IMG/VR virus record: IMGVR_UViG_3300046808_000775
Coordinates: 1 to 38,515 of that record
Length of the DNA stretch: 38,515 nucleotides
Reading direction: 5' to 3' (one strand)
Source of the DNA: a virus
The first letter of the stretch is position 1. Each line of letters starts with the position of its first letter. The notes under the pieces are model-generated. The model made no database searches, was not told where the DNA came from, and saw only the letters and a list, made by a program, of their open reading frames with translations. Of the stretch, positions 1 through 38,515 are shown in pieces. The position numbers and the translations under genes are program-made.

Positions 1-523
1 TGCCGTATCTCTGACCAAATGCCAAGTTGAAAGTGGTGTCTTTATCTGCAGACACGTCGTCTTGGTTTCCTTGGTTGTTGCTTTTAAACTTATCCCAAGT
101 ATTTGAATTCTGAGCGTACAAAAGGTTCGTACCGTCGGTGGTGTAATTGTAATTGCTGTCTTGAATTATAGCAGCTGGGTTAGAACTCTTCTGAGCTGGG
201 TATATAATTCTTTCAATGCCATTGTCGTCTAACCAAGTAAGTTTAACGTAGTTGACATAATCGTGTGGAAGTACCATAGTTAGCGCCGGGCTAACTTCTA
301 TTTCTTGAGATTTTTCAGAACGAAGAACATCGTAACTTAATTCTTGAAGAGCTCTCTGAGCGTGAAAAGCAACATCTGTTCTTTTGATTTTGCTAATCAT
401 TTTATCCTCACCAACATAGGCAATGATAAAATTGTTTATCAAGTCATCAATGCTTATAAATTGATAACCACCAAATTCACTACCATTATAGTAAAGGTGT
501 TCGGTTGTGTTGAATAAACCCAT
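1..523 (-). CDS. Putative virion neck/tail structural protein (C-terminus beyond the window)
   Basis: The reading frame is open from an ATG at 523 to the left edge, giving about 174 residues beginning MGLFNTTEHLYYNGSEFGGY. It lies directly downstream of the 232-aa neck-like gene with a 2-nt gap, at the end of the head module. The start, the GYQFISIDDLINNFIIAYVG stretch and the phrase HDYVNYVKLTWLDD are typical of structural proteins found next to capsid and portal genes in uncultured aquatic Bacteroidota phages. I infer a tail-tube or neck component from position and recalled likeness. No enzymatic motif is visible. The gene is truncated only by the window edge and shows no internal stop. Confidence 0.6.
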   Translation of the reverse strand, partial: MGLFNTTEHLYYNGSEFGGYQFISIDDLINNFIIAYVGEDKMISKIKRTDVAFHAQRALQELSYDVLRSEKSQEIEVSPALTMVLPHDYVNYVKLTWLDDNGIERIIYPAQKSSNPAAIIQDSNYNYTTDGTNLLYAQNSNTWDKFKSNNQGNQDDVSADKDTTFNLAFGQRYG

Positions 524-525
524 TT

Positions 526-1224
526 TTAAGCTTTTTCTTCGTTACTATTTCTAACTTCTTCGCCAGTTGCTATCTGATAAACAGACGGATCTTTCAATAT
601 AAGTCCACAGAGAGCAAGAATTTTTATTACTAATTCAGTTTCTTCTGATGGATGCAACTCAAAATCAGAACTACCAGTTGCGGCGTATTGAGCATAACCA
701 AATACTGTCTCGTAGTTCCAAACGACTTTAGCTGGTTTTTTAATGTAGTTTAATCTAACCTTATTTGCTAATACTATTTCTGAGGAACCAAATACCTTAA
801 ATCCATTTATATCTTTTATATATATAGGTCTAGTATCCTTTGGTTTAGTTAATGGTGACGAATTGTAGTATAGGTATTCGTTTTTATTTACTCTCTCCGC
901 TTCTTTGTTGTTATCAACTAGTATTACCGTTCCTACCCTATATAAATCACTTGGTACTGCATAAAAGTTACCTGATCTAATAAGATTTACTTCTTTTTCA
1001 AAAACACTTATTTTCTCATTGAGAATATTGAGCATATCAGAATACTCGGTATCGTTTCCGTGTAGTCTTCCGAATTGGTTTATATCGTAGAAATATTGTT
1101 CAAATATATCTAACTGCGCTTGGTTAGCGAACAAATTGAATTCTTCTGGGGTAACATATCCCCGTTGTTCTTTGTTGAGAATAGCTAATACTCTCTGATA
1201 AACTGTATCAACGCTAACTGCCAT
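526..1224 (-). CDS. Putative head-tail adaptor / neck protein (232 aa)
   Basis: A complete ORF two genes downstream of the capsid gene, where head-completion and adaptor proteins usually sit. It opens with a helical segment (MAVSVDTVYQRVLAILNKEQ, then FNLFANQAQLDIFEQYF at about 29-45). A beta-rich centre follows with FYAVPSDLYR at about 87-96 and RLNYIKKPAKVVW at about 154-166. This layout, an N-terminal helix pair followed by a PSDLYR segment and an LNYIKKP strand, recurs in neck proteins of Bacteroidota phages. The role is inferred from that and from location. A strong terminator-like hairpin (1241-1277) lies just upstream, so this gene and the next may need their own promoter or readthrough. 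Confidence 0.5.
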   Translation of the reverse strand: MAVSVDTVYQRVLAILNKEQRGYVTPEEFNLFANQAQLDIFEQYFYDINQFGRLHGNDTEYSDMLNILNEKISVFEKEVNLIRSGNFYAVPSDLYRVGTVILVDNNKEAERVNKNEYLYYNSSPLTKPKDTRPIYIKDINGFKVFGSSEIVLANKVRLNYIKKPAKVVWNYETVFGYAQYAATGSSDFELHPSEETELVIKILALCGLILKDPSVYQIATGEEVRNSNEEKA

Positions 1225-1240
1225 TTCGTTTGTTGTTAAA

Positions 1241-1277
1241 GGTAAAAAGGGCCACCGTAGCTGGTGACCCTTTTACC
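1241..1277 (-). terminator. Terminator-like hairpin between the 264-aa gene and the neck genes
   Basis: On the minus strand GGTAAAAGGGTCACC (1277-1263) pairs with GGTGGCCCTTTTTACC (1256-1241) around a 6-nt loop. The stem is about 15 bp with one bulge and one mismatch. The descending arm carries a T-run (CCCTTTTTACC) and TTTAAC follows. It resembles an intrinsic terminator or a transcript-stabilising hairpin; the U-tract lies within the stem, so termination may be partial. Confidence 0.6.
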
Positions 1278-1284
1278 ACGGTGA

Positions 1285-2058
1285 TTATTTAAGTCTCTTT
1301 TCTATATTCTGATAGATCTCAACACCTTCGTCAGTCTTGAAGAATGCTGCTAGTGCAGAGTATGGGTTTTCATCAAAGGGTACAGTCATTAACTTACGCC
1401 CATTGGTTGCCCATTTAAATGTTCTCTGATCGTCATCAAGCTTAATGATACCATTTTCAACAGCTTTAATTCCGAAATTTCTGATTTGAACATTTTCGTC
1501 TTTTGCAAGATCTAAGAACGTCTTTGGATTTCTACGCGCGTAGATCAACAGATCGCGTTTAATCTCCTTAGATGTCATCGTAGCAACTCTAGAGCCTAGT
1601 TCTACGCGTAGGATCGCTTCAGCAACGTCAACCTCCATATTGTTAGCTGCGTTGAGTGCTTCGATTTCCAATTCAATCACGTCAAGTTCATCAACGGCTT
1701 CTTGCACTGCGTCGAACTCTTGATACACACCATTTCTAAGTGGGTGGTAAAGTGAAAGCAATTTTTGGAGTGCTTGCTTATTTCTAGGTACAAACAATGT
1801 TCCATCTCTGAAAACAATGTGCTCAAGTGTAACTGGACCCTCTTGTTCATCAACGAACGGAGAAGCTTGGTTGGTAGCATAACGAAGTTCTCTTTCGTAA
1901 CCTAAATCGTTATCAAACCAAAGCAATGGTCTTTTTTCAGTGTGTCTAGCCGGAACAGTCATAATGATCGGCTTTTTTCTAGAAATAAGAAAGTATACTC
2001 TGTCTTTAATTTCCCAGTCTTTTTCGAGGCTACTGGATACCTTTTTCTCTTTTGTCAT
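1285..2058 (-). CDS. Conserved phage structural protein downstream of the capsid gene (257 aa)
   Basis: I place the start at the ATG at 2058 (MTKEKKVSSSLEKDWEIKDR). The longer frame to 2106 would run through the hairpin after the capsid gene and begins with an atypical hydrophobic stretch. The N-terminal third has DRVYFLISRKKPIIMTVPAR and a strand-rich segment. The middle is a long acidic helix (VDELDVIELEIEALNAANNM), and the C-terminus has repeated basic/aromatic segments (YARRNPKTFLDLAKD, FKWATNGRKLMTVPF). No enzyme motif is present. Its position between the major capsid gene and the neck genes suggests a head-completion, fibre or decoration role. That role is inference only. Confidence 0.5.
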   Translation of the reverse strand: MTKEKKVSSSLEKDWEIKDRVYFLISRKKPIIMTVPARHTEKRPLLWFDNDLGYERELRYATNQASPFVDEQEGPVTLEHIVFRDGTLFVPRNKQALQKLLSLYHPLRNGVYQEFDAVQEAVDELDVIELEIEALNAANNMEVDVAEAILRVELGSRVATMTSKEIKRDLLIYARRNPKTFLDLAKDENVQIRNFGIKAVENGIIKLDDDQRTFKWATNGRKLMTVPFDENPYSALAAFFKTDEGVEIYQNIEKRLK

Positions 2059-2095
2059 GATTTTATAAAATATAAGAATTTTTAGAAGGGAAGCG

Positions 2096-2116
2096 ACCCC
2101 GGCCATACACCGGGGT
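2096..2116 (-). terminator. GC-rich hairpin after the major capsid gene
   Basis: A perfect 7-bp stem, ACCCCGG (2096-2102) with CCGGGGT (2110-2116), closes a 7-nt loop 22 nt past the capsid stop codon. No long U-tract follows on the minus strand (CGCTTCCCTTCTAAAAATT), so it is a weak terminator or a 3'-end stabiliser for the abundant capsid mRNA. Confidence 0.45.
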
Positions 2117-2137
2117 GCCCCCTAAACTAAACTGCTA

Positions 2138-3553
2138 TTAGGCAGCGGTTTGCTTGAACAGGATGAAGTTGTTAGCGCCCTGAACGCACAAGCAGCGCTC
2201 AGAAAGCATGTGAACATTCATCTCGTCAATGTCGCTGGTGTAGTTACCACCAACAGAACCAGTGATCCAAGACTTCATGCGACGGTCATCGGCTTCAGAA
2301 GCGCGGTAGCGAACGTGCAAGAAAGGACGTTGGATGTTCTTACCAAGGGTTTGGTCGTAAACCGTAGAAACACCAGCAGGAACGAGTACGCCGTCGATGT
2401 CAGCGGTAAGACCGCGAGTAGCAGCGTCGTTCAAGTATTTCCAGTCGGTTTTGTAGAAGTCGTAAGAACCACGACGGAAACCAGAGAAACCAAGGTTCAA
2501 AGCCATATCAGCCGAGTTGTTGAATACTCCGTAAGAAGTACCACCAGTACCGTAGCTGTTAGCGCGAGCAAGCATGTTGTCGATAGCCAAAGAAGTACCT
2601 CTGTTCAGGAACAGCATGTTCTCTTCGATAGCACCCTGCTTGTCAAGCTCCTTAAGGATAAGGTCGAACTCAGCAAGACCGTTAAGACCAGTTGAGTTGT
2701 TGAAGTCGTGGTCGTTGAATACCAGACCGCGAGACTCAATGGCGGCGAAAAGACCTTCCGTACCACGAACCGTAGCAGAAGAAGCGTCAGTGATAGAAAC
2801 GGCAGCTTTTTCAGCTTCAACCATCGTCATCTCAAGGTAGTCCTCGAAACGAAGGCGAGTCTCGTGCTCTGACTTCAGGTACCACAGGTAGCCAGAAGTA
2901 CCAAGCTCAGACGTAACCTCAACCCAACCGATCTGAGCAGTGTCAGAACCGTTGATGCTGTACTTGTCCTTGATGATGATGGGGCTATTGCTGAACTTCT
3001 GGAAACCAGAGTCAATAGAACCCTGCATACCAGCAGAACCTTTACCGAATTCAGAACCGAATACGAAAACCTTCAAATCGGGGTTCGTACCAACGGCTAC
3101 GAAAGAAGCAGGCCAAGTGGCAGCATCGTACGGGAAAGCCTCAATAGAGTTGGTGGTAACACTCTTAACAAAAGCACGAACGGTGTCGTAACCTTTTGCA
3201 ACAACGATCGTTTGGTTAGCACGGATAGCGTGGTTAGCAATAGTGATCGTGTTGTCGGTGTTGTCGTTAACGGTAGCAATGACAGCGTCGTCGTATGCTA
3301 CGTGAAGACGGCCCTGCTCGGTCCATACAACCTCGTCAGAGGCCATAGGCATTTCAGCACCAACCATACGCAAGAAAGCAGAAACCGTACGGTTACCGTA
3401 ACGCTCTACTTCTTTTTCGTATACTTCAGGAAGGAATTGCTTCGTGAAGTTGAAATCATTGTCTCCAATCGAAAGGTAGTTCTTATCGAAAAGGGTTTTA
3501 GTGGGAGAAGGAGTCAGCCCAGCAGGGTATGCTCCACCATTTACAAAACTCAT
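2138..3553 (-). CDS. Major capsid protein (471 aa)
   Basis: The protein begins MSFVNGGAYPAGLTPSPTKT and has the size and composition of an HK97-fold major capsid protein. It lies directly after a scaffold-like gene in the order terminase, portal, scaffold, capsid. Segments such as FLPEVYEKEVERYGNRTVSA (about 41-60), DYLEMTMVEAEKAA, LNRGTSLAIDNMLARANSYG and a C-terminal MNVHMLSERCLCVQGANNF resemble capsid proteins of crAss-like and related uncultured phages. The gene is visibly more GC-rich and codon-biased than its neighbours, as expected for the most abundant virion protein. It is followed by a GC hairpin. The call rests on synteny and recalled likeness; a structure prediction showing the HK97 fold would settle it. 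Confidence 0.85.
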   Translation of the reverse strand: MSFVNGGAYPAGLTPSPTKTLFDKNYLSIGDNDFNFTKQFLPEVYEKEVERYGNRTVSAFLRMVGAEMPMASDEVVWTEQGRLHVAYDDAVIATVNDNTDNTITIANHAIRANQTIVVAKGYDTVRAFVKSVTTNSIEAFPYDAATWPASFVAVGTNPDLKVFVFGSEFGKGSAGMQGSIDSGFQKFSNSPIIIKDKYSINGSDTAQIGWVEVTSELGTSGYLWYLKSEHETRLRFEDYLEMTMVEAEKAAVSITDASSATVRGTEGLFAAIESRGLVFNDHDFNNSTGLNGLAEFDLILKELDKQGAIEENMLFLNRGTSLAIDNMLARANSYGTGGTSYGVFNNSADMALNLGFSGFRRGSYDFYKTDWKYLNDAATRGLTADIDGVLVPAGVSTVYDQTLGKNIQRPFLHVRYRASEADDRRMKSWITGSVGGNYTSDIDEMNVHMLSERCLCVQGANNFILFKQTAA

Positions 3554-3577
3554 AGTAATATGTTTTAGAGTTTATTA

Positions 3578-4738
3578 TTATTTATTGAACTTAACTCGAA
3601 GCCTCGAGCTGCTATCACCTGAGACAGCACGGACTTGCACTCCCCCAACTTGAGATACTCCCTCGTGTTGGCTTCTTGGCTGCATGTCCACGTTCTTGGA
3701 CCTAGCGATGCTTTCTTTGATTGCATCAGCTTTTCCTTGCTCGTAGAAGTGATTAGCTATAGCGTCAGCGTTCATAGCGGTGAACAAAGCCTTGTGGTAT
3801 CCCTTAGCATCTTCAATAACGTTCTCTTTGTTTAGAAACTTTCTAACGAAGTTATTAATGTCGCTCTGGGAGTTCTTGATTTCGTTCGGATTCTTCACAT
3901 TGAATCTATATTTCTTATCACCAACGCCGTATTCAAAACCTTTGAAATCGTTAGAGAAGACCTCATCGGTCTTCTTAAGAAATATATTTTTCTGTTGTTC
4001 AGAAATTTTAGCTACACTCTCTTGCTCTTTGTTATAGCGGTTAAAGAAATCTACTGCCTTTTGTTGTTCTTGAGTTAACTTAGAACCGGCCTTCAATTCA
4101 GCATAGTAACGATCTTTCATGTCAGAAAGGTGTTTCTTTGCTGAGCTAGCCTCCTCTTTGAAAGCTAGCTTCTTTCTTTTAATGTCGATTTCATCATCGA
4201 GTGTTTCATCGTAGCTGAATCGATCCTCTATAAGAAACTGAATTTCCTCGTCGTTTAGATGAGGTTTTGTTTGCTTATAGTATTCTTTTATAAGTTGGGA
4301 CTCGTTAAGTGAATTAACATCGCGATTCAGTAGTACGTAGTCCTCGATAGTTCCACCAGTTTCATTTATGAAGTTTACCAGTTTTTCAATGTTCTCTGGT
4401 AAATCAATCTTAACCTCTGGCTTTTGCTCTTCTTGGGTATCTTGAGAAAGTTGATATTCTTGCGGTTGAGTTTCCTCTTGCGCTGGAAGATCAATTACTT
4501 CTTCTAGCAGGACTTGCCCTTCGATCCCATTTTCTTCGCCGGGCTGCTCTTGCTGCCGTACATCTTCGCTGGGCTCTTCACTCCCATCTTCGCTGGGCTG
4601 TGTTTGCTGCACATCTTCATCGGGCTGCAACCGCACGGTTTCATCTTTGATTTCATCTGTTTGTTTGTTTGATGGTATAAATACGCGTATAACGCCATCA
4701 TCGGATTTGGCATCATCTTTTTGAATTTCTTCACTCAT
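3578..4738 (-). CDS. Putative capsid scaffolding protein (386 aa)
   Basis: It lies between portal and capsid genes, the usual place for a scaffold. The first ~110 residues are strongly acidic and rich in Gln, Glu, Pro and Ser, including PSED/PDED/PGEE repeats. Residues ~150-260 are predicted coiled coil (KRKKLAFKEEASSAKKHLSD and onward). The C-terminus is basic and ends SRLRVKFNK, plausible for binding the capsid shell. The segment NNFVRKFLNKENVIEDAKGY recurs in scaffold-position proteins of related phages. The acidic repeats come from a 15-bp DNA repeat (4531-4626), which in the +1 frame spells SPAKM motifs (see findings). The gap to the capsid gene is 24 nt. Confidence 0.6.
   Translation of the reverse strand: MSEEIQKDDAKSDDGVIRVFIPSNKQTDEIKDETVRLQPDEDVQQTQPSEDGSEEPSEDVRQQEQPGEENGIEGQVLLEEVIDLPAQEETQPQEYQLSQDTQEEQKPEVKIDLPENIEKLVNFINETGGTIEDYVLLNRDVNSLNESQLIKEYYKQTKPHLNDEEIQFLIEDRFSYDETLDDEIDIKRKKLAFKEEASSAKKHLSDMKDRYYAELKAGSKLTQEQQKAVDFFNRYNKEQESVAKISEQQKNIFLKKTDEVFSNDFKGFEYGVGDKKYRFNVKNPNEIKNSQSDINNFVRKFLNKENVIEDAKGYHKALFTAMNADAIANHFYEQGKADAIKESIARSKNVDMQPRSQHEGVSQVGGVQVRAVSGDSSSRLRVKFNK
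4531..4626 (-). repeat. Four degenerate 15-bp repeats inside the scaffold gene
   Basis: Plus-strand copies are TTTCTTCGCCGGGCT (4531-4545), CATCTTCGCTGGGCT (4561-4575 and 4585-4599) and CATCTTCATCGGGCT (4612-4626). They start 30, 24 and 27 nt apart, all multiples of three. They encode QPSED-like units in the scaffold frame and SPAKM-like units in the +1 frame. Confidence 0.8.
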
Positions 4739-4773
4739 AAAATAAAATATTAAAAAATTGTATAGTTATTATA

Positions 4774-7197
4774 TCACTTGGGTTCAAATGAACCTAATTT
4801 GAAATCGCCGCTAATTATATCGTTACCAGCTGATTCAAAATCTTTAGCTTCTCCGCCAGTCATTCTTTGTTCTATCAATTGACTTTGCTGTGAAGCTTGC
4901 ATTTTGGTTCTGTCGTCTTTTCTATCTTCTTTAAAAGATTCTTTTTCCTTATAAACTCCAGCTTCTAGTTGCTTGAGTTTCATATTTAATTCAAACTCAA
5001 ATTGCATTAACTCTTTCTTAGCCTGCTTTTCTTCCATTAATCTCTTAGAAGCAAGCGATGACTTCATTTGTTCAAGTTGTATTTTACTTCCAGTTTCAAC
5101 TTGTATCTTTTGAGATTCCGCAATCGCTACGGCTTGTTGCGTTTGTGCATTTGCCTGCGCTTGAGCTTGAATATTCTGCTGGGCAATCATTTGATCGCGC
5201 TGAAGTTTACGCTTTCTTCTAATCTTCAACAGTTGATTAGCAAGCTTAATATTTTTAACCTCTCTGATGTCAATAGCATCTTCAAGGTCTATAGTCTGCT
5301 GTGCTAGCGCAACTTGAATATTATTCTCAAGCATTTGTTTCTCTTCTGCGTCTGGCATTATATCTATAAAGATACCAAAGTCATGCAAATGTAGGTTAGA
5401 AATCTCATCCATCGTAGCTACATTGTGAGCACCTATAGCTTGGACAAACGCTTCTCTAGTTGGAGAGTATTCAAGTACGTCTGATATTCTCAATGCTATT
5501 TTCTCAGCAAGGTCAGAAGTGATAAACAATCCAGCTTGTAGAATGTGTCTAGTTGCGGTGTTTGAATTTGCAGCAGCTAACTTCTGAACACCAACCAAAG
5601 CCTTAGCGTCTGGAGTAGAACCATCTCTTGCTTCATTGAGGCCGGTGACGTCTCTTATCATTTGTAAGTAATAATTATACGTACTAATGAGTTGAGGAAT
5701 CTTATTTCCGCCAGATCCAGATGTTATTTCTTGAATTGGAACTTTTCCTGGATTCATGTCGCCGTCTGACGTGAACGAACGACCTACGATACTACCAGTT
5801 TGGAAGAACATATTAAGCGCTTCCTGCGGGTTGTAGTTTGTTCCATTGCCAAGGTCGATTTCAGCAAGTCCATCAACGTCAAGATAGATACCGTCTGGAA
5901 CTAATCTAGACAGCACCTGTTGAAGTTTAAGGTGCGTCAACTGAATCATATCAGCGAATCCAGTTATACGCGAAACTAGAGACTCTATACGACCCTTATA
6001 CATTCTAGGAGCTACGATGCTGTAATTGAGTTTTACTTTCGTGTAATCGCTCTTTGGTCTCAGTACATTCTTGGCCATCTCCCACTTAAGGAGTTTTTCT
6101 GTACCAACAACAAAAACACCTTCATAAAGAACCTCAAGAGATCTTGACAGTTTAGAGAACTGCTCAGCAATATCTGCAGGAGGATTAAACGTGTCGTCTT
6201 TAATTATAATCTTACTTGCTCCAGTAGCTGTTTCTTTTACCTTATAAACTTCGTTCGCGTAAGTCTTGAAGTTGAAGTACATTATCTGAACAGTATTAGC
6301 ATCGATCTCATTATGACCGCTAACACCGCTACTTCTAACTCTGTTGTTTTGTATACCCTGAGCAATGATTTCTTTTAGGTCATCATCAGTAAGTTCTGGA
6401 AACTGCTTTTTAAGCTCGTTAATGGGTATAGACTTTATTTCTCCAGCGTAGTAGATATCTTCAAAGTATGGAGACTCAGTGTATGAATAAATAAAGTTTG
6501 CAGGATCTACGTACTCGACTTTGATTCCTTCACTCTTAGTAAACACGTCTTTAGAAACACCAATGCCAAGGACCGTGAGGTCGTAGTATATTCTTTTCTT
6601 TATGTTCTCGTACTTACTACCTTCAAATATCGTGTTTATAGCTTGTTCAGCAGCTATCTCTATTGCTTGCTTGTAATTAAGCTGCATATGAACTTCTAGT
6701 TCTTCTTTGGTTTCTGGAAGTTCGTCTTTATTGTTCTCAAATAGGTTTACTCCAAAGGCTTCTTGTGCAAACTCAGATAGTTCCCTAGTCTGCATGTCTC
6801 TGAGAATAGACTCCATATACGCTGTTCTCTTAGATACGCCGTACGGATCTTGAGAAAAAGCTTTGATTTCAAAAGTTCTTTCAGCTATTCCGTTAACTAC
6901 GATGTCAACGAACTTAGGAATAATGGGAACTGGTTTCCAGTCTAGATTCAAGTAAGACAAATCACCATTGATAGCCAATTCATCTTTATACTTTTGGATA
7001 GGTTGCTCTCCTCTAGCATAAAGTCTAAGGCTGTGAAATGCATTTTGGTTGTTGTAGAATCTGTTTACACCAGAATCTACTTTAAACCACTCTTGCTCTA
7101 TAGCTTTAGCTACGTTTAAGCCATACTCGTAACTGGCTTTTTCTCTATCGCTAGCTATTTGACTAGGAAAGTAACTTTTTACAACTGATTCAGCCAT
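4774..7197 (-). CDS. Portal protein (807 aa)
   Basis: A large protein directly downstream of the large terminase gene (3-nt gap). It matches the length and layout of portals in crAss-like and related podovirus-type phages. The N-terminal half has the clip/stem region (ERTFEIKAFSQDPYGVSKRT; MYFNFKTYANEVYKVKETAT). The centre carries LVSRITGFADMIQLTHLKLQ and VTGLNEARDGSTPDAKALVG, a motif I associate with phage portals. The last ~170 residues are Gln/Ala/Lys-rich coiled coil (IQAQAQANAQTQQAVAIAES and onward), consistent with the helical barrel that extends into the capsid. It forms the dodecameric DNA channel and docks the terminase. Identification is by synteny plus these motifs. Confidence 0.85.
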   Translation of the reverse strand: MAESVVKSYFPSQIASDREKASYEYGLNVAKAIEQEWFKVDSGVNRFYNNQNAFHSLRLYARGEQPIQKYKDELAINGDLSYLNLDWKPVPIIPKFVDIVVNGIAERTFEIKAFSQDPYGVSKRTAYMESILRDMQTRELSEFAQEAFGVNLFENNKDELPETKEELEVHMQLNYKQAIEIAAEQAINTIFEGSKYENIKKRIYYDLTVLGIGVSKDVFTKSEGIKVEYVDPANFIYSYTESPYFEDIYYAGEIKSIPINELKKQFPELTDDDLKEIIAQGIQNNRVRSSGVSGHNEIDANTVQIMYFNFKTYANEVYKVKETATGASKIIIKDDTFNPPADIAEQFSKLSRSLEVLYEGVFVVGTEKLLKWEMAKNVLRPKSDYTKVKLNYSIVAPRMYKGRIESLVSRITGFADMIQLTHLKLQQVLSRLVPDGIYLDVDGLAEIDLGNGTNYNPQEALNMFFQTGSIVGRSFTSDGDMNPGKVPIQEITSGSGGNKIPQLISTYNYYLQMIRDVTGLNEARDGSTPDAKALVGVQKLAAANSNTATRHILQAGLFITSDLAEKIALRISDVLEYSPTREAFVQAIGAHNVATMDEISNLHLHDFGIFIDIMPDAEEKQMLENNIQVALAQQTIDLEDAIDIREVKNIKLANQLLKIRRKRKLQRDQMIAQQNIQAQAQANAQTQQAVAIAESQKIQVETGSKIQLEQMKSSLASKRLMEEKQAKKELMQFEFELNMKLKQLEAGVYKEKESFKEDRKDDRTKMQASQQSQLIEQRMTGGEAKDFESAGNDIISGDFKLGSFEPK

Positions 7198-7200
7198 TTT

Positions 7201-9417
7201 TTATTTTATTATTTCGGATGAAAACCCTGAATTTTTAAATCTTGCTAGACCTAAACTTACAACATCTCTTTCTATTGTCTTCGTTGGCGCGTAAAGATGC
7301 CTATTGCATGCCATTATAGCCAAACCAGAACTAATAGAAGCGTCATGCTTTGTTCTTTTATTTATGTCAAACTTAGCCCAGTCGTTGAGCGTAGTGTTAA
7401 AGTACATCGTACCATGTGTATCGGTATCTGGATTATACCCGACATAATTTTCTATATACATCTCTATAGCGGCAGCGTGTGCCTGCTTCATATCTTCACT
7501 AGAGTTAGGTATACCACCTATTTCTCTTTCTGTAACAGATAGTTGATTACTTCTTCTATCTGGTCTATTCATTGAAAAACCCCTATAACCTCTTCTTCTT
7601 ATGTAGTACAGTAATCTAGGTTTAGCGTTCTCTGCTAATATTGGCATACCATAAAAAACTATAGCCATCAACACATCCTCAAAGAATATTTCAGCAGTTT
7701 GAGGTCTAGCTATATATTCAAGAAAAAACGTTGATGGTGGAACATCTTCCATAGAGAACTTCGTTAAACCGTGTAATGCTCCTTTTGAACCTCTACCGTC
7801 AACAGTTCCAGATATATCATATGAGTCACAACCAAATGCACCTAAGTGTTCATTGCCAGGATACTTCATCCCATTCTTTACAATCACACTATTTTGAAGA
7901 TTTTTAGGTGGAAACCACGATATTTTAAATCTTCCATTAGGATCTGGATGAAACACAACCTCAGTATCTTGTATTCCATTGCGCCACTGGAAGTTGCCAA
8001 CACTTATAACTCCAGAATTTCTAAGTCCTTCGTTGTAGTCTATTTGATCGTAAATCTTAACAAGATTAAATAGACTATTCTTCATTTCATCCCTAAATGC
8101 GTGCTCCTCTGTTCTTGGAAACTGACGGTAGAATTCGTTTAGTGCATCTTGACTATGCTTTAATCCGTCTACTTCGTTTTCCCAGTGCTGTATTACTCCT
8201 TCGTATATTAACTGTCCATCTGGACCTTCTACAGCGACTTCTGGAGTGTCAAAAACAGGATTACCATACTTATCTATAAAACCCTCATAGTTCCATTCCA
8301 TTGGAATAAACAAACTATAAAGTCCAGATCTTGTCTGTCCGTTTCTATTTCTCTGAGTCACGTCTGAATCGTAGTATAGGTTTTTAAAGTTATCTCCTCC
8401 TTTTTCCAAAGAATTTGATGTTGAACCCATCATGCACTTTCCAACTATCCTACTACCTAGACGTAGACACGTTTTAGTTACGCGCCAGTTATTTAGAATA
8501 TTGTCCGGTCTTTCCCATTTTCCACTCTCGTCGTGAACAAGTAGTTTTAGCTTTTCACCGTCGTACGAGTTATCACCTGTGTTTTTCCAGTCTATTGTTG
8601 TGTCAAGACCTTCTAGTTCTTCTCTCTGATCACCAGATGATATTCTCTTTCTGGTTAGTTTAGACGCAGGAACCCTAAAAGCCAATTCTGTTTTAGGTCT
8701 ATCCATACCATCTTGGATTGGCTTGAAAAAGAAAGGATAGTTTACAGATATAGGCACAACCTTGTCTGTGAACATTTTTTTGGCATCGTTACCAGTCTTA
8801 GACAGTATTCCAAATCTAGCATCCGATGTTATAGTGGCTTGATTAACAACCTCACCGCTAGCCATAAATGAAAAACCACTACGTCTGTTCTTTAGATAAC
8901 ACATTCCGTAGCATCTACTATCTGCTTTTACAGCTTCCCAGAAAATAAAAAAAAGTCTGTTTGCCTCTCTAAAGTCTGGATTACCAACGTCAATCTTAGA
9001 CCACTGTAAGTACATATAGTGTGTACCTGTTATATATGTCTTTGTGCCGTTATTCTTAAACCAGAAACCGTTTTCCCTTCTATTGAACTCTTCGTCTATG
9101 TACTGTTCCCATTTAGCCTTAAAAGAATCATCCGTGTCCCGCCAATCAAATATAGTCTTTATTGACTGCAACTGTCTAGGATACTCTTGTACTTCCCAAT
9201 GTCCTGATTCAAACTCGTGCACACTCTGCGGCGTCTTTGGTAGGGCAATCTTGAGGTTTTGAATTTCATATATATCGCCTATCTCGCCGGTTTTGCTTAT
9301 GACAACAATATCGTGCTCTTTGTCATAGCCGTACTTCCAACTCTTAGATTTATTTAGTCTCTTTACGGTGTTTATGCGTAAAGGTTCTACTACTCTATAT
9401 AAAGTTTGTTCGTACAT
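7201..9417 (-). CDS. Terminase large subunit (ATPase-nuclease, 738 aa)
   Basis: The DNA-packaging motor. Residues 116-139 (NGFWFKNNG...ITGTHYMYLQW) form the characteristic N-terminal patch. KNRRSGFSFMAS at 176-187 is a Walker A-like loop of the arginine-rich phage type. LLVHDESG at 292-299 is Walker B with the catalytic acidic pair, and GSTSN at 331-335 is the coupling motif. The C-terminal RNase H-like nuclease starts near GAFGCDSYDISG (527-538), whose Asp residues would bind metal. The length is normal for Bacteroidota podovirus-type terminases. Its start codon overlaps the stop of the upstream TerS-like gene by one nucleotide, implying translational coupling. It acts with the portal to fill procapsids. 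Confidence 0.92.
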   Translation of the reverse strand: MYEQTLYRVVEPLRINTVKRLNKSKSWKYGYDKEHDIVVISKTGEIGDIYEIQNLKIALPKTPQSVHEFESGHWEVQEYPRQLQSIKTIFDWRDTDDSFKAKWEQYIDEEFNRRENGFWFKNNGTKTYITGTHYMYLQWSKIDVGNPDFREANRLFFIFWEAVKADSRCYGMCYLKNRRSGFSFMASGEVVNQATITSDARFGILSKTGNDAKKMFTDKVVPISVNYPFFFKPIQDGMDRPKTELAFRVPASKLTRKRISSGDQREELEGLDTTIDWKNTGDNSYDGEKLKLLVHDESGKWERPDNILNNWRVTKTCLRLGSRIVGKCMMGSTSNSLEKGGDNFKNLYYDSDVTQRNRNGQTRSGLYSLFIPMEWNYEGFIDKYGNPVFDTPEVAVEGPDGQLIYEGVIQHWENEVDGLKHSQDALNEFYRQFPRTEEHAFRDEMKNSLFNLVKIYDQIDYNEGLRNSGVISVGNFQWRNGIQDTEVVFHPDPNGRFKISWFPPKNLQNSVIVKNGMKYPGNEHLGAFGCDSYDISGTVDGRGSKGALHGLTKFSMEDVPPSTFFLEYIARPQTAEIFFEDVLMAIVFYGMPILAENAKPRLLYYIRRRGYRGFSMNRPDRRSNQLSVTEREIGGIPNSSEDMKQAHAAAIEMYIENYVGYNPDTDTHGTMYFNTTLNDWAKFDINKRTKHDASISSGLAIMACNRHLYAPTKTIERDVVSLGLARFKNSGFSSEIIK

Positions 9418-9695
9418 TATTTTGATCTACGCTCAGCGAATCCCTTAAACGCTTGCTTATCTTCTCTTTCTATTGGTCTGTCTTCTAATCTAGCTTGCTC
9501 CTCTTGAATTCTTGATAAAATTTCAAAAGCATCAAATATAGCTAACTTCTTAGTTGCAGCAGCATTCTTTAATCTATCAGCAGACACATCGTCTTCTGTA
9601 TTTGTGATGATTTTTTCTTGCGCGACCTTTATGAGTTCTTCTACAGCCTTATGCCCAGCTTGGATTATACTCTTTTTCGTTTCCTGAATATCCAT
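9417..9695 (-). CDS. Putative terminase small subunit-like protein (92 aa)
   Basis: A small helical, charged protein encoded immediately upstream of the large terminase and overlapping its start codon by 1 nt. Residues 9-50 (SIIQAGHKAVEELIKVAQEK ... VSADRLKNAAATKKLAIFDA) suggest a helical bundle. The C-terminus is basic (FKGFAERRSK). Small terminase subunits often have this size and position, but no clear HTH is visible, so the role is inferred from location. The 5' end overlaps the upstream 199-aa gene by 47 nt. Confidence 0.5.
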   Translation of the reverse strand: MDIQETKKSIIQAGHKAVEELIKVAQEKIITNTEDDVSADRLKNAAATKKLAIFDAFEILSRIQEEQARLEDRPIEREDKQAFKGFAERRSK

Positions 9696-10248
9696 AGTTT
9701 ATAACTATTGAGTCTGAATCTACTCTATACATTCTCTCGCCGTCTATTATGAATTCATATTCACTTCTTGGGCAAAAGCCAACCAAATCGTCATTATTAA
9801 AACCAAGTGACTCAAGTTTAGAATCTAGATGTTTTAAGACACCAATTAATTGTTTTTCCTTTTCTTCTGACCAAATATCGTCAGACTCAACTGGCTTTAC
9901 AAAACAGTAGCCATCAACAGGATACCACTTTCCACCCGGCTGTCTATGCATAAATATTTGATCTGGACTAACGATAAAAACGTCATCAGCAAAGTATGCA
10001 CTACTATTTTTTTCAACACCTCGTATGTCATAAAATCTTCTAAAGACGTTATGATGAACAATTATTTCTTCACCTGGTTCTATGCCAAAACAACCAACAC
10101 TTGGAACACCAACAACAACACCAACTCTACTAACGTATTTGTGGTCTTGCAAGTCAGTGTTTAATATTAGTTCAGTTCCGTCAACGTTTTTTTTATTTAC
10201 GTTTCTAGAATCTTTTGGCCTAACAACAAAGTTGAATATTGATCTCAT
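9649..10248 (-). CDS. Conserved phage protein with a possible GroES-like barrel (199 aa)
   Basis: I use the ATG at 10248 (MRSIFNFVVRPKDSRN), 1 nt after the upstream stop. A start at 10272 would overlap the neighbour by 23 nt. The centre reads VSRVGVVVGVPSVGCFGIEP then GEEIIVHHNVFRRFYDIRG, like the V-x-G-x-V ... G-D-x-V-I strands of a co-chaperonin or related small beta barrel. An aromatic, acidic C-terminal region follows (FADDVFIVSPDQIFMHRQPG). The function is unknown. A GroES-like fold is only a suggestion, notable because a clear GroES gene lies elsewhere in the window. Its place upstream of the terminase suggests packaging or head assembly. The 3' end overlaps the TerS-like gene by 47 nt. 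Confidence 0.5.
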   Translation of the reverse strand: MRSIFNFVVRPKDSRNVNKKNVDGTELILNTDLQDHKYVSRVGVVVGVPSVGCFGIEPGEEIIVHHNVFRRFYDIRGVEKNSSAYFADDVFIVSPDQIFMHRQPGGKWYPVDGYCFVKPVESDDIWSEEKEKQLIGVLKHLDSKLESLGFNNDDLVGFCPRSEYEFIIDGERMYRVDSDSIVINYGYSGNEKEYNPSWA

Positions 10249-10249
10249 A

Positions 10250-10471
10250 TCAGTATTCAAGATTATACTCAACAGCTATACCCATGTTTTTATTGAAATC
10301 TTTCCAAGGTATAACTTCTTCGTTTTTCTGTATGTATATAGTGAATTTATTATCTTCTTCTATTATACTACAGATACAATGCCCTCCATAGACATCTTGG
10401 CCTATGGAGTAGTGCATTGCATCGTTTTTATAATCTCTGCCGATACTTATTTTTCTTATCAGCTTTGTCAT
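10250..10471 (-). CDS. Conserved small phage protein of unknown function (73 aa)
   Basis: MTKLIRKISIGRDYKNDAMH opens the protein. It continues with a beta-rich segment (GQDVYGGHCICSIIEEDNKF) and ends WKDFNKNMGIAVEYNLEY. The pattern of a SIGRDY..AMHY start and a WKxFNxNMxxxxEYN end seems familiar from head-module genes of uncultured Bacteroidota phages, but I cannot name a function. It is tightly packed between the 95-aa and 199-aa genes, in the same leftward operon, with 1- and 5-nt gaps. Confidence 0.6.
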   Translation of the reverse strand: MTKLIRKISIGRDYKNDAMHYSIGQDVYGGHCICSIIEEDNKFTIYIQKNEEVIPWKDFNKNMGIAVEYNLEY

Positions 10472-10476
10472 GATTA

Positions 10477-10764
10477 CTACTCTGGTTTTACAACTCGCAA
10501 AGGAGATTCTTTAGAATCTTCTTCTTGAACAGTAAATTCACCAGTTTCAAGGTTAAGCGTTCCGTGACCATGCTCAGCAGCAAGATCGCTCATAAGCGAC
10601 TGAATTTCATCACCGCTATTGCGGAGTTCAGCTACAAGAGCTTCTTGACGAGCAGCTAGATCTTTTTCACTGACGTAAAGAGCGCCAAGTTCCATTTGGA
10701 TCTGCTGTTGCTTTGCTCTGATTTCACGAGCCTTATTAAGTTGTTCTTCTGACACTTGTGCCAT
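10477..10764 (-). CDS. Coiled-coil small phage protein (95 aa)
   Basis: Residues ~4-65 are a continuous heptad-rich helix (EEQLNKAREIRAKQQQIQME ... QEALVAELRNSGDEIQSLMS). A short conserved tail follows: AAEHGHGTLNLETGEFTVQ. The GxGxxxxETGEFT tail after a coiled coil is a recurring pattern in small phage proteins near head genes. Function unknown. It sits 32 nt after the 126-aa gene in the operon leading to the terminase. Confidence 0.6.
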   Translation of the reverse strand: MAQVSEEQLNKAREIRAKQQQIQMELGALYVSEKDLAARQEALVAELRNSGDEIQSLMSDLAAEHGHGTLNLETGEFTVQEEDSKESPLRVVKPE

Positions 10765-10796
10765 GTTTAATTTGATTTAAGTTAATTATTGATTTA

Positions 10797-11177
10797 TTAG
10801 CAGTCTACAGCGTCTTCGTAGCCAGCCTGAGCCTTAAGATGGTCGTAGGCTTGTACGAGGATGTCAGCAGATTCAGCATCGAGCACGGGCTCAAAGCTAA
10901 AGTGCGTGCGGTAGATAGGTTCAGCGTGCGCCTCGCGGGTTGCCTCAGATGCGTAGGTAGCTACTTCGTAGTGGCAGAAGTTCTTCTTAACCCAAGCTTC
11001 GGTAGGAGGAGTAGGCATCGGAGGAACGGGATTGCTATCAGCGTCTACGGTAGGCTCGGAGGGAGCAGCGTATACATAGGTCTTTTGATCAGTTGACTCG
11101 TAAGTAAGACGAGTTACTTTGTGATAAGCTCCGGAAAAAGTCATTCCGAATTTATCAACGGTTGCGGTTACAGCCAT
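10797..11177 (-). CDS. Hypothetical protein at the start of the head operon (126 aa)
   Basis: A soluble acidic protein beginning MAVTATVDKFGMTFSGAYHK, with a Pro-rich linker (PVPPMPTPPTEAWVKKNF, about 51-68) and an alanine-rich helical C-terminus ending AVDC. Its base composition is more GC-rich and codon-biased than the adjacent terminase, suggesting high expression and perhaps a virion component. It is the first gene after a 48-nt gap that carries a possible Bacteroidota -7 element (11210-11217), so it may open the head transcript. No recognised domain. Confidence 0.55.
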   Translation of the reverse strand: MAVTATVDKFGMTFSGAYHKVTRLTYESTDQKTYVYAAPSEPTVDADSNPVPPMPTPPTEAWVKKNFCHYEVATYASEATREAHAEPIYRTHFSFEPVLDAESADILVQAYDHLKAQAGYEDAVDC

Positions 11178-11209
11178 TTTTATTGTTTTTTTTAAAAAAA
11201 TTGGTTATA

Positions 11210-11217
11210 CAAATATA
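11210..11217 (-). promoter_or_regulatory. Possible host-type (Bacteroidota) -7 promoter element before the head operon
   Basis: The minus strand reads TATATTTG, a full match to the Bacteroidota -7 consensus TAnnTTTG. It lies 33 nt upstream of the ATG at 11177 in an A/T-rich 48-nt gap. No convincing TTTG -33 box is seen about 20 nt further upstream, so this is a half-match. Confidence 0.4.
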
Positions 11218-11225
11218 CAAAAACA

Positions 11226-11624
11226 TTAACATCCACGGACGGCAGATATCTTTCCATCGCTTGCTATTTCATAAACGGATGAACCAGACTTCCACCACAG
11301 TCCACCCCCATCAAACGAAGAAGACAGCGAATTGTCCGTGTATAGAGTTACGTTTACTGCCAACGAAGTAGACGACGAGTACAGGGTAATCGCATCGTAT
11401 GCCTCGGCACACGCCTGGCTCCAATCAGCGTATCCTTGCTGTCCATCGCCAGCCAAGAACGTGAATGCTGTGGCGAATGAGTATCCGTAGAACTCAGACA
11501 TAGCGTCAGGGGTAGACTTACCAGCGGTTGCGGAGAGCGAGCGCAAGGAGTTGTTTCCCTGCGCCTGCTGTAGCTCCGTTCTGATGTTGTCGATGCTTAT
11601 CGCCCCAGTTGACTGAAGTGCCAT
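11226..11624 (-). CDS. Small tail-fibre-associated protein (132 aa)
   Basis: Begins MALQSTGAISIDNIRTELQQ and continues SLRSLSATAGKSTPDAMSEF then YGYS. This pattern (an SxxDIRTEL start, then LSxxAGKxxPDxMSEFYGY) is common at the N-terminus of small phage tail or baseplate-associated proteins. The rest is a Ser/Gly/Ala-rich beta region (SLSSSFDGGGLWWKSGSSVY) ending in a lone Cys (VRGC). Its start overlaps the stop of the 1321-aa fibre gene by one nucleotide (TAATG), so it is translationally coupled and is the last gene of the fibre block. A role as fibre tip or adhesin accessory is inferred. Confidence 0.6.
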   Translation of the reverse strand: MALQSTGAISIDNIRTELQQAQGNNSLRSLSATAGKSTPDAMSEFYGYSFATAFTFLAGDGQQGYADWSQACAEAYDAITLYSSSTSLAVNVTLYTDNSLSSSFDGGGLWWKSGSSVYEIASDGKISAVRGC

Positions 11625-14600
11625 TAGCCTAGCTTCTTTTCAAGTTCTTCAACACGAGCTGCGAGCTCCTTGTTAGCCTCAATCAAGAGACCAATCAGTT
11701 TCTCGTAGCGTACAGCCAAGAATCCAGTGTCGTTGGTCCTTACTGCGCTAGGAATAACCTCCTGCACCTGCTGGGCGATGATACCAGTGTCGTGCCCTTC
11801 GTATCCGTGTGCGTGCTTGTACTCGGGTTTCCAGTCAAAATCTACACCAGTGAGAGACTTCACCTTATCGATGGCGTTCTCAATCGGAGTGATGTTGTAC
11901 TTCAACCGCTCGTCAGACGATGAGTAGGCTACGATGTCGTTTGATGCATCAATACGTCCAGCGGTTGCCGAGGGCGTTACGTTGACACCGAGCGCTACTC
12001 CGTTTACGTATACCTTCTTGTTGAGGTTGATTTGGTCAACAGCACCTGCTGCGATAACGAGCTGGTTAGAAGAGTTGGTGAACATTGCACTAACTGATGA
12101 ACCGCTAGTGTTATGAATACGATATCCTCTGGTGTTATCTGAGTGGTTATTTACTAAGATTGTCGGAGACGTTGTAGTGTTAAATGTTACATCGTTTGAT
12201 GTAGACAGTCTCTGATTTTCTTTCTGTTGTGCCCAAGTTGTAAAGTTATTTGAGTTTAAATACTCAACCCATCCAGACCAGCTATCTGCTGATACGTTTC
12301 GTTGCATTAACCTCAAGGCATTGTCTTCCCATCCCCAGGCAACTTGTGTTCCCCAATAGTTACTTGAATTACTGTGACGGAAGTTTTGAATCATCCACCA
12401 AGTACCAGCAGGGCCGCTCGATGAAATTTCCCTGAACGATGTTGCGTGAGCTGGGGTTTGCCTGAAACTGTATATAGCGTCAGATGAACTTCCAGTTGCG
12501 TACTGGTAGTTTGCAGCGTTTACGTTTTGTGAACCAATGTTCCCAGCGTGAATAACAGCATTACCACTGCTAACGTAAACCATTGATGCATATAAGTCCT
12601 TGCTTCCGTATGTTCCAGAACCAATCTTTACTGGACCACCATCGTAGTAATTTAACTCAAGAGGGTCTGTGCCTCTTCCGTTGACAGTATCTAAATATCC
12701 ATTTCTACCAATAAGTCCATATGTTTGGTCTCCAGCCCACTTTAAATTGTCATAGACAATTTCATTCATTCTAGATGTACTAGCAAAGTCTCCATAGTAT
12801 CCAGTATCATTAGAGTCATAGAAGATTGGGGCACGTAAAGAACTTCCAGCCTGTAAGCTGTTGTTAACATATACATTCCCCCCTCCAAGTGGGTCTGAAC
12901 CATTGTTAACAGACATCACTTGAGTGGACATATCATAGTCAGTGTAAAACCTTACACCTTGATAACTTGAGTTAGCTCCTATCTTAATACCAGTATGGTA
13001 AGCAATATGAAGGTCTGGGTAAGGCCAAGTCCAATCACCGCCACCCTGATATATTGCGTAAGGAGGAAGTCCGTTACCAGAGTTACCACCCTCACCATAA
13101 AACCTTAATACGTTTATTCTTCTGTCTTGGTTGTCTCTCCAGAATGCAGACTCGTGGTATCCATCAACAGTGTCGGCATTACCAGAAGATGAAGCATAGT
13201 TTACTGACTGCGAACCAATATTCCCAGAATGAACAACGTATCTCCACCCGCTGTACTGGTCATCATTCCATTGAGTTTTAAAGTAAAAATCACCAGTATG
13301 AGACCCCCATAGTTGGAATCCAAAGTTTCCACCACGCATACTCAGAACGCCACCATAGGTGTATCCGCCTGGAGGATTTGAATGCGTATTATAGTCGTTT
13401 ACTTGGTCAAAACGAATAACACTATCTGAAGATTGGTATGTTTGGAAGTCTGATGCTGCGTTTATCCCACGATAGTATAAGTATCGAGACGAGCTGCGAC
13501 CATCTAGATTTGTTGAATTACCAGCGCTTGCCGCATAGTTCACTGAAAAGTTTGATGGATTCCAAACATAGAAATTTTCCCCATCGTTTGAGCCCCATAA
13601 CCAGGTAGGTTGGCCGCCTTGGCTTGACCAGTAGAAGTTAATGTTTGTTCCATCAGAACGTCTAGGATACGCTCTACCATCTGTAGTAATCCAGTTTCCG
13701 TAGTTACCCAACTGGTTTCTAACGTGAGCAAGGCTAGATTTTCTAGACCATCCATCTCCATTAGAAGTAATAAAACTACTAATTGCTGGGTTTTCTGTTT
13801 CTGGCGTGTTAAAGTTTATGTGGTTAGCATATATGTATCCATTGCCATCACGTTGAACAACGTGATTTGCTGATACTCCTGTTGAGTAGCTAAAGCCTAA
13901 AGAAGTCAAGAATCCACCATAGTTGCCCAAGTCATTAGTAAACTGAGACAATGCCGTTGGACGAGAGCTTACATTAGTCCAGGCCACAGAACCAGCGCTT
14001 GACGCGTAGTTAACCGACTGGCTTCCAATGTTGCTTGTGTTAATTGCTGAACTTGCAAGCTGATATCTACTATCAAATAGTGATTGTTTCTTAGTTCTTA
14101 AACCATCAATACGTGATGAGTTTATACTAGTGACTGGGGCTGGAGGGCGAACATTGTACTGTGGAGCTCCACTATTTTCATAGAAATATGTACTAGTTGT
14201 GTCGTATGCAATGTCGGGAGTTCCAACCTGATTGTATCCACGAATCTCTTGGTCTGAGTAAATGTGGTACAATGCGTGACCGCCACGTAACATAAACACG
14301 TAACCCATTGAGTGGGTGTAGATGTACATATCAGCACATACGTTGGTGTATGATTCGTTGAATACACGGAGTCTATCAGAGTATTCAGCGCCGCCCCAGC
14401 CGCCAAAGTTTCCTTCCCAGTCTAAGAGAAGACCACCGTGGTGAACCCCACTTCCGACAGGGTCCCAAGGAGCCTCTTCACTATAACCTCGTTTAATAAT
14501 AATTCTTCTCCAAACATCTTGGTCTCCCCATATGAAGTGGACGGGATAGTATGTATTAGCGTCACCTTCAACGTAAATATCACAAGAGTATGGTAAGGTT

Positions 14601-15589
14601 GCTGGGTCTAATGTCTTCTTTAGAGCGGTAGCCTGAGCGCCAGATATTGCAACACCACTTACCTGTCCTGCCGAGCCTGCTGAGTTTGCATAGTTTACCG
14701 ATTGAGAACCGATATTACTAGTAGTAATAGCAGTAGAAGCATTTTGCTTTGCTCCTAGTAGATTAGAGATGTAATCACCAGCCCAAGACATCCAGATGTT
14801 TCCGTCTTGTGGAATTTCAAATCTACGTGACCAAGAATTATTACTGGCGCCAGCTCCGTAATAAAAACTAACACTACTATCATTGTGAATTAACCATTTA
14901 CTGTCGTGCGTTGTGCTTCTTAATGTAATAGATGGATATGTACCATAAATAGTTAACTGCTCAGCACCAAAGTCTCCCTCTCCCCAGTTCTTGTTTATTC
15001 TAAGATGGCCATTAAATGTAGATGTAGCTCCAGTTCCATATGCGATAGTCATACCTCCATAGGTTGACAAACCTTGACTAGGAGTTTCAGTCTGCCCCTG
15101 ACCCCAACCAGAAGGATGACCAATACCTACTTTATTGTATAGGTGGATGTACTCATTAGTAAACCTACCACGGATACCATATACTTGCATAGACTCACCT
15201 CCTGAGAAGTACGTTGTTCCTGCAATGGTTGAACCTCCAGAAGTAGATACTTTACCAGCAAATACATTAGACAACCAATCACTGTAGTATGCTGACCAAA
15301 TGTTTCCATCAGATGCAATTCTCAATACAGTGGTTCCAGATGCTGAATAGTCACCATTATATGTATTATTCTTCTTAAAGTACCACTCACTATTGCCTTG
15401 ACCTCCCCAGTGAAATGCGCCAGATGAATTCATAGCAATAGCACCAGTGTACGAACCCCAGCTTTCAAAGCTCATCTGAGCTGTTCCGCTAGATGCCTTG
15501 CCTATGTGCAACTGACTAGCAGTTACATACATAGAGCTACCCTGTACGTTTAACGAACCATTTACAGTGGTACTTAAAAGATTTGCCAT
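11624..15589 (-). CDS. Long tail fibre with C-terminal S74 intramolecular chaperone (1321 aa)
   Basis: A Gly/Ser/Asn/Tyr-rich fibre protein. At least five copies of a trimeric-fibre unit are visible, with forms such as NIGSQSVNYASSAGS and SGNADTVDG, each followed by an aromatic beta segment. The last ~100 residues are a Peptidase_S74 domain: YSSSDERLKYNITPIENAID, DTGIIAQQVQEVIP, RYEKLIGLLIEANKEL, and a final coiled coil (RVEELEKKLG). In this family the domain trimerises the fibre and then cuts itself off at the Ser of the SDxRLK motif, with Ser and Lys forming the catalytic dyad; both are present. The protein probably reaches the cell surface and sets host range. It lies 1 nt after the 869-aa fibre gene. 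Confidence 0.88.
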   Translation of the reverse strand: MANLLSTTVNGSLNVQGSSMYVTASQLHIGKASSGTAQMSFESWGSYTGAIAMNSSGAFHWGGQGNSEWYFKKNNTYNGDYSASGTTVLRIASDGNIWSAYYSDWLSNVFAGKVSTSGGSTIAGTTYFSGGESMQVYGIRGRFTNEYIHLYNKVGIGHPSGWGQGQTETPSQGLSTYGGMTIAYGTGATSTFNGHLRINKNWGEGDFGAEQLTIYGTYPSITLRSTTHDSKWLIHNDSSVSFYYGAGASNNSWSRRFEIPQDGNIWMSWAGDYISNLLGAKQNASTAITTSNIGSQSVNYANSAGSAGQVSGVAISGAQATALKKTLDPATLPYSCDIYVEGDANTYYPVHFIWGDQDVWRRIIIKRGYSEEAPWDPVGSGVHHGGLLLDWEGNFGGWGGAEYSDRLRVFNESYTNVCADMYIYTHSMGYVFMLRGGHALYHIYSDQEIRGYNQVGTPDIAYDTTSTYFYENSGAPQYNVRPPAPVTSINSSRIDGLRTKKQSLFDSRYQLASSAINTSNIGSQSVNYASSAGSVAWTNVSSRPTALSQFTNDLGNYGGFLTSLGFSYSTGVSANHVVQRDGNGYIYANHINFNTPETENPAISSFITSNGDGWSRKSSLAHVRNQLGNYGNWITTDGRAYPRRSDGTNINFYWSSQGGQPTWLWGSNDGENFYVWNPSNFSVNYAASAGNSTNLDGRSSSRYLYYRGINAASDFQTYQSSDSVIRFDQVNDYNTHSNPPGGYTYGGVLSMRGGNFGFQLWGSHTGDFYFKTQWNDDQYSGWRYVVHSGNIGSQSVNYASSSGNADTVDGYHESAFWRDNQDRRINVLRFYGEGGNSGNGLPPYAIYQGGGDWTWPYPDLHIAYHTGIKIGANSSYQGVRFYTDYDMSTQVMSVNNGSDPLGGGNVYVNNSLQAGSSLRAPIFYDSNDTGYYGDFASTSRMNEIVYDNLKWAGDQTYGLIGRNGYLDTVNGRGTDPLELNYYDGGPVKIGSGTYGSKDLYASMVYVSSGNAVIHAGNIGSQNVNAANYQYATGSSSDAIYSFRQTPAHATSFREISSSGPAGTWWMIQNFRHSNSSNYWGTQVAWGWEDNALRLMQRNVSADSWSGWVEYLNSNNFTTWAQQKENQRLSTSNDVTFNTTTSPTILVNNHSDNTRGYRIHNTSGSSVSAMFTNSSNQLVIAAGAVDQINLNKKVYVNGVALGVNVTPSATAGRIDASNDIVAYSSSDERLKYNITPIENAIDKVKSLTGVDFDWKPEYKHAHGYEGHDTGIIAQQVQEVIPSAVRTNDTGFLAVRYEKLIGLLIEANKELAARVEELEKKLG

Positions 15590-15590
15590 A

Positions 15591-18200
15591 TTACTTGTTT
15601 TCTAACTTGTTTACTCGTTCCGTTAACTCTTGCACAGCCTTTAGCAAAATTACGCTCAGGCGTTGGTACTGGATACCTTGAGGCTGGCCGTTCTCGTTAT
15701 AGGTTACAACCTCTGGGAACAGCTCTGCTACCTCTTCTGCAATCAAACCAATCTCCTCCTCCTGTGAGGTAATCTTGGTGTATGTCACAGGATTCAACTG
15801 CTCGACCTTAGCGAGTGATGGTTCAAGCGGTTGGATGTTCTCCTTGAAGCGGATGGACGAAGACTCCGTAAGTGTGCCTTGGATGATTACGTTACCAGCG
15901 AAGGTTACGTTCTGCGCTTCTACCTGTACGTCTTGGTTTAGTGATACGTTCCAGTACGGAGCGTCAGCGTGGTTGCCCCAGCTATAGGCTGTATCCCAGT
16001 TTCCATCTTTCCTTGTGTCACCGATGTAATATGCTGCAGCACTTATGTCTCCGTCAGTTGCAGCTCCAGATGCATACTTTCTGATTCGTACACCTCTATA
16101 TCTTCCATTAGTCTCATTTGAGTCCTGCTGACCAAAGTAAGCCCAAGCTGCATTAGCGCCACCGCTATGAGACAGATTTAGTCTAAATGATTGAGTCCAG
16201 TCGTGACCATTTCCCCATATGAACTGACCATTTGAACGAATGTACCACGTTGTGTTTCCATTGTAATCGGAAATCACACGGTATGCTCCACGAGTATAGT
16301 CGTCAAGATAAGAAGCAGTAATGTATCCAGCGGATGCGTGGTTTCCCCATCCGTATGCGGTATTCCAGTTTGATATGTTGGTAGACGAGAAATCTCCGCT
16401 ATGCCATAGTCGCTTCCAAGATGTCCATACGTCGGAATCTCTTGAGTTTCTTACGTATATACTGGTATCACTGTATAGCGCTGTGACTAACTGCGTTCTG
16501 TATGCGGCTCCATCTCTATGGAATGAGTACTGTGTACCGTAAATATAGTCTCCAGTTGGTGCATTTGTGCCTCCAGCTTCAGCAGATAAGAACGCTACAT
16601 CTGGGAAATCTGTCTGGTTCCAGTTTGATATAAGATTAGTTCCTCGTCTATTCCCAGACTGACCATATATAAATCTTGACGAGTCAATTCCATCTAACAA
16701 ATCAGCATCAAGACCAGATGCAGCGCCATCGTTTCCAGCGTGCCATATCTTATTACCACTTCCGTGTTGAAGTTCTCCAGCCGAAGTTATTTTTAGACCA
16801 CCATTGGCCCACTGGCCGTTCCTAGCAATCATAAACTCGTCACCACCCATAGTGGCTACCTGATACCAAGCTCCACTTGCAACGCCTCCAGAGCGACCCA
16901 TACGAATACCAGCACCGTTGGATTCACCAACCCAAGTAGCGTGCTGATTATACGTCATTACTCCAGGCTCAGCTCCACCGCCTGCGCCAAGAACACCATA
17001 CGTTGTTCCATCACCCCAAGCATTAGAAGCGACAAATGAAAGCTTATTCCAGCCTCCAGTAGTAGTAATTACAGTCTGCCAGGTACCGTTGATTGTAGCT
17101 CCACCAACAGTAATTGCGTTTGTGGTAGTATTACCACGACCAGTAACGCTAGACAGAGTATCAGCCTCTGTGAATGACGTTAGATAACCAGCCGTAGCGT
17201 GATTACCCCATCCGTATGCCGTGTCCCAGTTGGTTTGATTATATCCAGCGATTTCAGTCTCACCCCCGAAGAAAGCAATTATCTCTGACTCCGTGTAGTA
17301 TCTATCGTCGTGGTTGTGAGTCGGGAGCGAGGTTAGGTAGTTCGGGGTCCAGTTCTTCCAAAGACCGTCAGAGTCTCTACGGATAAGCTGCCCTGTCGAT
17401 GGTGATGAAATCAGCACATCGTGAAGCTCGTGTAACTCAAATCCATTCTGTACGTTAACGAAGATTTCTCCGTTGTTCTGCTGTACTCTAGTTACGACAC
17501 CCAAGTAAACTAAGTGAGCTGGAGCCACTGGCTTATTAAGCAGTCCGAAGATTAGATTGCCTCCAGTTCCGAGCCATACAGGGTCACCAGCGTTAGCGGT
17601 TGACGTATTCAGGCCAGCGATTAGACCTTCGGTAACAACGAAGATTTGGTCGTTGATAGCACCCGTAGATACGGCCAATCCGATAACCTTAGATGATGTG
17701 GCCTCACTAGCGTTAGACGCAAGGCCGACAATCATATTCGTGCCGTCAGCGCTAGTAACATAGACCGCCTGACCCTTAGTTACGGCAACACCACACTTAA
17801 CGAGGTGCTGAACCTTAGACACGTAATCAACGGTGGACAGCGTAGCATTCACCCACGCAGTGCCGTTCCATTGCAGAATCTGTCCAGCGGTAGCCGTGGT
17901 GATAGTTACGTCACCAAGATTATCAATAGACGACGATGGAGTGAGGTAGTTTGGCGTGAAGTTATACCATACTGGATTTGCCTCTCCAGATCCCGGGGGG
18001 ATGCCGTAACGAAGCAGTTGGCCTGATGATGGAGACGTAATAATTACGTCAGTTAGCCCATCAAGATTCGTTGCGCTAGCACTAACATTACCCCAATAAA
18101 CCGCACCAGTGCCATCGGTGGTCAACACCTGGCCATTTGCACCATCTATTGTTGGTAGCGTGTATTCTGTGTTGATGTTTATTGGAGATAAAAACTTCAT
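15591..18200 (-). CDS. Tail fibre with C-terminal S74 intramolecular chaperone (869 aa)
   Basis: Starts MKFLSPININTEYTLPTIDG, similar to the start of the 400-aa fibre (FLSPIDLGGLEILNV), suggesting a shared virion attachment segment. The body has repeats of an NWDTAYGWGNHA unit (several copies, e.g. TNWDTAYGWGNHATAGYLTS) and DLLDGIDSSRF-type fibre motifs. The C-terminal ~90 residues form an S74 domain: SSIRFKENIQPLEPSLAKVE, EIGLIAEEVAELFPEVV, QYQRLSVILLKAVQEL and a terminal coiled coil. The cleavage motif is SIRFK rather than SDERLK, a common variant that keeps Ser and Lys. The terminator-like hairpin at 18236-18264 lies upstream, so this gene may start a separate transcript. Confidence 0.87.
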   Translation of the reverse strand: MKFLSPININTEYTLPTIDGANGQVLTTDGTGAVYWGNVSASATNLDGLTDVIITSPSSGQLLRYGIPPGSGEANPVWYNFTPNYLTPSSSIDNLGDVTITTATAGQILQWNGTAWVNATLSTVDYVSKVQHLVKCGVAVTKGQAVYVTSADGTNMIVGLASNASEATSSKVIGLAVSTGAINDQIFVVTEGLIAGLNTSTANAGDPVWLGTGGNLIFGLLNKPVAPAHLVYLGVVTRVQQNNGEIFVNVQNGFELHELHDVLISSPSTGQLIRRDSDGLWKNWTPNYLTSLPTHNHDDRYYTESEIIAFFGGETEIAGYNQTNWDTAYGWGNHATAGYLTSFTEADTLSSVTGRGNTTTNAITVGGATINGTWQTVITTTGGWNKLSFVASNAWGDGTTYGVLGAGGGAEPGVMTYNQHATWVGESNGAGIRMGRSGGVASGAWYQVATMGGDEFMIARNGQWANGGLKITSAGELQHGSGNKIWHAGNDGAASGLDADLLDGIDSSRFIYGQSGNRRGTNLISNWNQTDFPDVAFLSAEAGGTNAPTGDYIYGTQYSFHRDGAAYRTQLVTALYSDTSIYVRNSRDSDVWTSWKRLWHSGDFSSTNISNWNTAYGWGNHASAGYITASYLDDYTRGAYRVISDYNGNTTWYIRSNGQFIWGNGHDWTQSFRLNLSHSGGANAAWAYFGQQDSNETNGRYRGVRIRKYASGAATDGDISAAAYYIGDTRKDGNWDTAYSWGNHADAPYWNVSLNQDVQVEAQNVTFAGNVIIQGTLTESSSIRFKENIQPLEPSLAKVEQLNPVTYTKITSQEEEIGLIAEEVAELFPEVVTYNENGQPQGIQYQRLSVILLKAVQELTERVNKLENK

Positions 18201-18235
18201 TTTCTAATAATCTATTATAATGCAAATAAAAGCAT

Positions 18236-18264
18236 GAAAAACAAAAGGGAGATTTTATTCTCCC
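18236..18264 (-). terminator. Rho-independent terminator after the 400-aa fibre gene
   Basis: On the minus strand GGGAGA (18264-18259), a 6-nt loop and TCTCCC (18252-18247) are followed by TTTTGTTTTT. A compact stem with a T-run placed just after the stop codon at 18291 is a classical intrinsic terminator. The following A/T-rich stretch (CATTATAATAGA on the minus strand) could restart transcription for the 869-aa gene. Confidence 0.75.
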
Positions 18265-18290
18265 AGTTGTTTATTCGAACATGTCAGTTA

Positions 18291-19493
18291 TTAAGCGTTA
18301 GCCGTGTCAGGCGCGTCGCCATTTTCAGAACCAGCAACGGTATCTCCAGTTCGCTTAGAAGCTATAAGGATAACATAGTAGTCATTGTCAACAACTGTTG
18401 ACGCAAAAGTTACCGTTATAGTATTATTAGTTGGTCTAGCAACGTCAACATGAACAGTCTCCTGAGTAGAATAATCTATAACTTGAACACTGACCGCTTT
18501 AGTGCCTAGATTATGTGTTACCGTGTAGGTATTAGAAGTTTTAGTTATAGCACCTTGCGCGGTGTCAAGAGAATAGTGTATTGGAGCACCAAGTAGGTTT
18601 GCAACAGAATTGTATGTAGCTTTCTTGATCTCACCAGTTTCTCCAATCGCATTGTCATATACATAAAAGAAATCATCACTACCTGGAGTAATAGTATCAA
18701 CAGAACCAATGTGGAGCTTCTGGTCAACGGTAGAGAATCGGTCAGCAACCTCGTCCCAGATGAATGATACGTTCGTGTCATCACCACGCTCAACCTCGAA
18801 TCCAGCGTTCTGTGTTGCGGTACCGGTAGCATCAGAGTTAAGCTTGATAATGCTATCACCGATGTTTACCTCGTTTGAGTTTACGCTGGTGGTTGTACCC
18901 GTAACGATAAGGTTGCCCTGAATGGTGATGGTCTCTTCTAATGACTGATTTACCGTGCGTACAATCGGAGCGTTTTCCAACTGACCGCCAGGTCCCCACA
19001 TCATAATGTTGTATTGGGTAAGATTGGCGTAGTTCTTGAGCTCGATAGCGTTAGCGCCTACGGTGATACCGGAGTTTGTAGTTGCTAACACGTTAAGCGT
19101 CACGCTAGACGTGAGTACACCGCCGCCTGTCATACCATCACCAGCATACACGTATAGTGTTCCGTGATCTATGTTTCTATCGTGGGTAAGGTCAAGTTGT
19201 ACGTCATTAGCGTTTACTGTGATACCAGTACCAGCTCCAACGTGAAGAGTAACGTCTCCACTATTTCCACCACCAGTTAAACCATCTCCAGCAGTTACAC
19301 TTCTAATGTCACCAGATACATCAATCCAGTCTACTCCGTTAGAGTATCTAAGTACTTTGTTTGTTGAGTCGTATACAAATCTACCTTCGTGGCTAGCTGC
19401 TGCCGGCAAAGACCCGAAAGATATGAATTGAGCTTTTACGTTTAGTATTTCTAGTCCACCAAGATCTATAGGGGACAAAAATGGAATTGCCAT
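18291..19493 (-). CDS. Tail-fibre-like protein without S74 domain (400 aa)
   Basis: Starts MAIPFLSPIDLGGLEILNVK, the same FLSPI motif as the 869-aa fibre. It contains two AGDGLTGGG/AGDGMTGGG units (about 70 and 118) that mark beta-helical phage fibres, then QNAGFEVERGDDTNVSFIWD and LHIGSVDTITPGSDDFFYVY. The C-terminal ~90 residues, beginning TKTSNTYTVTHNLGTKAVSV, form a beta domain frequently found at fibre tips. There is no self-cleaving chaperone domain, so it may rely on a neighbour for trimerisation. It is probably a structural fibre that stacks with or alternates with the other fibre genes. An intrinsic terminator follows. Confidence 0.75.
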   Translation of the reverse strand: MAIPFLSPIDLGGLEILNVKAQFISFGSLPAAASHEGRFVYDSTNKVLRYSNGVDWIDVSGDIRSVTAGDGLTGGGNSGDVTLHVGAGTGITVNANDVQLDLTHDRNIDHGTLYVYAGDGMTGGGVLTSSVTLNVLATTNSGITVGANAIELKNYANLTQYNIMMWGPGGQLENAPIVRTVNQSLEETITIQGNLIVTGTTTSVNSNEVNIGDSIIKLNSDATGTATQNAGFEVERGDDTNVSFIWDEVADRFSTVDQKLHIGSVDTITPGSDDFFYVYDNAIGETGEIKKATYNSVANLLGAPIHYSLDTAQGAITKTSNTYTVTHNLGTKAVSVQVIDYSTQETVHVDVARPTNNTITVTFASTVVDNDYYVILIASKRTGDTVAGSENGDAPDTANA

Positions 19494-19499
19494 AATTTT

Positions 19500-20195
19500 T
19501 TAATTAAGATATGCTTTGCCACTAAAGGCACTAGCGAAAGTTAAACGAACATTGTTAGAATCTAAATATTCTATTTGACCGTAGACAACATTATTTGAGG
19601 AATCAACAATTGTTACTGATGGATTTTTATTTAAACTATGTTGTACTTCCCAAACAGAAGCTGGTGTTCCTTGAACGTGAGTATAATTTTTAGCTTCATC
19701 ACCAGATACTATAGAAAATGAATAGTATTTATCTGAAGATAAAACACCATTACTACTAACTGCTTGAATAGAAACTTTAAAAAAGTTAGTGTAAACAGCA
19801 TCGTTAATTATATAGTTTACAGAAAAAGTAGCAAAGTTATTTTTATTACCTATTTCTATTAGGTTTATTTTATAACCGAATATCTTCTTCGTATATTCTA
19901 TCAAAGAATTACCAGCGGCGTCTCTTTTACTGACATATATGATCTGCAAAGAGTTAATATTACTACCATCGCCACCAAGACCTTCTTTAAAAAACGTAGC
20001 ATTAGCAATATCATCAGATTCTGTTATAAATCTTAAATTCAATTGATCAGATATTGTTATACTACCGCTGTTGTCTAAGTATCCAGCCAAAGAAGAAACA
20101 GGAAAGTTTCTGGTTGCTTCAGTCGAATCACTACCAAGCAGTTTGTCTTGACCTGATACTGTCGTATCGTTAACGTAGGTACTGATTCTAGCCAT
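19500..20195 (-). CDS. Short tail-fibre-like protein (231 aa)
   Basis: Starts MARISTYVNDTTVSGQDKLL, then GSDSTEATRNFPVSSLAGYL, a start seen in other Bacteroidota phage fibre and appendage proteins. The middle is beta-rich and polar. The C-terminus has ASVWEVQHSLNKNPSVTIVD and NNVVYGQIEYLDSNNVRLTF, matching the fold of the C-terminal domain of the neighbouring 400-aa fibre (THNLGTKAVSVQVID ... NNTITVTFAS). So the two genes appear to share a tip domain on different stalks. Function: probable short fibre or fibre connector. It lies 6 nt upstream of the 400-aa fibre. Confidence 0.65.
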   Translation of the reverse strand: MARISTYVNDTTVSGQDKLLGSDSTEATRNFPVSSLAGYLDNSGSITISDQLNLRFITESDDIANATFFKEGLGGDGSNINSLQIIYVSKRDAAGNSLIEYTKKIFGYKINLIEIGNKNNFATFSVNYIINDAVYTNFFKVSIQAVSSNGVLSSDKYYSFSIVSGDEAKNYTHVQGTPASVWEVQHSLNKNPSVTIVDSSNNVVYGQIEYLDSNNVRLTFASAFSGKAYLN

Positions 20196-20204
20196 TTAGT
20201 AATA

Positions 20205-20315
20205 CTATTTCTTTTTCTTAGTAATTGGAACGCAGTTTGGTACTTTTTTACCAGATTTAGTCTTCATACCAATAGGTTCGTATCCTTTCCAACAAGGATT
20301 AGTCTTCTTAGCCAT
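20205..20315 (-). CDS. Tiny basic Cys-containing phage protein (36 aa)
   Basis: The ATG at 20315 overlaps the stop of the 434-aa gene (TAATG), and the frame ends at TAG 20205-20207. It encodes MAKKTNPCWKGYEPIGMKTK followed by SGKKVPNCVPITKKKK. The NPCWKGYE ... GKKVPNCVP pattern is a widespread tiny phage protein with two conserved Cys, likely a small metal-binding or disulfide-linked fold. The pattern match and the coupled start support it as a real gene. Function unknown; it may be virion-associated because it sits in the tail operon. Confidence 0.75.
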   Translation of the reverse strand: MAKKTNPCWKGYEPIGMKTKSGKKVPNCVPITKKKK

Positions 20316-21619
20316 TATTTATTAAAGCCTTTCATTTTAAATCCTCCACCATTAGAGAACTTAGTGATTGGTTTAGAAGCAGTCTCAGACTTTACTTTGT
20401 TAAACACGCCTTTGTCACCAGCTTCAGTCTTAGCGTCTCCCCACATTTTGGCAGGAGATTCTTTGTACATCATTCTTGGGTTGTGCTTGTACTTCATCTG
20501 AAGAGGTCCTTCACTACCAAGGATTTGTTTTTGCTCAGGCAATACTGGTTCTGGATTAGCGTCATAAATGTTTTCATTCTGCATCGACTCGCCAGCTCCA
20601 GCAGCCATACCGCTGATGAAAGCGTTGTCTGCTTCACCAACAGGGTTGACATTGAACATGCTTTCTGAAGAAGCTCTATTTGCCTCCGGAGTTACAGGAG
20701 CCACGCTGATTGGATCAACCTTTGCCTCTGAAGCAGACTTAGAAGCCATAGATGAACTAGAAGTTGCGCCAGTATATTCTCCGTGCTTCTCAACGTTCCA
20801 CTGCTCCTCTGGTCTTGCTTCTTTGTAGGTGTCTCTAGGATTGTACGTTCCAGTCTGTGCTCTATTCTTTCTAGAGTCTTGAGGATTGTAAGATTCGTTG
20901 CGACCGGTTATATTGCCCTGCTCGTCTCTAGTGAATCTAGTCTGATCAACCCCAAAAATATCAGCTTGGTTCAAGTCGTATCTTTTAGATGCGTTTGCAT
21001 CAGCAGATCCAGCTTCAGTCAGTCTGTATCCTTGTCCTCTTCCGCCTTCGCTGGTTCTTTCAACAAGACCCTGAGACTCCATGTACTTCATATCAGCGCG
21101 AGCTTGCTTGCGGTTAGATCTACGCTGGCTTTGCTGCGTTCTGTTGATGTTCTTTTGCTGCCAGTTCCAACGAGTATCGGTCGTCATACCTTCGTTACCA
21201 GGTTCCGCTGGACGCATCACCGGAGTTTTAGTCTCTGACTCAATAGATGAAGTAGAAGAAGACGAAGAGCTAGAAGCTTGTTGGCTAGCTGGGAATCTAT
21301 CAGCGTATGCGCTAGATATGTAACCGCCTTGAACAAGTTCTTGGCCAGTTGCTCCAGGGAAGCGCTTTTTCAAGCCAGCCACGTATGCGTCAGGGTTAGA
21401 TGCTTTCGATCCGCTAGGAGCGGCTTTAGGTACGCTAGAACCACTAGACGGTTGAGCAGATGATGCTAACACATCACCAGCAGACGCAGAGCGGTCCACC
21501 TTAAATAGGTTTCCACTTGCGTCAGTCTCATACGATGTTGACGAAGTGGTTGTCTTTTTTGATTTCTCCTCTTTAATCTTTAACGGAGATGCTTTAGCAG
21601 TAATTGGTTTGCTTTTCAT
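20315..21619 (-). CDS. Low-complexity Ser-rich protein with SPAKM/SPLK motifs (434 aa)
   Basis: Mostly disordered: Ser/Ala/Gln/Asn-rich with a long poly-Ser tract (about 115-125). An ordered segment at about 150-215 looks like a winged-helix or helical core (RRSNRKQARADMKYMESQGL, then VERTSEGGRGQGYRLTEAG). Basic motifs sit at both ends: KASPLKIKEEK near residue 10 and YKESPAKMWG near the C-terminus. SPxK-type motifs also occur in the neighbouring HExxH protein and in the alternate frame of the scaffold gene. The protein ends GGGFKMKGFNK. It is coupled by a 4-nt ATGA overlap to the upstream HExxH gene. Function unknown; position suggests a tail-associated or ejected protein. Confidence 0.55.
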   Translation of the reverse strand: MKSKPITAKASPLKIKEEKSKKTTTSSTSYETDASGNLFKVDRSASAGDVLASSAQPSSGSSVPKAAPSGSKASNPDAYVAGLKKRFPGATGQELVQGGYISSAYADRFPASQQASSSSSSSTSSIESETKTPVMRPAEPGNEGMTTDTRWNWQQKNINRTQQSQRRSNRKQARADMKYMESQGLVERTSEGGRGQGYRLTEAGSADANASKRYDLNQADIFGVDQTRFTRDEQGNITGRNESYNPQDSRKNRAQTGTYNPRDTYKEARPEEQWNVEKHGEYTGATSSSSMASKSASEAKVDPISVAPVTPEANRASSESMFNVNPVGEADNAFISGMAAGAGESMQNENIYDANPEPVLPEQKQILGSEGPLQMKYKHNPRMMYKESPAKMWGDAKTEAGDKGVFNKVKSETASKPITKFSNGGGFKMKGFNK

Positions 21620-21948
21620 TTCTTAGCTTTTTTATATGCTTCTTTTTCCCAGGGAAGACTTCCGCTGCCCTCGTTCATATTGTTTCTGTTGTAAATCTTA
21701 CCCTTCCAGTAAACGTTTTGTGAGTCATAAGAAAGATCACCTCTACTCATCTGATTTAAATGCACTTTCTCATGTGACACGGCTTCTTTCATCTTACTAG
21801 GAGATGCTTTTCTGTCTATGTATATACTTCCGTCTATATTGGCCTCAGCTACAACTCCAGGCTCTAAATCTACAATAACTATAGTTGGATTCATCATCCT
21901 TCTATTGTTCTCGTGGTTTTTTGCCTTATGCGTTATTGGCTTTGTCAT
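21616..21948 (-). CDS. Small predicted zinc metallopeptidase-like protein, HExxH (110 aa)
   Basis: Residues 59-63 are HEKVH, an HExxH zinc-protease signature. LPWEKEAY follows about 40 residues later, giving a Glu (E101 or E103) that could serve as the third zinc ligand, as in gluzincins. The N-terminal half forms strands (PTIVIVDLEPGVVAEANIDG) and includes KASPSKM, a variant of the SPAKM motif. This is a minimal protease size. Possible roles are virion protein processing or host-envelope cleavage during entry. It is coupled to both neighbours by 4-nt overlaps (ATGA). Catalysis is inferred from the motif only. Confidence 0.6.
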   Translation of the reverse strand: MTKPITHKAKNHENNRRMMNPTIVIVDLEPGVVAEANIDGSIYIDRKASPSKMKEAVSHEKVHLNQMSRGDLSYDSQNVYWKGKIYNRNNMNEGSGSLPWEKEAYKKAKK

Positions 21949-22385
21949 CTGTCTTTGTCTTTTACCATGTCATCTATCGCCTTGTTTCTAACTTTAGCTG
22001 TATATGACTTATTATTGTAATAAACGCTTCTACTACTTAGCGTAACATCTTCTTCACCAAGAAGAATTCTATATATACGCATTATGAGGTTTTTACCCTT
22101 TTGAGAAACTTGATATATAGCGTACTTCTGTGTTGTTCTATTTCGTTCTCTCCAAACGGAGATCCAACCTTCTGACCTTAGGCGTTCCCAACGATGCTTA
22201 TCCCAACGATATGCATACGTTCCGTCCATATAGTCTTTTCGGTTAAATCTACCCAAGCAGTCTAGATACATAAGTAATTCTAGATCTGCATCGTTAAGGC
22301 CATTCTGATCACACGCCCACTTTCTCACTAACCTATAGTATTTGAACAACTTTAGGTCGCGGATGTCGTGCGAACTTAACCTCAT
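21945..22385 (-). CDS. Winged-helix-like phage protein (146 aa)
   Basis: The sequence starts LSSHDIRDLKLFKYYRLVRKWACDQNGLND (in part). It continues with an HTH-like core DADLELLMYLDCLGRFNRKD, then a WERLRSEGWISVWRERNRTT wing and KYAIYQVSQKGKNLIMRIYR. The order of helices and the basic wing match MarR-type winged-helix folds, in which LxLLxxLDxxGxF is the helix before recognition. The C-terminus is disordered and charged. It lies within the late operon just after groES, coupled by a 4-nt overlap. It may be a late regulator or a DNA-binding virion protein. I recall related proteins beside tail genes of uncultured Bacteroidota phages. Confidence 0.6.
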   Translation of the reverse strand: MRLSSHDIRDLKLFKYYRLVRKWACDQNGLNDADLELLMYLDCLGRFNRKDYMDGTYAYRWDKHRWERLRSEGWISVWRERNRTTQKYAIYQVSQKGKNLIMRIYRILLGEEDVTLSSRSVYYNNKSYTAKVRNKAIDDMVKDKDR

Positions 22386-22636
22386 TCTACTATTACAATA
22401 TCACCGACTTTGATGACTTGATAAACGTTTTCTTCAAAAGTTATTTCGTGTCCAGCGTGACGGTCATAGTATACAACTTCACCTTCCTTGACGAAATCAA
22501 CTTTATCTCCAGCAGAAATAACTTCTGCCTTTAAATAACGCTGCTCAGCAAGCGCATCGTTAAGCTCAAGGCCGCCAACATTGACGACCTCTTGCTTCAA
22601 CTTCTTGACTATCAGGTAGTAATTAACTGCTCTCAT
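22382..22636 (-). CDS. groES: Phage co-chaperonin GroES (84 aa)
   Basis: I choose the ATG at 22636 (MRAVNYYLIVKKLKQEVVNV), 1 nt after the groEL stop. The longer frame to 22693 adds a stretch that overlaps groEL and has no GroES likeness. The barrel signature (YYLIVKK near the start, a shortened mobile loop VVNVGGLELNDALAEQ, then KAEVISAGDKVDFVKEGEVV and VYQVIKVGDIVIVE) is a GroES domain, about 13 residues shorter than the E. coli protein. The hydrophobic tripeptide that docks to GroEL is LEL in place of IVL. It would cap the phage GroEL ring. The gene order groEL-groES is reversed relative to bacterial groESL operons. Confidence 0.85.
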   Translation of the reverse strand: MRAVNYYLIVKKLKQEVVNVGGLELNDALAEQRYLKAEVISAGDKVDFVKEGEVVYYDRHAGHEITFEENVYQVIKVGDIVIVE

Positions 22637-22637
22637 A

Positions 22638-24209
22638 TTAATCGATTCTAACGTTAGAGATAACGGCATCTGCTGATATAATAGTTGCAGCAACTGACGA
22701 CGCGTTTTTCAGCGCTGTCTTAGTAACTAGTAGCGGGTCAATGATACCAGCCTCAACCATATCAACGATTTCTCCAGTCACTACATCAACGCCTTGACCT
22801 GGCTTCATCTTTTTGTACTTCCTATCTTCTGGATTTAGGTCGGCATTTGTCATTATTTTGATCCAAGGTTCCATAATTGCGTTAAGTACTACATTGTAGC
22901 CATTGGAGTTTCCAGTTTTATTTAGTTTTGCCGATGCGTTAAGTAGTGCGATACCACCGCCTGGGATAATTCCTTCTTGAATAGCAGCCTTAACAGCGTA
23001 GATAGCATCTTCAACGCGATCTTTCTTTTCTTTCAACTCTATTTTAGAGTTAGCGCCAACTCTTACGATACCAACTTTGCCGCTAAGCATTGCTACGCGC
23101 TGTTCAATCTTCTTTTTGAAAAACGGATTTTGCTCGCTCTTAAGTTTTGCCTCGGCAATTGCTAGGCGCTCGCTAACCAACTCACTTGTCTCTTCAACGG
23201 TGATAACGGTGTTTTTTCCATCTGTAACGGCTTTTACAGCCTCTCCCAGCGCATCAACAGATATTGAATCAATATCGTCACCCAGCTCGTCAGAAATGAG
23301 TTTAGCACCGGTTATTGCAGCAAGGTCTTCAAGCGTATCACGCCGCGTTGGTCCAAAGCCAGGCTGATCCACAACATTGACCTTGATATTACCGCGCACC
23401 TTGTTCATCAACAGTGCACCGAGTGGCTGCTGTTCGATGTCTGCGATAATAAGCAACGATCTATTTTGCTTGATTACAAATTCTAGAACTCCTTGTATTC
23501 TTCTAATATTAGGAATTTTAGAGTCCATGATAAGTACATATGGGTTTTCCAGAACGGCCTTTTCTTTGTCCGCGTCTGTAATAAAGTGCTGCGACTTGAG
23601 TGGAGAGTCAAACTGTACGCCGTCAACTATTTCAACGTGCGTTAGGTCCGTTTCAGACTCTTCCATTAGGACAACGCCGCTGTTACCAACGGCTGTGAAT
23701 GCTTCTGAAATCACTTTTGCCAGCTCTGAATCATTATTCGTGGATATGTTGGCAACAGAGTAAAGCATGTCTCCAGATACCTCCACCTTGGCTGACTCCA
23801 GTAAGTCAATCACGTCGTTTGTCGCTTGTTCGATACCTTTCTTTAGTTCACGAAGGTTTTCGTTTTCTATAATCTCGTATGCGTGCGTAAGGATAGCATG
23901 TGAAAGAACCGTAGCGGTGGTTGTTCCGTCACCAGCTTCTTTAACAGTATTCTTTGCGGCTTCCTTGATAAGTGTTGCGCCGATGTTTTCGAGCGGGTCT
24001 TTAAGTACAACTGACTCAGCTACGGTAACGCCATCCTTAGTGATAATGGGTCTACCCATAGCGTCTTCATATATAACGCACTTTCCGCTTGCGCCCAACG
24101 TTGATGAAACTGCGGCTGCTAGTTTGTCAACGCCTTGTTTCATTCTGTTCCTAGCCCTAGCGCTGAATGTCAACTCTTTAATGAGTTCACTTGGATTATT
24201 GTATTCCAT
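22638..24209 (-). CDS. groEL: Phage-encoded chaperonin GroEL (523 aa)
   Basis: A full-length group I chaperonin. KDG at 58-60 holds the Asp equivalent to E. coli D52. GDGTTTATV at 93-101 binds nucleotide. RVEDAIYAVKAA at 398-409 contains D401, equivalent to the catalytic D398, and PGGGIALL at 416-423 closes the site. The apical domain (about 190-375) is complete, including GFGPTRRDTLEDLAAITGAK. It differs from host GroEL in its divergent N-terminus (MEYNNPSELIKELTFSARAR) and in lacking the GGM tail. All ATPase residues seen are intact, so it should be active. It probably folds the capsid or the large fibres. A putative promoter with an overlapping inverted repeat lies at 24220-24243. Confidence 0.93.
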   Translation of the reverse strand: MEYNNPSELIKELTFSARARNRMKQGVDKLAAAVSSTLGASGKCVIYEDAMGRPIITKDGVTVAESVVLKDPLENIGATLIKEAAKNTVKEAGDGTTTATVLSHAILTHAYEIIENENLRELKKGIEQATNDVIDLLESAKVEVSGDMLYSVANISTNNDSELAKVISEAFTAVGNSGVVLMEESETDLTHVEIVDGVQFDSPLKSQHFITDADKEKAVLENPYVLIMDSKIPNIRRIQGVLEFVIKQNRSLLIIADIEQQPLGALLMNKVRGNIKVNVVDQPGFGPTRRDTLEDLAAITGAKLISDELGDDIDSISVDALGEAVKAVTDGKNTVITVEETSELVSERLAIAEAKLKSEQNPFFKKKIEQRVAMLSGKVGIVRVGANSKIELKEKKDRVEDAIYAVKAAIQEGIIPGGGIALLNASAKLNKTGNSNGYNVVLNAIMEPWIKIMTNADLNPEDRKYKKMKPGQGVDVVTGEIVDMVEAGIIDPLLVTKTALKNASSVAATIISADAVISNVRID

Positions 24210-24219
24210 TATAGTAATT

Positions 24220-24243
24220 TTTGTGTAACACTACACAAATTTA
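24220..24243 (-). promoter_or_regulatory. Putative groEL promoter -7 element with overlapping palindrome (operator-like)
   Basis: The minus strand reads TAAATTTG (24243-24236), a full match to the Bacteroidota -7 consensus TAnnTTTG. The 3' half of that element begins a perfect 8-bp inverted repeat, TTTGTGTA-N4-TACACAAA (24239-24220 on the minus strand), which ends 11 nt before the groEL ATG. A palindrome lying on the -7 and start region fits a repressor operator; no U-tract follows, so it is unlikely to be a terminator. It is unlike the CIRCE element. No clear -33 box is visible. Confidence 0.5.
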
Positions 24244-24255
24244 CTAAAAATAGAA

Positions 24256-24399
24256 TTACTTACCTTGCCCGCCGTATGGTTTAGCGTAGTTTTTAGACGC
24301 TTTATTTTTAGAAGTTTTAGTCTTAGCGTGTACTCCTGGGCGTGAAACCTTGGGTTTGGCCTTAAATGTTACAGCAGACTGAGCTTTTATCTTTGCCAT
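24256..24399 (-). CDS. Tiny basic phage protein (47 aa)
   Basis: ATG at 24399, stop TAA at 24256-24258. It encodes MAKIKAQSAVTFKAKPKVSR followed by PGVHAKTKTSKNKASKNYAK and PYGGQGK: 13 Lys and almost no acidic residues. The layout VTFKxKxKxxRPGVHAKTKTSK ... KNYxKPYxGQG is one I associate with tiny conserved proteins in related phage genomes, supporting it as real. Function unknown; it could bind nucleic acid or be packaged. It is the last gene before the groEL promoter region. Confidence 0.7.
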   Translation of the reverse strand: MAKIKAQSAVTFKAKPKVSRPGVHAKTKTSKNKASKNYAKPYGGQGK

Positions 24400-24502
24400 T
24401 TTCTTCTTTTATTTTATCCGTTTCTATTCTTGCTTCGCTTACTATTTGGCTTATGATGAAATCATAGTCAAGCTGTATATAAAACTTACTTGAACGGCGC
24501 AT
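24362..24502 (-). CDS. Possible tiny protein overlapping both neighbours (46 aa)
   Basis: An ATG at 24502 lies in the +1 frame inside the 3' end of the M15 peptidase gene, and the frame runs to TAA at 24362-24364. It encodes MRRSSKFYIQLDYDFIISQI then VSEARIETDKIKEENGKDKS and SVCCNI. It overlaps the peptidase gene by 17 nt and the 47-aa gene by 38 nt. The amphipathic IQLDYDFIISQIVSEARIE segment looks like a genuine protein and fills an otherwise empty 86-nt gap. Function unknown; real with moderate confidence. Confidence 0.5.
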   Translation of the reverse strand: MRRSSKFYIQLDYDFIISQIVSEARIETDKIKEENGKDKSSVCCNI

Positions 24503-24953
24503 ATACTGTCTTTCCACTCGCGTCTTTTATTGCTCTCAGCGTTTGTTTTCTATTTTTTCCTTTTCTGTACCCAACGTGTACCCAGTCTGGGTTTTTGCTA
24601 GAACCAAACTCCCAAATGAGTTGATCATACTCTAAGTTGTCCTTAATGAAGTTAAATACGTCAGCATTAGTAACGCCGTTGCCGTGGCCGTCCTGGTCGA
24701 GGTCCAATGCCTTACCAAGGTTGTGGTCAGACGTTGCACTACCACCGATGGCCTTGTTCAAGGCAGCAGAGCGGTATCCGCTAGAGATAAAGATGGGCAC
24801 TCCAAAGTGCTCACGTACTTTATCAAAAACTTCAGTTGCGATTACCTTGAGGTTTTCAAGATGTTCTGGAGTAGGTTCGTTGCTAATGCCCCTGCGTTTA
24901 GCGGTGTCACTACGGGTTACTTCTGCTAGTGATACGTAATTAGAAAGTTTCAT
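24486..24953 (-). CDS. M15-family peptidase, probable endolysin (155 aa)
   Basis: Clear Peptidase_M15_3 signature: SGYRSAALNKAIGGSATSDH at 58-77, GKALDLD at 80-86, QLIWEFG at 111-117 and DWVHVGY at 123-129. The zinc ligands are expected at H77, D84 and H126, with E115 as catalytic base. Family members cleave D-Ala-D-Ala or L-Ala-D-Glu bonds of peptidoglycan stem peptides. With the holin-like and spanin-like genes just upstream, this is the best candidate endolysin. No signal peptide or SAR segment is present, so release would depend on the holin. The start overlaps the stop of the 123-aa lipoprotein gene by 1 nt. Confidence 0.88.
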   Translation of the reverse strand: MKLSNYVSLAEVTRSDTAKRRGISNEPTPEHLENLKVIATEVFDKVREHFGVPIFISSGYRSAALNKAIGGSATSDHNLGKALDLDQDGHGNGVTNADVFNFIKDNLEYDQLIWEFGSSKNPDWVHVGYRKGKNRKQTLRAIKDASGKTVYAPFK

Positions 24954-25324
24954 TACTTAAAGTTTATATAAAATAGTCCTGTTGAAAATAAAACAAAGTA
25001 CAAAGACATTAGAATGTCCTGCTGCGTCATTTTTTTAAATGCTGGTTTGATTTTAAGTTGTCTATTGAGTTCACCAATGACTGAATCTTGCTTAGCAACG
25101 GCTTTACTTGCTTGATGGTATTGATAATACTTAAACTTGTAAGATTCTTCATATGCTTTAATTGTTGAGTCCATTGACAAAAAGCGTTGGTTCATTGAAA
25201 CCGCCTGCGCCTTTGTCATTACGACAACTGTATCTTTATTTTCTACTCGCTGTATCGGGTACACCACCGATTGCGAGGACATCGAAAGGCTGCACGCTAG
25301 CAGACTTAATAGTAATAATCTCAT
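24953..25324 (-). CDS. Lipoprotein with C-terminal membrane segment, spanin-like (123 aa)
   Basis: The N-terminus MRLLLLSLLAC is a lipoprotein signal with lipobox LLAC (Cys at 11). Residues ~30-95 form a helical coiled-coil-like stretch (FLSMDSTIKAYEESYKFKYY and onward). A hydrophobic segment at ~104-121 (ILMSLYFVLFSTGLFYINF) could span the inner membrane. A lipoprotein anchor at one end and a membrane helix at the other is the layout of unimolecular spanins, which fuse inner and outer membranes at lysis. Its first 89 nt overlap the 3' end of the 114-aa gene, recalling Rz/Rz1 overlaps. It is followed directly by the endolysin gene. Confidence 0.6.
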   Translation of the reverse strand: MRLLLLSLLACSLSMSSQSVVYPIQRVENKDTVVVMTKAQAVSMNQRFLSMDSTIKAYEESYKFKYYQYHQASKAVAKQDSVIGELNRQLKIKPAFKKMTQQDILMSLYFVLFSTGLFYINFK

Positions 25325-25580
25325 CCTCCATCACTTTTACTTGTTCGACAAGTTGTTCTTTTTCTTCTTCTAAAACCTCTATAGTTTGCTTCATCTCCAT
25401 AACCCTACTCACCACCACCTCATCGGCCTTAGCACTTACGCGACTGGCCTTGCGCATTGTGTTGTTTGACTTTTCTATTATTATGTCTATTGGATCTGGA
25501 TTCGAAGCATTTTGCTTTTTATCGGCAATAGCAACGCCGACGAATACGCCGGCAGCTAATAGAAGAAGAATATTTTTCAT
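25236..25580 (-). CDS. Single-pass membrane coiled-coil protein, Rz-like (114 aa)
   Basis: An N-terminal hydrophobic segment (ILLLLAAGVFVGVAIA, ~4-19) is followed by a long coiled coil (~40-93, with MEMKQTIEVLEEEKEQLVEQ and onward) and a short tail. This is the topology of inner-membrane spanins of the Rz type: short N-terminus, one helix, periplasmic coiled coil. The 3' end is overlapped for 89 nt by the downstream lipoprotein gene in another frame, the arrangement seen in Rz/Rz1 pairs. Coupled by a 4-nt overlap to the upstream 83-aa gene. Function inferred. Confidence 0.6.
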   Translation of the reverse strand: MKNILLLLAAGVFVGVAIADKKQNASNPDPIDIIIEKSNNTMRKASRVSAKADEVVVSRVMEMKQTIEVLEEEKEQLVEQVKVMEDEIITIKSASVQPFDVLAIGGVPDTASRK

Positions 25581-25828
25581 CGTGTTTGAAGTAACATTTC
25601 ATTTTTAGCAGAAGTGTAAGCCAGCGCAGAGTCAAGGCGACGGATATGCTCAACATACTTATCTACCTTGACCTCTAGTTCAGACACGCGGGTCTGGCAT
25701 CTGTCATCAACCTCACTATTCATCATCTTTTGATCTACGTACAAGTAACCTATCGCTACTAGAGCTATAAAAGCTATACCAGCGACTGGGTTTTTTTGAA
25801 ACTGATCGAACGAAACGGGCATTTTCAT
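25577..25828 (-). CDS. Single-pass membrane protein with coiled coil (83 aa)
   Basis: A short cytoplasmic start (MKMPVSFDQFQKNP) is followed by a membrane helix (AGIAFIALVAIGYLYV, ~16-31) and a coiled coil (DDRCQTRVSELEVKVDKYVE and onward). It resembles a second, shorter Rz-like protein or an antiholin-like regulator. It lies 21 nt after the holin-like gene in the lysis block. The role is inferred from topology and place; no family signature is recognised. Confidence 0.55.
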   Translation of the reverse strand: MKMPVSFDQFQKNPVAGIAFIALVAIGYLYVDQKMMNSEVDDRCQTRVSELEVKVDKYVEHIRRLDSALAYTSAKNEMLLQTR

Positions 25829-25849
25829 CCTACTGCTGCGACTTGATTG

Positions 25850-26068
25850 TTATTTCTTCACGAACTTCTCTACAGCCGTTCCAAAGAACATAGCTATAGT
25901 TATGTATTCAACAGCTTCAACGAGCTCTTTGCTCGGAGCCACCTCAATAGGGCTAAAGCTGTTAGCTAGCATCGTGCCAAAAAGCACCAACGCGCCTAAA
26001 ATACCAACCAGTCTCTTAGAAGAGACGTCATCGCCAACACCAAGGAGTTTGTTAACCCATTCTTTCAT
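25850..26068 (-). CDS. Holin-like protein with two membrane helices (72 aa)
   Basis: Starts MKEWVNKLLGVGDDVSSKRL. The first helix is VGILGALVLFGTMLANSF (~21-38) and the second, weaker one is VEYITIAMFFGTAVEKF (~53-69). The N-terminal SSKRLxGI pattern is common in small holin-type proteins of Bacteroidota phages. The size, two helices, charged C-terminus (EKFVKK) and lysis-gene neighbours support a class II-like holin. It overlaps the 146-aa lipoprotein gene by 17 nt. Confidence 0.65.
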   Translation of the reverse strand: MKEWVNKLLGVGDDVSSKRLVGILGALVLFGTMLANSFSPIEVAPSKELVEAVEYITIAMFFGTAVEKFVKK

Positions 26069-26492
26069 ACCACCAAAACCTTTTCATCATTTTTCTGACC
26101 AACGCGGCCAGTATAATAACAACTATCACATAGAACGAAAGGCTTTTTACCTTATCGAACCAAGTATTTTTCTCTTTGTACACAAGTTTCTCCACTGGGA
26201 TAGACACACTGCGCACTATGGTGTCTGTTTTACATCCACCGTCAACGAAAATAGAGTCACGCACCTTCACCAACCGAACGTGAAAGTTGTCCTTAACGAT
26301 CTCTATAGTGTCCGTGTTAGTGAAACTAACAGTGTCGTGCACCTCCACACCTGGGATTACCACCGTATCAACCACAGTAACGATGCTTTTATCAAGCAAA
26401 CTAGGGTCTTTCTTAACGGCTTTCTTCAGGTGCCACTGTGCAGAACACCCCGAGAGCAATAAAACTGCCAGAAACGCAGAAAAACGCATCAT
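26052..26492 (-). CDS. Probable unimolecular spanin: lipoprotein plus C-terminal membrane helix (146 aa)
   Basis: The signal MMRFSAFLAVLLLSGC has a textbook lipobox (LLSGC, Cys at 16), so it should be lipidated and sorted to the outer membrane. Residues ~35-100 are beta-rich and repetitive in DTV/DTI units (VVDTVVIPGVEVHDTVSF, NTDTIEIVKDNFHVRLVKVR). A membrane helix follows at ~118-132 (LSFYVIVVIILAALV), then a basic tail. This double-anchored layout matches u-spanins of the phage T1 gp11 type, which fuse the two membranes at the last step of lysis. Start overlaps the stop of the 38-aa gene (ATGA). No sequence likeness to known spanins is claimed. Confidence 0.65.
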   Translation of the reverse strand: MMRFSAFLAVLLLSGCSAQWHLKKAVKKDPSLLDKSIVTVVDTVVIPGVEVHDTVSFTNTDTIEIVKDNFHVRLVKVRDSIFVDGGCKTDTIVRSVSIPVEKLVYKEKNTWFDKVKSLSFYVIVVIILAALVRKMMKRFWWYERMG

Positions 26493-26605
26493 AGCGACAA
26501 CTTATTTATGATTTCGATGTTCTTCAACCCAACTGAAACCCTAGTCTTGTCAACCTTCTTGATTCCGTTAGCATTGAAAACCCTCTTTTTTACACTCTTT
26601 GCCAT
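26489..26605 (-). CDS. Tiny basic phage protein (38 aa)
   Basis: The ATG at 26605 overlaps the stop of the 81-aa gene (TAATG) and the frame ends TGA at 26489-26491. It encodes MAKSVKKRVFNANGIKKVDK and TRVSVGLKNIEIINKLSL. The protein is basic with a hydrophobic C-terminal half. The coupled start and 4-nt overlap with the next gene support it being translated. Function unknown. Confidence 0.6.
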   Translation of the reverse strand: MAKSVKKRVFNANGIKKVDKTRVSVGLKNIEIINKLSL

Positions 26606-26850
26606 TACTTCTTAGTATTATACACTTTTGTACCTCTTCCGTGGCCTCCACGGTTGGTCTTTACACTCACGAAGCGCTTAGAGTTGTGGTCATAGTCCTT
26701 TCCATCAACATCCTGACCATCCTTCTCAGCATCCCTGCGTCTCTTCTGGTTCTCAGCACGCATCCGAGTCCTACGCGGACTCTTTGCCTCTGCCAAATCC
26801 CTAGCTCTTTTGTCGCGCAATGCCTGCGCAGATAACTTCTGTTTTGCCAT
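26605..26850 (-). CDS. Small, highly basic protein, first gene of the leftward block (81 aa)
   Basis: Starts MAKQKLSAQALRDKRARDLA. The middle is very basic (SPRRTRMRAENQKRRRDAEK) and the end reads KDGQDVDGKDYDHNSKRF then VSVKTNRGGHGRGTKVYN. The DGKDYDH ... VSVKTNRG segment recalls small HNH-like phage proteins (D-x-D-H ... S-x-x-x-N-R-G), although one of the expected histidines is missing, so nuclease activity is doubtful. It probably binds nucleic acid. It is the first leftward gene after the divergent control region. A GATAATATG sequence lies directly at its start. Confidence 0.55.
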   Translation of the reverse strand: MAKQKLSAQALRDKRARDLAEAKSPRRTRMRAENQKRRRDAEKDGQDVDGKDYDHNSKRFVSVKTNRGGHGRGTKVYNTKK

Positions 26851-27094
26851 ATTATCACTATCACATTTAAACTCTTTCCGTTAATGCTAATTTAGGTGTT
26901 AGATGTATAGAAGTTGGGTGTTGGCCCCCTCCGGGGAGAGGAAGCCCCTGTTTAGGAAAGTCAATCTGTAAACCCGGGCCTGGGCCCTATTTACCGTTTA
27001 CCTATATGGTTTAGGCCTTTTACGCCACTGACTGAATGTTGATGCGACTGCTGGTGTATTGTTTCTGAATATGTTTAGGGTATTGTTTGTTTAT
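26851..27094. promoter_or_regulatory. Divergent control region between leftward late and rightward early genes
   Basis: A gene-free stretch, A/T-rich at both ends and GC-rich in the centre. It has two compact hairpins: CCCC-TCC-GGGG near 26925-26936, and a nested hairpin at 26968-26994 with outer stem GTAAA/TTTAC and inner stem GGGC/GCCC. T/G-rich rightward sequence with repeated TATTGTTT follows (about 27057-27092), which may hold a host-type promoter, but I see no full -33/-7 pair. It probably carries start signals for both directions. No ORF with coding character is seen. Confidence 0.55.
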
Positions 27095-27131
27095 GCTATA
27101 CACGAGATCCTTACGAGTTGCTGTGGATAAT
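27095..27131 (+). promoter_or_regulatory. Early promoter P1 (GCTATACAC-N22-GATAAT)
   Basis: GCTATACAC at 27095-27103 and GATAAT at 27126-27131, separated by exactly 22 nt, followed by ACCTATG. It is the first of four identical pairs, each just upstream of a small early ORF. The -10-like box resembles TATAAT, but the pair does not fit the Bacteroidota consensus. Confidence 0.75.
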
Positions 27132-27159
27132 ACCTATGTCTAACTTAAATCCTCTAACC

Positions 27160-27414
27160 ATGTCTAAGACAGCCACCCCTACCCCAGCACCAGTAGCCAA
27201 GAAGCGTTTCGTTATCGCGAAGAGCATGCTAGGTAAAGGAATCATTATCTCATTCACTAACCACAAAGGCGAAGAGTGTACGTACGATCACGATAAGGTG
27301 TATGAGGCAAACAAGTCTCGCTTTGAAGTGATGCCATGCTTCGCTAAGTACGGTAACTACACCAACAGTAACAACTTGCCTAAGTTCGTAAGAGATATGG
27401 CGAGTATGCTGTAA
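27160..27414 (+). CDS. Early cassette protein 1, paralogue family of three (84 aa)
   Basis: I use the ATG at 27160 (MSKTATPTPAPVAKKRFVIA). The frame is open to 27118, but that would start inside the promoter. After a Pro/Thr/Ala-rich leader of ~13 residues it matches the next two proteins: KRFVIAKSMLGKGIIISFTN, a DHDKVYE strand, and the near-invariant MPCFAKYGNYTNSNNLPKFV. Residues YDHDKVYE and CF.KYGNYTNSNNLPKF are shared by all three. No known family is recognised. A size of ~70-85 aa, a private promoter and a private terminator suggest an abundant early protein, such as a host-takeover factor. It is the most divergent of the three copies. Confidence 0.85.
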   Translation: MSKTATPTPAPVAKKRFVIAKSMLGKGIIISFTNHKGEECTYDHDKVYEANKSRFEVMPCFAKYGNYTNSNNLPKFVRDMASML

Positions 27415-27417
27415 GAC

Positions 27418-27442
27418 GAGGGACTTCGGTCCCTCTTTTTTT
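27418..27442 (+). terminator. Rho-independent terminator of cassette 1
   Basis: GAGGGAC-TTCG-GTCCCTC followed by seven T. A perfect 7-bp stem with a UUCG tetraloop 3 nt after the stop codon: very strong. Confidence 0.95.
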
Positions 27443-27453
27443 CTTTTATGTAT

Positions 27454-27490
27454 GCTATACACAAGATTCTAACGAGCTCCTATGGATAAT
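27454..27490 (+). promoter_or_regulatory. Early promoter P2 (GCTATACAC-N22-GATAAT)
   Basis: GCTATACAC at 27454-27462, 22 nt, GATAAT at 27485-27490, then CCCTATG. It begins 12 nt after the T-run of terminator 1. Confidence 0.78.
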
Positions 27491-27494
27491 CCCT

Positions 27495-27516
27495 ATGTAA
27501 GCACTGAAGCTTACGT
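27495..27516 (+). promoter_or_regulatory. Leader hairpin of cassette 2
   Basis: ATGTAAGC pairs with GCTTACGT around a 6-nt loop (one T-G pair), just after the -10-like box and before the ORF. Hairpins of different sequence occupy the same place in cassettes 3 and 4. Confidence 0.5.
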
Positions 27517-27531
27517 CTAACACCACTTATT

Positions 27532-27756
27532 ATGCCACAAGTAACCAAGAACCGTTTCGTGATCGCCAAGAATATGATTGGTAAGGAACTGACTATTGTA
27601 TTCAAGAATGCCAAAGGTGAGGAAGTAACCTACGAGCACGACAAGGTATACGAGATGTTCAAGAGTAAGTTCGATGATATGCCTTGCTTCAATAAGTATG
27701 GAAACTATACTAATAGTAATAACTTACCAAAGTTTATCAGAGAGGCTTTGAAGTGA
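27532..27756 (+). CDS. Early cassette protein 2, paralogue family of three (74 aa)
   Basis: Starts MPQVTKNRFVIAKNMIGKEL. It shares with cassette 3 most positions across its length, including the VTKNRFVIAKNM start, KGEEVTYEHDKVYE, and MPCFNKYGNYTNSNNLPKFI then REALK. It lacks the Pro/Thr leader of copy 1. The protein is basic and soluble with one invariant Cys. Codon choices differ from copy 3 while residues are kept, which points to selection on the protein. Function unknown. Confidence 0.87.
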   Translation: MPQVTKNRFVIAKNMIGKELTIVFKNAKGEEVTYEHDKVYEMFKSKFDDMPCFNKYGNYTNSNNLPKFIREALK

Positions 27757-27758
27757 CT

Positions 27759-27786
27759 AAGGGGAGCGAAAGCTCCTCTTTTTTTC
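27759..27786 (+). terminator. Rho-independent terminator of cassette 2
   Basis: AAGGGGAGC-GAAA-GCTCCTCTT with a T-run: a 9-bp stem (one G-T pair) and a GNRA tetraloop directly after the stop codon. Confidence 0.93.
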
Positions 27787-27796
27787 TTTTAAATAT

Positions 27797-27833
27797 GCTA
27801 TACACAATCCTAAAACAGTCTCTATTGGATAAT
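27797..27833 (+). promoter_or_regulatory. Early promoter P3 (GCTATACAC-N22-GATAAT)
   Basis: GCTATACAC at 27797-27805, 22 nt, GATAAT at 27828-27833, followed by AACGATG. Spacing is identical to P1 and P2. Confidence 0.78.
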
Positions 27834-27838
27834 AACGA

Positions 27839-27854
27839 TGAGCATCGACGCTCA
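27839..27854 (+). promoter_or_regulatory. Leader hairpin of cassette 3
   Basis: TGAGC pairs with GCTCA around a 6-nt loop, in the same position relative to the -10-like box as in cassette 2 but with different sequence. Confidence 0.45.
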
Positions 27855-27872
27855 GTCTAAAACCTCATTCCT

Positions 27873-28106
27873 ATGTCTACTTCAACCTCGGTCACCAAGA
27901 ATCGCTTTGTAATTGCCAAGAATATGCTCGGCAAAGGTTTAACTATCACTTTTAAGAATACTAAAGGTGAAGAAATGACCTACGACCACGATAAAGTATT
28001 CGAGCTGTTTAAAGCTAAGTTTGAAGCAATGCCTTGCTTTAATAAATACGGGAATTACACTAATAGTAACAACCTACCTAAGTTCGTGCGAGAAGCATTG
28101 AAGTAA
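27873..28106 (+). CDS. Early cassette protein 3, paralogue family of three (77 aa)
   Basis: Starts MSTSTSVTKNRFVIAKNMLG and follows cassette protein 2 closely: KGLTITFKNTKGEEMTYDHD, KVFELFKAKFEAMPCFNKYG, then NYTNSNNLPKFVREALK. The N-terminal Ser/Thr leader is 3 residues longer. The TITFKNxKGEExTYDHDKV strand pattern suggests a small beta-sheet domain followed by two helices. Function unknown. The unit ends with a strong terminator, so it is expressed alone. Confidence 0.87.
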   Translation: MSTSTSVTKNRFVIAKNMLGKGLTITFKNTKGEEMTYDHDKVFELFKAKFEAMPCFNKYGNYTNSNNLPKFVREALK

Positions 28107-28111
28107 GGATT

Positions 28112-28136
28112 AAGGGCACCTTCGGGTGCCTTTTTT
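28112..28136 (+). terminator. Rho-independent terminator of cassette 3
   Basis: AAGGGCACC-TTCG-GGTGCCTTT followed by T-rich sequence: a compact stem with a UUCG loop 5 nt after the stop codon. Confidence 0.93.
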
Positions 28137-28149
28137 CTTTTTATTTTTT

Positions 28150-28186
28150 GCTATACACAATCCTAATACACACCGCGTCTGATAAT
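28150..28186 (+). promoter_or_regulatory. Early promoter P4 (GCTATACAC-N22-GATAAT)
   Basis: GCTATACAC at 28150-28158, 22 nt, GATAAT at 28181-28186. The fourth pair with identical spacing; it drives an unrelated 53-aa ORF. Confidence 0.78.
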
Positions 28187-28191
28187 ACAAA

Positions 28192-28206
28192 TGATCAGTA
28201 CGATCA
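28192..28206 (+). promoter_or_regulatory. Leader hairpin of cassette 4
   Basis: TGATC pairs with GATCA around AGTAC, at the same relative position as the leader hairpins of cassettes 2 and 3. Confidence 0.4.
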
Positions 28207-28229
28207 CCCTAAACCTTAAATCCTCAAGC

Positions 28230-28391
28230 ATGTTCCTAAAATTCTTTTATTCAGGCGACAGTCGCCGTATCAAGTTACAATACAAAGGAAAAACTTACGA
28301 AGGTTACAGGCTCAACGAGCTACCTAAAACCTTCAAAACAAGTAATAGCGACTTCTTCACCTGCCAAGGTTTAACCTTCGTGGTTGAGTAA
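28230..28391 (+). CDS. Early cassette protein 4, unrelated small protein (53 aa)
   Basis: I use the ATG at 28230 (MFLKFFYSGDSRRIKLQYKG). A frame open from 28191 would start only 4 nt after the -10-like box. The protein is small, basic and beta-rich, ending NSDFFTCQGLTFVVE. It does not share the MPCF..YGNYTN motif of the first three cassettes, so the promoter module has been joined to a different gene. No terminator of the simple type follows; the structured repeat array at 28395 begins 4 nt after the stop. Confidence 0.7.
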   Translation: MFLKFFYSGDSRRIKLQYKGKTYEGYRLNELPKTFKTSNSDFFTCQGLTFVVE

Positions 28392-28394
28392 ACT

Positions 28395-28579
28395 AAAAGT
28401 GTGACAATAGCCTGTTACTATCTATTACTTATAAGGCTAATGTCACAGTTTTTTTGAGGTTCACCTGGTGACATTACCAGTAACCTTAAACTTTATCAAA
28501 AGTGTGACAATAGCCCGTTACTATATACTACTTATAAGGCAAATGTCACAGTTTTTTCTGCTTAGTTTGGTGACATTTC
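28395..28579 (+). repeat. Tandem ~103-bp repeat with six GTGACAWT motifs and two hairpins
   Basis: Two copies (28395-28455 and 28498-28557, period 103) of a ~60-nt block. Each contains a near-perfect inverted repeat: TGTGACAATAGCC pairs with GGCTAATGTCACA in copy 1 around ~22 nt, followed by six or seven T. A third GTGACATT follows each block (28468 and 28570). This gives six motif copies in the order forward, reverse, forward, twice: 28401, 28437(rev), 28468, 28504, 28540(rev), 28570. No ORF fits. It could be terminators, protein-binding iterons or small RNAs. Confidence 0.85.
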
Positions 28580-28655
28580 CTATTGACTTAGTGTGAGATA
28601 GAGTTTTGAACCTCCTCTTAGTTTTTTTCACTTTAACTTTTTATCCACCTTGATT

Positions 28656-28862
28656 ATGGAAGTTATCACTTCACTCGTTCGGTTTATTGGTGTACTTATT
28701 GTGTCATCGGTATTGTTTTGGTTTGTTATTTACTTTTTCTATGTATTGTTTACTGGGTCAATGGATTACTATGCTATTGATGAAAACGTGCGGGTTGTGC
28801 TTGGCCTGGTTATCCTTGCCGCATCGTTTAGCACAGCTGTAGTTGGATCTAACGAGCTTTAA
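28656..28862 (+). CDS. Small membrane protein with two helices (68 aa)
   Basis: Starts at ATG 28656 (MEVITSLVRFIGVLIVSSVL). The first hydrophobic stretch runs ~8-33 (FIGVLIVSSVLFWFVIYFFY) and the second ~50-65 (VVLGLVILAASFSTAVVG), with a short acidic loop between (SMDYYAIDENVR). It is likely an inner-membrane protein. The ~75-nt upstream sequence is T-rich without a clear promoter of the P1-P4 type. Function unknown; small early membrane proteins often act in superinfection exclusion or host takeover, but nothing here shows that. Confidence 0.65.
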   Translation: MEVITSLVRFIGVLIVSSVLFWFVIYFFYVLFTGSMDYYAIDENVRVVLGLVILAASFSTAVVGSNEL

Positions 28863-28885
28863 CAATAAAATGGTGTAGTTGTCAA

Positions 28886-28919
28886 CTATACAATCTTATG
28901 ACGCAAGACAGACGATAAT
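28886..28919 (+). promoter_or_regulatory. Early promoter variant P5 (CTATACAA-N20-GATAAT)
   Basis: CTATACAA at 28886-28893 and GATAAT at 28914-28919, then ATCTATGTAAAA. The spacing is 2 nt shorter than in P1-P4. The downstream ATCTATGTAAAA is shared with P6. Confidence 0.55.
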
Positions 28920-28944
28920 ATCTATGTAAAAACACAGCTTAGTT

Positions 28945-29181
28945 ATGCTACAAACCCACGAACCTAGTATCGATAGTTTACGCTCAGCATTGGTTGACGT
29001 GTTGCTTTTGGCTTTTGATGATTCTAATCCGTCAGGTGTTTTCAACGCTACCACTATAACGGGTATGCACGAGGCTATGTACAATGAGTACAAGCGCCAA
29101 GGTTTAGATGGTTACATCGGCTCATTGGTTTTCAACAATGTGTACAAGAATGTTTGGTACAAGACAATGCTTAAAAAATAA
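28945..29181 (+). CDS. Hypothetical early protein (78 aa)
   Basis: Starts MLQTHEPSIDSLRSALVDVL. An acidic N-terminal helix (LVDVLLLAFDDSNPSGVFNA) is followed by a Tyr-rich C-terminal helix (GMHEAMYNEYKRQGLDGYIG). No signal or membrane segment with certainty, though LVDVLLLAF is hydrophobic. It is the first gene after promoter variant P5 and is followed 5 nt later by the 85-aa gene, so the two form an operon. No family recognised. Confidence 0.65.
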   Translation: MLQTHEPSIDSLRSALVDVLLLAFDDSNPSGVFNATTITGMHEAMYNEYKRQGLDGYIGSLVFNNVYKNVWYKTMLKK

Positions 29182-29186
29182 TTAGT

Positions 29187-29444
29187 ATGCAAGATTCATT
29201 TATCTACGAAGACTTTGAGAAGCACTTAGAGTCTATGGTTACTGAGGTAGAGTGCCAGAGTGCCATCGCTATTGATATGCTACTTGAAATGCTTAACGAG
29301 GAGTTCGGCATCAAGGTTAGCATTGACCCTGACAACAAGGTTATGACGGAAGACCTCAACAACTTGATTTCCGCCATGTCGGTGTTCGTCGTGGTGTGGG
29401 CAACTGACGGTAGCCTTAAAAAAATTGGTGGAGCCAAGGGTTAG
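29187..29444 (+). CDS. Hypothetical acidic early protein (85 aa)
   Basis: Starts MQDSFIYEDFEKHLESMVTE. A helical, acidic protein with LLEMLNEEFGIKVSIDPDNK in the middle, a hydrophobic segment ISAMSVFVVVWATDG near the C-terminus, and a basic end (LKKIGGAKG). It follows the 78-aa gene by 5 nt in the same operon. Its stop lies 4 nt before the structured element at 29449-29530. Function unknown. Confidence 0.65.
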   Translation: MQDSFIYEDFEKHLESMVTEVECQSAIAIDMLLEMLNEEFGIKVSIDPDNKVMTEDLNNLISAMSVFVVVWATDGSLKKIGGAKG

Positions 29445-29448
29445 ACCA

Positions 29449-29530
29449 GATTGCCTAGGGTATTTTCTATTGGTGCATTTGGCTTCACCGATGGATTAAA
29501 GGTTGCACTTGTAGTTAGCCCTAGGCAGTC
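29449..29530 (+). ncRNA. Candidate structured RNA / leader switch before the 301-aa gene
   Basis: GATTGCCTAGGG (29449-29460) pairs with CCCTAGGCAGTC (29519-29530): 12 bp with one G-T pair. Inside, ATTGGTG (29469-29475) pairs with CACCGAT (29486-29492), 7 bp with one G-T, around a 10-nt loop. A second pairing is possible between GTGCA (29473-29477) and TGCAC (29504-29508) and excludes the inner hairpin, which is the usual logic of a switch. It ends 25 nt before the ATG at 29556 and has no U-tract. No known riboswitch class is recognised. Confidence 0.55.
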
Positions 29531-29555
29531 GCCCTAATATTTAACTTAAAAACTT

Positions 29556-30461
29556 ATGAAAGAAAAAATAACTTACGTAGAACTAGACGAGCTAAAGCCG
29601 TTCTACTTCGACCTACCAGCATCAGCTCGCAAAGAGTTTGAGGATATGGCTGGTTCTAATGTGTTTATGGATGTGGTTCATCTTAGCGAAAAAGAGGTTG
29701 ATTTCTTAATCGAAAACTATGCTGGCAAAAAAGAGGTTGAGTTCAAAAGACTACTCAACGGTGGTTGCTTTCACTTCGGTAAGACGTTTAAGTTACACAA
29801 TAACGATGTACTCACCGAGGTTAACGGTGGTTTGCTTGTGTCTAACAAGTACGACTTAGAATTCTTCACTATGGTGTACCAAACCGATGGCGCTGCGTTC
29901 ACCACGTCTGGTAAGCGAGACGAGTACCGTATCTTCATCAGGCCACTTAGTGGCAAAAGTGCCATCAAAAACCCTGAAGATTTGCACGAGCATTTGGGTG
30001 ATTTCTTTGAAGCTATTGACATGTCTATGATCCCGCTTGAAGACAAACTAGACATCAAGAAAGACTTTTTAGGTAGACTATTTAGCTACGATGTCTTTAA
30101 CGTTGTCGCAGATCCTAAAGACTGGGCGTTCTACGAAATACTAATGCACCGCTGGGGCAAGTACAGCGTGGTCAGTAAATTCTTGGACACCATCACTGGC
30201 AACAAGTACCACAAGCGCTTGGTTAAAAAGCGTTTCTACAGTATAGACTTAGAAATGCACACTGGAAACAATCTATACATCCGAAACGGCTTATCTAGCA
30301 GCCCAGAGTATAGATGCTTTGAGATTGGTTTTTCAGGCTATTTCCGTATCTGCATTGAGAACATCAACACAGGCGAGGTTGTGTTTGACGTAGTTAATCG
30401 AGGAGTAGGAGAAAACTACTTCCGCCTTCGTCCTCACGATCGCGCGACGCAAGCGCATTGA
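29556..30461 (+). CDS. Unknown early protein sharing a C-terminal domain with the 217-aa protein (301 aa)
   Basis: The largest unknown early gene. It starts MKEKITYVELDELKPFYFDL. The N-terminal ~215 residues are mixed alpha/beta (EKEVDFLIENYAGKKEVEFK; HLGDFFEAIDMSMIPLEDKL). The last ~70 residues contain NLYIRNGLSSSPEYRCFEIG then FSGYFRICIENI and RGVGENYF. The same order (YIRNG, SS, R..EIGF, G, R, RG.G..YF or RPGHGTYF) occurs at the end of the 217-aa protein at 30753, so the two share a module. The structured element at 29449 lies in its leader. No catalytic motif is recognised. Confidence 0.7.
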   Translation: MKEKITYVELDELKPFYFDLPASARKEFEDMAGSNVFMDVVHLSEKEVDFLIENYAGKKEVEFKRLLNGGCFHFGKTFKLHNNDVLTEVNGGLLVSNKYDLEFFTMVYQTDGAAFTTSGKRDEYRIFIRPLSGKSAIKNPEDLHEHLGDFFEAIDMSMIPLEDKLDIKKDFLGRLFSYDVFNVVADPKDWAFYEILMHRWGKYSVVSKFLDTITGNKYHKRLVKKRFYSIDLEMHTGNNLYIRNGLSSSPEYRCFEIGFSGYFRICIENINTGEVVFDVVNRGVGENYFRLRPHDRATQAH

Positions 30462-30465
30462 TAAT
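30435..30465 (+). promoter_or_regulatory. Early promoter variant P6 inside the end of the 301-aa gene
   Basis: CACGA at 30435-30439 lies 25 nt upstream of GATAAT at 30460-30465, the same offset that CAC has in P1-P4. It continues ATCTATGTAAAACAACAGC into the leader of the next gene. The upstream box is only partly conserved. Confidence 0.5.
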
Positions 30466-30487
30466 ATCTATGTAAAACAACAGCACT

Positions 30488-30694
30488 ATGACTGAGCAAG
30501 AAGACCTAATGCAGCGATGGTTAATGAATGAGATGGCTAGCATCTACGTATCGTTTTCCGATGACAAACAGTTCCTTGAGTTCACTGAGCTCGCTGGCTC
30601 TCAAGAAGAGATGATGCGCATCTTCGACGTTGGCTTCATTGCCGGACTAGAATATGTCAAACGCAATACAGATAAGTTTTTCCCGCAACAGTAG
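30488..30694 (+). CDS. Hypothetical acidic early protein (68 aa)
   Basis: Starts MTEQEDLMQRWLMNEMASIY. An acidic helical protein with SFSDDKQFLEFTELAGSQEE in the centre and a GFIAGLEYVKRNTDKFF C-terminal helix. The IFDVGFIAGLEYVK pattern resembles short helical proteins common in phage early regions, without known function. Driven by promoter variant P6 through the leader TAAAACAACAGC, also found before the 87-aa gene at 33618. Confidence 0.6.
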   Translation: MTEQEDLMQRWLMNEMASIYVSFSDDKQFLEFTELAGSQEEMMRIFDVGFIAGLEYVKRNTDKFFPQQ

Positions 30695-30696
30695 TT

Positions 30697-30705
30697 GCTA
30701 TACAC
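30697..30705 (+). promoter_or_regulatory. Orphan GCTATACAC box before the 217-aa gene
   Basis: A ninth-base-perfect copy of the upstream box of P1-P4 lies 2 nt after the 68-aa stop and 48 nt before the next ATG. No GATAAT is found 22 nt downstream (CACTTA there). It may be a degenerate promoter, or the box may work without the second element. Confidence 0.35.
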
Positions 30706-30752
30706 ACTAGTTATAACCTTTAATTTTCACTTAACCTTAATTTTATTTTTTT

Positions 30753-31406
30753 ATGAAAATCCACGAAATCAAAGAAGGACAACAAGTAAAAGTAGTTAAC
30801 ATTACAGAAGGCCCAGGCGTTGGTGTCATTAGCAGTGAATACCTTGGCAAAACCGGCGAAGTAATCATCGTAGACCCAAGCGACGAAACCGCGCGTGTGT
30901 CATTCAGCGAAGACGACCACATGTGGTGCAACGCTCGTTGGCTCGAACTGGCGGATGACTCAAACTTGATTAAACTAAAGCGCGCAAGCATTGGTAAAAT
31001 CTACGATATAGCTTGCACTGATTGGAAAGAAAAGATCAGTTCACAAATCGCAGAGAACAACAGTCCGTTCACAAAAGAAGTTTATATCACCAAGAAGTTT
31101 GCAGAAAAAATGATATTGGCTGCTACAGATGATCAACGACCAGTTGTAATCTCTGTTCTTGAAGAAGGTGGTTACAAACAAGCAGAAAAAGAATGGCATA
31201 ACTTTGGTGATAGCTTTACAGTTGACACAAAGACACACGAAACAGATCAAAAAATTTACATCAGAAATGGTCACGCTTCATCAACAGCAATGGAGCGACG
31301 TGAGATCGGTTTTACAGGTTGCAAGCGAGTTAAGTTTGTAATCGAAGGTGAAGAACATATTGTTGAGCGCCCAGGTCACGGTACGTACTTCAGTGTTATG
31401 TCTTAA
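30753..31406 (+). CDS. Unknown early protein with N-terminal SH3/KOW-like segment (217 aa)
   Basis: Starts MKIHEIKEGQQVKVVNITEG. The first ~70 residues (GQQVKVVNITEGPGVG, LGKTGEVIIVDPSDETARVS, WCNARWLELAD) fit a small beta barrel of the KOW/SH3 type that begins with G-x-x-V-x-V and ends with a W-LEL. The middle is helical. The C-terminal ~50 residues (IYIRNGHASSTAMERREIGF then RPGHGTYF) match the end of the 301-aa protein. KOW-like modules bind RNA or RNA polymerase, so a transcription- or RNA-related role is possible but unproven. Confidence 0.6.
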   Translation: MKIHEIKEGQQVKVVNITEGPGVGVISSEYLGKTGEVIIVDPSDETARVSFSEDDHMWCNARWLELADDSNLIKLKRASIGKIYDIACTDWKEKISSQIAENNSPFTKEVYITKKFAEKMILAATDDQRPVVISVLEEGGYKQAEKEWHNFGDSFTVDTKTHETDQKIYIRNGHASSTAMERREIGFTGCKRVKFVIEGEEHIVERPGHGTYFSVMS

Positions 31407-31410
31407 TCTT

Positions 31411-31442
31411 CACGATGGCGTTACGTCAAAGTAGTTGATAAT
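31411..31442 (+). promoter_or_regulatory. Early promoter variant P7
   Basis: CACGA at 31411-31415 and GATAAT at 31437-31442, with a 26-nt offset (25 in others). The direct repeat GGCGTTACGTC lies on both sides of the -10-like box (31417-31427 and 31455-31465). Confidence 0.45.
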
Positions 31443-31454
31443 AATGTACCACGG

Positions 31455-31474
31455 GGCGTTACGTCTGTAGCGCC
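31455..31474 (+). promoter_or_regulatory. Leader hairpin before the 74-aa gene
   Basis: GGCGTTAC (31455-31462) pairs with GTAGCGCC (31467-31474) around GTCT: 8 bp, one T-G pair. It lies in the mRNA leader between P7 and the ATG at 31501. The 5' arm repeats the GGCGTTACGTC sequence found upstream of the -10-like box. Confidence 0.55.
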
Positions 31475-31500
31475 TCTTGGTTACATCAACCACCACCACA

Positions 31501-31725
31501 ATGCAAGACAACTTCTCTATAGACAATATCATCGCCTTTGAAAACGGCGAACTAGATGACATTAGCACTATAAATATGTTCTCAACCCTTATCCGTACGG
31601 GTATGGCTTGGCAACTACAAGGCTTTTACGGCCGCACCGCTAATGCACTTATTGAAAACAACATTATTAACCAAAACGGAGACATCAACTATGAGGCGCT
31701 CGACGAGATACAGCAATCGCTATAG
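31501..31725 (+). CDS. Small conserved phage protein (74 aa)
   Basis: I use the ATG at 31501 (MQDNFSIDNIIAFENGELDD). A start at 31477 lies in the leader right after the hairpin. The sequence FENGELDDISTINMFSTLIR then TGMAWQLQGFYGRTANALIE is a recurring small phage protein: ENGEL, a LxxxGxAWxLQGxYGRxAxxLIExG core, and a short acidic tail. I recognise the pattern but know no established function. It overlaps the next gene by 35 nt. Confidence 0.8.
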   Translation: MQDNFSIDNIIAFENGELDDISTINMFSTLIRTGMAWQLQGFYGRTANALIENNIINQNGDINYEALDEIQQSL

Positions 31726-32023
31726 TGTTGACAATAGCCAACTAACCGCGGTGTTTAAAGAACTGCGTAAACTAGGGTACTTCGCAAGGCAAAGCTTCAT
31801 GTGCTGCCAGGGCTGCGGATGGAGCGCTGTGCCAGAAGGCAAAGAGCAAAAGGTTGTGTTCTACCACGCGCAAGACAAGTCTCATCTTAGAGATACAAAC
31901 AACCTATATATTGCGTGGGCTGGCGACGGTGACGAAATCCGCCGTACGTTTGAAAGCGCAGGCTATGAAGTGGAATGGGACGGTAGTTCGCACCAGAGAA
32001 TACTTATTAAAAACGTTTACTAA
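31691..32023 (+). CDS. Conserved phage protein with CCxGC motif (110 aa)
   Basis: I use the ATG at 31691 (MRRSTRYSNRYSVDNSQLTA). An upstream start at 31643 would overlap the previous gene much further. The core FKELRKLGYFARQSFMCCQG then CGWSAVPEG and KVVFYHAQDKSHLRD match a family I recall as DUF6891-like: F-xx-L-xx-x-GYFA-x-Q, a CCxxC cluster, an FYHxQD segment, then WAGDGDEI and a C-terminal AGYEVEWDGSSHQRILIK strand pair. The Cys cluster suggests metal binding. Function unknown. Confidence 0.7.
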   Translation: MRRSTRYSNRYSVDNSQLTAVFKELRKLGYFARQSFMCCQGCGWSAVPEGKEQKVVFYHAQDKSHLRDTNNLYIAWAGDGDEIRRTFESAGYEVEWDGSSHQRILIKNVY

Positions 32024-32238
32024 TGCAAGAAGAACTTTTAACTATTGATGTAGACTACGTTGGCCAAGACCGCGAGTTTATTTCACTGTGTGCCAAGTTT
32101 AATATCGCCTGCAAAACCAACTACGGTGTAGCCTTATTGACGGGTACAAAGCAACAGTTGTTTGATTTCTTGTCATCGCCATATTATGAAATGGATAGGA
32201 TGACTATCCGAGAATTTTATCCAGAACTTTTAGATTAA
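32023..32238 (+). CDS. Hypothetical early protein (71 aa)
   Basis: Starts MQEELLTIDVDYVGQDREFI. It is a compact alpha/beta protein with CAKFNIACKTNYGVALLTGT in the centre and FDFLSSPYYEMDRMTIREFY near the end. The TAATG overlap at 32023 couples it to the CCxGC gene, and its stop overlaps the start of the sigma factor gene by one base, so it belongs to the sigma operon. Function unknown. Confidence 0.65.
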   Translation: MQEELLTIDVDYVGQDREFISLCAKFNIACKTNYGVALLTGTKQQLFDFLSSPYYEMDRMTIREFYPELLD

Positions 32239-33101
32239 TGCGCCAACTTAAGATCGCCAATCAGATTACTAAACGCGAAAGCAAATCAATAGAGAAATAC
32301 TTTGTAGAGCTTTCAAAAGAAAAACTATTAACGCCAGAAGAAGAATTTGAATTAACTAAAATCATTTACGAAACAGGGGATCCAGTTGCAAAAGAAAGAC
32401 TAACGCGCGCAAACTTAAGGTTTGTTGTATCTGTCGCCAAGCAGTATCAAGTATCTGGTATGAAGCTTGAAGACCTAATATCAGAAGGCAACATCGGCCT
32501 TATTAAGGCTGTTGACAGGTTCGATCCAACAAGAGGTTTTAAGTTCATATCGTTCGCCGTGTGGTGGATCAGGCAGAGTATACTACACTCTATTGATACT
32601 AAGTCAAAGCAGATATACACGCCAGGCAATAGAAACGCCAACATGAATAGGATACGCAAGGCATCGTCTGAGCTCGAGCAGAAACTGTTTAGAGAACCAG
32701 AACCTTTTGAGATTGCAGAACATCTTGGCGTTGAAGAGAGTTTTGTTTTAGACATGTTCAACCACACCGCAGAGATGACGTCTAGCGACGCTACGCTATC
32801 CGGAGATGAATCATCAACAACAGTGTCTGATATTCTAACTAACACGACGTATGCGCAGCCAGACGAAGACATAACACAAGAGTCCACAGTGAATTTGTTT
32901 TGGAAAATGGCAGAGAAGATTTTAAATCCAATGCACTTCAAGGTTGTGTCAATGTATTTAGGCGCGTTTGAACCTGCCAAGACTGTTAAGCAAATAGCTA
33001 TGGAATTAGATATTCCAGATGAAAAAGCGCGTCAACTAAAAGACAGCGGATTAAATAGATTAAAAAGAAATAAAAAATGCTCAAGTATCTTACTGTCGTA
33101 A
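32238..33101 (+). CDS. RpoD-like RNA polymerase sigma factor, phage-encoded (287 aa)
   Basis: The N-terminus MRQLKIANQITKRESKSIEK matches the conserved start of Bacteroidota RpoD, so the gene was most likely taken from such a host. Region 2 is intact: ANLRFVVSVAKQYQVSGMKL (58-77), DLISEGNIGLIKAVDRFDPT (79-98) and FKFISFAVWWIRQSI (101-115). The -10 strand-opening WW and Q are kept. The linker after region 2.4 is divergent (QIYTPGNRNANMNRIRKA). The region 4.2 helix is altered: IPDEKARQLK replaces the usual TRERVRQIK, losing an Arg used to read the -35 box. It would redirect host RNA polymerase to phage promoters, perhaps the GATAAT family in this window. Confidence 0.9.
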   Translation: MRQLKIANQITKRESKSIEKYFVELSKEKLLTPEEEFELTKIIYETGDPVAKERLTRANLRFVVSVAKQYQVSGMKLEDLISEGNIGLIKAVDRFDPTRGFKFISFAVWWIRQSILHSIDTKSKQIYTPGNRNANMNRIRKASSELEQKLFREPEPFEIAEHLGVEESFVLDMFNHTAEMTSSDATLSGDESSTTVSDILTNTTYAQPDEDITQESTVNLFWKMAEKILNPMHFKVVSMYLGAFEPAKTVKQIAMELDIPDEKARQLKDSGLNRLKRNKKCSSILLS

Positions 33102-33205
33102 ACAAGATTATACCGTTTTCAATATTCCTATTGTTTTTAGTATCAGTATTCTTATTGTCAAAATACCTAGATAAAAAATCAGAAAAAAATGAAAAAAACA
33201 AATAA
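33077..33205 (+). CDS. Tiny single-pass membrane protein (42 aa)
   Basis: ATG 33077 to TAA 33203-33205. It encodes MLKYLTVVNKIIPFSIFLLF followed by LVSVFLLSKYLDKKSEKNEK and NK. The hydrophobic segment (IIPFSIFLLFLVSVFLL, ~11-27) is bounded by a basic, hydrophilic tail. It overlaps the 3' end of the sigma gene by 25 nt and the next gene by 17 nt. It is real in composition and placed in an overlapping operon; function unknown. Confidence 0.6.
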   Translation: MLKYLTVVNKIIPFSIFLLFLVSVFLLSKYLDKKSEKNEKNK

Positions 33206-33581
33206 ACCCTACGAACTCACTATCGTCTATGACGAAATTAAATCAGTAGACAGTGCTTGGAAAAAGCTTATTGACGCTGGCCTAACACCTGTTGCCCCGA
33301 AGAAAAACCTTAACAATGGTAGTACGTATTGGCAAACGCGATATGGATTCATAATCAGCGAAACACTTGCTGGAAACGTCATCCGTATGCGTAACCTTGG
33401 TAAAAACTTCTCGAGTCAATACTACACTGTTAATCCACGCATCGATAACAAGGTTGTAAAGATTCTCAGCCGTAAAGATCGTTTGCTATACATACTTGAC
33501 TACGTGACCGCAAACGAACACAAGTGGAGCATTTCACACAACCGCAAGGTCAATAAAAACATTTACCTCACAACCAAGTAA
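33189..33581 (+). CDS. Hypothetical basic early protein (130 aa)
   Basis: Starts MKKTNKPYELTIVYDEIKSV. A basic alpha/beta protein: AWKKLIDAGLTPVAPKKNLN, STYWQTRYGFIISETLAGNV and a C-terminal helical/basic part (LDYVTANEHKWSISHNRKVN). It may bind nucleic acid given its charge, but no motif supports that. It overlaps the 42-aa membrane protein gene. The promoter variant P8 overlaps its 3' end and drives the next genes. Confidence 0.6.
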   Translation: MKKTNKPYELTIVYDEIKSVDSAWKKLIDAGLTPVAPKKNLNNGSTYWQTRYGFIISETLAGNVIRMRNLGKNFSSQYYTVNPRIDNKVVKILSRKDRLLYILDYVTANEHKWSISHNRKVNKNIYLTTK

Positions 33582-33599
33582 CGATCACCGTTTGATAAT
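33569..33599 (+). promoter_or_regulatory. Early promoter variant P8
   Basis: CACAA at 33569-33573 lies exactly 25 nt before GATAAT at 33594-33599, the offset of CAC in P1-P4. The leader ACATAAAACAACAGC matches that of P6. The upstream box is only partly conserved (CCTCACAA). Confidence 0.5.
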
Positions 33600-33617
33600 A
33601 CATAAAACAACAGCAAA

Positions 33618-33881
33618 ATGTCAAAAATAGAATTAACTGGGCTAATGCCTTTTAACGATCATATTGAAGTTGATGTGTTCGGATCTGCAGAATATTCTCC
33701 AGCAGAATTAGACTACGAATCTGGCACTGGCGCTCAAGCCGGTTGGGATGCTTATGTAAATGCAATTAGCCTATCTATAGGTTCAAAGGCGTTAATCGTG
33801 GATAAAAACGGTTCTAACATTGTGTTTTTTAACAAGTTAGAAGAATTAATTCAAGCTTATTTAGACGAAAATGGCTACTGA
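33618..33881 (+). CDS. Hypothetical acidic early protein (87 aa)
   Basis: Starts MSKIELTGLMPFNDHIEVDV. The acidic middle (GSAEYSPAELDYESGTGAQA) and a hydrophobic centre (NAISLSIGSKALIVDKNGSN) suggest a compact alpha/beta domain. It ends LIQAYLDENGY and overlaps the next gene by 11 nt. It starts the transcript of P8. No family recognised. Confidence 0.65.
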   Translation: MSKIELTGLMPFNDHIEVDVFGSAEYSPAELDYESGTGAQAGWDAYVNAISLSIGSKALIVDKNGSNIVFFNKLEELIQAYLDENGY

Positions 33882-34140
33882 TATTAGTAAATTAATGGAC
33901 CTACTTGCAGAAAAAGGTCTTAAAGTGTGTGGTACCGCATCTGATTTTTATGGTCACAAAGTAGAAAATCAAGGCATTTGGTTAGCTGCAGATTACACTC
34001 CGCAGTTCTTCGATTACTATAGTGATACTTGGAACAACACATTTGGCGTACATCCAAAAATTAACGAACTTGTTGAAAAAAACGGTTGGTATTTCGAGTG
34101 GTATGATCCAGGAACAATGATGATTTGGCAACAACATTAA
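33871..34140 (+). CDS. Hypothetical aromatic-rich early protein (89 aa)
   Basis: Starts MATDISKLMDLLAEKGLKVC. After a helix it is very rich in Trp, Tyr and Phe (FFDYYSDTWNNTFGVHPKIN, GWYFEWYDPGTMMIWQQH). The composition suggests a small beta-sandwich or a ligand-binding surface. It overlaps the 87-aa gene by 11 nt and is followed 2 nt later by the 51-aa gene, so they are one operon. Function unknown. Confidence 0.65.
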   Translation: MATDISKLMDLLAEKGLKVCGTASDFYGHKVENQGIWLAADYTPQFFDYYSDTWNNTFGVHPKINELVEKNGWYFEWYDPGTMMIWQQH

Positions 34141-34142
34141 TT

Positions 34143-34298
34143 ATGAAACAAGATAAACCTGCAGAAAGTATTTCTAAAAGCGCTAAATTCGTTGAATGGA
34201 TGCTCAAAAACAAAAACGTGCACACTGCCAACTTACAAGCTATGGACAGGGCAATAAACATAGTTGAGCAGTATTACAATGGATCAGGAAGACTTTAA
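34143..34298 (+). CDS. Small helical protein (51 aa)
   Basis: ATG 34143 to TAA 34296-34298. It encodes MKQDKPAESISKSAKFVEWM then LKNKNVHTANLQAMDRAINI and VEQYYNGSGRL. Two amphipathic helices are likely (ISKSAKFVEWMLKNK and TANLQAMDRAINIVEQYY). The 3' end overlaps the 90-aa gene by 20 nt. Function unknown. Confidence 0.6.
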   Translation: MKQDKPAESISKSAKFVEWMLKNKNVHTANLQAMDRAINIVEQYYNGSGRL

Positions 34299-34551
34299 CA
34301 TAAGTGAAATAAACCCTCTAGATATAGGCAAGAGCGTTTATGAAGTACATAAACAATTCGGAGCAGAGGCTGCTAGCGTGTTTGTTGAAAAACTAGCAGC
34401 TAAATTTGCTATAAATGTTATAAAGTCAGACAAAGACGATGGTCTACCGTCTGAGTATATTTATAATAAAATAGCTACATATATTTTATTTTGCAGTATG
34501 CTTTACAACACTAAACAAGAAGAAGGAGATGGACGACAAGCAGATGAATGA
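34279..34551 (+). CDS. Hypothetical helical early protein (90 aa)
   Basis: I use the ATG at 34279 (MDQEDFNISEINPLDIGKSV), not the TTG at 34264, because it overlaps the previous gene less. Helical, with HKQFGAEAASVFVEKLAAKF and a hydrophobic ATYILFCSMLY near the C-terminus. It overlaps both neighbours (20 and 23 nt). Function unknown. Confidence 0.6.
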   Translation: MDQEDFNISEINPLDIGKSVYEVHKQFGAEAASVFVEKLAAKFAINVIKSDKDDGLPSEYIYNKIATYILFCSMLYNTKQEEGDGRQADE

Positions 34552-34729
34552 CTTTTTAAGAATAGCTAATGCTAAGGTTAGAAAATACTATCCATTTAAA
34601 AGACAAAGAGATGCAGTAGTTGCTAAAATGTATTCTAGATGGCTAGAACGTAAATCAATGATTGATAGATCGAAAAACAAAGCATCTAATAATACTGATG
34701 GTTACAAATTCATATATTGGGAACAATGA
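34529..34729 (+). CDS. Hypothetical basic early protein (66 aa)
   Basis: Starts MDDKQMNDFLRIANAKVRKY and is basic throughout (YPFKRQRDAVVAKMYSRWLE, RKSMIDRSKNKASNN). A helical, positively charged protein that could bind nucleic acid. It overlaps the previous gene by 23 nt and the next by 4 nt (ATGA). Function unknown. Confidence 0.6.
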   Translation: MDDKQMNDFLRIANAKVRKYYPFKRQRDAVVAKMYSRWLERKSMIDRSKNKASNNTDGYKFIYWEQ

Positions 34730-34935
34730 GCAATAATGTGATACTTGACGACGACCCTGGGGACGACCAGAAATACATAGTCAATGCCTGCGCAATACAC
34801 GCGCAATTCCAACAAATTGAGATTGACGAAGAAGAAAAGGAAGCAGAGCAACGTATGATGATCATACTACGCAATGGAAACAACGGAGAACACTACGATT
34901 CGCTAAATGATAGCGATATACATCCTGAGTTTTAA
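34726..34935 (+). CDS. Hypothetical acidic early protein (69 aa)
   Basis: Starts at ATG 34726, coupled by an ATGA overlap to the previous stop. It encodes MSNNVILDDDPGDDQKYIVN and a highly acidic helix (QQIEIDEEEKEAEQRMMIIL), ending NDSDIHPEF. The strong charge contrast with the preceding basic gene may mean the two proteins interact, but that is speculative. It is the last gene before the tRNA cluster. Confidence 0.6.
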   Translation: MSNNVILDDDPGDDQKYIVNACAIHAQFQQIEIDEEEKEAEQRMMIILRNGNNGEHYDSLNDSDIHPEF

Positions 34936-34942
34936 AGCACAA

Positions 34943-35022
34943 ACGCTCGTATCCCCTCAAGCTTATACCTTGTAGAAAGGGTAACTGGTCACACGTGGGT
35001 TCGAGTCCCACCGAGCGTACCA
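34943..35022 (+). tRNA. Atypical tRNA-like element with encoded CCA, no canonical D-arm
   Basis: ACGCTCG (34943-34949) pairs perfectly with CGAGCGT (35012-35018), followed by A and an encoded CCA (35020-35022). The T-arm GTGGG-TTCGAGT-CCCAC is perfect. The 45-nt stretch between (34950-34994) has no GG in a D-loop and no normal D-stem. The best central hairpin is TACC ... GGTA around TTGTAGAAAG, so the anticodon could be GTA (Tyr), but this is uncertain. It may be a divergent tRNA, a damaged one, or a tRNA mimic. Confidence 0.6.
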
Positions 35023-35026
35023 TTAT

Positions 35027-35100
35027 GCCCCTGTAGCTCAACTGGATAGAGCAACGCACTTCTAATGCGTAGGTTACAGGTTCGATTCCTGTCGGGGGTA
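35027..35100 (+). tRNA. tRNA-Arg (TCT anticodon)
   Basis: All arms are canonical: acceptor GCCCCTG with CGGGGGT (two G-T pairs), D-arm GCTC..GAGC with GG in the loop, anticodon arm ACGCA-CTTCTAA-TGCGT with anticodon TCT, variable AGGTT and T-arm ACAGG-TTCGATT-CCTGT. Discriminator A at 35100; CCA is not encoded. It decodes AGA, a codon common in A/T-rich phage genes such as these. Confidence 0.93.
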
Positions 35101-35115
35101 CTAAGTAAAAACAAA

Positions 35116-35478
35116 ATGAACAAAGTATTCTTAATTGATATTGACGGAACAATATGCGATGACATTAAAAATGAAGAAAGTCATTTGTTCCCATACGCTA
35201 AAGTTTATGACAACGCTTTAAAAATCATAAACAAGTGGTATGAAGATGGTAATGTTATAACTTTTTTCACAGCAAGAGAATCAAAAGACCGCGCCGTTAC
35301 AGAAAAATGGTTGAGTGATCACGGTTTCAAGTATCACGGATTAGTGATGGATAAACCGCGCATCAAAGACGGACAAGAATACGTGTGGATTGACAACAGA
35401 AAAGTTAGAGCCATTACGTACTTAGGTACTTGGTCTGAACTAAAAGAAGTAGATGCTAAAATTCAAACATTCCAATGA
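35116..35478 (+). CDS. HAD-superfamily phosphatase-like protein (120 aa)
   Basis: Start at ATG 35116 (MNKVFLIDIDGTICDD); a frame open from 35065 runs through the tRNA. Motif I is D8-I-D10-G-T. Motif II is FFTARESKD (about 50-58, Thr 52). A Lys in MDKPRIKDG (K80) and the acidic motif IDNRK (about 92-96) complete the HAD active site. The small size and the GFKYHGLVMDKPR segment match the phage HAD group often labelled phosphoheptose-isomerase-like or nucleotidase-like. The substrate is unknown. It overlaps the next gene by 4 nt. Confidence 0.82.
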   Translation: MNKVFLIDIDGTICDDIKNEESHLFPYAKVYDNALKIINKWYEDGNVITFFTARESKDRAVTEKWLSDHGFKYHGLVMDKPRIKDGQEYVWIDNRKVRAITYLGTWSELKEVDAKIQTFQ

Positions 35479-35735
35479 CAAAATACACTAACAGATATAA
35501 AGACGAGTTCACATTTGAAAAGAACGAGAACGGCAACATCGACTGGAAGGGAGACTTCAAGTACACGCGCTACGGGTGGAATGATGACGACAAGATTATA
35601 TTTGTTGACCCGAGCGGCGGACCATTTATATCCTTGGGCACTAATATGTCGTTGTATTTACTAGAAGGAATTGTTAATGGATTCGTTGAACACGACGACT
35701 ATTGGGAGATTCTAATTGAGGATAATGTGCAATGA
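35475..35735 (+). CDS. Hypothetical protein (86 aa)
   Basis: Starts MTKYTNRYKDEFTFEKNENG. A polar beta-rich protein (WKGDFKYTRYGWNDDDKIIF) with VDPSGGPFISLGTNMSLYLL and an acidic end (DYWEILIEDNVQ). It is coupled to the HAD gene upstream and the 103-aa gene downstream by 4-nt overlaps, forming a three-gene unit. No family recognised. Confidence 0.65.
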   Translation: MTKYTNRYKDEFTFEKNENGNIDWKGDFKYTRYGWNDDDKIIFVDPSGGPFISLGTNMSLYLLEGIVNGFVEHDDYWEILIEDNVQ

Positions 35736-36043
35736 AACGACTAACCAGACAACAAAAGAAAGACAAGGCAATGATTGACATCGTCAATAAGATGTTTGAG
35801 ATTGCTGGACACGACGTAACCTACGACGACATCGTGGGCGTAGACGAGTGGTGGCAGAAGTACACTATGACTGTTGCTCAGGGCGAACAACTTGAGGAGT
35901 GGGGCAAGAAGTACCTTATGCGTGAACTCAAGATGCGAGCAGCTTACTCAGAGAAAGAAATGATGTGGTTCAATGTGACGTGGGGGCTGAAGTATTCAGA
36001 CTTTGACGAACACATTAAATCAAAAATTAAAACGCAACGATAA
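35732..36043 (+). CDS. Hypothetical helical phage protein (103 aa)
   Basis: Starts MKRLTRQQKKDKAMIDIVNK. It continues with AGHDVTYDDIVGVDEWWQKY, TMTVAQGEQLEEWGKKYLMR and a Trp/Phe-rich C-terminus (MMWFNVTWGLKYSDF). The helical pattern with repeated Trp and a K-rich start recalls small proteins in other uncultured phages, but I know no function. It is followed 2 nt later by the structured element at 36046. Confidence 0.65.
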   Translation: MKRLTRQQKKDKAMIDIVNKMFEIAGHDVTYDDIVGVDEWWQKYTMTVAQGEQLEEWGKKYLMRELKMRAAYSEKEMMWFNVTWGLKYSDFDEHIKSKIKTQR

Positions 36044-36045
36044 AC

Positions 36046-36175
36046 GAGGGGGTGGTCAGTAACGCTGTAGTTAGCACACCATTGATAAAGGTGACTATAC
36101 TGAAAAAAGGTTTAGACTAAGTATAGATGAAACCAAACTAACCAGTAACCTTGAGAGACCCGAAGCCACTCCCTC
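36046..36175 (+). ncRNA. Candidate structured RNA with pseudoknot potential
   Basis: The outer stem pairs GAGGGGGTGG (36046-36055) with CCACTCCCTC (36166-36175): 10 bp, one G-T. Inside are a TAAC/GTTA hairpin (36060-36073), a CACC/GGTG hairpin (36077-36093), and the interleaved pairings CTATACT (36095-36101) with AGTATAG (36120-36126) and GGTTT (36109-36113) with AAACC (36130-36134), a pseudoknot order. It lies in a gene-free 159-nt gap before the 54-aa gene. No known RNA family is recognised. Confidence 0.55.
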
Positions 36176-36202
36176 TATTTTAACACCTTTAGCGAGCGAC
36201 AA

Positions 36203-36367
36203 ATGAAAATAGAACTTCAACCATACTGGCACACCTGCGGAGACGGATGTTGTGATGAATACGGATACAACGTACTTGTAGACGGAAAGATAATTGGGTC
36301 TATCGGAGAGGATGCTCAAGAGTTAGCAGAACTATTAAATGAAACCTTTAAAACAAAAGAGAAATAA
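36203..36367 (+). CDS. Small Cys-rich phage protein (54 aa)
   Basis: ATG 36203 to TAA 36365-36367. It encodes MKIELQPYWHTCGDGCCDEY then GYNVLVDGKIIGSIGEDAQE and LAELLNETFKTKEK. The W-x-x-C-G-D-G-C-C-x-x-Y-G pattern followed by a strand and a short acidic helix appears in many small phage proteins. The three clustered Cys with His could bind zinc. Function unknown. It follows the structured element at 36046-36175. Confidence 0.75.
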   Translation: MKIELQPYWHTCGDGCCDEYGYNVLVDGKIIGSIGEDAQELAELLNETFKTKEK

Positions 36368-36373
36368 TAAAAT

Positions 36374-36503
36374 AGTCAGGTGGCGAGATGGTAGACGCTT
36401 GTCATACTGGATTGGGTAGTTAGGACAGACACCCGACTGGAAGGTATGGCAGATTGCACAACAGTCCAAAATGCAAATACAGGTTCGAATCCTGTCCTGG
36501 CTA
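36374..36503 (+). tRNA. Oversized tRNA-like element (130 nt), Leu-type D-arm
   Basis: Acceptor AGTCAGG (36374-36380) pairs with CCTGGCT (36496-36502, one T-G). The D-arm GCGAGATGGTAGACGC (36383-36398) is typical of tRNA-Leu, and the T-arm ACAGG-TTCGAAT-CCTGT is perfect. In place of a 17-nt anticodon arm there is a long branched arm: GTCATACT pairs with GGTATGGC (8 bp), enclosing TTGGGT/ACCCGA. A TTGCA/TGCAA variable-arm-like hairpin follows. No anticodon can be assigned. It may contain an insertion or be a tRNA mimic. The discriminator A is at 36503 and no CCA is encoded. Confidence 0.6.
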
Positions 36504-36556
36504 CAACCGAGAAGCCCGATGCGGTTAAATGATGGCATACTTTAAATCTAATTCAA

Positions 36557-36745
36557 ATGAAAAAAGGAACATTAGTCTGGGTACTTGCTGAAGTAAGCGA
36601 GTACCAAGCAACTAACACTGATGAGGATACTATCATTGTAGAGCCGCAAGGAACGAAGGCATTGCCTTACTACGCTCCTGCTGAGGTGGTCATAAGGCTC
36701 ACGGATGATGAGATTTGCGACCTAGAGATGAAAGAAATTATTTAA
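36557..36745 (+). CDS. Hypothetical small protein (62 aa)
   Basis: Starts MKKGTLVWVLAEVSEYQATN. A beta-strand-rich acidic protein (TDEDTIIVEPQGTKALPYYA) ending in a helix with DDEICDLEMKEII. It could be a small barrel of the SH3 kind given the GTLVWVLAE start. It is followed by the repeated leader AACACCAACGAGAAATGAA, whose start codon begins the next gene. Function unknown. Confidence 0.6.
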   Translation: MKKGTLVWVLAEVSEYQATNTDEDTIIVEPQGTKALPYYAPAEVVIRLTDDEICDLEMKEII

Positions 36746-36762
36746 CACCAACGAGAAATGAA
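36744..36762 (+). repeat. Translation-initiation repeat, copy 1
   Basis: AACACCAACGAGAAATGAA ends in the start codon of the 48-aa gene (ATG 36758). Near-identical copies precede the genes at 37096 and 37490. Confidence 0.75.
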
Positions 36763-36904
36763 AACACCAATAGAAATGCTGAATGCTATAATCCAAATGC
36801 AAGAAGCGAACTATGGTCGTGGAAGCGATACCCATATGGCATTAAATGAGCTTGCTAAAGAAGCAAAGGAAGTGGTAAAATCTTACACAGAAAACGAGAA
36901 ATGA
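36758..36904 (+). CDS. Small helical protein (48 aa)
   Basis: ATG 36758 to TGA 36902-36904. It encodes MKTPIEMLNAIIQMQEANYG then RGSDTHMALNELAKEAKEVV and KSYTENEK. Two helices separated by YGRGSD, with a leader shared with the genes at 37096 and 37490. The 3' end overlaps the membrane protein gene by 4 nt. Function unknown. Confidence 0.6.
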   Translation: MKTPIEMLNAIIQMQEANYGRGSDTHMALNELAKEAKEVVKSYTENEK

Positions 36905-37083
36905 AAAACTACTTTTCACGATTGAAGAATCACGCAGGGTTACCGATTGCTATTGGTATTGCGTTATTCTTTTTTGCTTACTCATATCCTACCAAACCTT
37001 TGGCTGACAGTATTGCTTTGGGATTGTTTTGCAGTTCGCCAATATGGTTAACGGTATTGATTTCAAACTTTTTTAATGACTAA
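36901..37083 (+). CDS. Small membrane protein with two helices (60 aa)
   Basis: Starts MKNYFSRLKNHAGLPIAIGI. Hydrophobic segments at ~13-29 (GLPIAIGIALFFFAYSY) and ~36-56 (SIALGLFCSSPIWLTVLIS) suggest two membrane helices joined by a short loop (PTKPLAD). It is coupled by a 4-nt overlap to the previous gene and ends before the second repeated leader. Function unknown. Confidence 0.65.
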   Translation: MKNYFSRLKNHAGLPIAIGIALFFFAYSYPTKPLADSIALGLFCSSPIWLTVLISNFFND

Positions 37084-37100
37084 CACCAACAAGAAATGAA
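37082..37100 (+). repeat. Translation-initiation repeat, copy 2
   Basis: AACACCAACAAGAAATGAA, one base different from copies 1 and 3, ends in the start codon of the gene at 37096. Confidence 0.75.
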
Positions 37101-37287
37101 AACACAAACACATCAAGAGTTAATATCTATTGCAGATAAACTCTACCGAGAGCAAAACCCAACGGGAACTATGTGTACACCCAATAGTGTATATATAACC
37201 GTGCTTGAAAAGTGGTACCCTAAATATGTAGAATCTAAAAGCGAATTAGATTTCTATGACTACTGCTATAAAACCTACGACAAATGA
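37096..37287 (+). CDS. Hypothetical small protein (63 aa)
   Basis: Starts MKTQTHQELISIADKLYREQ. Helical N-terminus, a Cys and Tyr-rich middle (NPTGTMCTPNSVYITVLEKW) and an acidic/aromatic C-terminus (ELDFYDYCYKTYDK). It uses the second repeated leader and is coupled to the 69-aa gene by an ATGA overlap. Function unknown. Confidence 0.6.
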   Translation: MKTQTHQELISIADKLYREQNPTGTMCTPNSVYITVLEKWYPKYVESKSELDFYDYCYKTYDK

Positions 37288-37493
37288 AACAGACAGCAGT
37301 AGAGTGGCAACACATCGAGTTATCAAAATTTCTTTATGGAAAATCAGAATTTACAGACGCAAATGATATTCTAATTAAAGCCAAAGAAATGGAGCAGGAG
37401 CAAATGATTGATTGGTATGCTACTGGGCAGGCAGATACAGTAAATATGTATGAGCAACACCTCAAAAAAAACTCTAACACCAACGAGAAATGA
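37284..37493 (+). CDS. Small conserved phage protein (69 aa)
   Basis: Starts MKQTAVEWQHIELSKFLYGK. The TAVEW start, FTDANDILIKAKEMEQEQMI and DWYATGQAD are a pattern (T-A-V-E-W-x-x-x-x-L ... F-x-x-A-K-E-M-E-x-x-Q-I-x-x-A-Y) very common in Bacteroidota phages and prophages; function unknown. Its last codons (SNTNEK) are encoded by the third repeated leader of the next gene, so the leader is also coding sequence. Confidence 0.8.
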   Translation: MKQTAVEWQHIELSKFLYGKSEFTDANDILIKAKEMEQEQMIDWYATGQADTVNMYEQHLKKNSNTNEK

Positions 37494-37494
37494 A
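37476..37494 (+). repeat. Translation-initiation repeat, copy 3, inside a coding region
   Basis: AACACCAACGAGAAATGAA lies at the 3' end of the 69-aa gene and carries the start codon of the next gene (ATG 37490), so the same bases serve as C-terminal codons and as a leader. Confidence 0.75.
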
Positions 37495-37636
37495 TTGGAA
37501 AATAAAATTCAGAACTGACATCCACGACCTGTGGATATTCCCTGCCGTAAACATATGGCGACTTGGCGGCACAAGTGGTCGTTGGGCGATTGGAATTTAC
37601 TTCTTGTGTTTCTCAATACAACGGCTACCTGAATGA
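37490..37636 (+). CDS. Small basic protein with hydrophobic end (48 aa)
   Basis: ATG 37490 to TGA 37634-37636. It encodes MNWKIKFRTDIHDLWIFPAV then NIWRLGGTSGRWAIGIYFLC and FSIQRLPE. It is Trp-rich with a hydrophobic C-terminal segment (WAIGIYFLCFSI) that may contact the membrane. It overlaps both neighbours by 4 nt. Function unknown. Confidence 0.6.
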   Translation: MNWKIKFRTDIHDLWIFPAVNIWRLGGTSGRWAIGIYFLCFSIQRLPE

Positions 37637-37812
37637 GAACAGAAGAAGAAAAGTGGGCTCTGATAAAAAAGTTGGTGTACGATAAGATTCGTCATACATT
37701 CCACTCCAACAGCGTTCAGTTTCTAAACAAACAGCAGTGCGATCAGGTCGCTGACTTTATCGTAGAGCTGTCAAAAAATGAAACCCAACTCGGAGAAAAT
37801 CCGAATAACTAA
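37633..37812 (+). CDS. Small helical protein (59 aa)
   Basis: ATG 37633 to TAA 37810-37812. It encodes MRTEEEKWALIKKLVYDKIR then HTFHSNSVQFLNKQQCDQVA and DFIVELSKNETQLGENPNN. Mostly helical, with one Cys. The gap to the next gene is 13 nt. Function unknown. Confidence 0.6.
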   Translation: MRTEEEKWALIKKLVYDKIRHTFHSNSVQFLNKQQCDQVADFIVELSKNETQLGENPNN

Positions 37813-37825
37813 ACAAAACCTAACA

Positions 37826-38014
37826 ATGAAAACATCAAACAAATATCCAAGCGTTGGATTCTCTGGATTCCTAACCATTTTATTTATTGCCCTAAAGCTT
37901 ACCGGATACATCACTTGGTCTTGGTGGTGGGTATTGTCTCCAATGCCAATTCAATTTGCTGCTGGGGTAGTACTTATAGCTACTGGTGTCATTCTTCAAA
38001 GAGTATGGAAATGA
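37826..38014 (+). CDS. Small membrane protein of the phage 'Fragile-X-F' type (62 aa)
   Basis: I use the ATG at 37826 (MKTSNKYPSVGFSGFLTILF) because an upstream start at 37778 would overlap the 59-aa gene. The core LTILFIALKLTGYITWSWWW then VLSPMPIQFAAGVVL is a widely seen phage membrane protein, often labelled 'transmembrane Fragile-X-F protein', with the LKLTGxIxWSWWWVLxP motif. Two membrane helices. The function is not established. The start of the next gene overlaps its stop (ATGA). Confidence 0.82.
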   Translation: MKTSNKYPSVGFSGFLTILFIALKLTGYITWSWWWVLSPMPIQFAAGVVLIATGVILQRVWK

Positions 38015-38319
38015 AAATCACATCAGGAAAATACGTTGACCAGTTTGCTATCGGTGTAACGTGGTTACGATACCCAAACGTAGCTTGGTCTATCATCTTT
38101 GACTTAGGTCTATGGTACGTAGAAGTGTCAAGCGACTTCAAGGATAATGCTGATTGGAATCCATACGGATTAGAGAACAGCATTAGATGCGATAGGTGCG
38201 GCTCACCAAATGAGGTGTACAGAAAGATTTTACAAAACAGTCCAACTAAAGATGAATGGGTGTGTGCCGAGTGCCTACGTTATGAAGATTATATAAATAG
38301 TCTTAACGATGAAAAATGA
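38011..38319 (+). CDS. Zinc-ribbon protein (102 aa)
   Basis: ATG 38011, coupled to the previous stop by ATGA. The N-terminal region is a hydrophobic beta segment (VDQFAIGVTWLRYPNVAWSI, FDLGLWYVEVSSDF). The C-terminus holds a CxxC pair (RCDRCGSPNEV) and a second CxxC (VCAECLRYED), about 25 residues apart, a zinc ribbon. Such ribbons mediate nucleic-acid or protein contacts. Function unknown. Confidence 0.7.
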   Translation: MKITSGKYVDQFAIGVTWLRYPNVAWSIIFDLGLWYVEVSSDFKDNADWNPYGLENSIRCDRCGSPNEVYRKILQNSPTKDEWVCAECLRYEDYINSLNDEK

Positions 38320-38452
38320 GAAAATAATAATTGAGCAATACAGAAAAGCTAAGTACAACCGCAATGTTTGTAAATATAGGGGTCTTACTGAAGAAACAGC
38401 GTATTGGAATGGTTATATAAAAGCTTTAAGTTTAATAGTAGAAACACAATGA
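38309..38452 (+). CDS. Small basic protein (47 aa)
   Basis: ATG 38309 to TGA 38450-38452. It encodes MKNEKIIIEQYRKAKYNRNV then CKYRGLTEETAYWNGYIKAL and SLIVETQ. A small helical protein that overlaps the zinc-ribbon gene by 11 nt and the next gene by 4 nt. Function unknown. Confidence 0.6.
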   Translation: MKNEKIIIEQYRKAKYNRNVCKYRGLTEETAYWNGYIKALSLIVETQ

Positions 38453-38515
38453 AACTAGATATAGAAACGATAGAATATTCTAAACAATATATTGATTCTG
38501 TTTCTAGAGAGTTAA
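38449..38515 (+). CDS. Start of an early protein, cut by the right window edge
   Basis: ATG 38449, coupled to the previous stop by ATGA. It encodes MKLDIETIEYSKQYIDSVSR and then EL before the window ends. The frame has no stop here. Too short to identify. Confidence 0.5.
   Translation, partial: MKLDIETIEYSKQYIDSVSREL

Follow-up and report, generated by a model that had tools for sequence, protein, structure and literature searches.

What is the function of a set of short, regularly spaced repeats which, viewed in a single phage genome, looks like a pair of terminators or a group of iterons? The question is posed by the IMG/VR virus record IMGVR_UViG_3300046808_000775 (38.5 kb), which was analyzed over its complete length of 38,515 nt and is referred to here as the window. 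Genes from position 1 to about 26850 are transcribed leftward and include a structural block, TerL, portal and GroEL, and those from about 27160 onward point rightward. The first-pass annotation had noted six copies of GTGACAWT in a gene-free stretch of the rightward part and had offered, besides terminators, three readings, i.e. iterons for replication initiation, an operator cluster or two tandem small RNAs. In our view the array is probably a promoter-operator pair for a conserved phage regulator acting at the early/late switch. The argument draws on the following features:

26605 to 26850, minus strand: gene at the head of the leftward late block, encoding an 81-aa protein of the KQKLSxxAxxxKxxRD family; the same family occurs downstream of T1 sites (see below)
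27873 to 28106, plus strand: 77-aa gene whose family members adjoin elements in relatives; two paralogs, at about 27160-27414 and 27532-27756
28191 to 28391, plus strand: 66-aa gene of unassigned function, stop codon 9 nt from element 1
28395 to 28454, no strand assigned: extended copy 1 with flanks AAAAGT...ACAGTTTTTT; the symmetric A/T flanks belong to the conserved site
28401 to 28446, minus strand: element 1, palindrome GTGACATTAGCCTTATAAGTAATAGATAGTAACAGGCTATTGTCAC, putative promoter-operator pointing left; 58.4 bits versus 32.8 on the plus strand; 46/46 identical in relative G001
28468 to 28475, plus strand: lone GTGACATT core at a distance of 21 bp from element 1, on the upstream side as that element points; in the window and G001
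28498 to 28557, no strand assigned: extended copy 2, 93% identical to extended copy 1
28504 to 28549, minus strand: element 2, GTGACATTTGCCTTATAAGTAGTATATAGTAACGGGCTATTGTCAC, putative promoter-operator pointing left, 103 bp from element 1; 51.9 bits; 46/46 identical in G001
28570 to 28577, plus strand: lone GTGACATT core at a distance of 20 bp from element 2, on its upstream side; in the window and G001
28656 to 28862, plus strand: 68-aa putative membrane protein, to the right of the array

The stretch between the gene ending at 28391 and that starting at 28656 is indeed free of genes, and all six GTGACAWT copies were found there (plus strand at 28401, 28468, 28504 and 28570, minus strand at 28439 and 28542) in the order forward-reverse-forward, twice, as described. 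The period of 103 nt holds from start to start for the first two members of the unit and is 102 nt for the third. The hairpins exist as imperfect stems in which the outer arms pair over 18-19 nt (83-89% complementary) around loops of 20-22 nt, followed on the plus strand by T7 (copy 1) and T6 (copy 2). Nor are the six copies equal: four make up the outer halves of two palindromes, and the two "third" copies are lone cores that score below a full half-site. The array is thus made up of two tandem imperfect palindromes plus two lone cores. The number of bare motifs is only mildly unusual (seven in the window versus 3.1 expected, with seven or more in 2/100 shuffles) and constitutes weak evidence. 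The composite element, in contrast, is far beyond chance: when trained on 218 sites that come from other phages, with the window and G001 left out, a matrix finds only the two copies (58.4 and 51.9 bits, minus strand) and, apart from their own reverse readings, nothing of at least 9 bits elsewhere in the window, and ten block-shuffled windows yielded no match at 5 bits. A tandem-repeat finder did not report the elements, and no Rfam family matched at the array.

Loss of the array in close relatives had been named as an observation that would speak against a function. In G001, a 62.5-kb relative of about 94% identity, both elements are retained letter for letter within surrounding segments that are 88-99% identical, and a third copy, pointing in the opposite direction, is located about 10 kb away. 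A strict pattern built from the three copies matched nine phage contigs besides G001. The search for the array in related phages was extended with the looser pattern GTGACAWWAGN{21,32}CWWWTGTCAC, which was scanned in IMG/VR viral contigs and matched at least 120 loci versus 49 for a control pattern in which one arm was displaced by a single base; the site counts are minimum values, and phages related to each other do not count as independent. Element length ranges from 43 to 49 bp, with a sharp peak at 44-46 bp among the 135 distinct sites first collected, and the consensus reads AAaAgT-GTGACATTAGssYnTTA-N~10-AGTAAsaGGCTATTGTCAC-ACTTTT, which includes the flanks as AAaAgT|GTGACA..TGTCAC|ACTTTT. 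Two to three copies are present in each genome of 60-68 kb. The lone cores are not a general feature and were rejected as such, since no TGTCAC occurs in the 70 bp preceding any of 238 other sites; they were seen in the window lineage only. Both units retain TGGTGACATTwCC at the core although they differ in the sequence surrounding it. The lone cores lie about 60 bp upstream of the predicted transcription starts and could serve this lineage as accessory half-sites.

The sites fall into two classes. Some 27 of those first collected, termed REG, overlap or adjoin the start codon of a single family of ~207-aa proteins (mean column identity 59%), the ATG usually being placed inside ..GGCTAATGTCAC within the right arm of the element. 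Circularity was avoided by searching for this family by protein similarity alone, which gave 494 relatives in viral contigs, of which the best 80 were kept, and by training the test matrix solely on non-regulator sites (cut-off 20 bits). Among these best 80 of 494, an element is found at the start codon of 77 regulator genes and at none of 261 control starts in the same loci (0/77, 0/76 and 0/74 for the next three genes, 0/34 for the 77-aa family); the three exceptions are near-identical loci. The remaining copies, class T1, are oriented opposite to the regulator in 43/48 cases in the regulator-anchored loci, mostly at a distance of 6-10 kb. T1 sites are situated 36-217 nt before leftward late genes for small basic KQKLS proteins, the family to which the 81-aa protein belongs and before which an element is often found, or for tail-fibre-like MAIIYSYP proteins, and also or alternatively just beyond the 3' end of 77-aa family genes, whose stop codon is often 5-20 nt from the element. 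Within the same best 80 of 494 loci, the 81-aa family occurs leftward in 23 and the 77-aa family in 35. Six near-complete genomes carry two to three elements each, one at the regulator and the remaining one or two close to where the strand switches ahead of the late block. By position and orientation the pair in the window is assigned to class T1, at the divergent switch before the leftward late operon. The matrix did not find a late-proximal element upstream of 26850, not even a degenerate copy; the window lacks the late-proximal copy and has two of the distal one, and a further relative (G046) also has the distal copy only.

The ~207-aa protein is the candidate reader of these sites. Pfam HTH_11 was found at the C-terminus of 23/27 members, with the match of the first member below the curated cut-off, and the AF2 model has a pLDDT of 89.6. 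Neither the regulator nor its N-terminal domain alone gave a confident fold match in the PDB; a second look at residues 153-213 returned MntR, TetR and sigma domains (Z about 4-5.5), and the viral protein A0A516MIB4 matches the whole regulator model (E 1e-10). The next gene in the regulator operon encodes a sigma-70 r2/r4 protein, and genes for the sigma-70 factor, an Erf-like annealing protein and an exonuclease follow the regulator in 77, 76 and 74 of the best 80 of 494 loci, respectively; in G001 the operon continues with primase-helicase, thymidylate synthase, MazG and ribonucleotide reductase. Among element-bearing contigs of at least 55 kb, 21/22 contain the regulator versus 0/18 contigs with the shifted control pattern, a co-occurrence that partly reflects shared ancestry. 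The variable half-site (GACA/GACG) is concordant between REG and T1 sites of the same genome (0.90 versus 0.53 permuted, 0/5000), as expected if one protein reads both classes, although shared ancestry contributes here as well. The 207-aa protein is the most likely binder of the element. The window ends before the regulator's position, and the gene is present in G001, where it encodes 217 aa (L002:16691-17344), so that the phage from which the window derives would encode it too.

How might such a switch operate? Two inverted half-sites (AAAAgTGTGACAWTAGsCtnTTA) would face each other around a leftward sigma-70-like promoter core, with GTGACA as -35, a spacer of 16-18 bp and [T/A]AtAGT as -10. 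The element reads as a sigma-70-like promoter because the distance from GTGACA to [T/A]AtAGT is mostly 16-18 bp, with a peak at 17 in T1 sites; an A at the second position of the -10 (-11), although usually vital, is present in only 57% of T1 sites. If a promoter is embedded in this way, the left half-site would correspond to the -35 and the right half-site to the start region. The likely reader would be the ~207-aa HTH protein; its gene lies on the opposite strand at a distance of about 10 kb and starts inside another copy of the element. By binding at its own start site it would autoregulate the regulator-sigma-Erf-exonuclease-primase operon, and by binding the leftward copies before the late operon it would coordinate the switch from early/replication to late transcription. 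The predicted operator thus lies over the regulator's own start and is repeated at the late block, as in an autoregulated regulator. Since the half-sites extend over the -35 as well as the predicted transcription start, repression by polymerase occlusion is slightly favored over activation; activation, or an action shared with the phage sigma factor, is the less favored mode. Leftward transcription from the array in the window would have to pass four small genes in antisense, over about 1.5 kb, to reach the first late gene.

A related possibility, which we regard as doubtful though worth keeping in mind, is that of a composite phage promoter, in which the ~207-aa protein grips the -35 and +1 sides together with the neighboring sigma factor and drives a leaderless regulator/replication operon as well as the whole late operon. 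The asymmetry between GTGACAT and GTGACAA would then aid direction; most elements keep one half of either kind. If true, this would be a new kind of promoter in a large phage group without named members.

It is less likely that the element is no more than a promoter recognized by a sigma factor of the phage and that the 207-aa protein does not bind it at all. The sigma-like spacing would agree with this, as would the sigma-70 r2/r4 gene placed next in the regulator operon and another sigma factor gene in the window. However, both arms are equally conserved and the downstream one mirrors the upstream one including the A/T flanks, neither of which a sigma promoter needs, and among the gene starts tested the overlap with a start codon is specific to the HTH gene.

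Iterons, i.e. a replication origin with sites for an autoregulated, RepE-like initiator represented by the 207-aa protein, are an improbable reading. The GTGACA core is similar to that of the F iteron. An autoregulatory inverted repeat at an initiator-like gene together with distant copies resembles the logic of the F plasmid (PMC13028717), and the operon encodes primase-helicase, Erf and exonuclease. The cumulative GC skew has its minimum near the array, but this minimum coincides with, and is confounded by, the switch in gene strand. Moreover, the array consists of two inverted elements and not of direct repeats, there are only two to three copies per genome, the copies are oriented as promoters 36-217 nt before late genes, and the 27 members searched gave no Rep-family Pfam match (Rep_3 at E<=0.05).

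Equally improbable is that the array serves as two tandem rho-independent terminators that end transcription of the 66-aa gene on the plus strand. In the window alone this looks attractive: elements 1 and 2 fold stably (-20.7 kcal/mol, z -5.3, and -13.8 kcal/mol, z -2.3) and are followed by T runs, and the 66-aa gene is without another terminator while its neighbors have canonical ones. The loops of 20-22 nt and the interrupted stems speak against it, as does the terminator scan, which did not list the array; by its make-up it does not qualify as an intrinsic terminator. The relatives retain the mismatch and show no covarying base pairs, T6 in the direction seen in the window follows only 17/245 sites, and the regulator copies overlap a start codon without a T run in the direction of the gene. 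Across 72 REG and 152 T1 sites, Watson-Crick pairing between the arms equals the expectation for independent columns, and at position 7 pairing is even avoided in T1 sites (0.16 versus 0.40 expected); it follows that neither a terminator nor a small RNA is supported as the conserved function. To judge by the aligned sites, the element is conserved as double-stranded DNA. The T-tracts of the window resemble an extended form of the conserved A/T flank, and termination could be a secondary function there. Two tandem structured small RNAs or targets of an RNA-binding protein are scarcely credible, since a stable single-strand fold on both strands is set against this very lack of arm pairing and of covariation and against the absence of an Rfam match, so that the array does not qualify as a structured RNA family. 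Tyrosine or serine recombinase core sites, suggested by the inverted half-sites, were considered and set aside as unlikely in view of a length that varies between 43 and 49 bp and of copies at gene starts.

Among the readings offered at the outset, iterons and small RNAs hence find no support, whereas an operator cluster agrees with conservation at the DNA level, the start codon of the HTH gene and the late operon. The predicted promoter-operator pair invites comparison with established systems. Lambda CI-type immunity repressors have operators over their own promoter, and one protein controls both its own gene and the opposing operon. Operators shared by the regulator gene and an opposing operon are likewise predicted here, but integrase or lysogeny genes were not identified among the genes examined, and the operators are asymmetric sites of 45 bp instead of clustered ones of 17 bp. 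Late operons are also under phage-encoded control in the case of P2 Ogr and the T4 late transcription factors; there, however, sites and proteins differ, and the element described here additionally covers the start codon of its own regulator. Protein p4 of phi29, which has a p4-specific fold and sites with the consensus CTTTTT-15-AAAATG (PMC3100819), is an early phage protein, too, and acts at imperfect, asymmetric inverted repeats with flanking A-tracts, several of which are clustered at the early/late switch and some of which overlap -35 elements (PMC3100819). In contrast, our element has the core GTGACA...TGTCAC, is 45 bp long and centered on a putative promoter, and the candidate 207-aa HTH protein starts inside its own site. 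RepE of the F plasmid likewise has an inverted repeat at the start of its gene and also reads copies at a distance, but its origin sites are direct iterons (PMC13028717), and the window has neither an iteron array nor a Rep-family match. The element would thus work most like phi29 p4 and RepE-style autoregulation and is to be filed under neither, as the consensus differs and a family match is absent.

A description of the element was not found in the literature searched, where both the site and the protein family appear undescribed, while the kind of system is familiar. Searches with the element DNA in named phages gave short, chance-level matches only, and tblastn found none of the regulator family in 50,697 named phage records. 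With 494 regulator relatives in IMG/VR, the site offers a handle on gene timing in a large environmental phage group, and one site class, one candidate protein and two to three sites per genome make it easy to test. Comparison of relatives has here turned a repeat that resembles terminators or iterons in one genome into the predicted binding site of a regulator. In three short contigs (L278, L308 and L336), possibly from another phage group, an element is located 31 nt before a gene for a protein of 251-293 aa, and the regulator was not found there.

Several further observations concern the surroundings of the elements. Three tandem paralogs of about 75 aa occupy 27096-28190 (at about 27160, 27532 and 27873) and have canonical terminators at 27418, 27759 and 28112; each is preceded by a promoter-like leader GCTATACACRA...GGATAAT.., a fourth copy of which is found before the 66-aa gene. 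The divergent region contains a GC-rich GGGCCC-type motif at 26965-27000 (AAACCCGGGCCTGGGCCC), and GGGGGCCC-like motifs also precede elements by about 100 nt in four other loci (L029, L031, L033 and L036). Two different sigma-70-type factors are present in the lineage, one in the window (32238-33101) and one directly after the regulator in the relative G001 (L002:17313-18062). The regions 34943-35101 and 36374-36503 contain tRNA-Arg(tct) and, close by, two weak tRNA-like matches in Rfam, which ARAGORN did not call. The GroEL of the leftward block is phage-encoded (22638-24209, phrog_5725). TerL is related to that of phages of Flavobacterium, Cellulophaga, Tenacibaculum and Maribacter at no more than 46% identity, with the exception of a spring-water podovirus genome at 63%.
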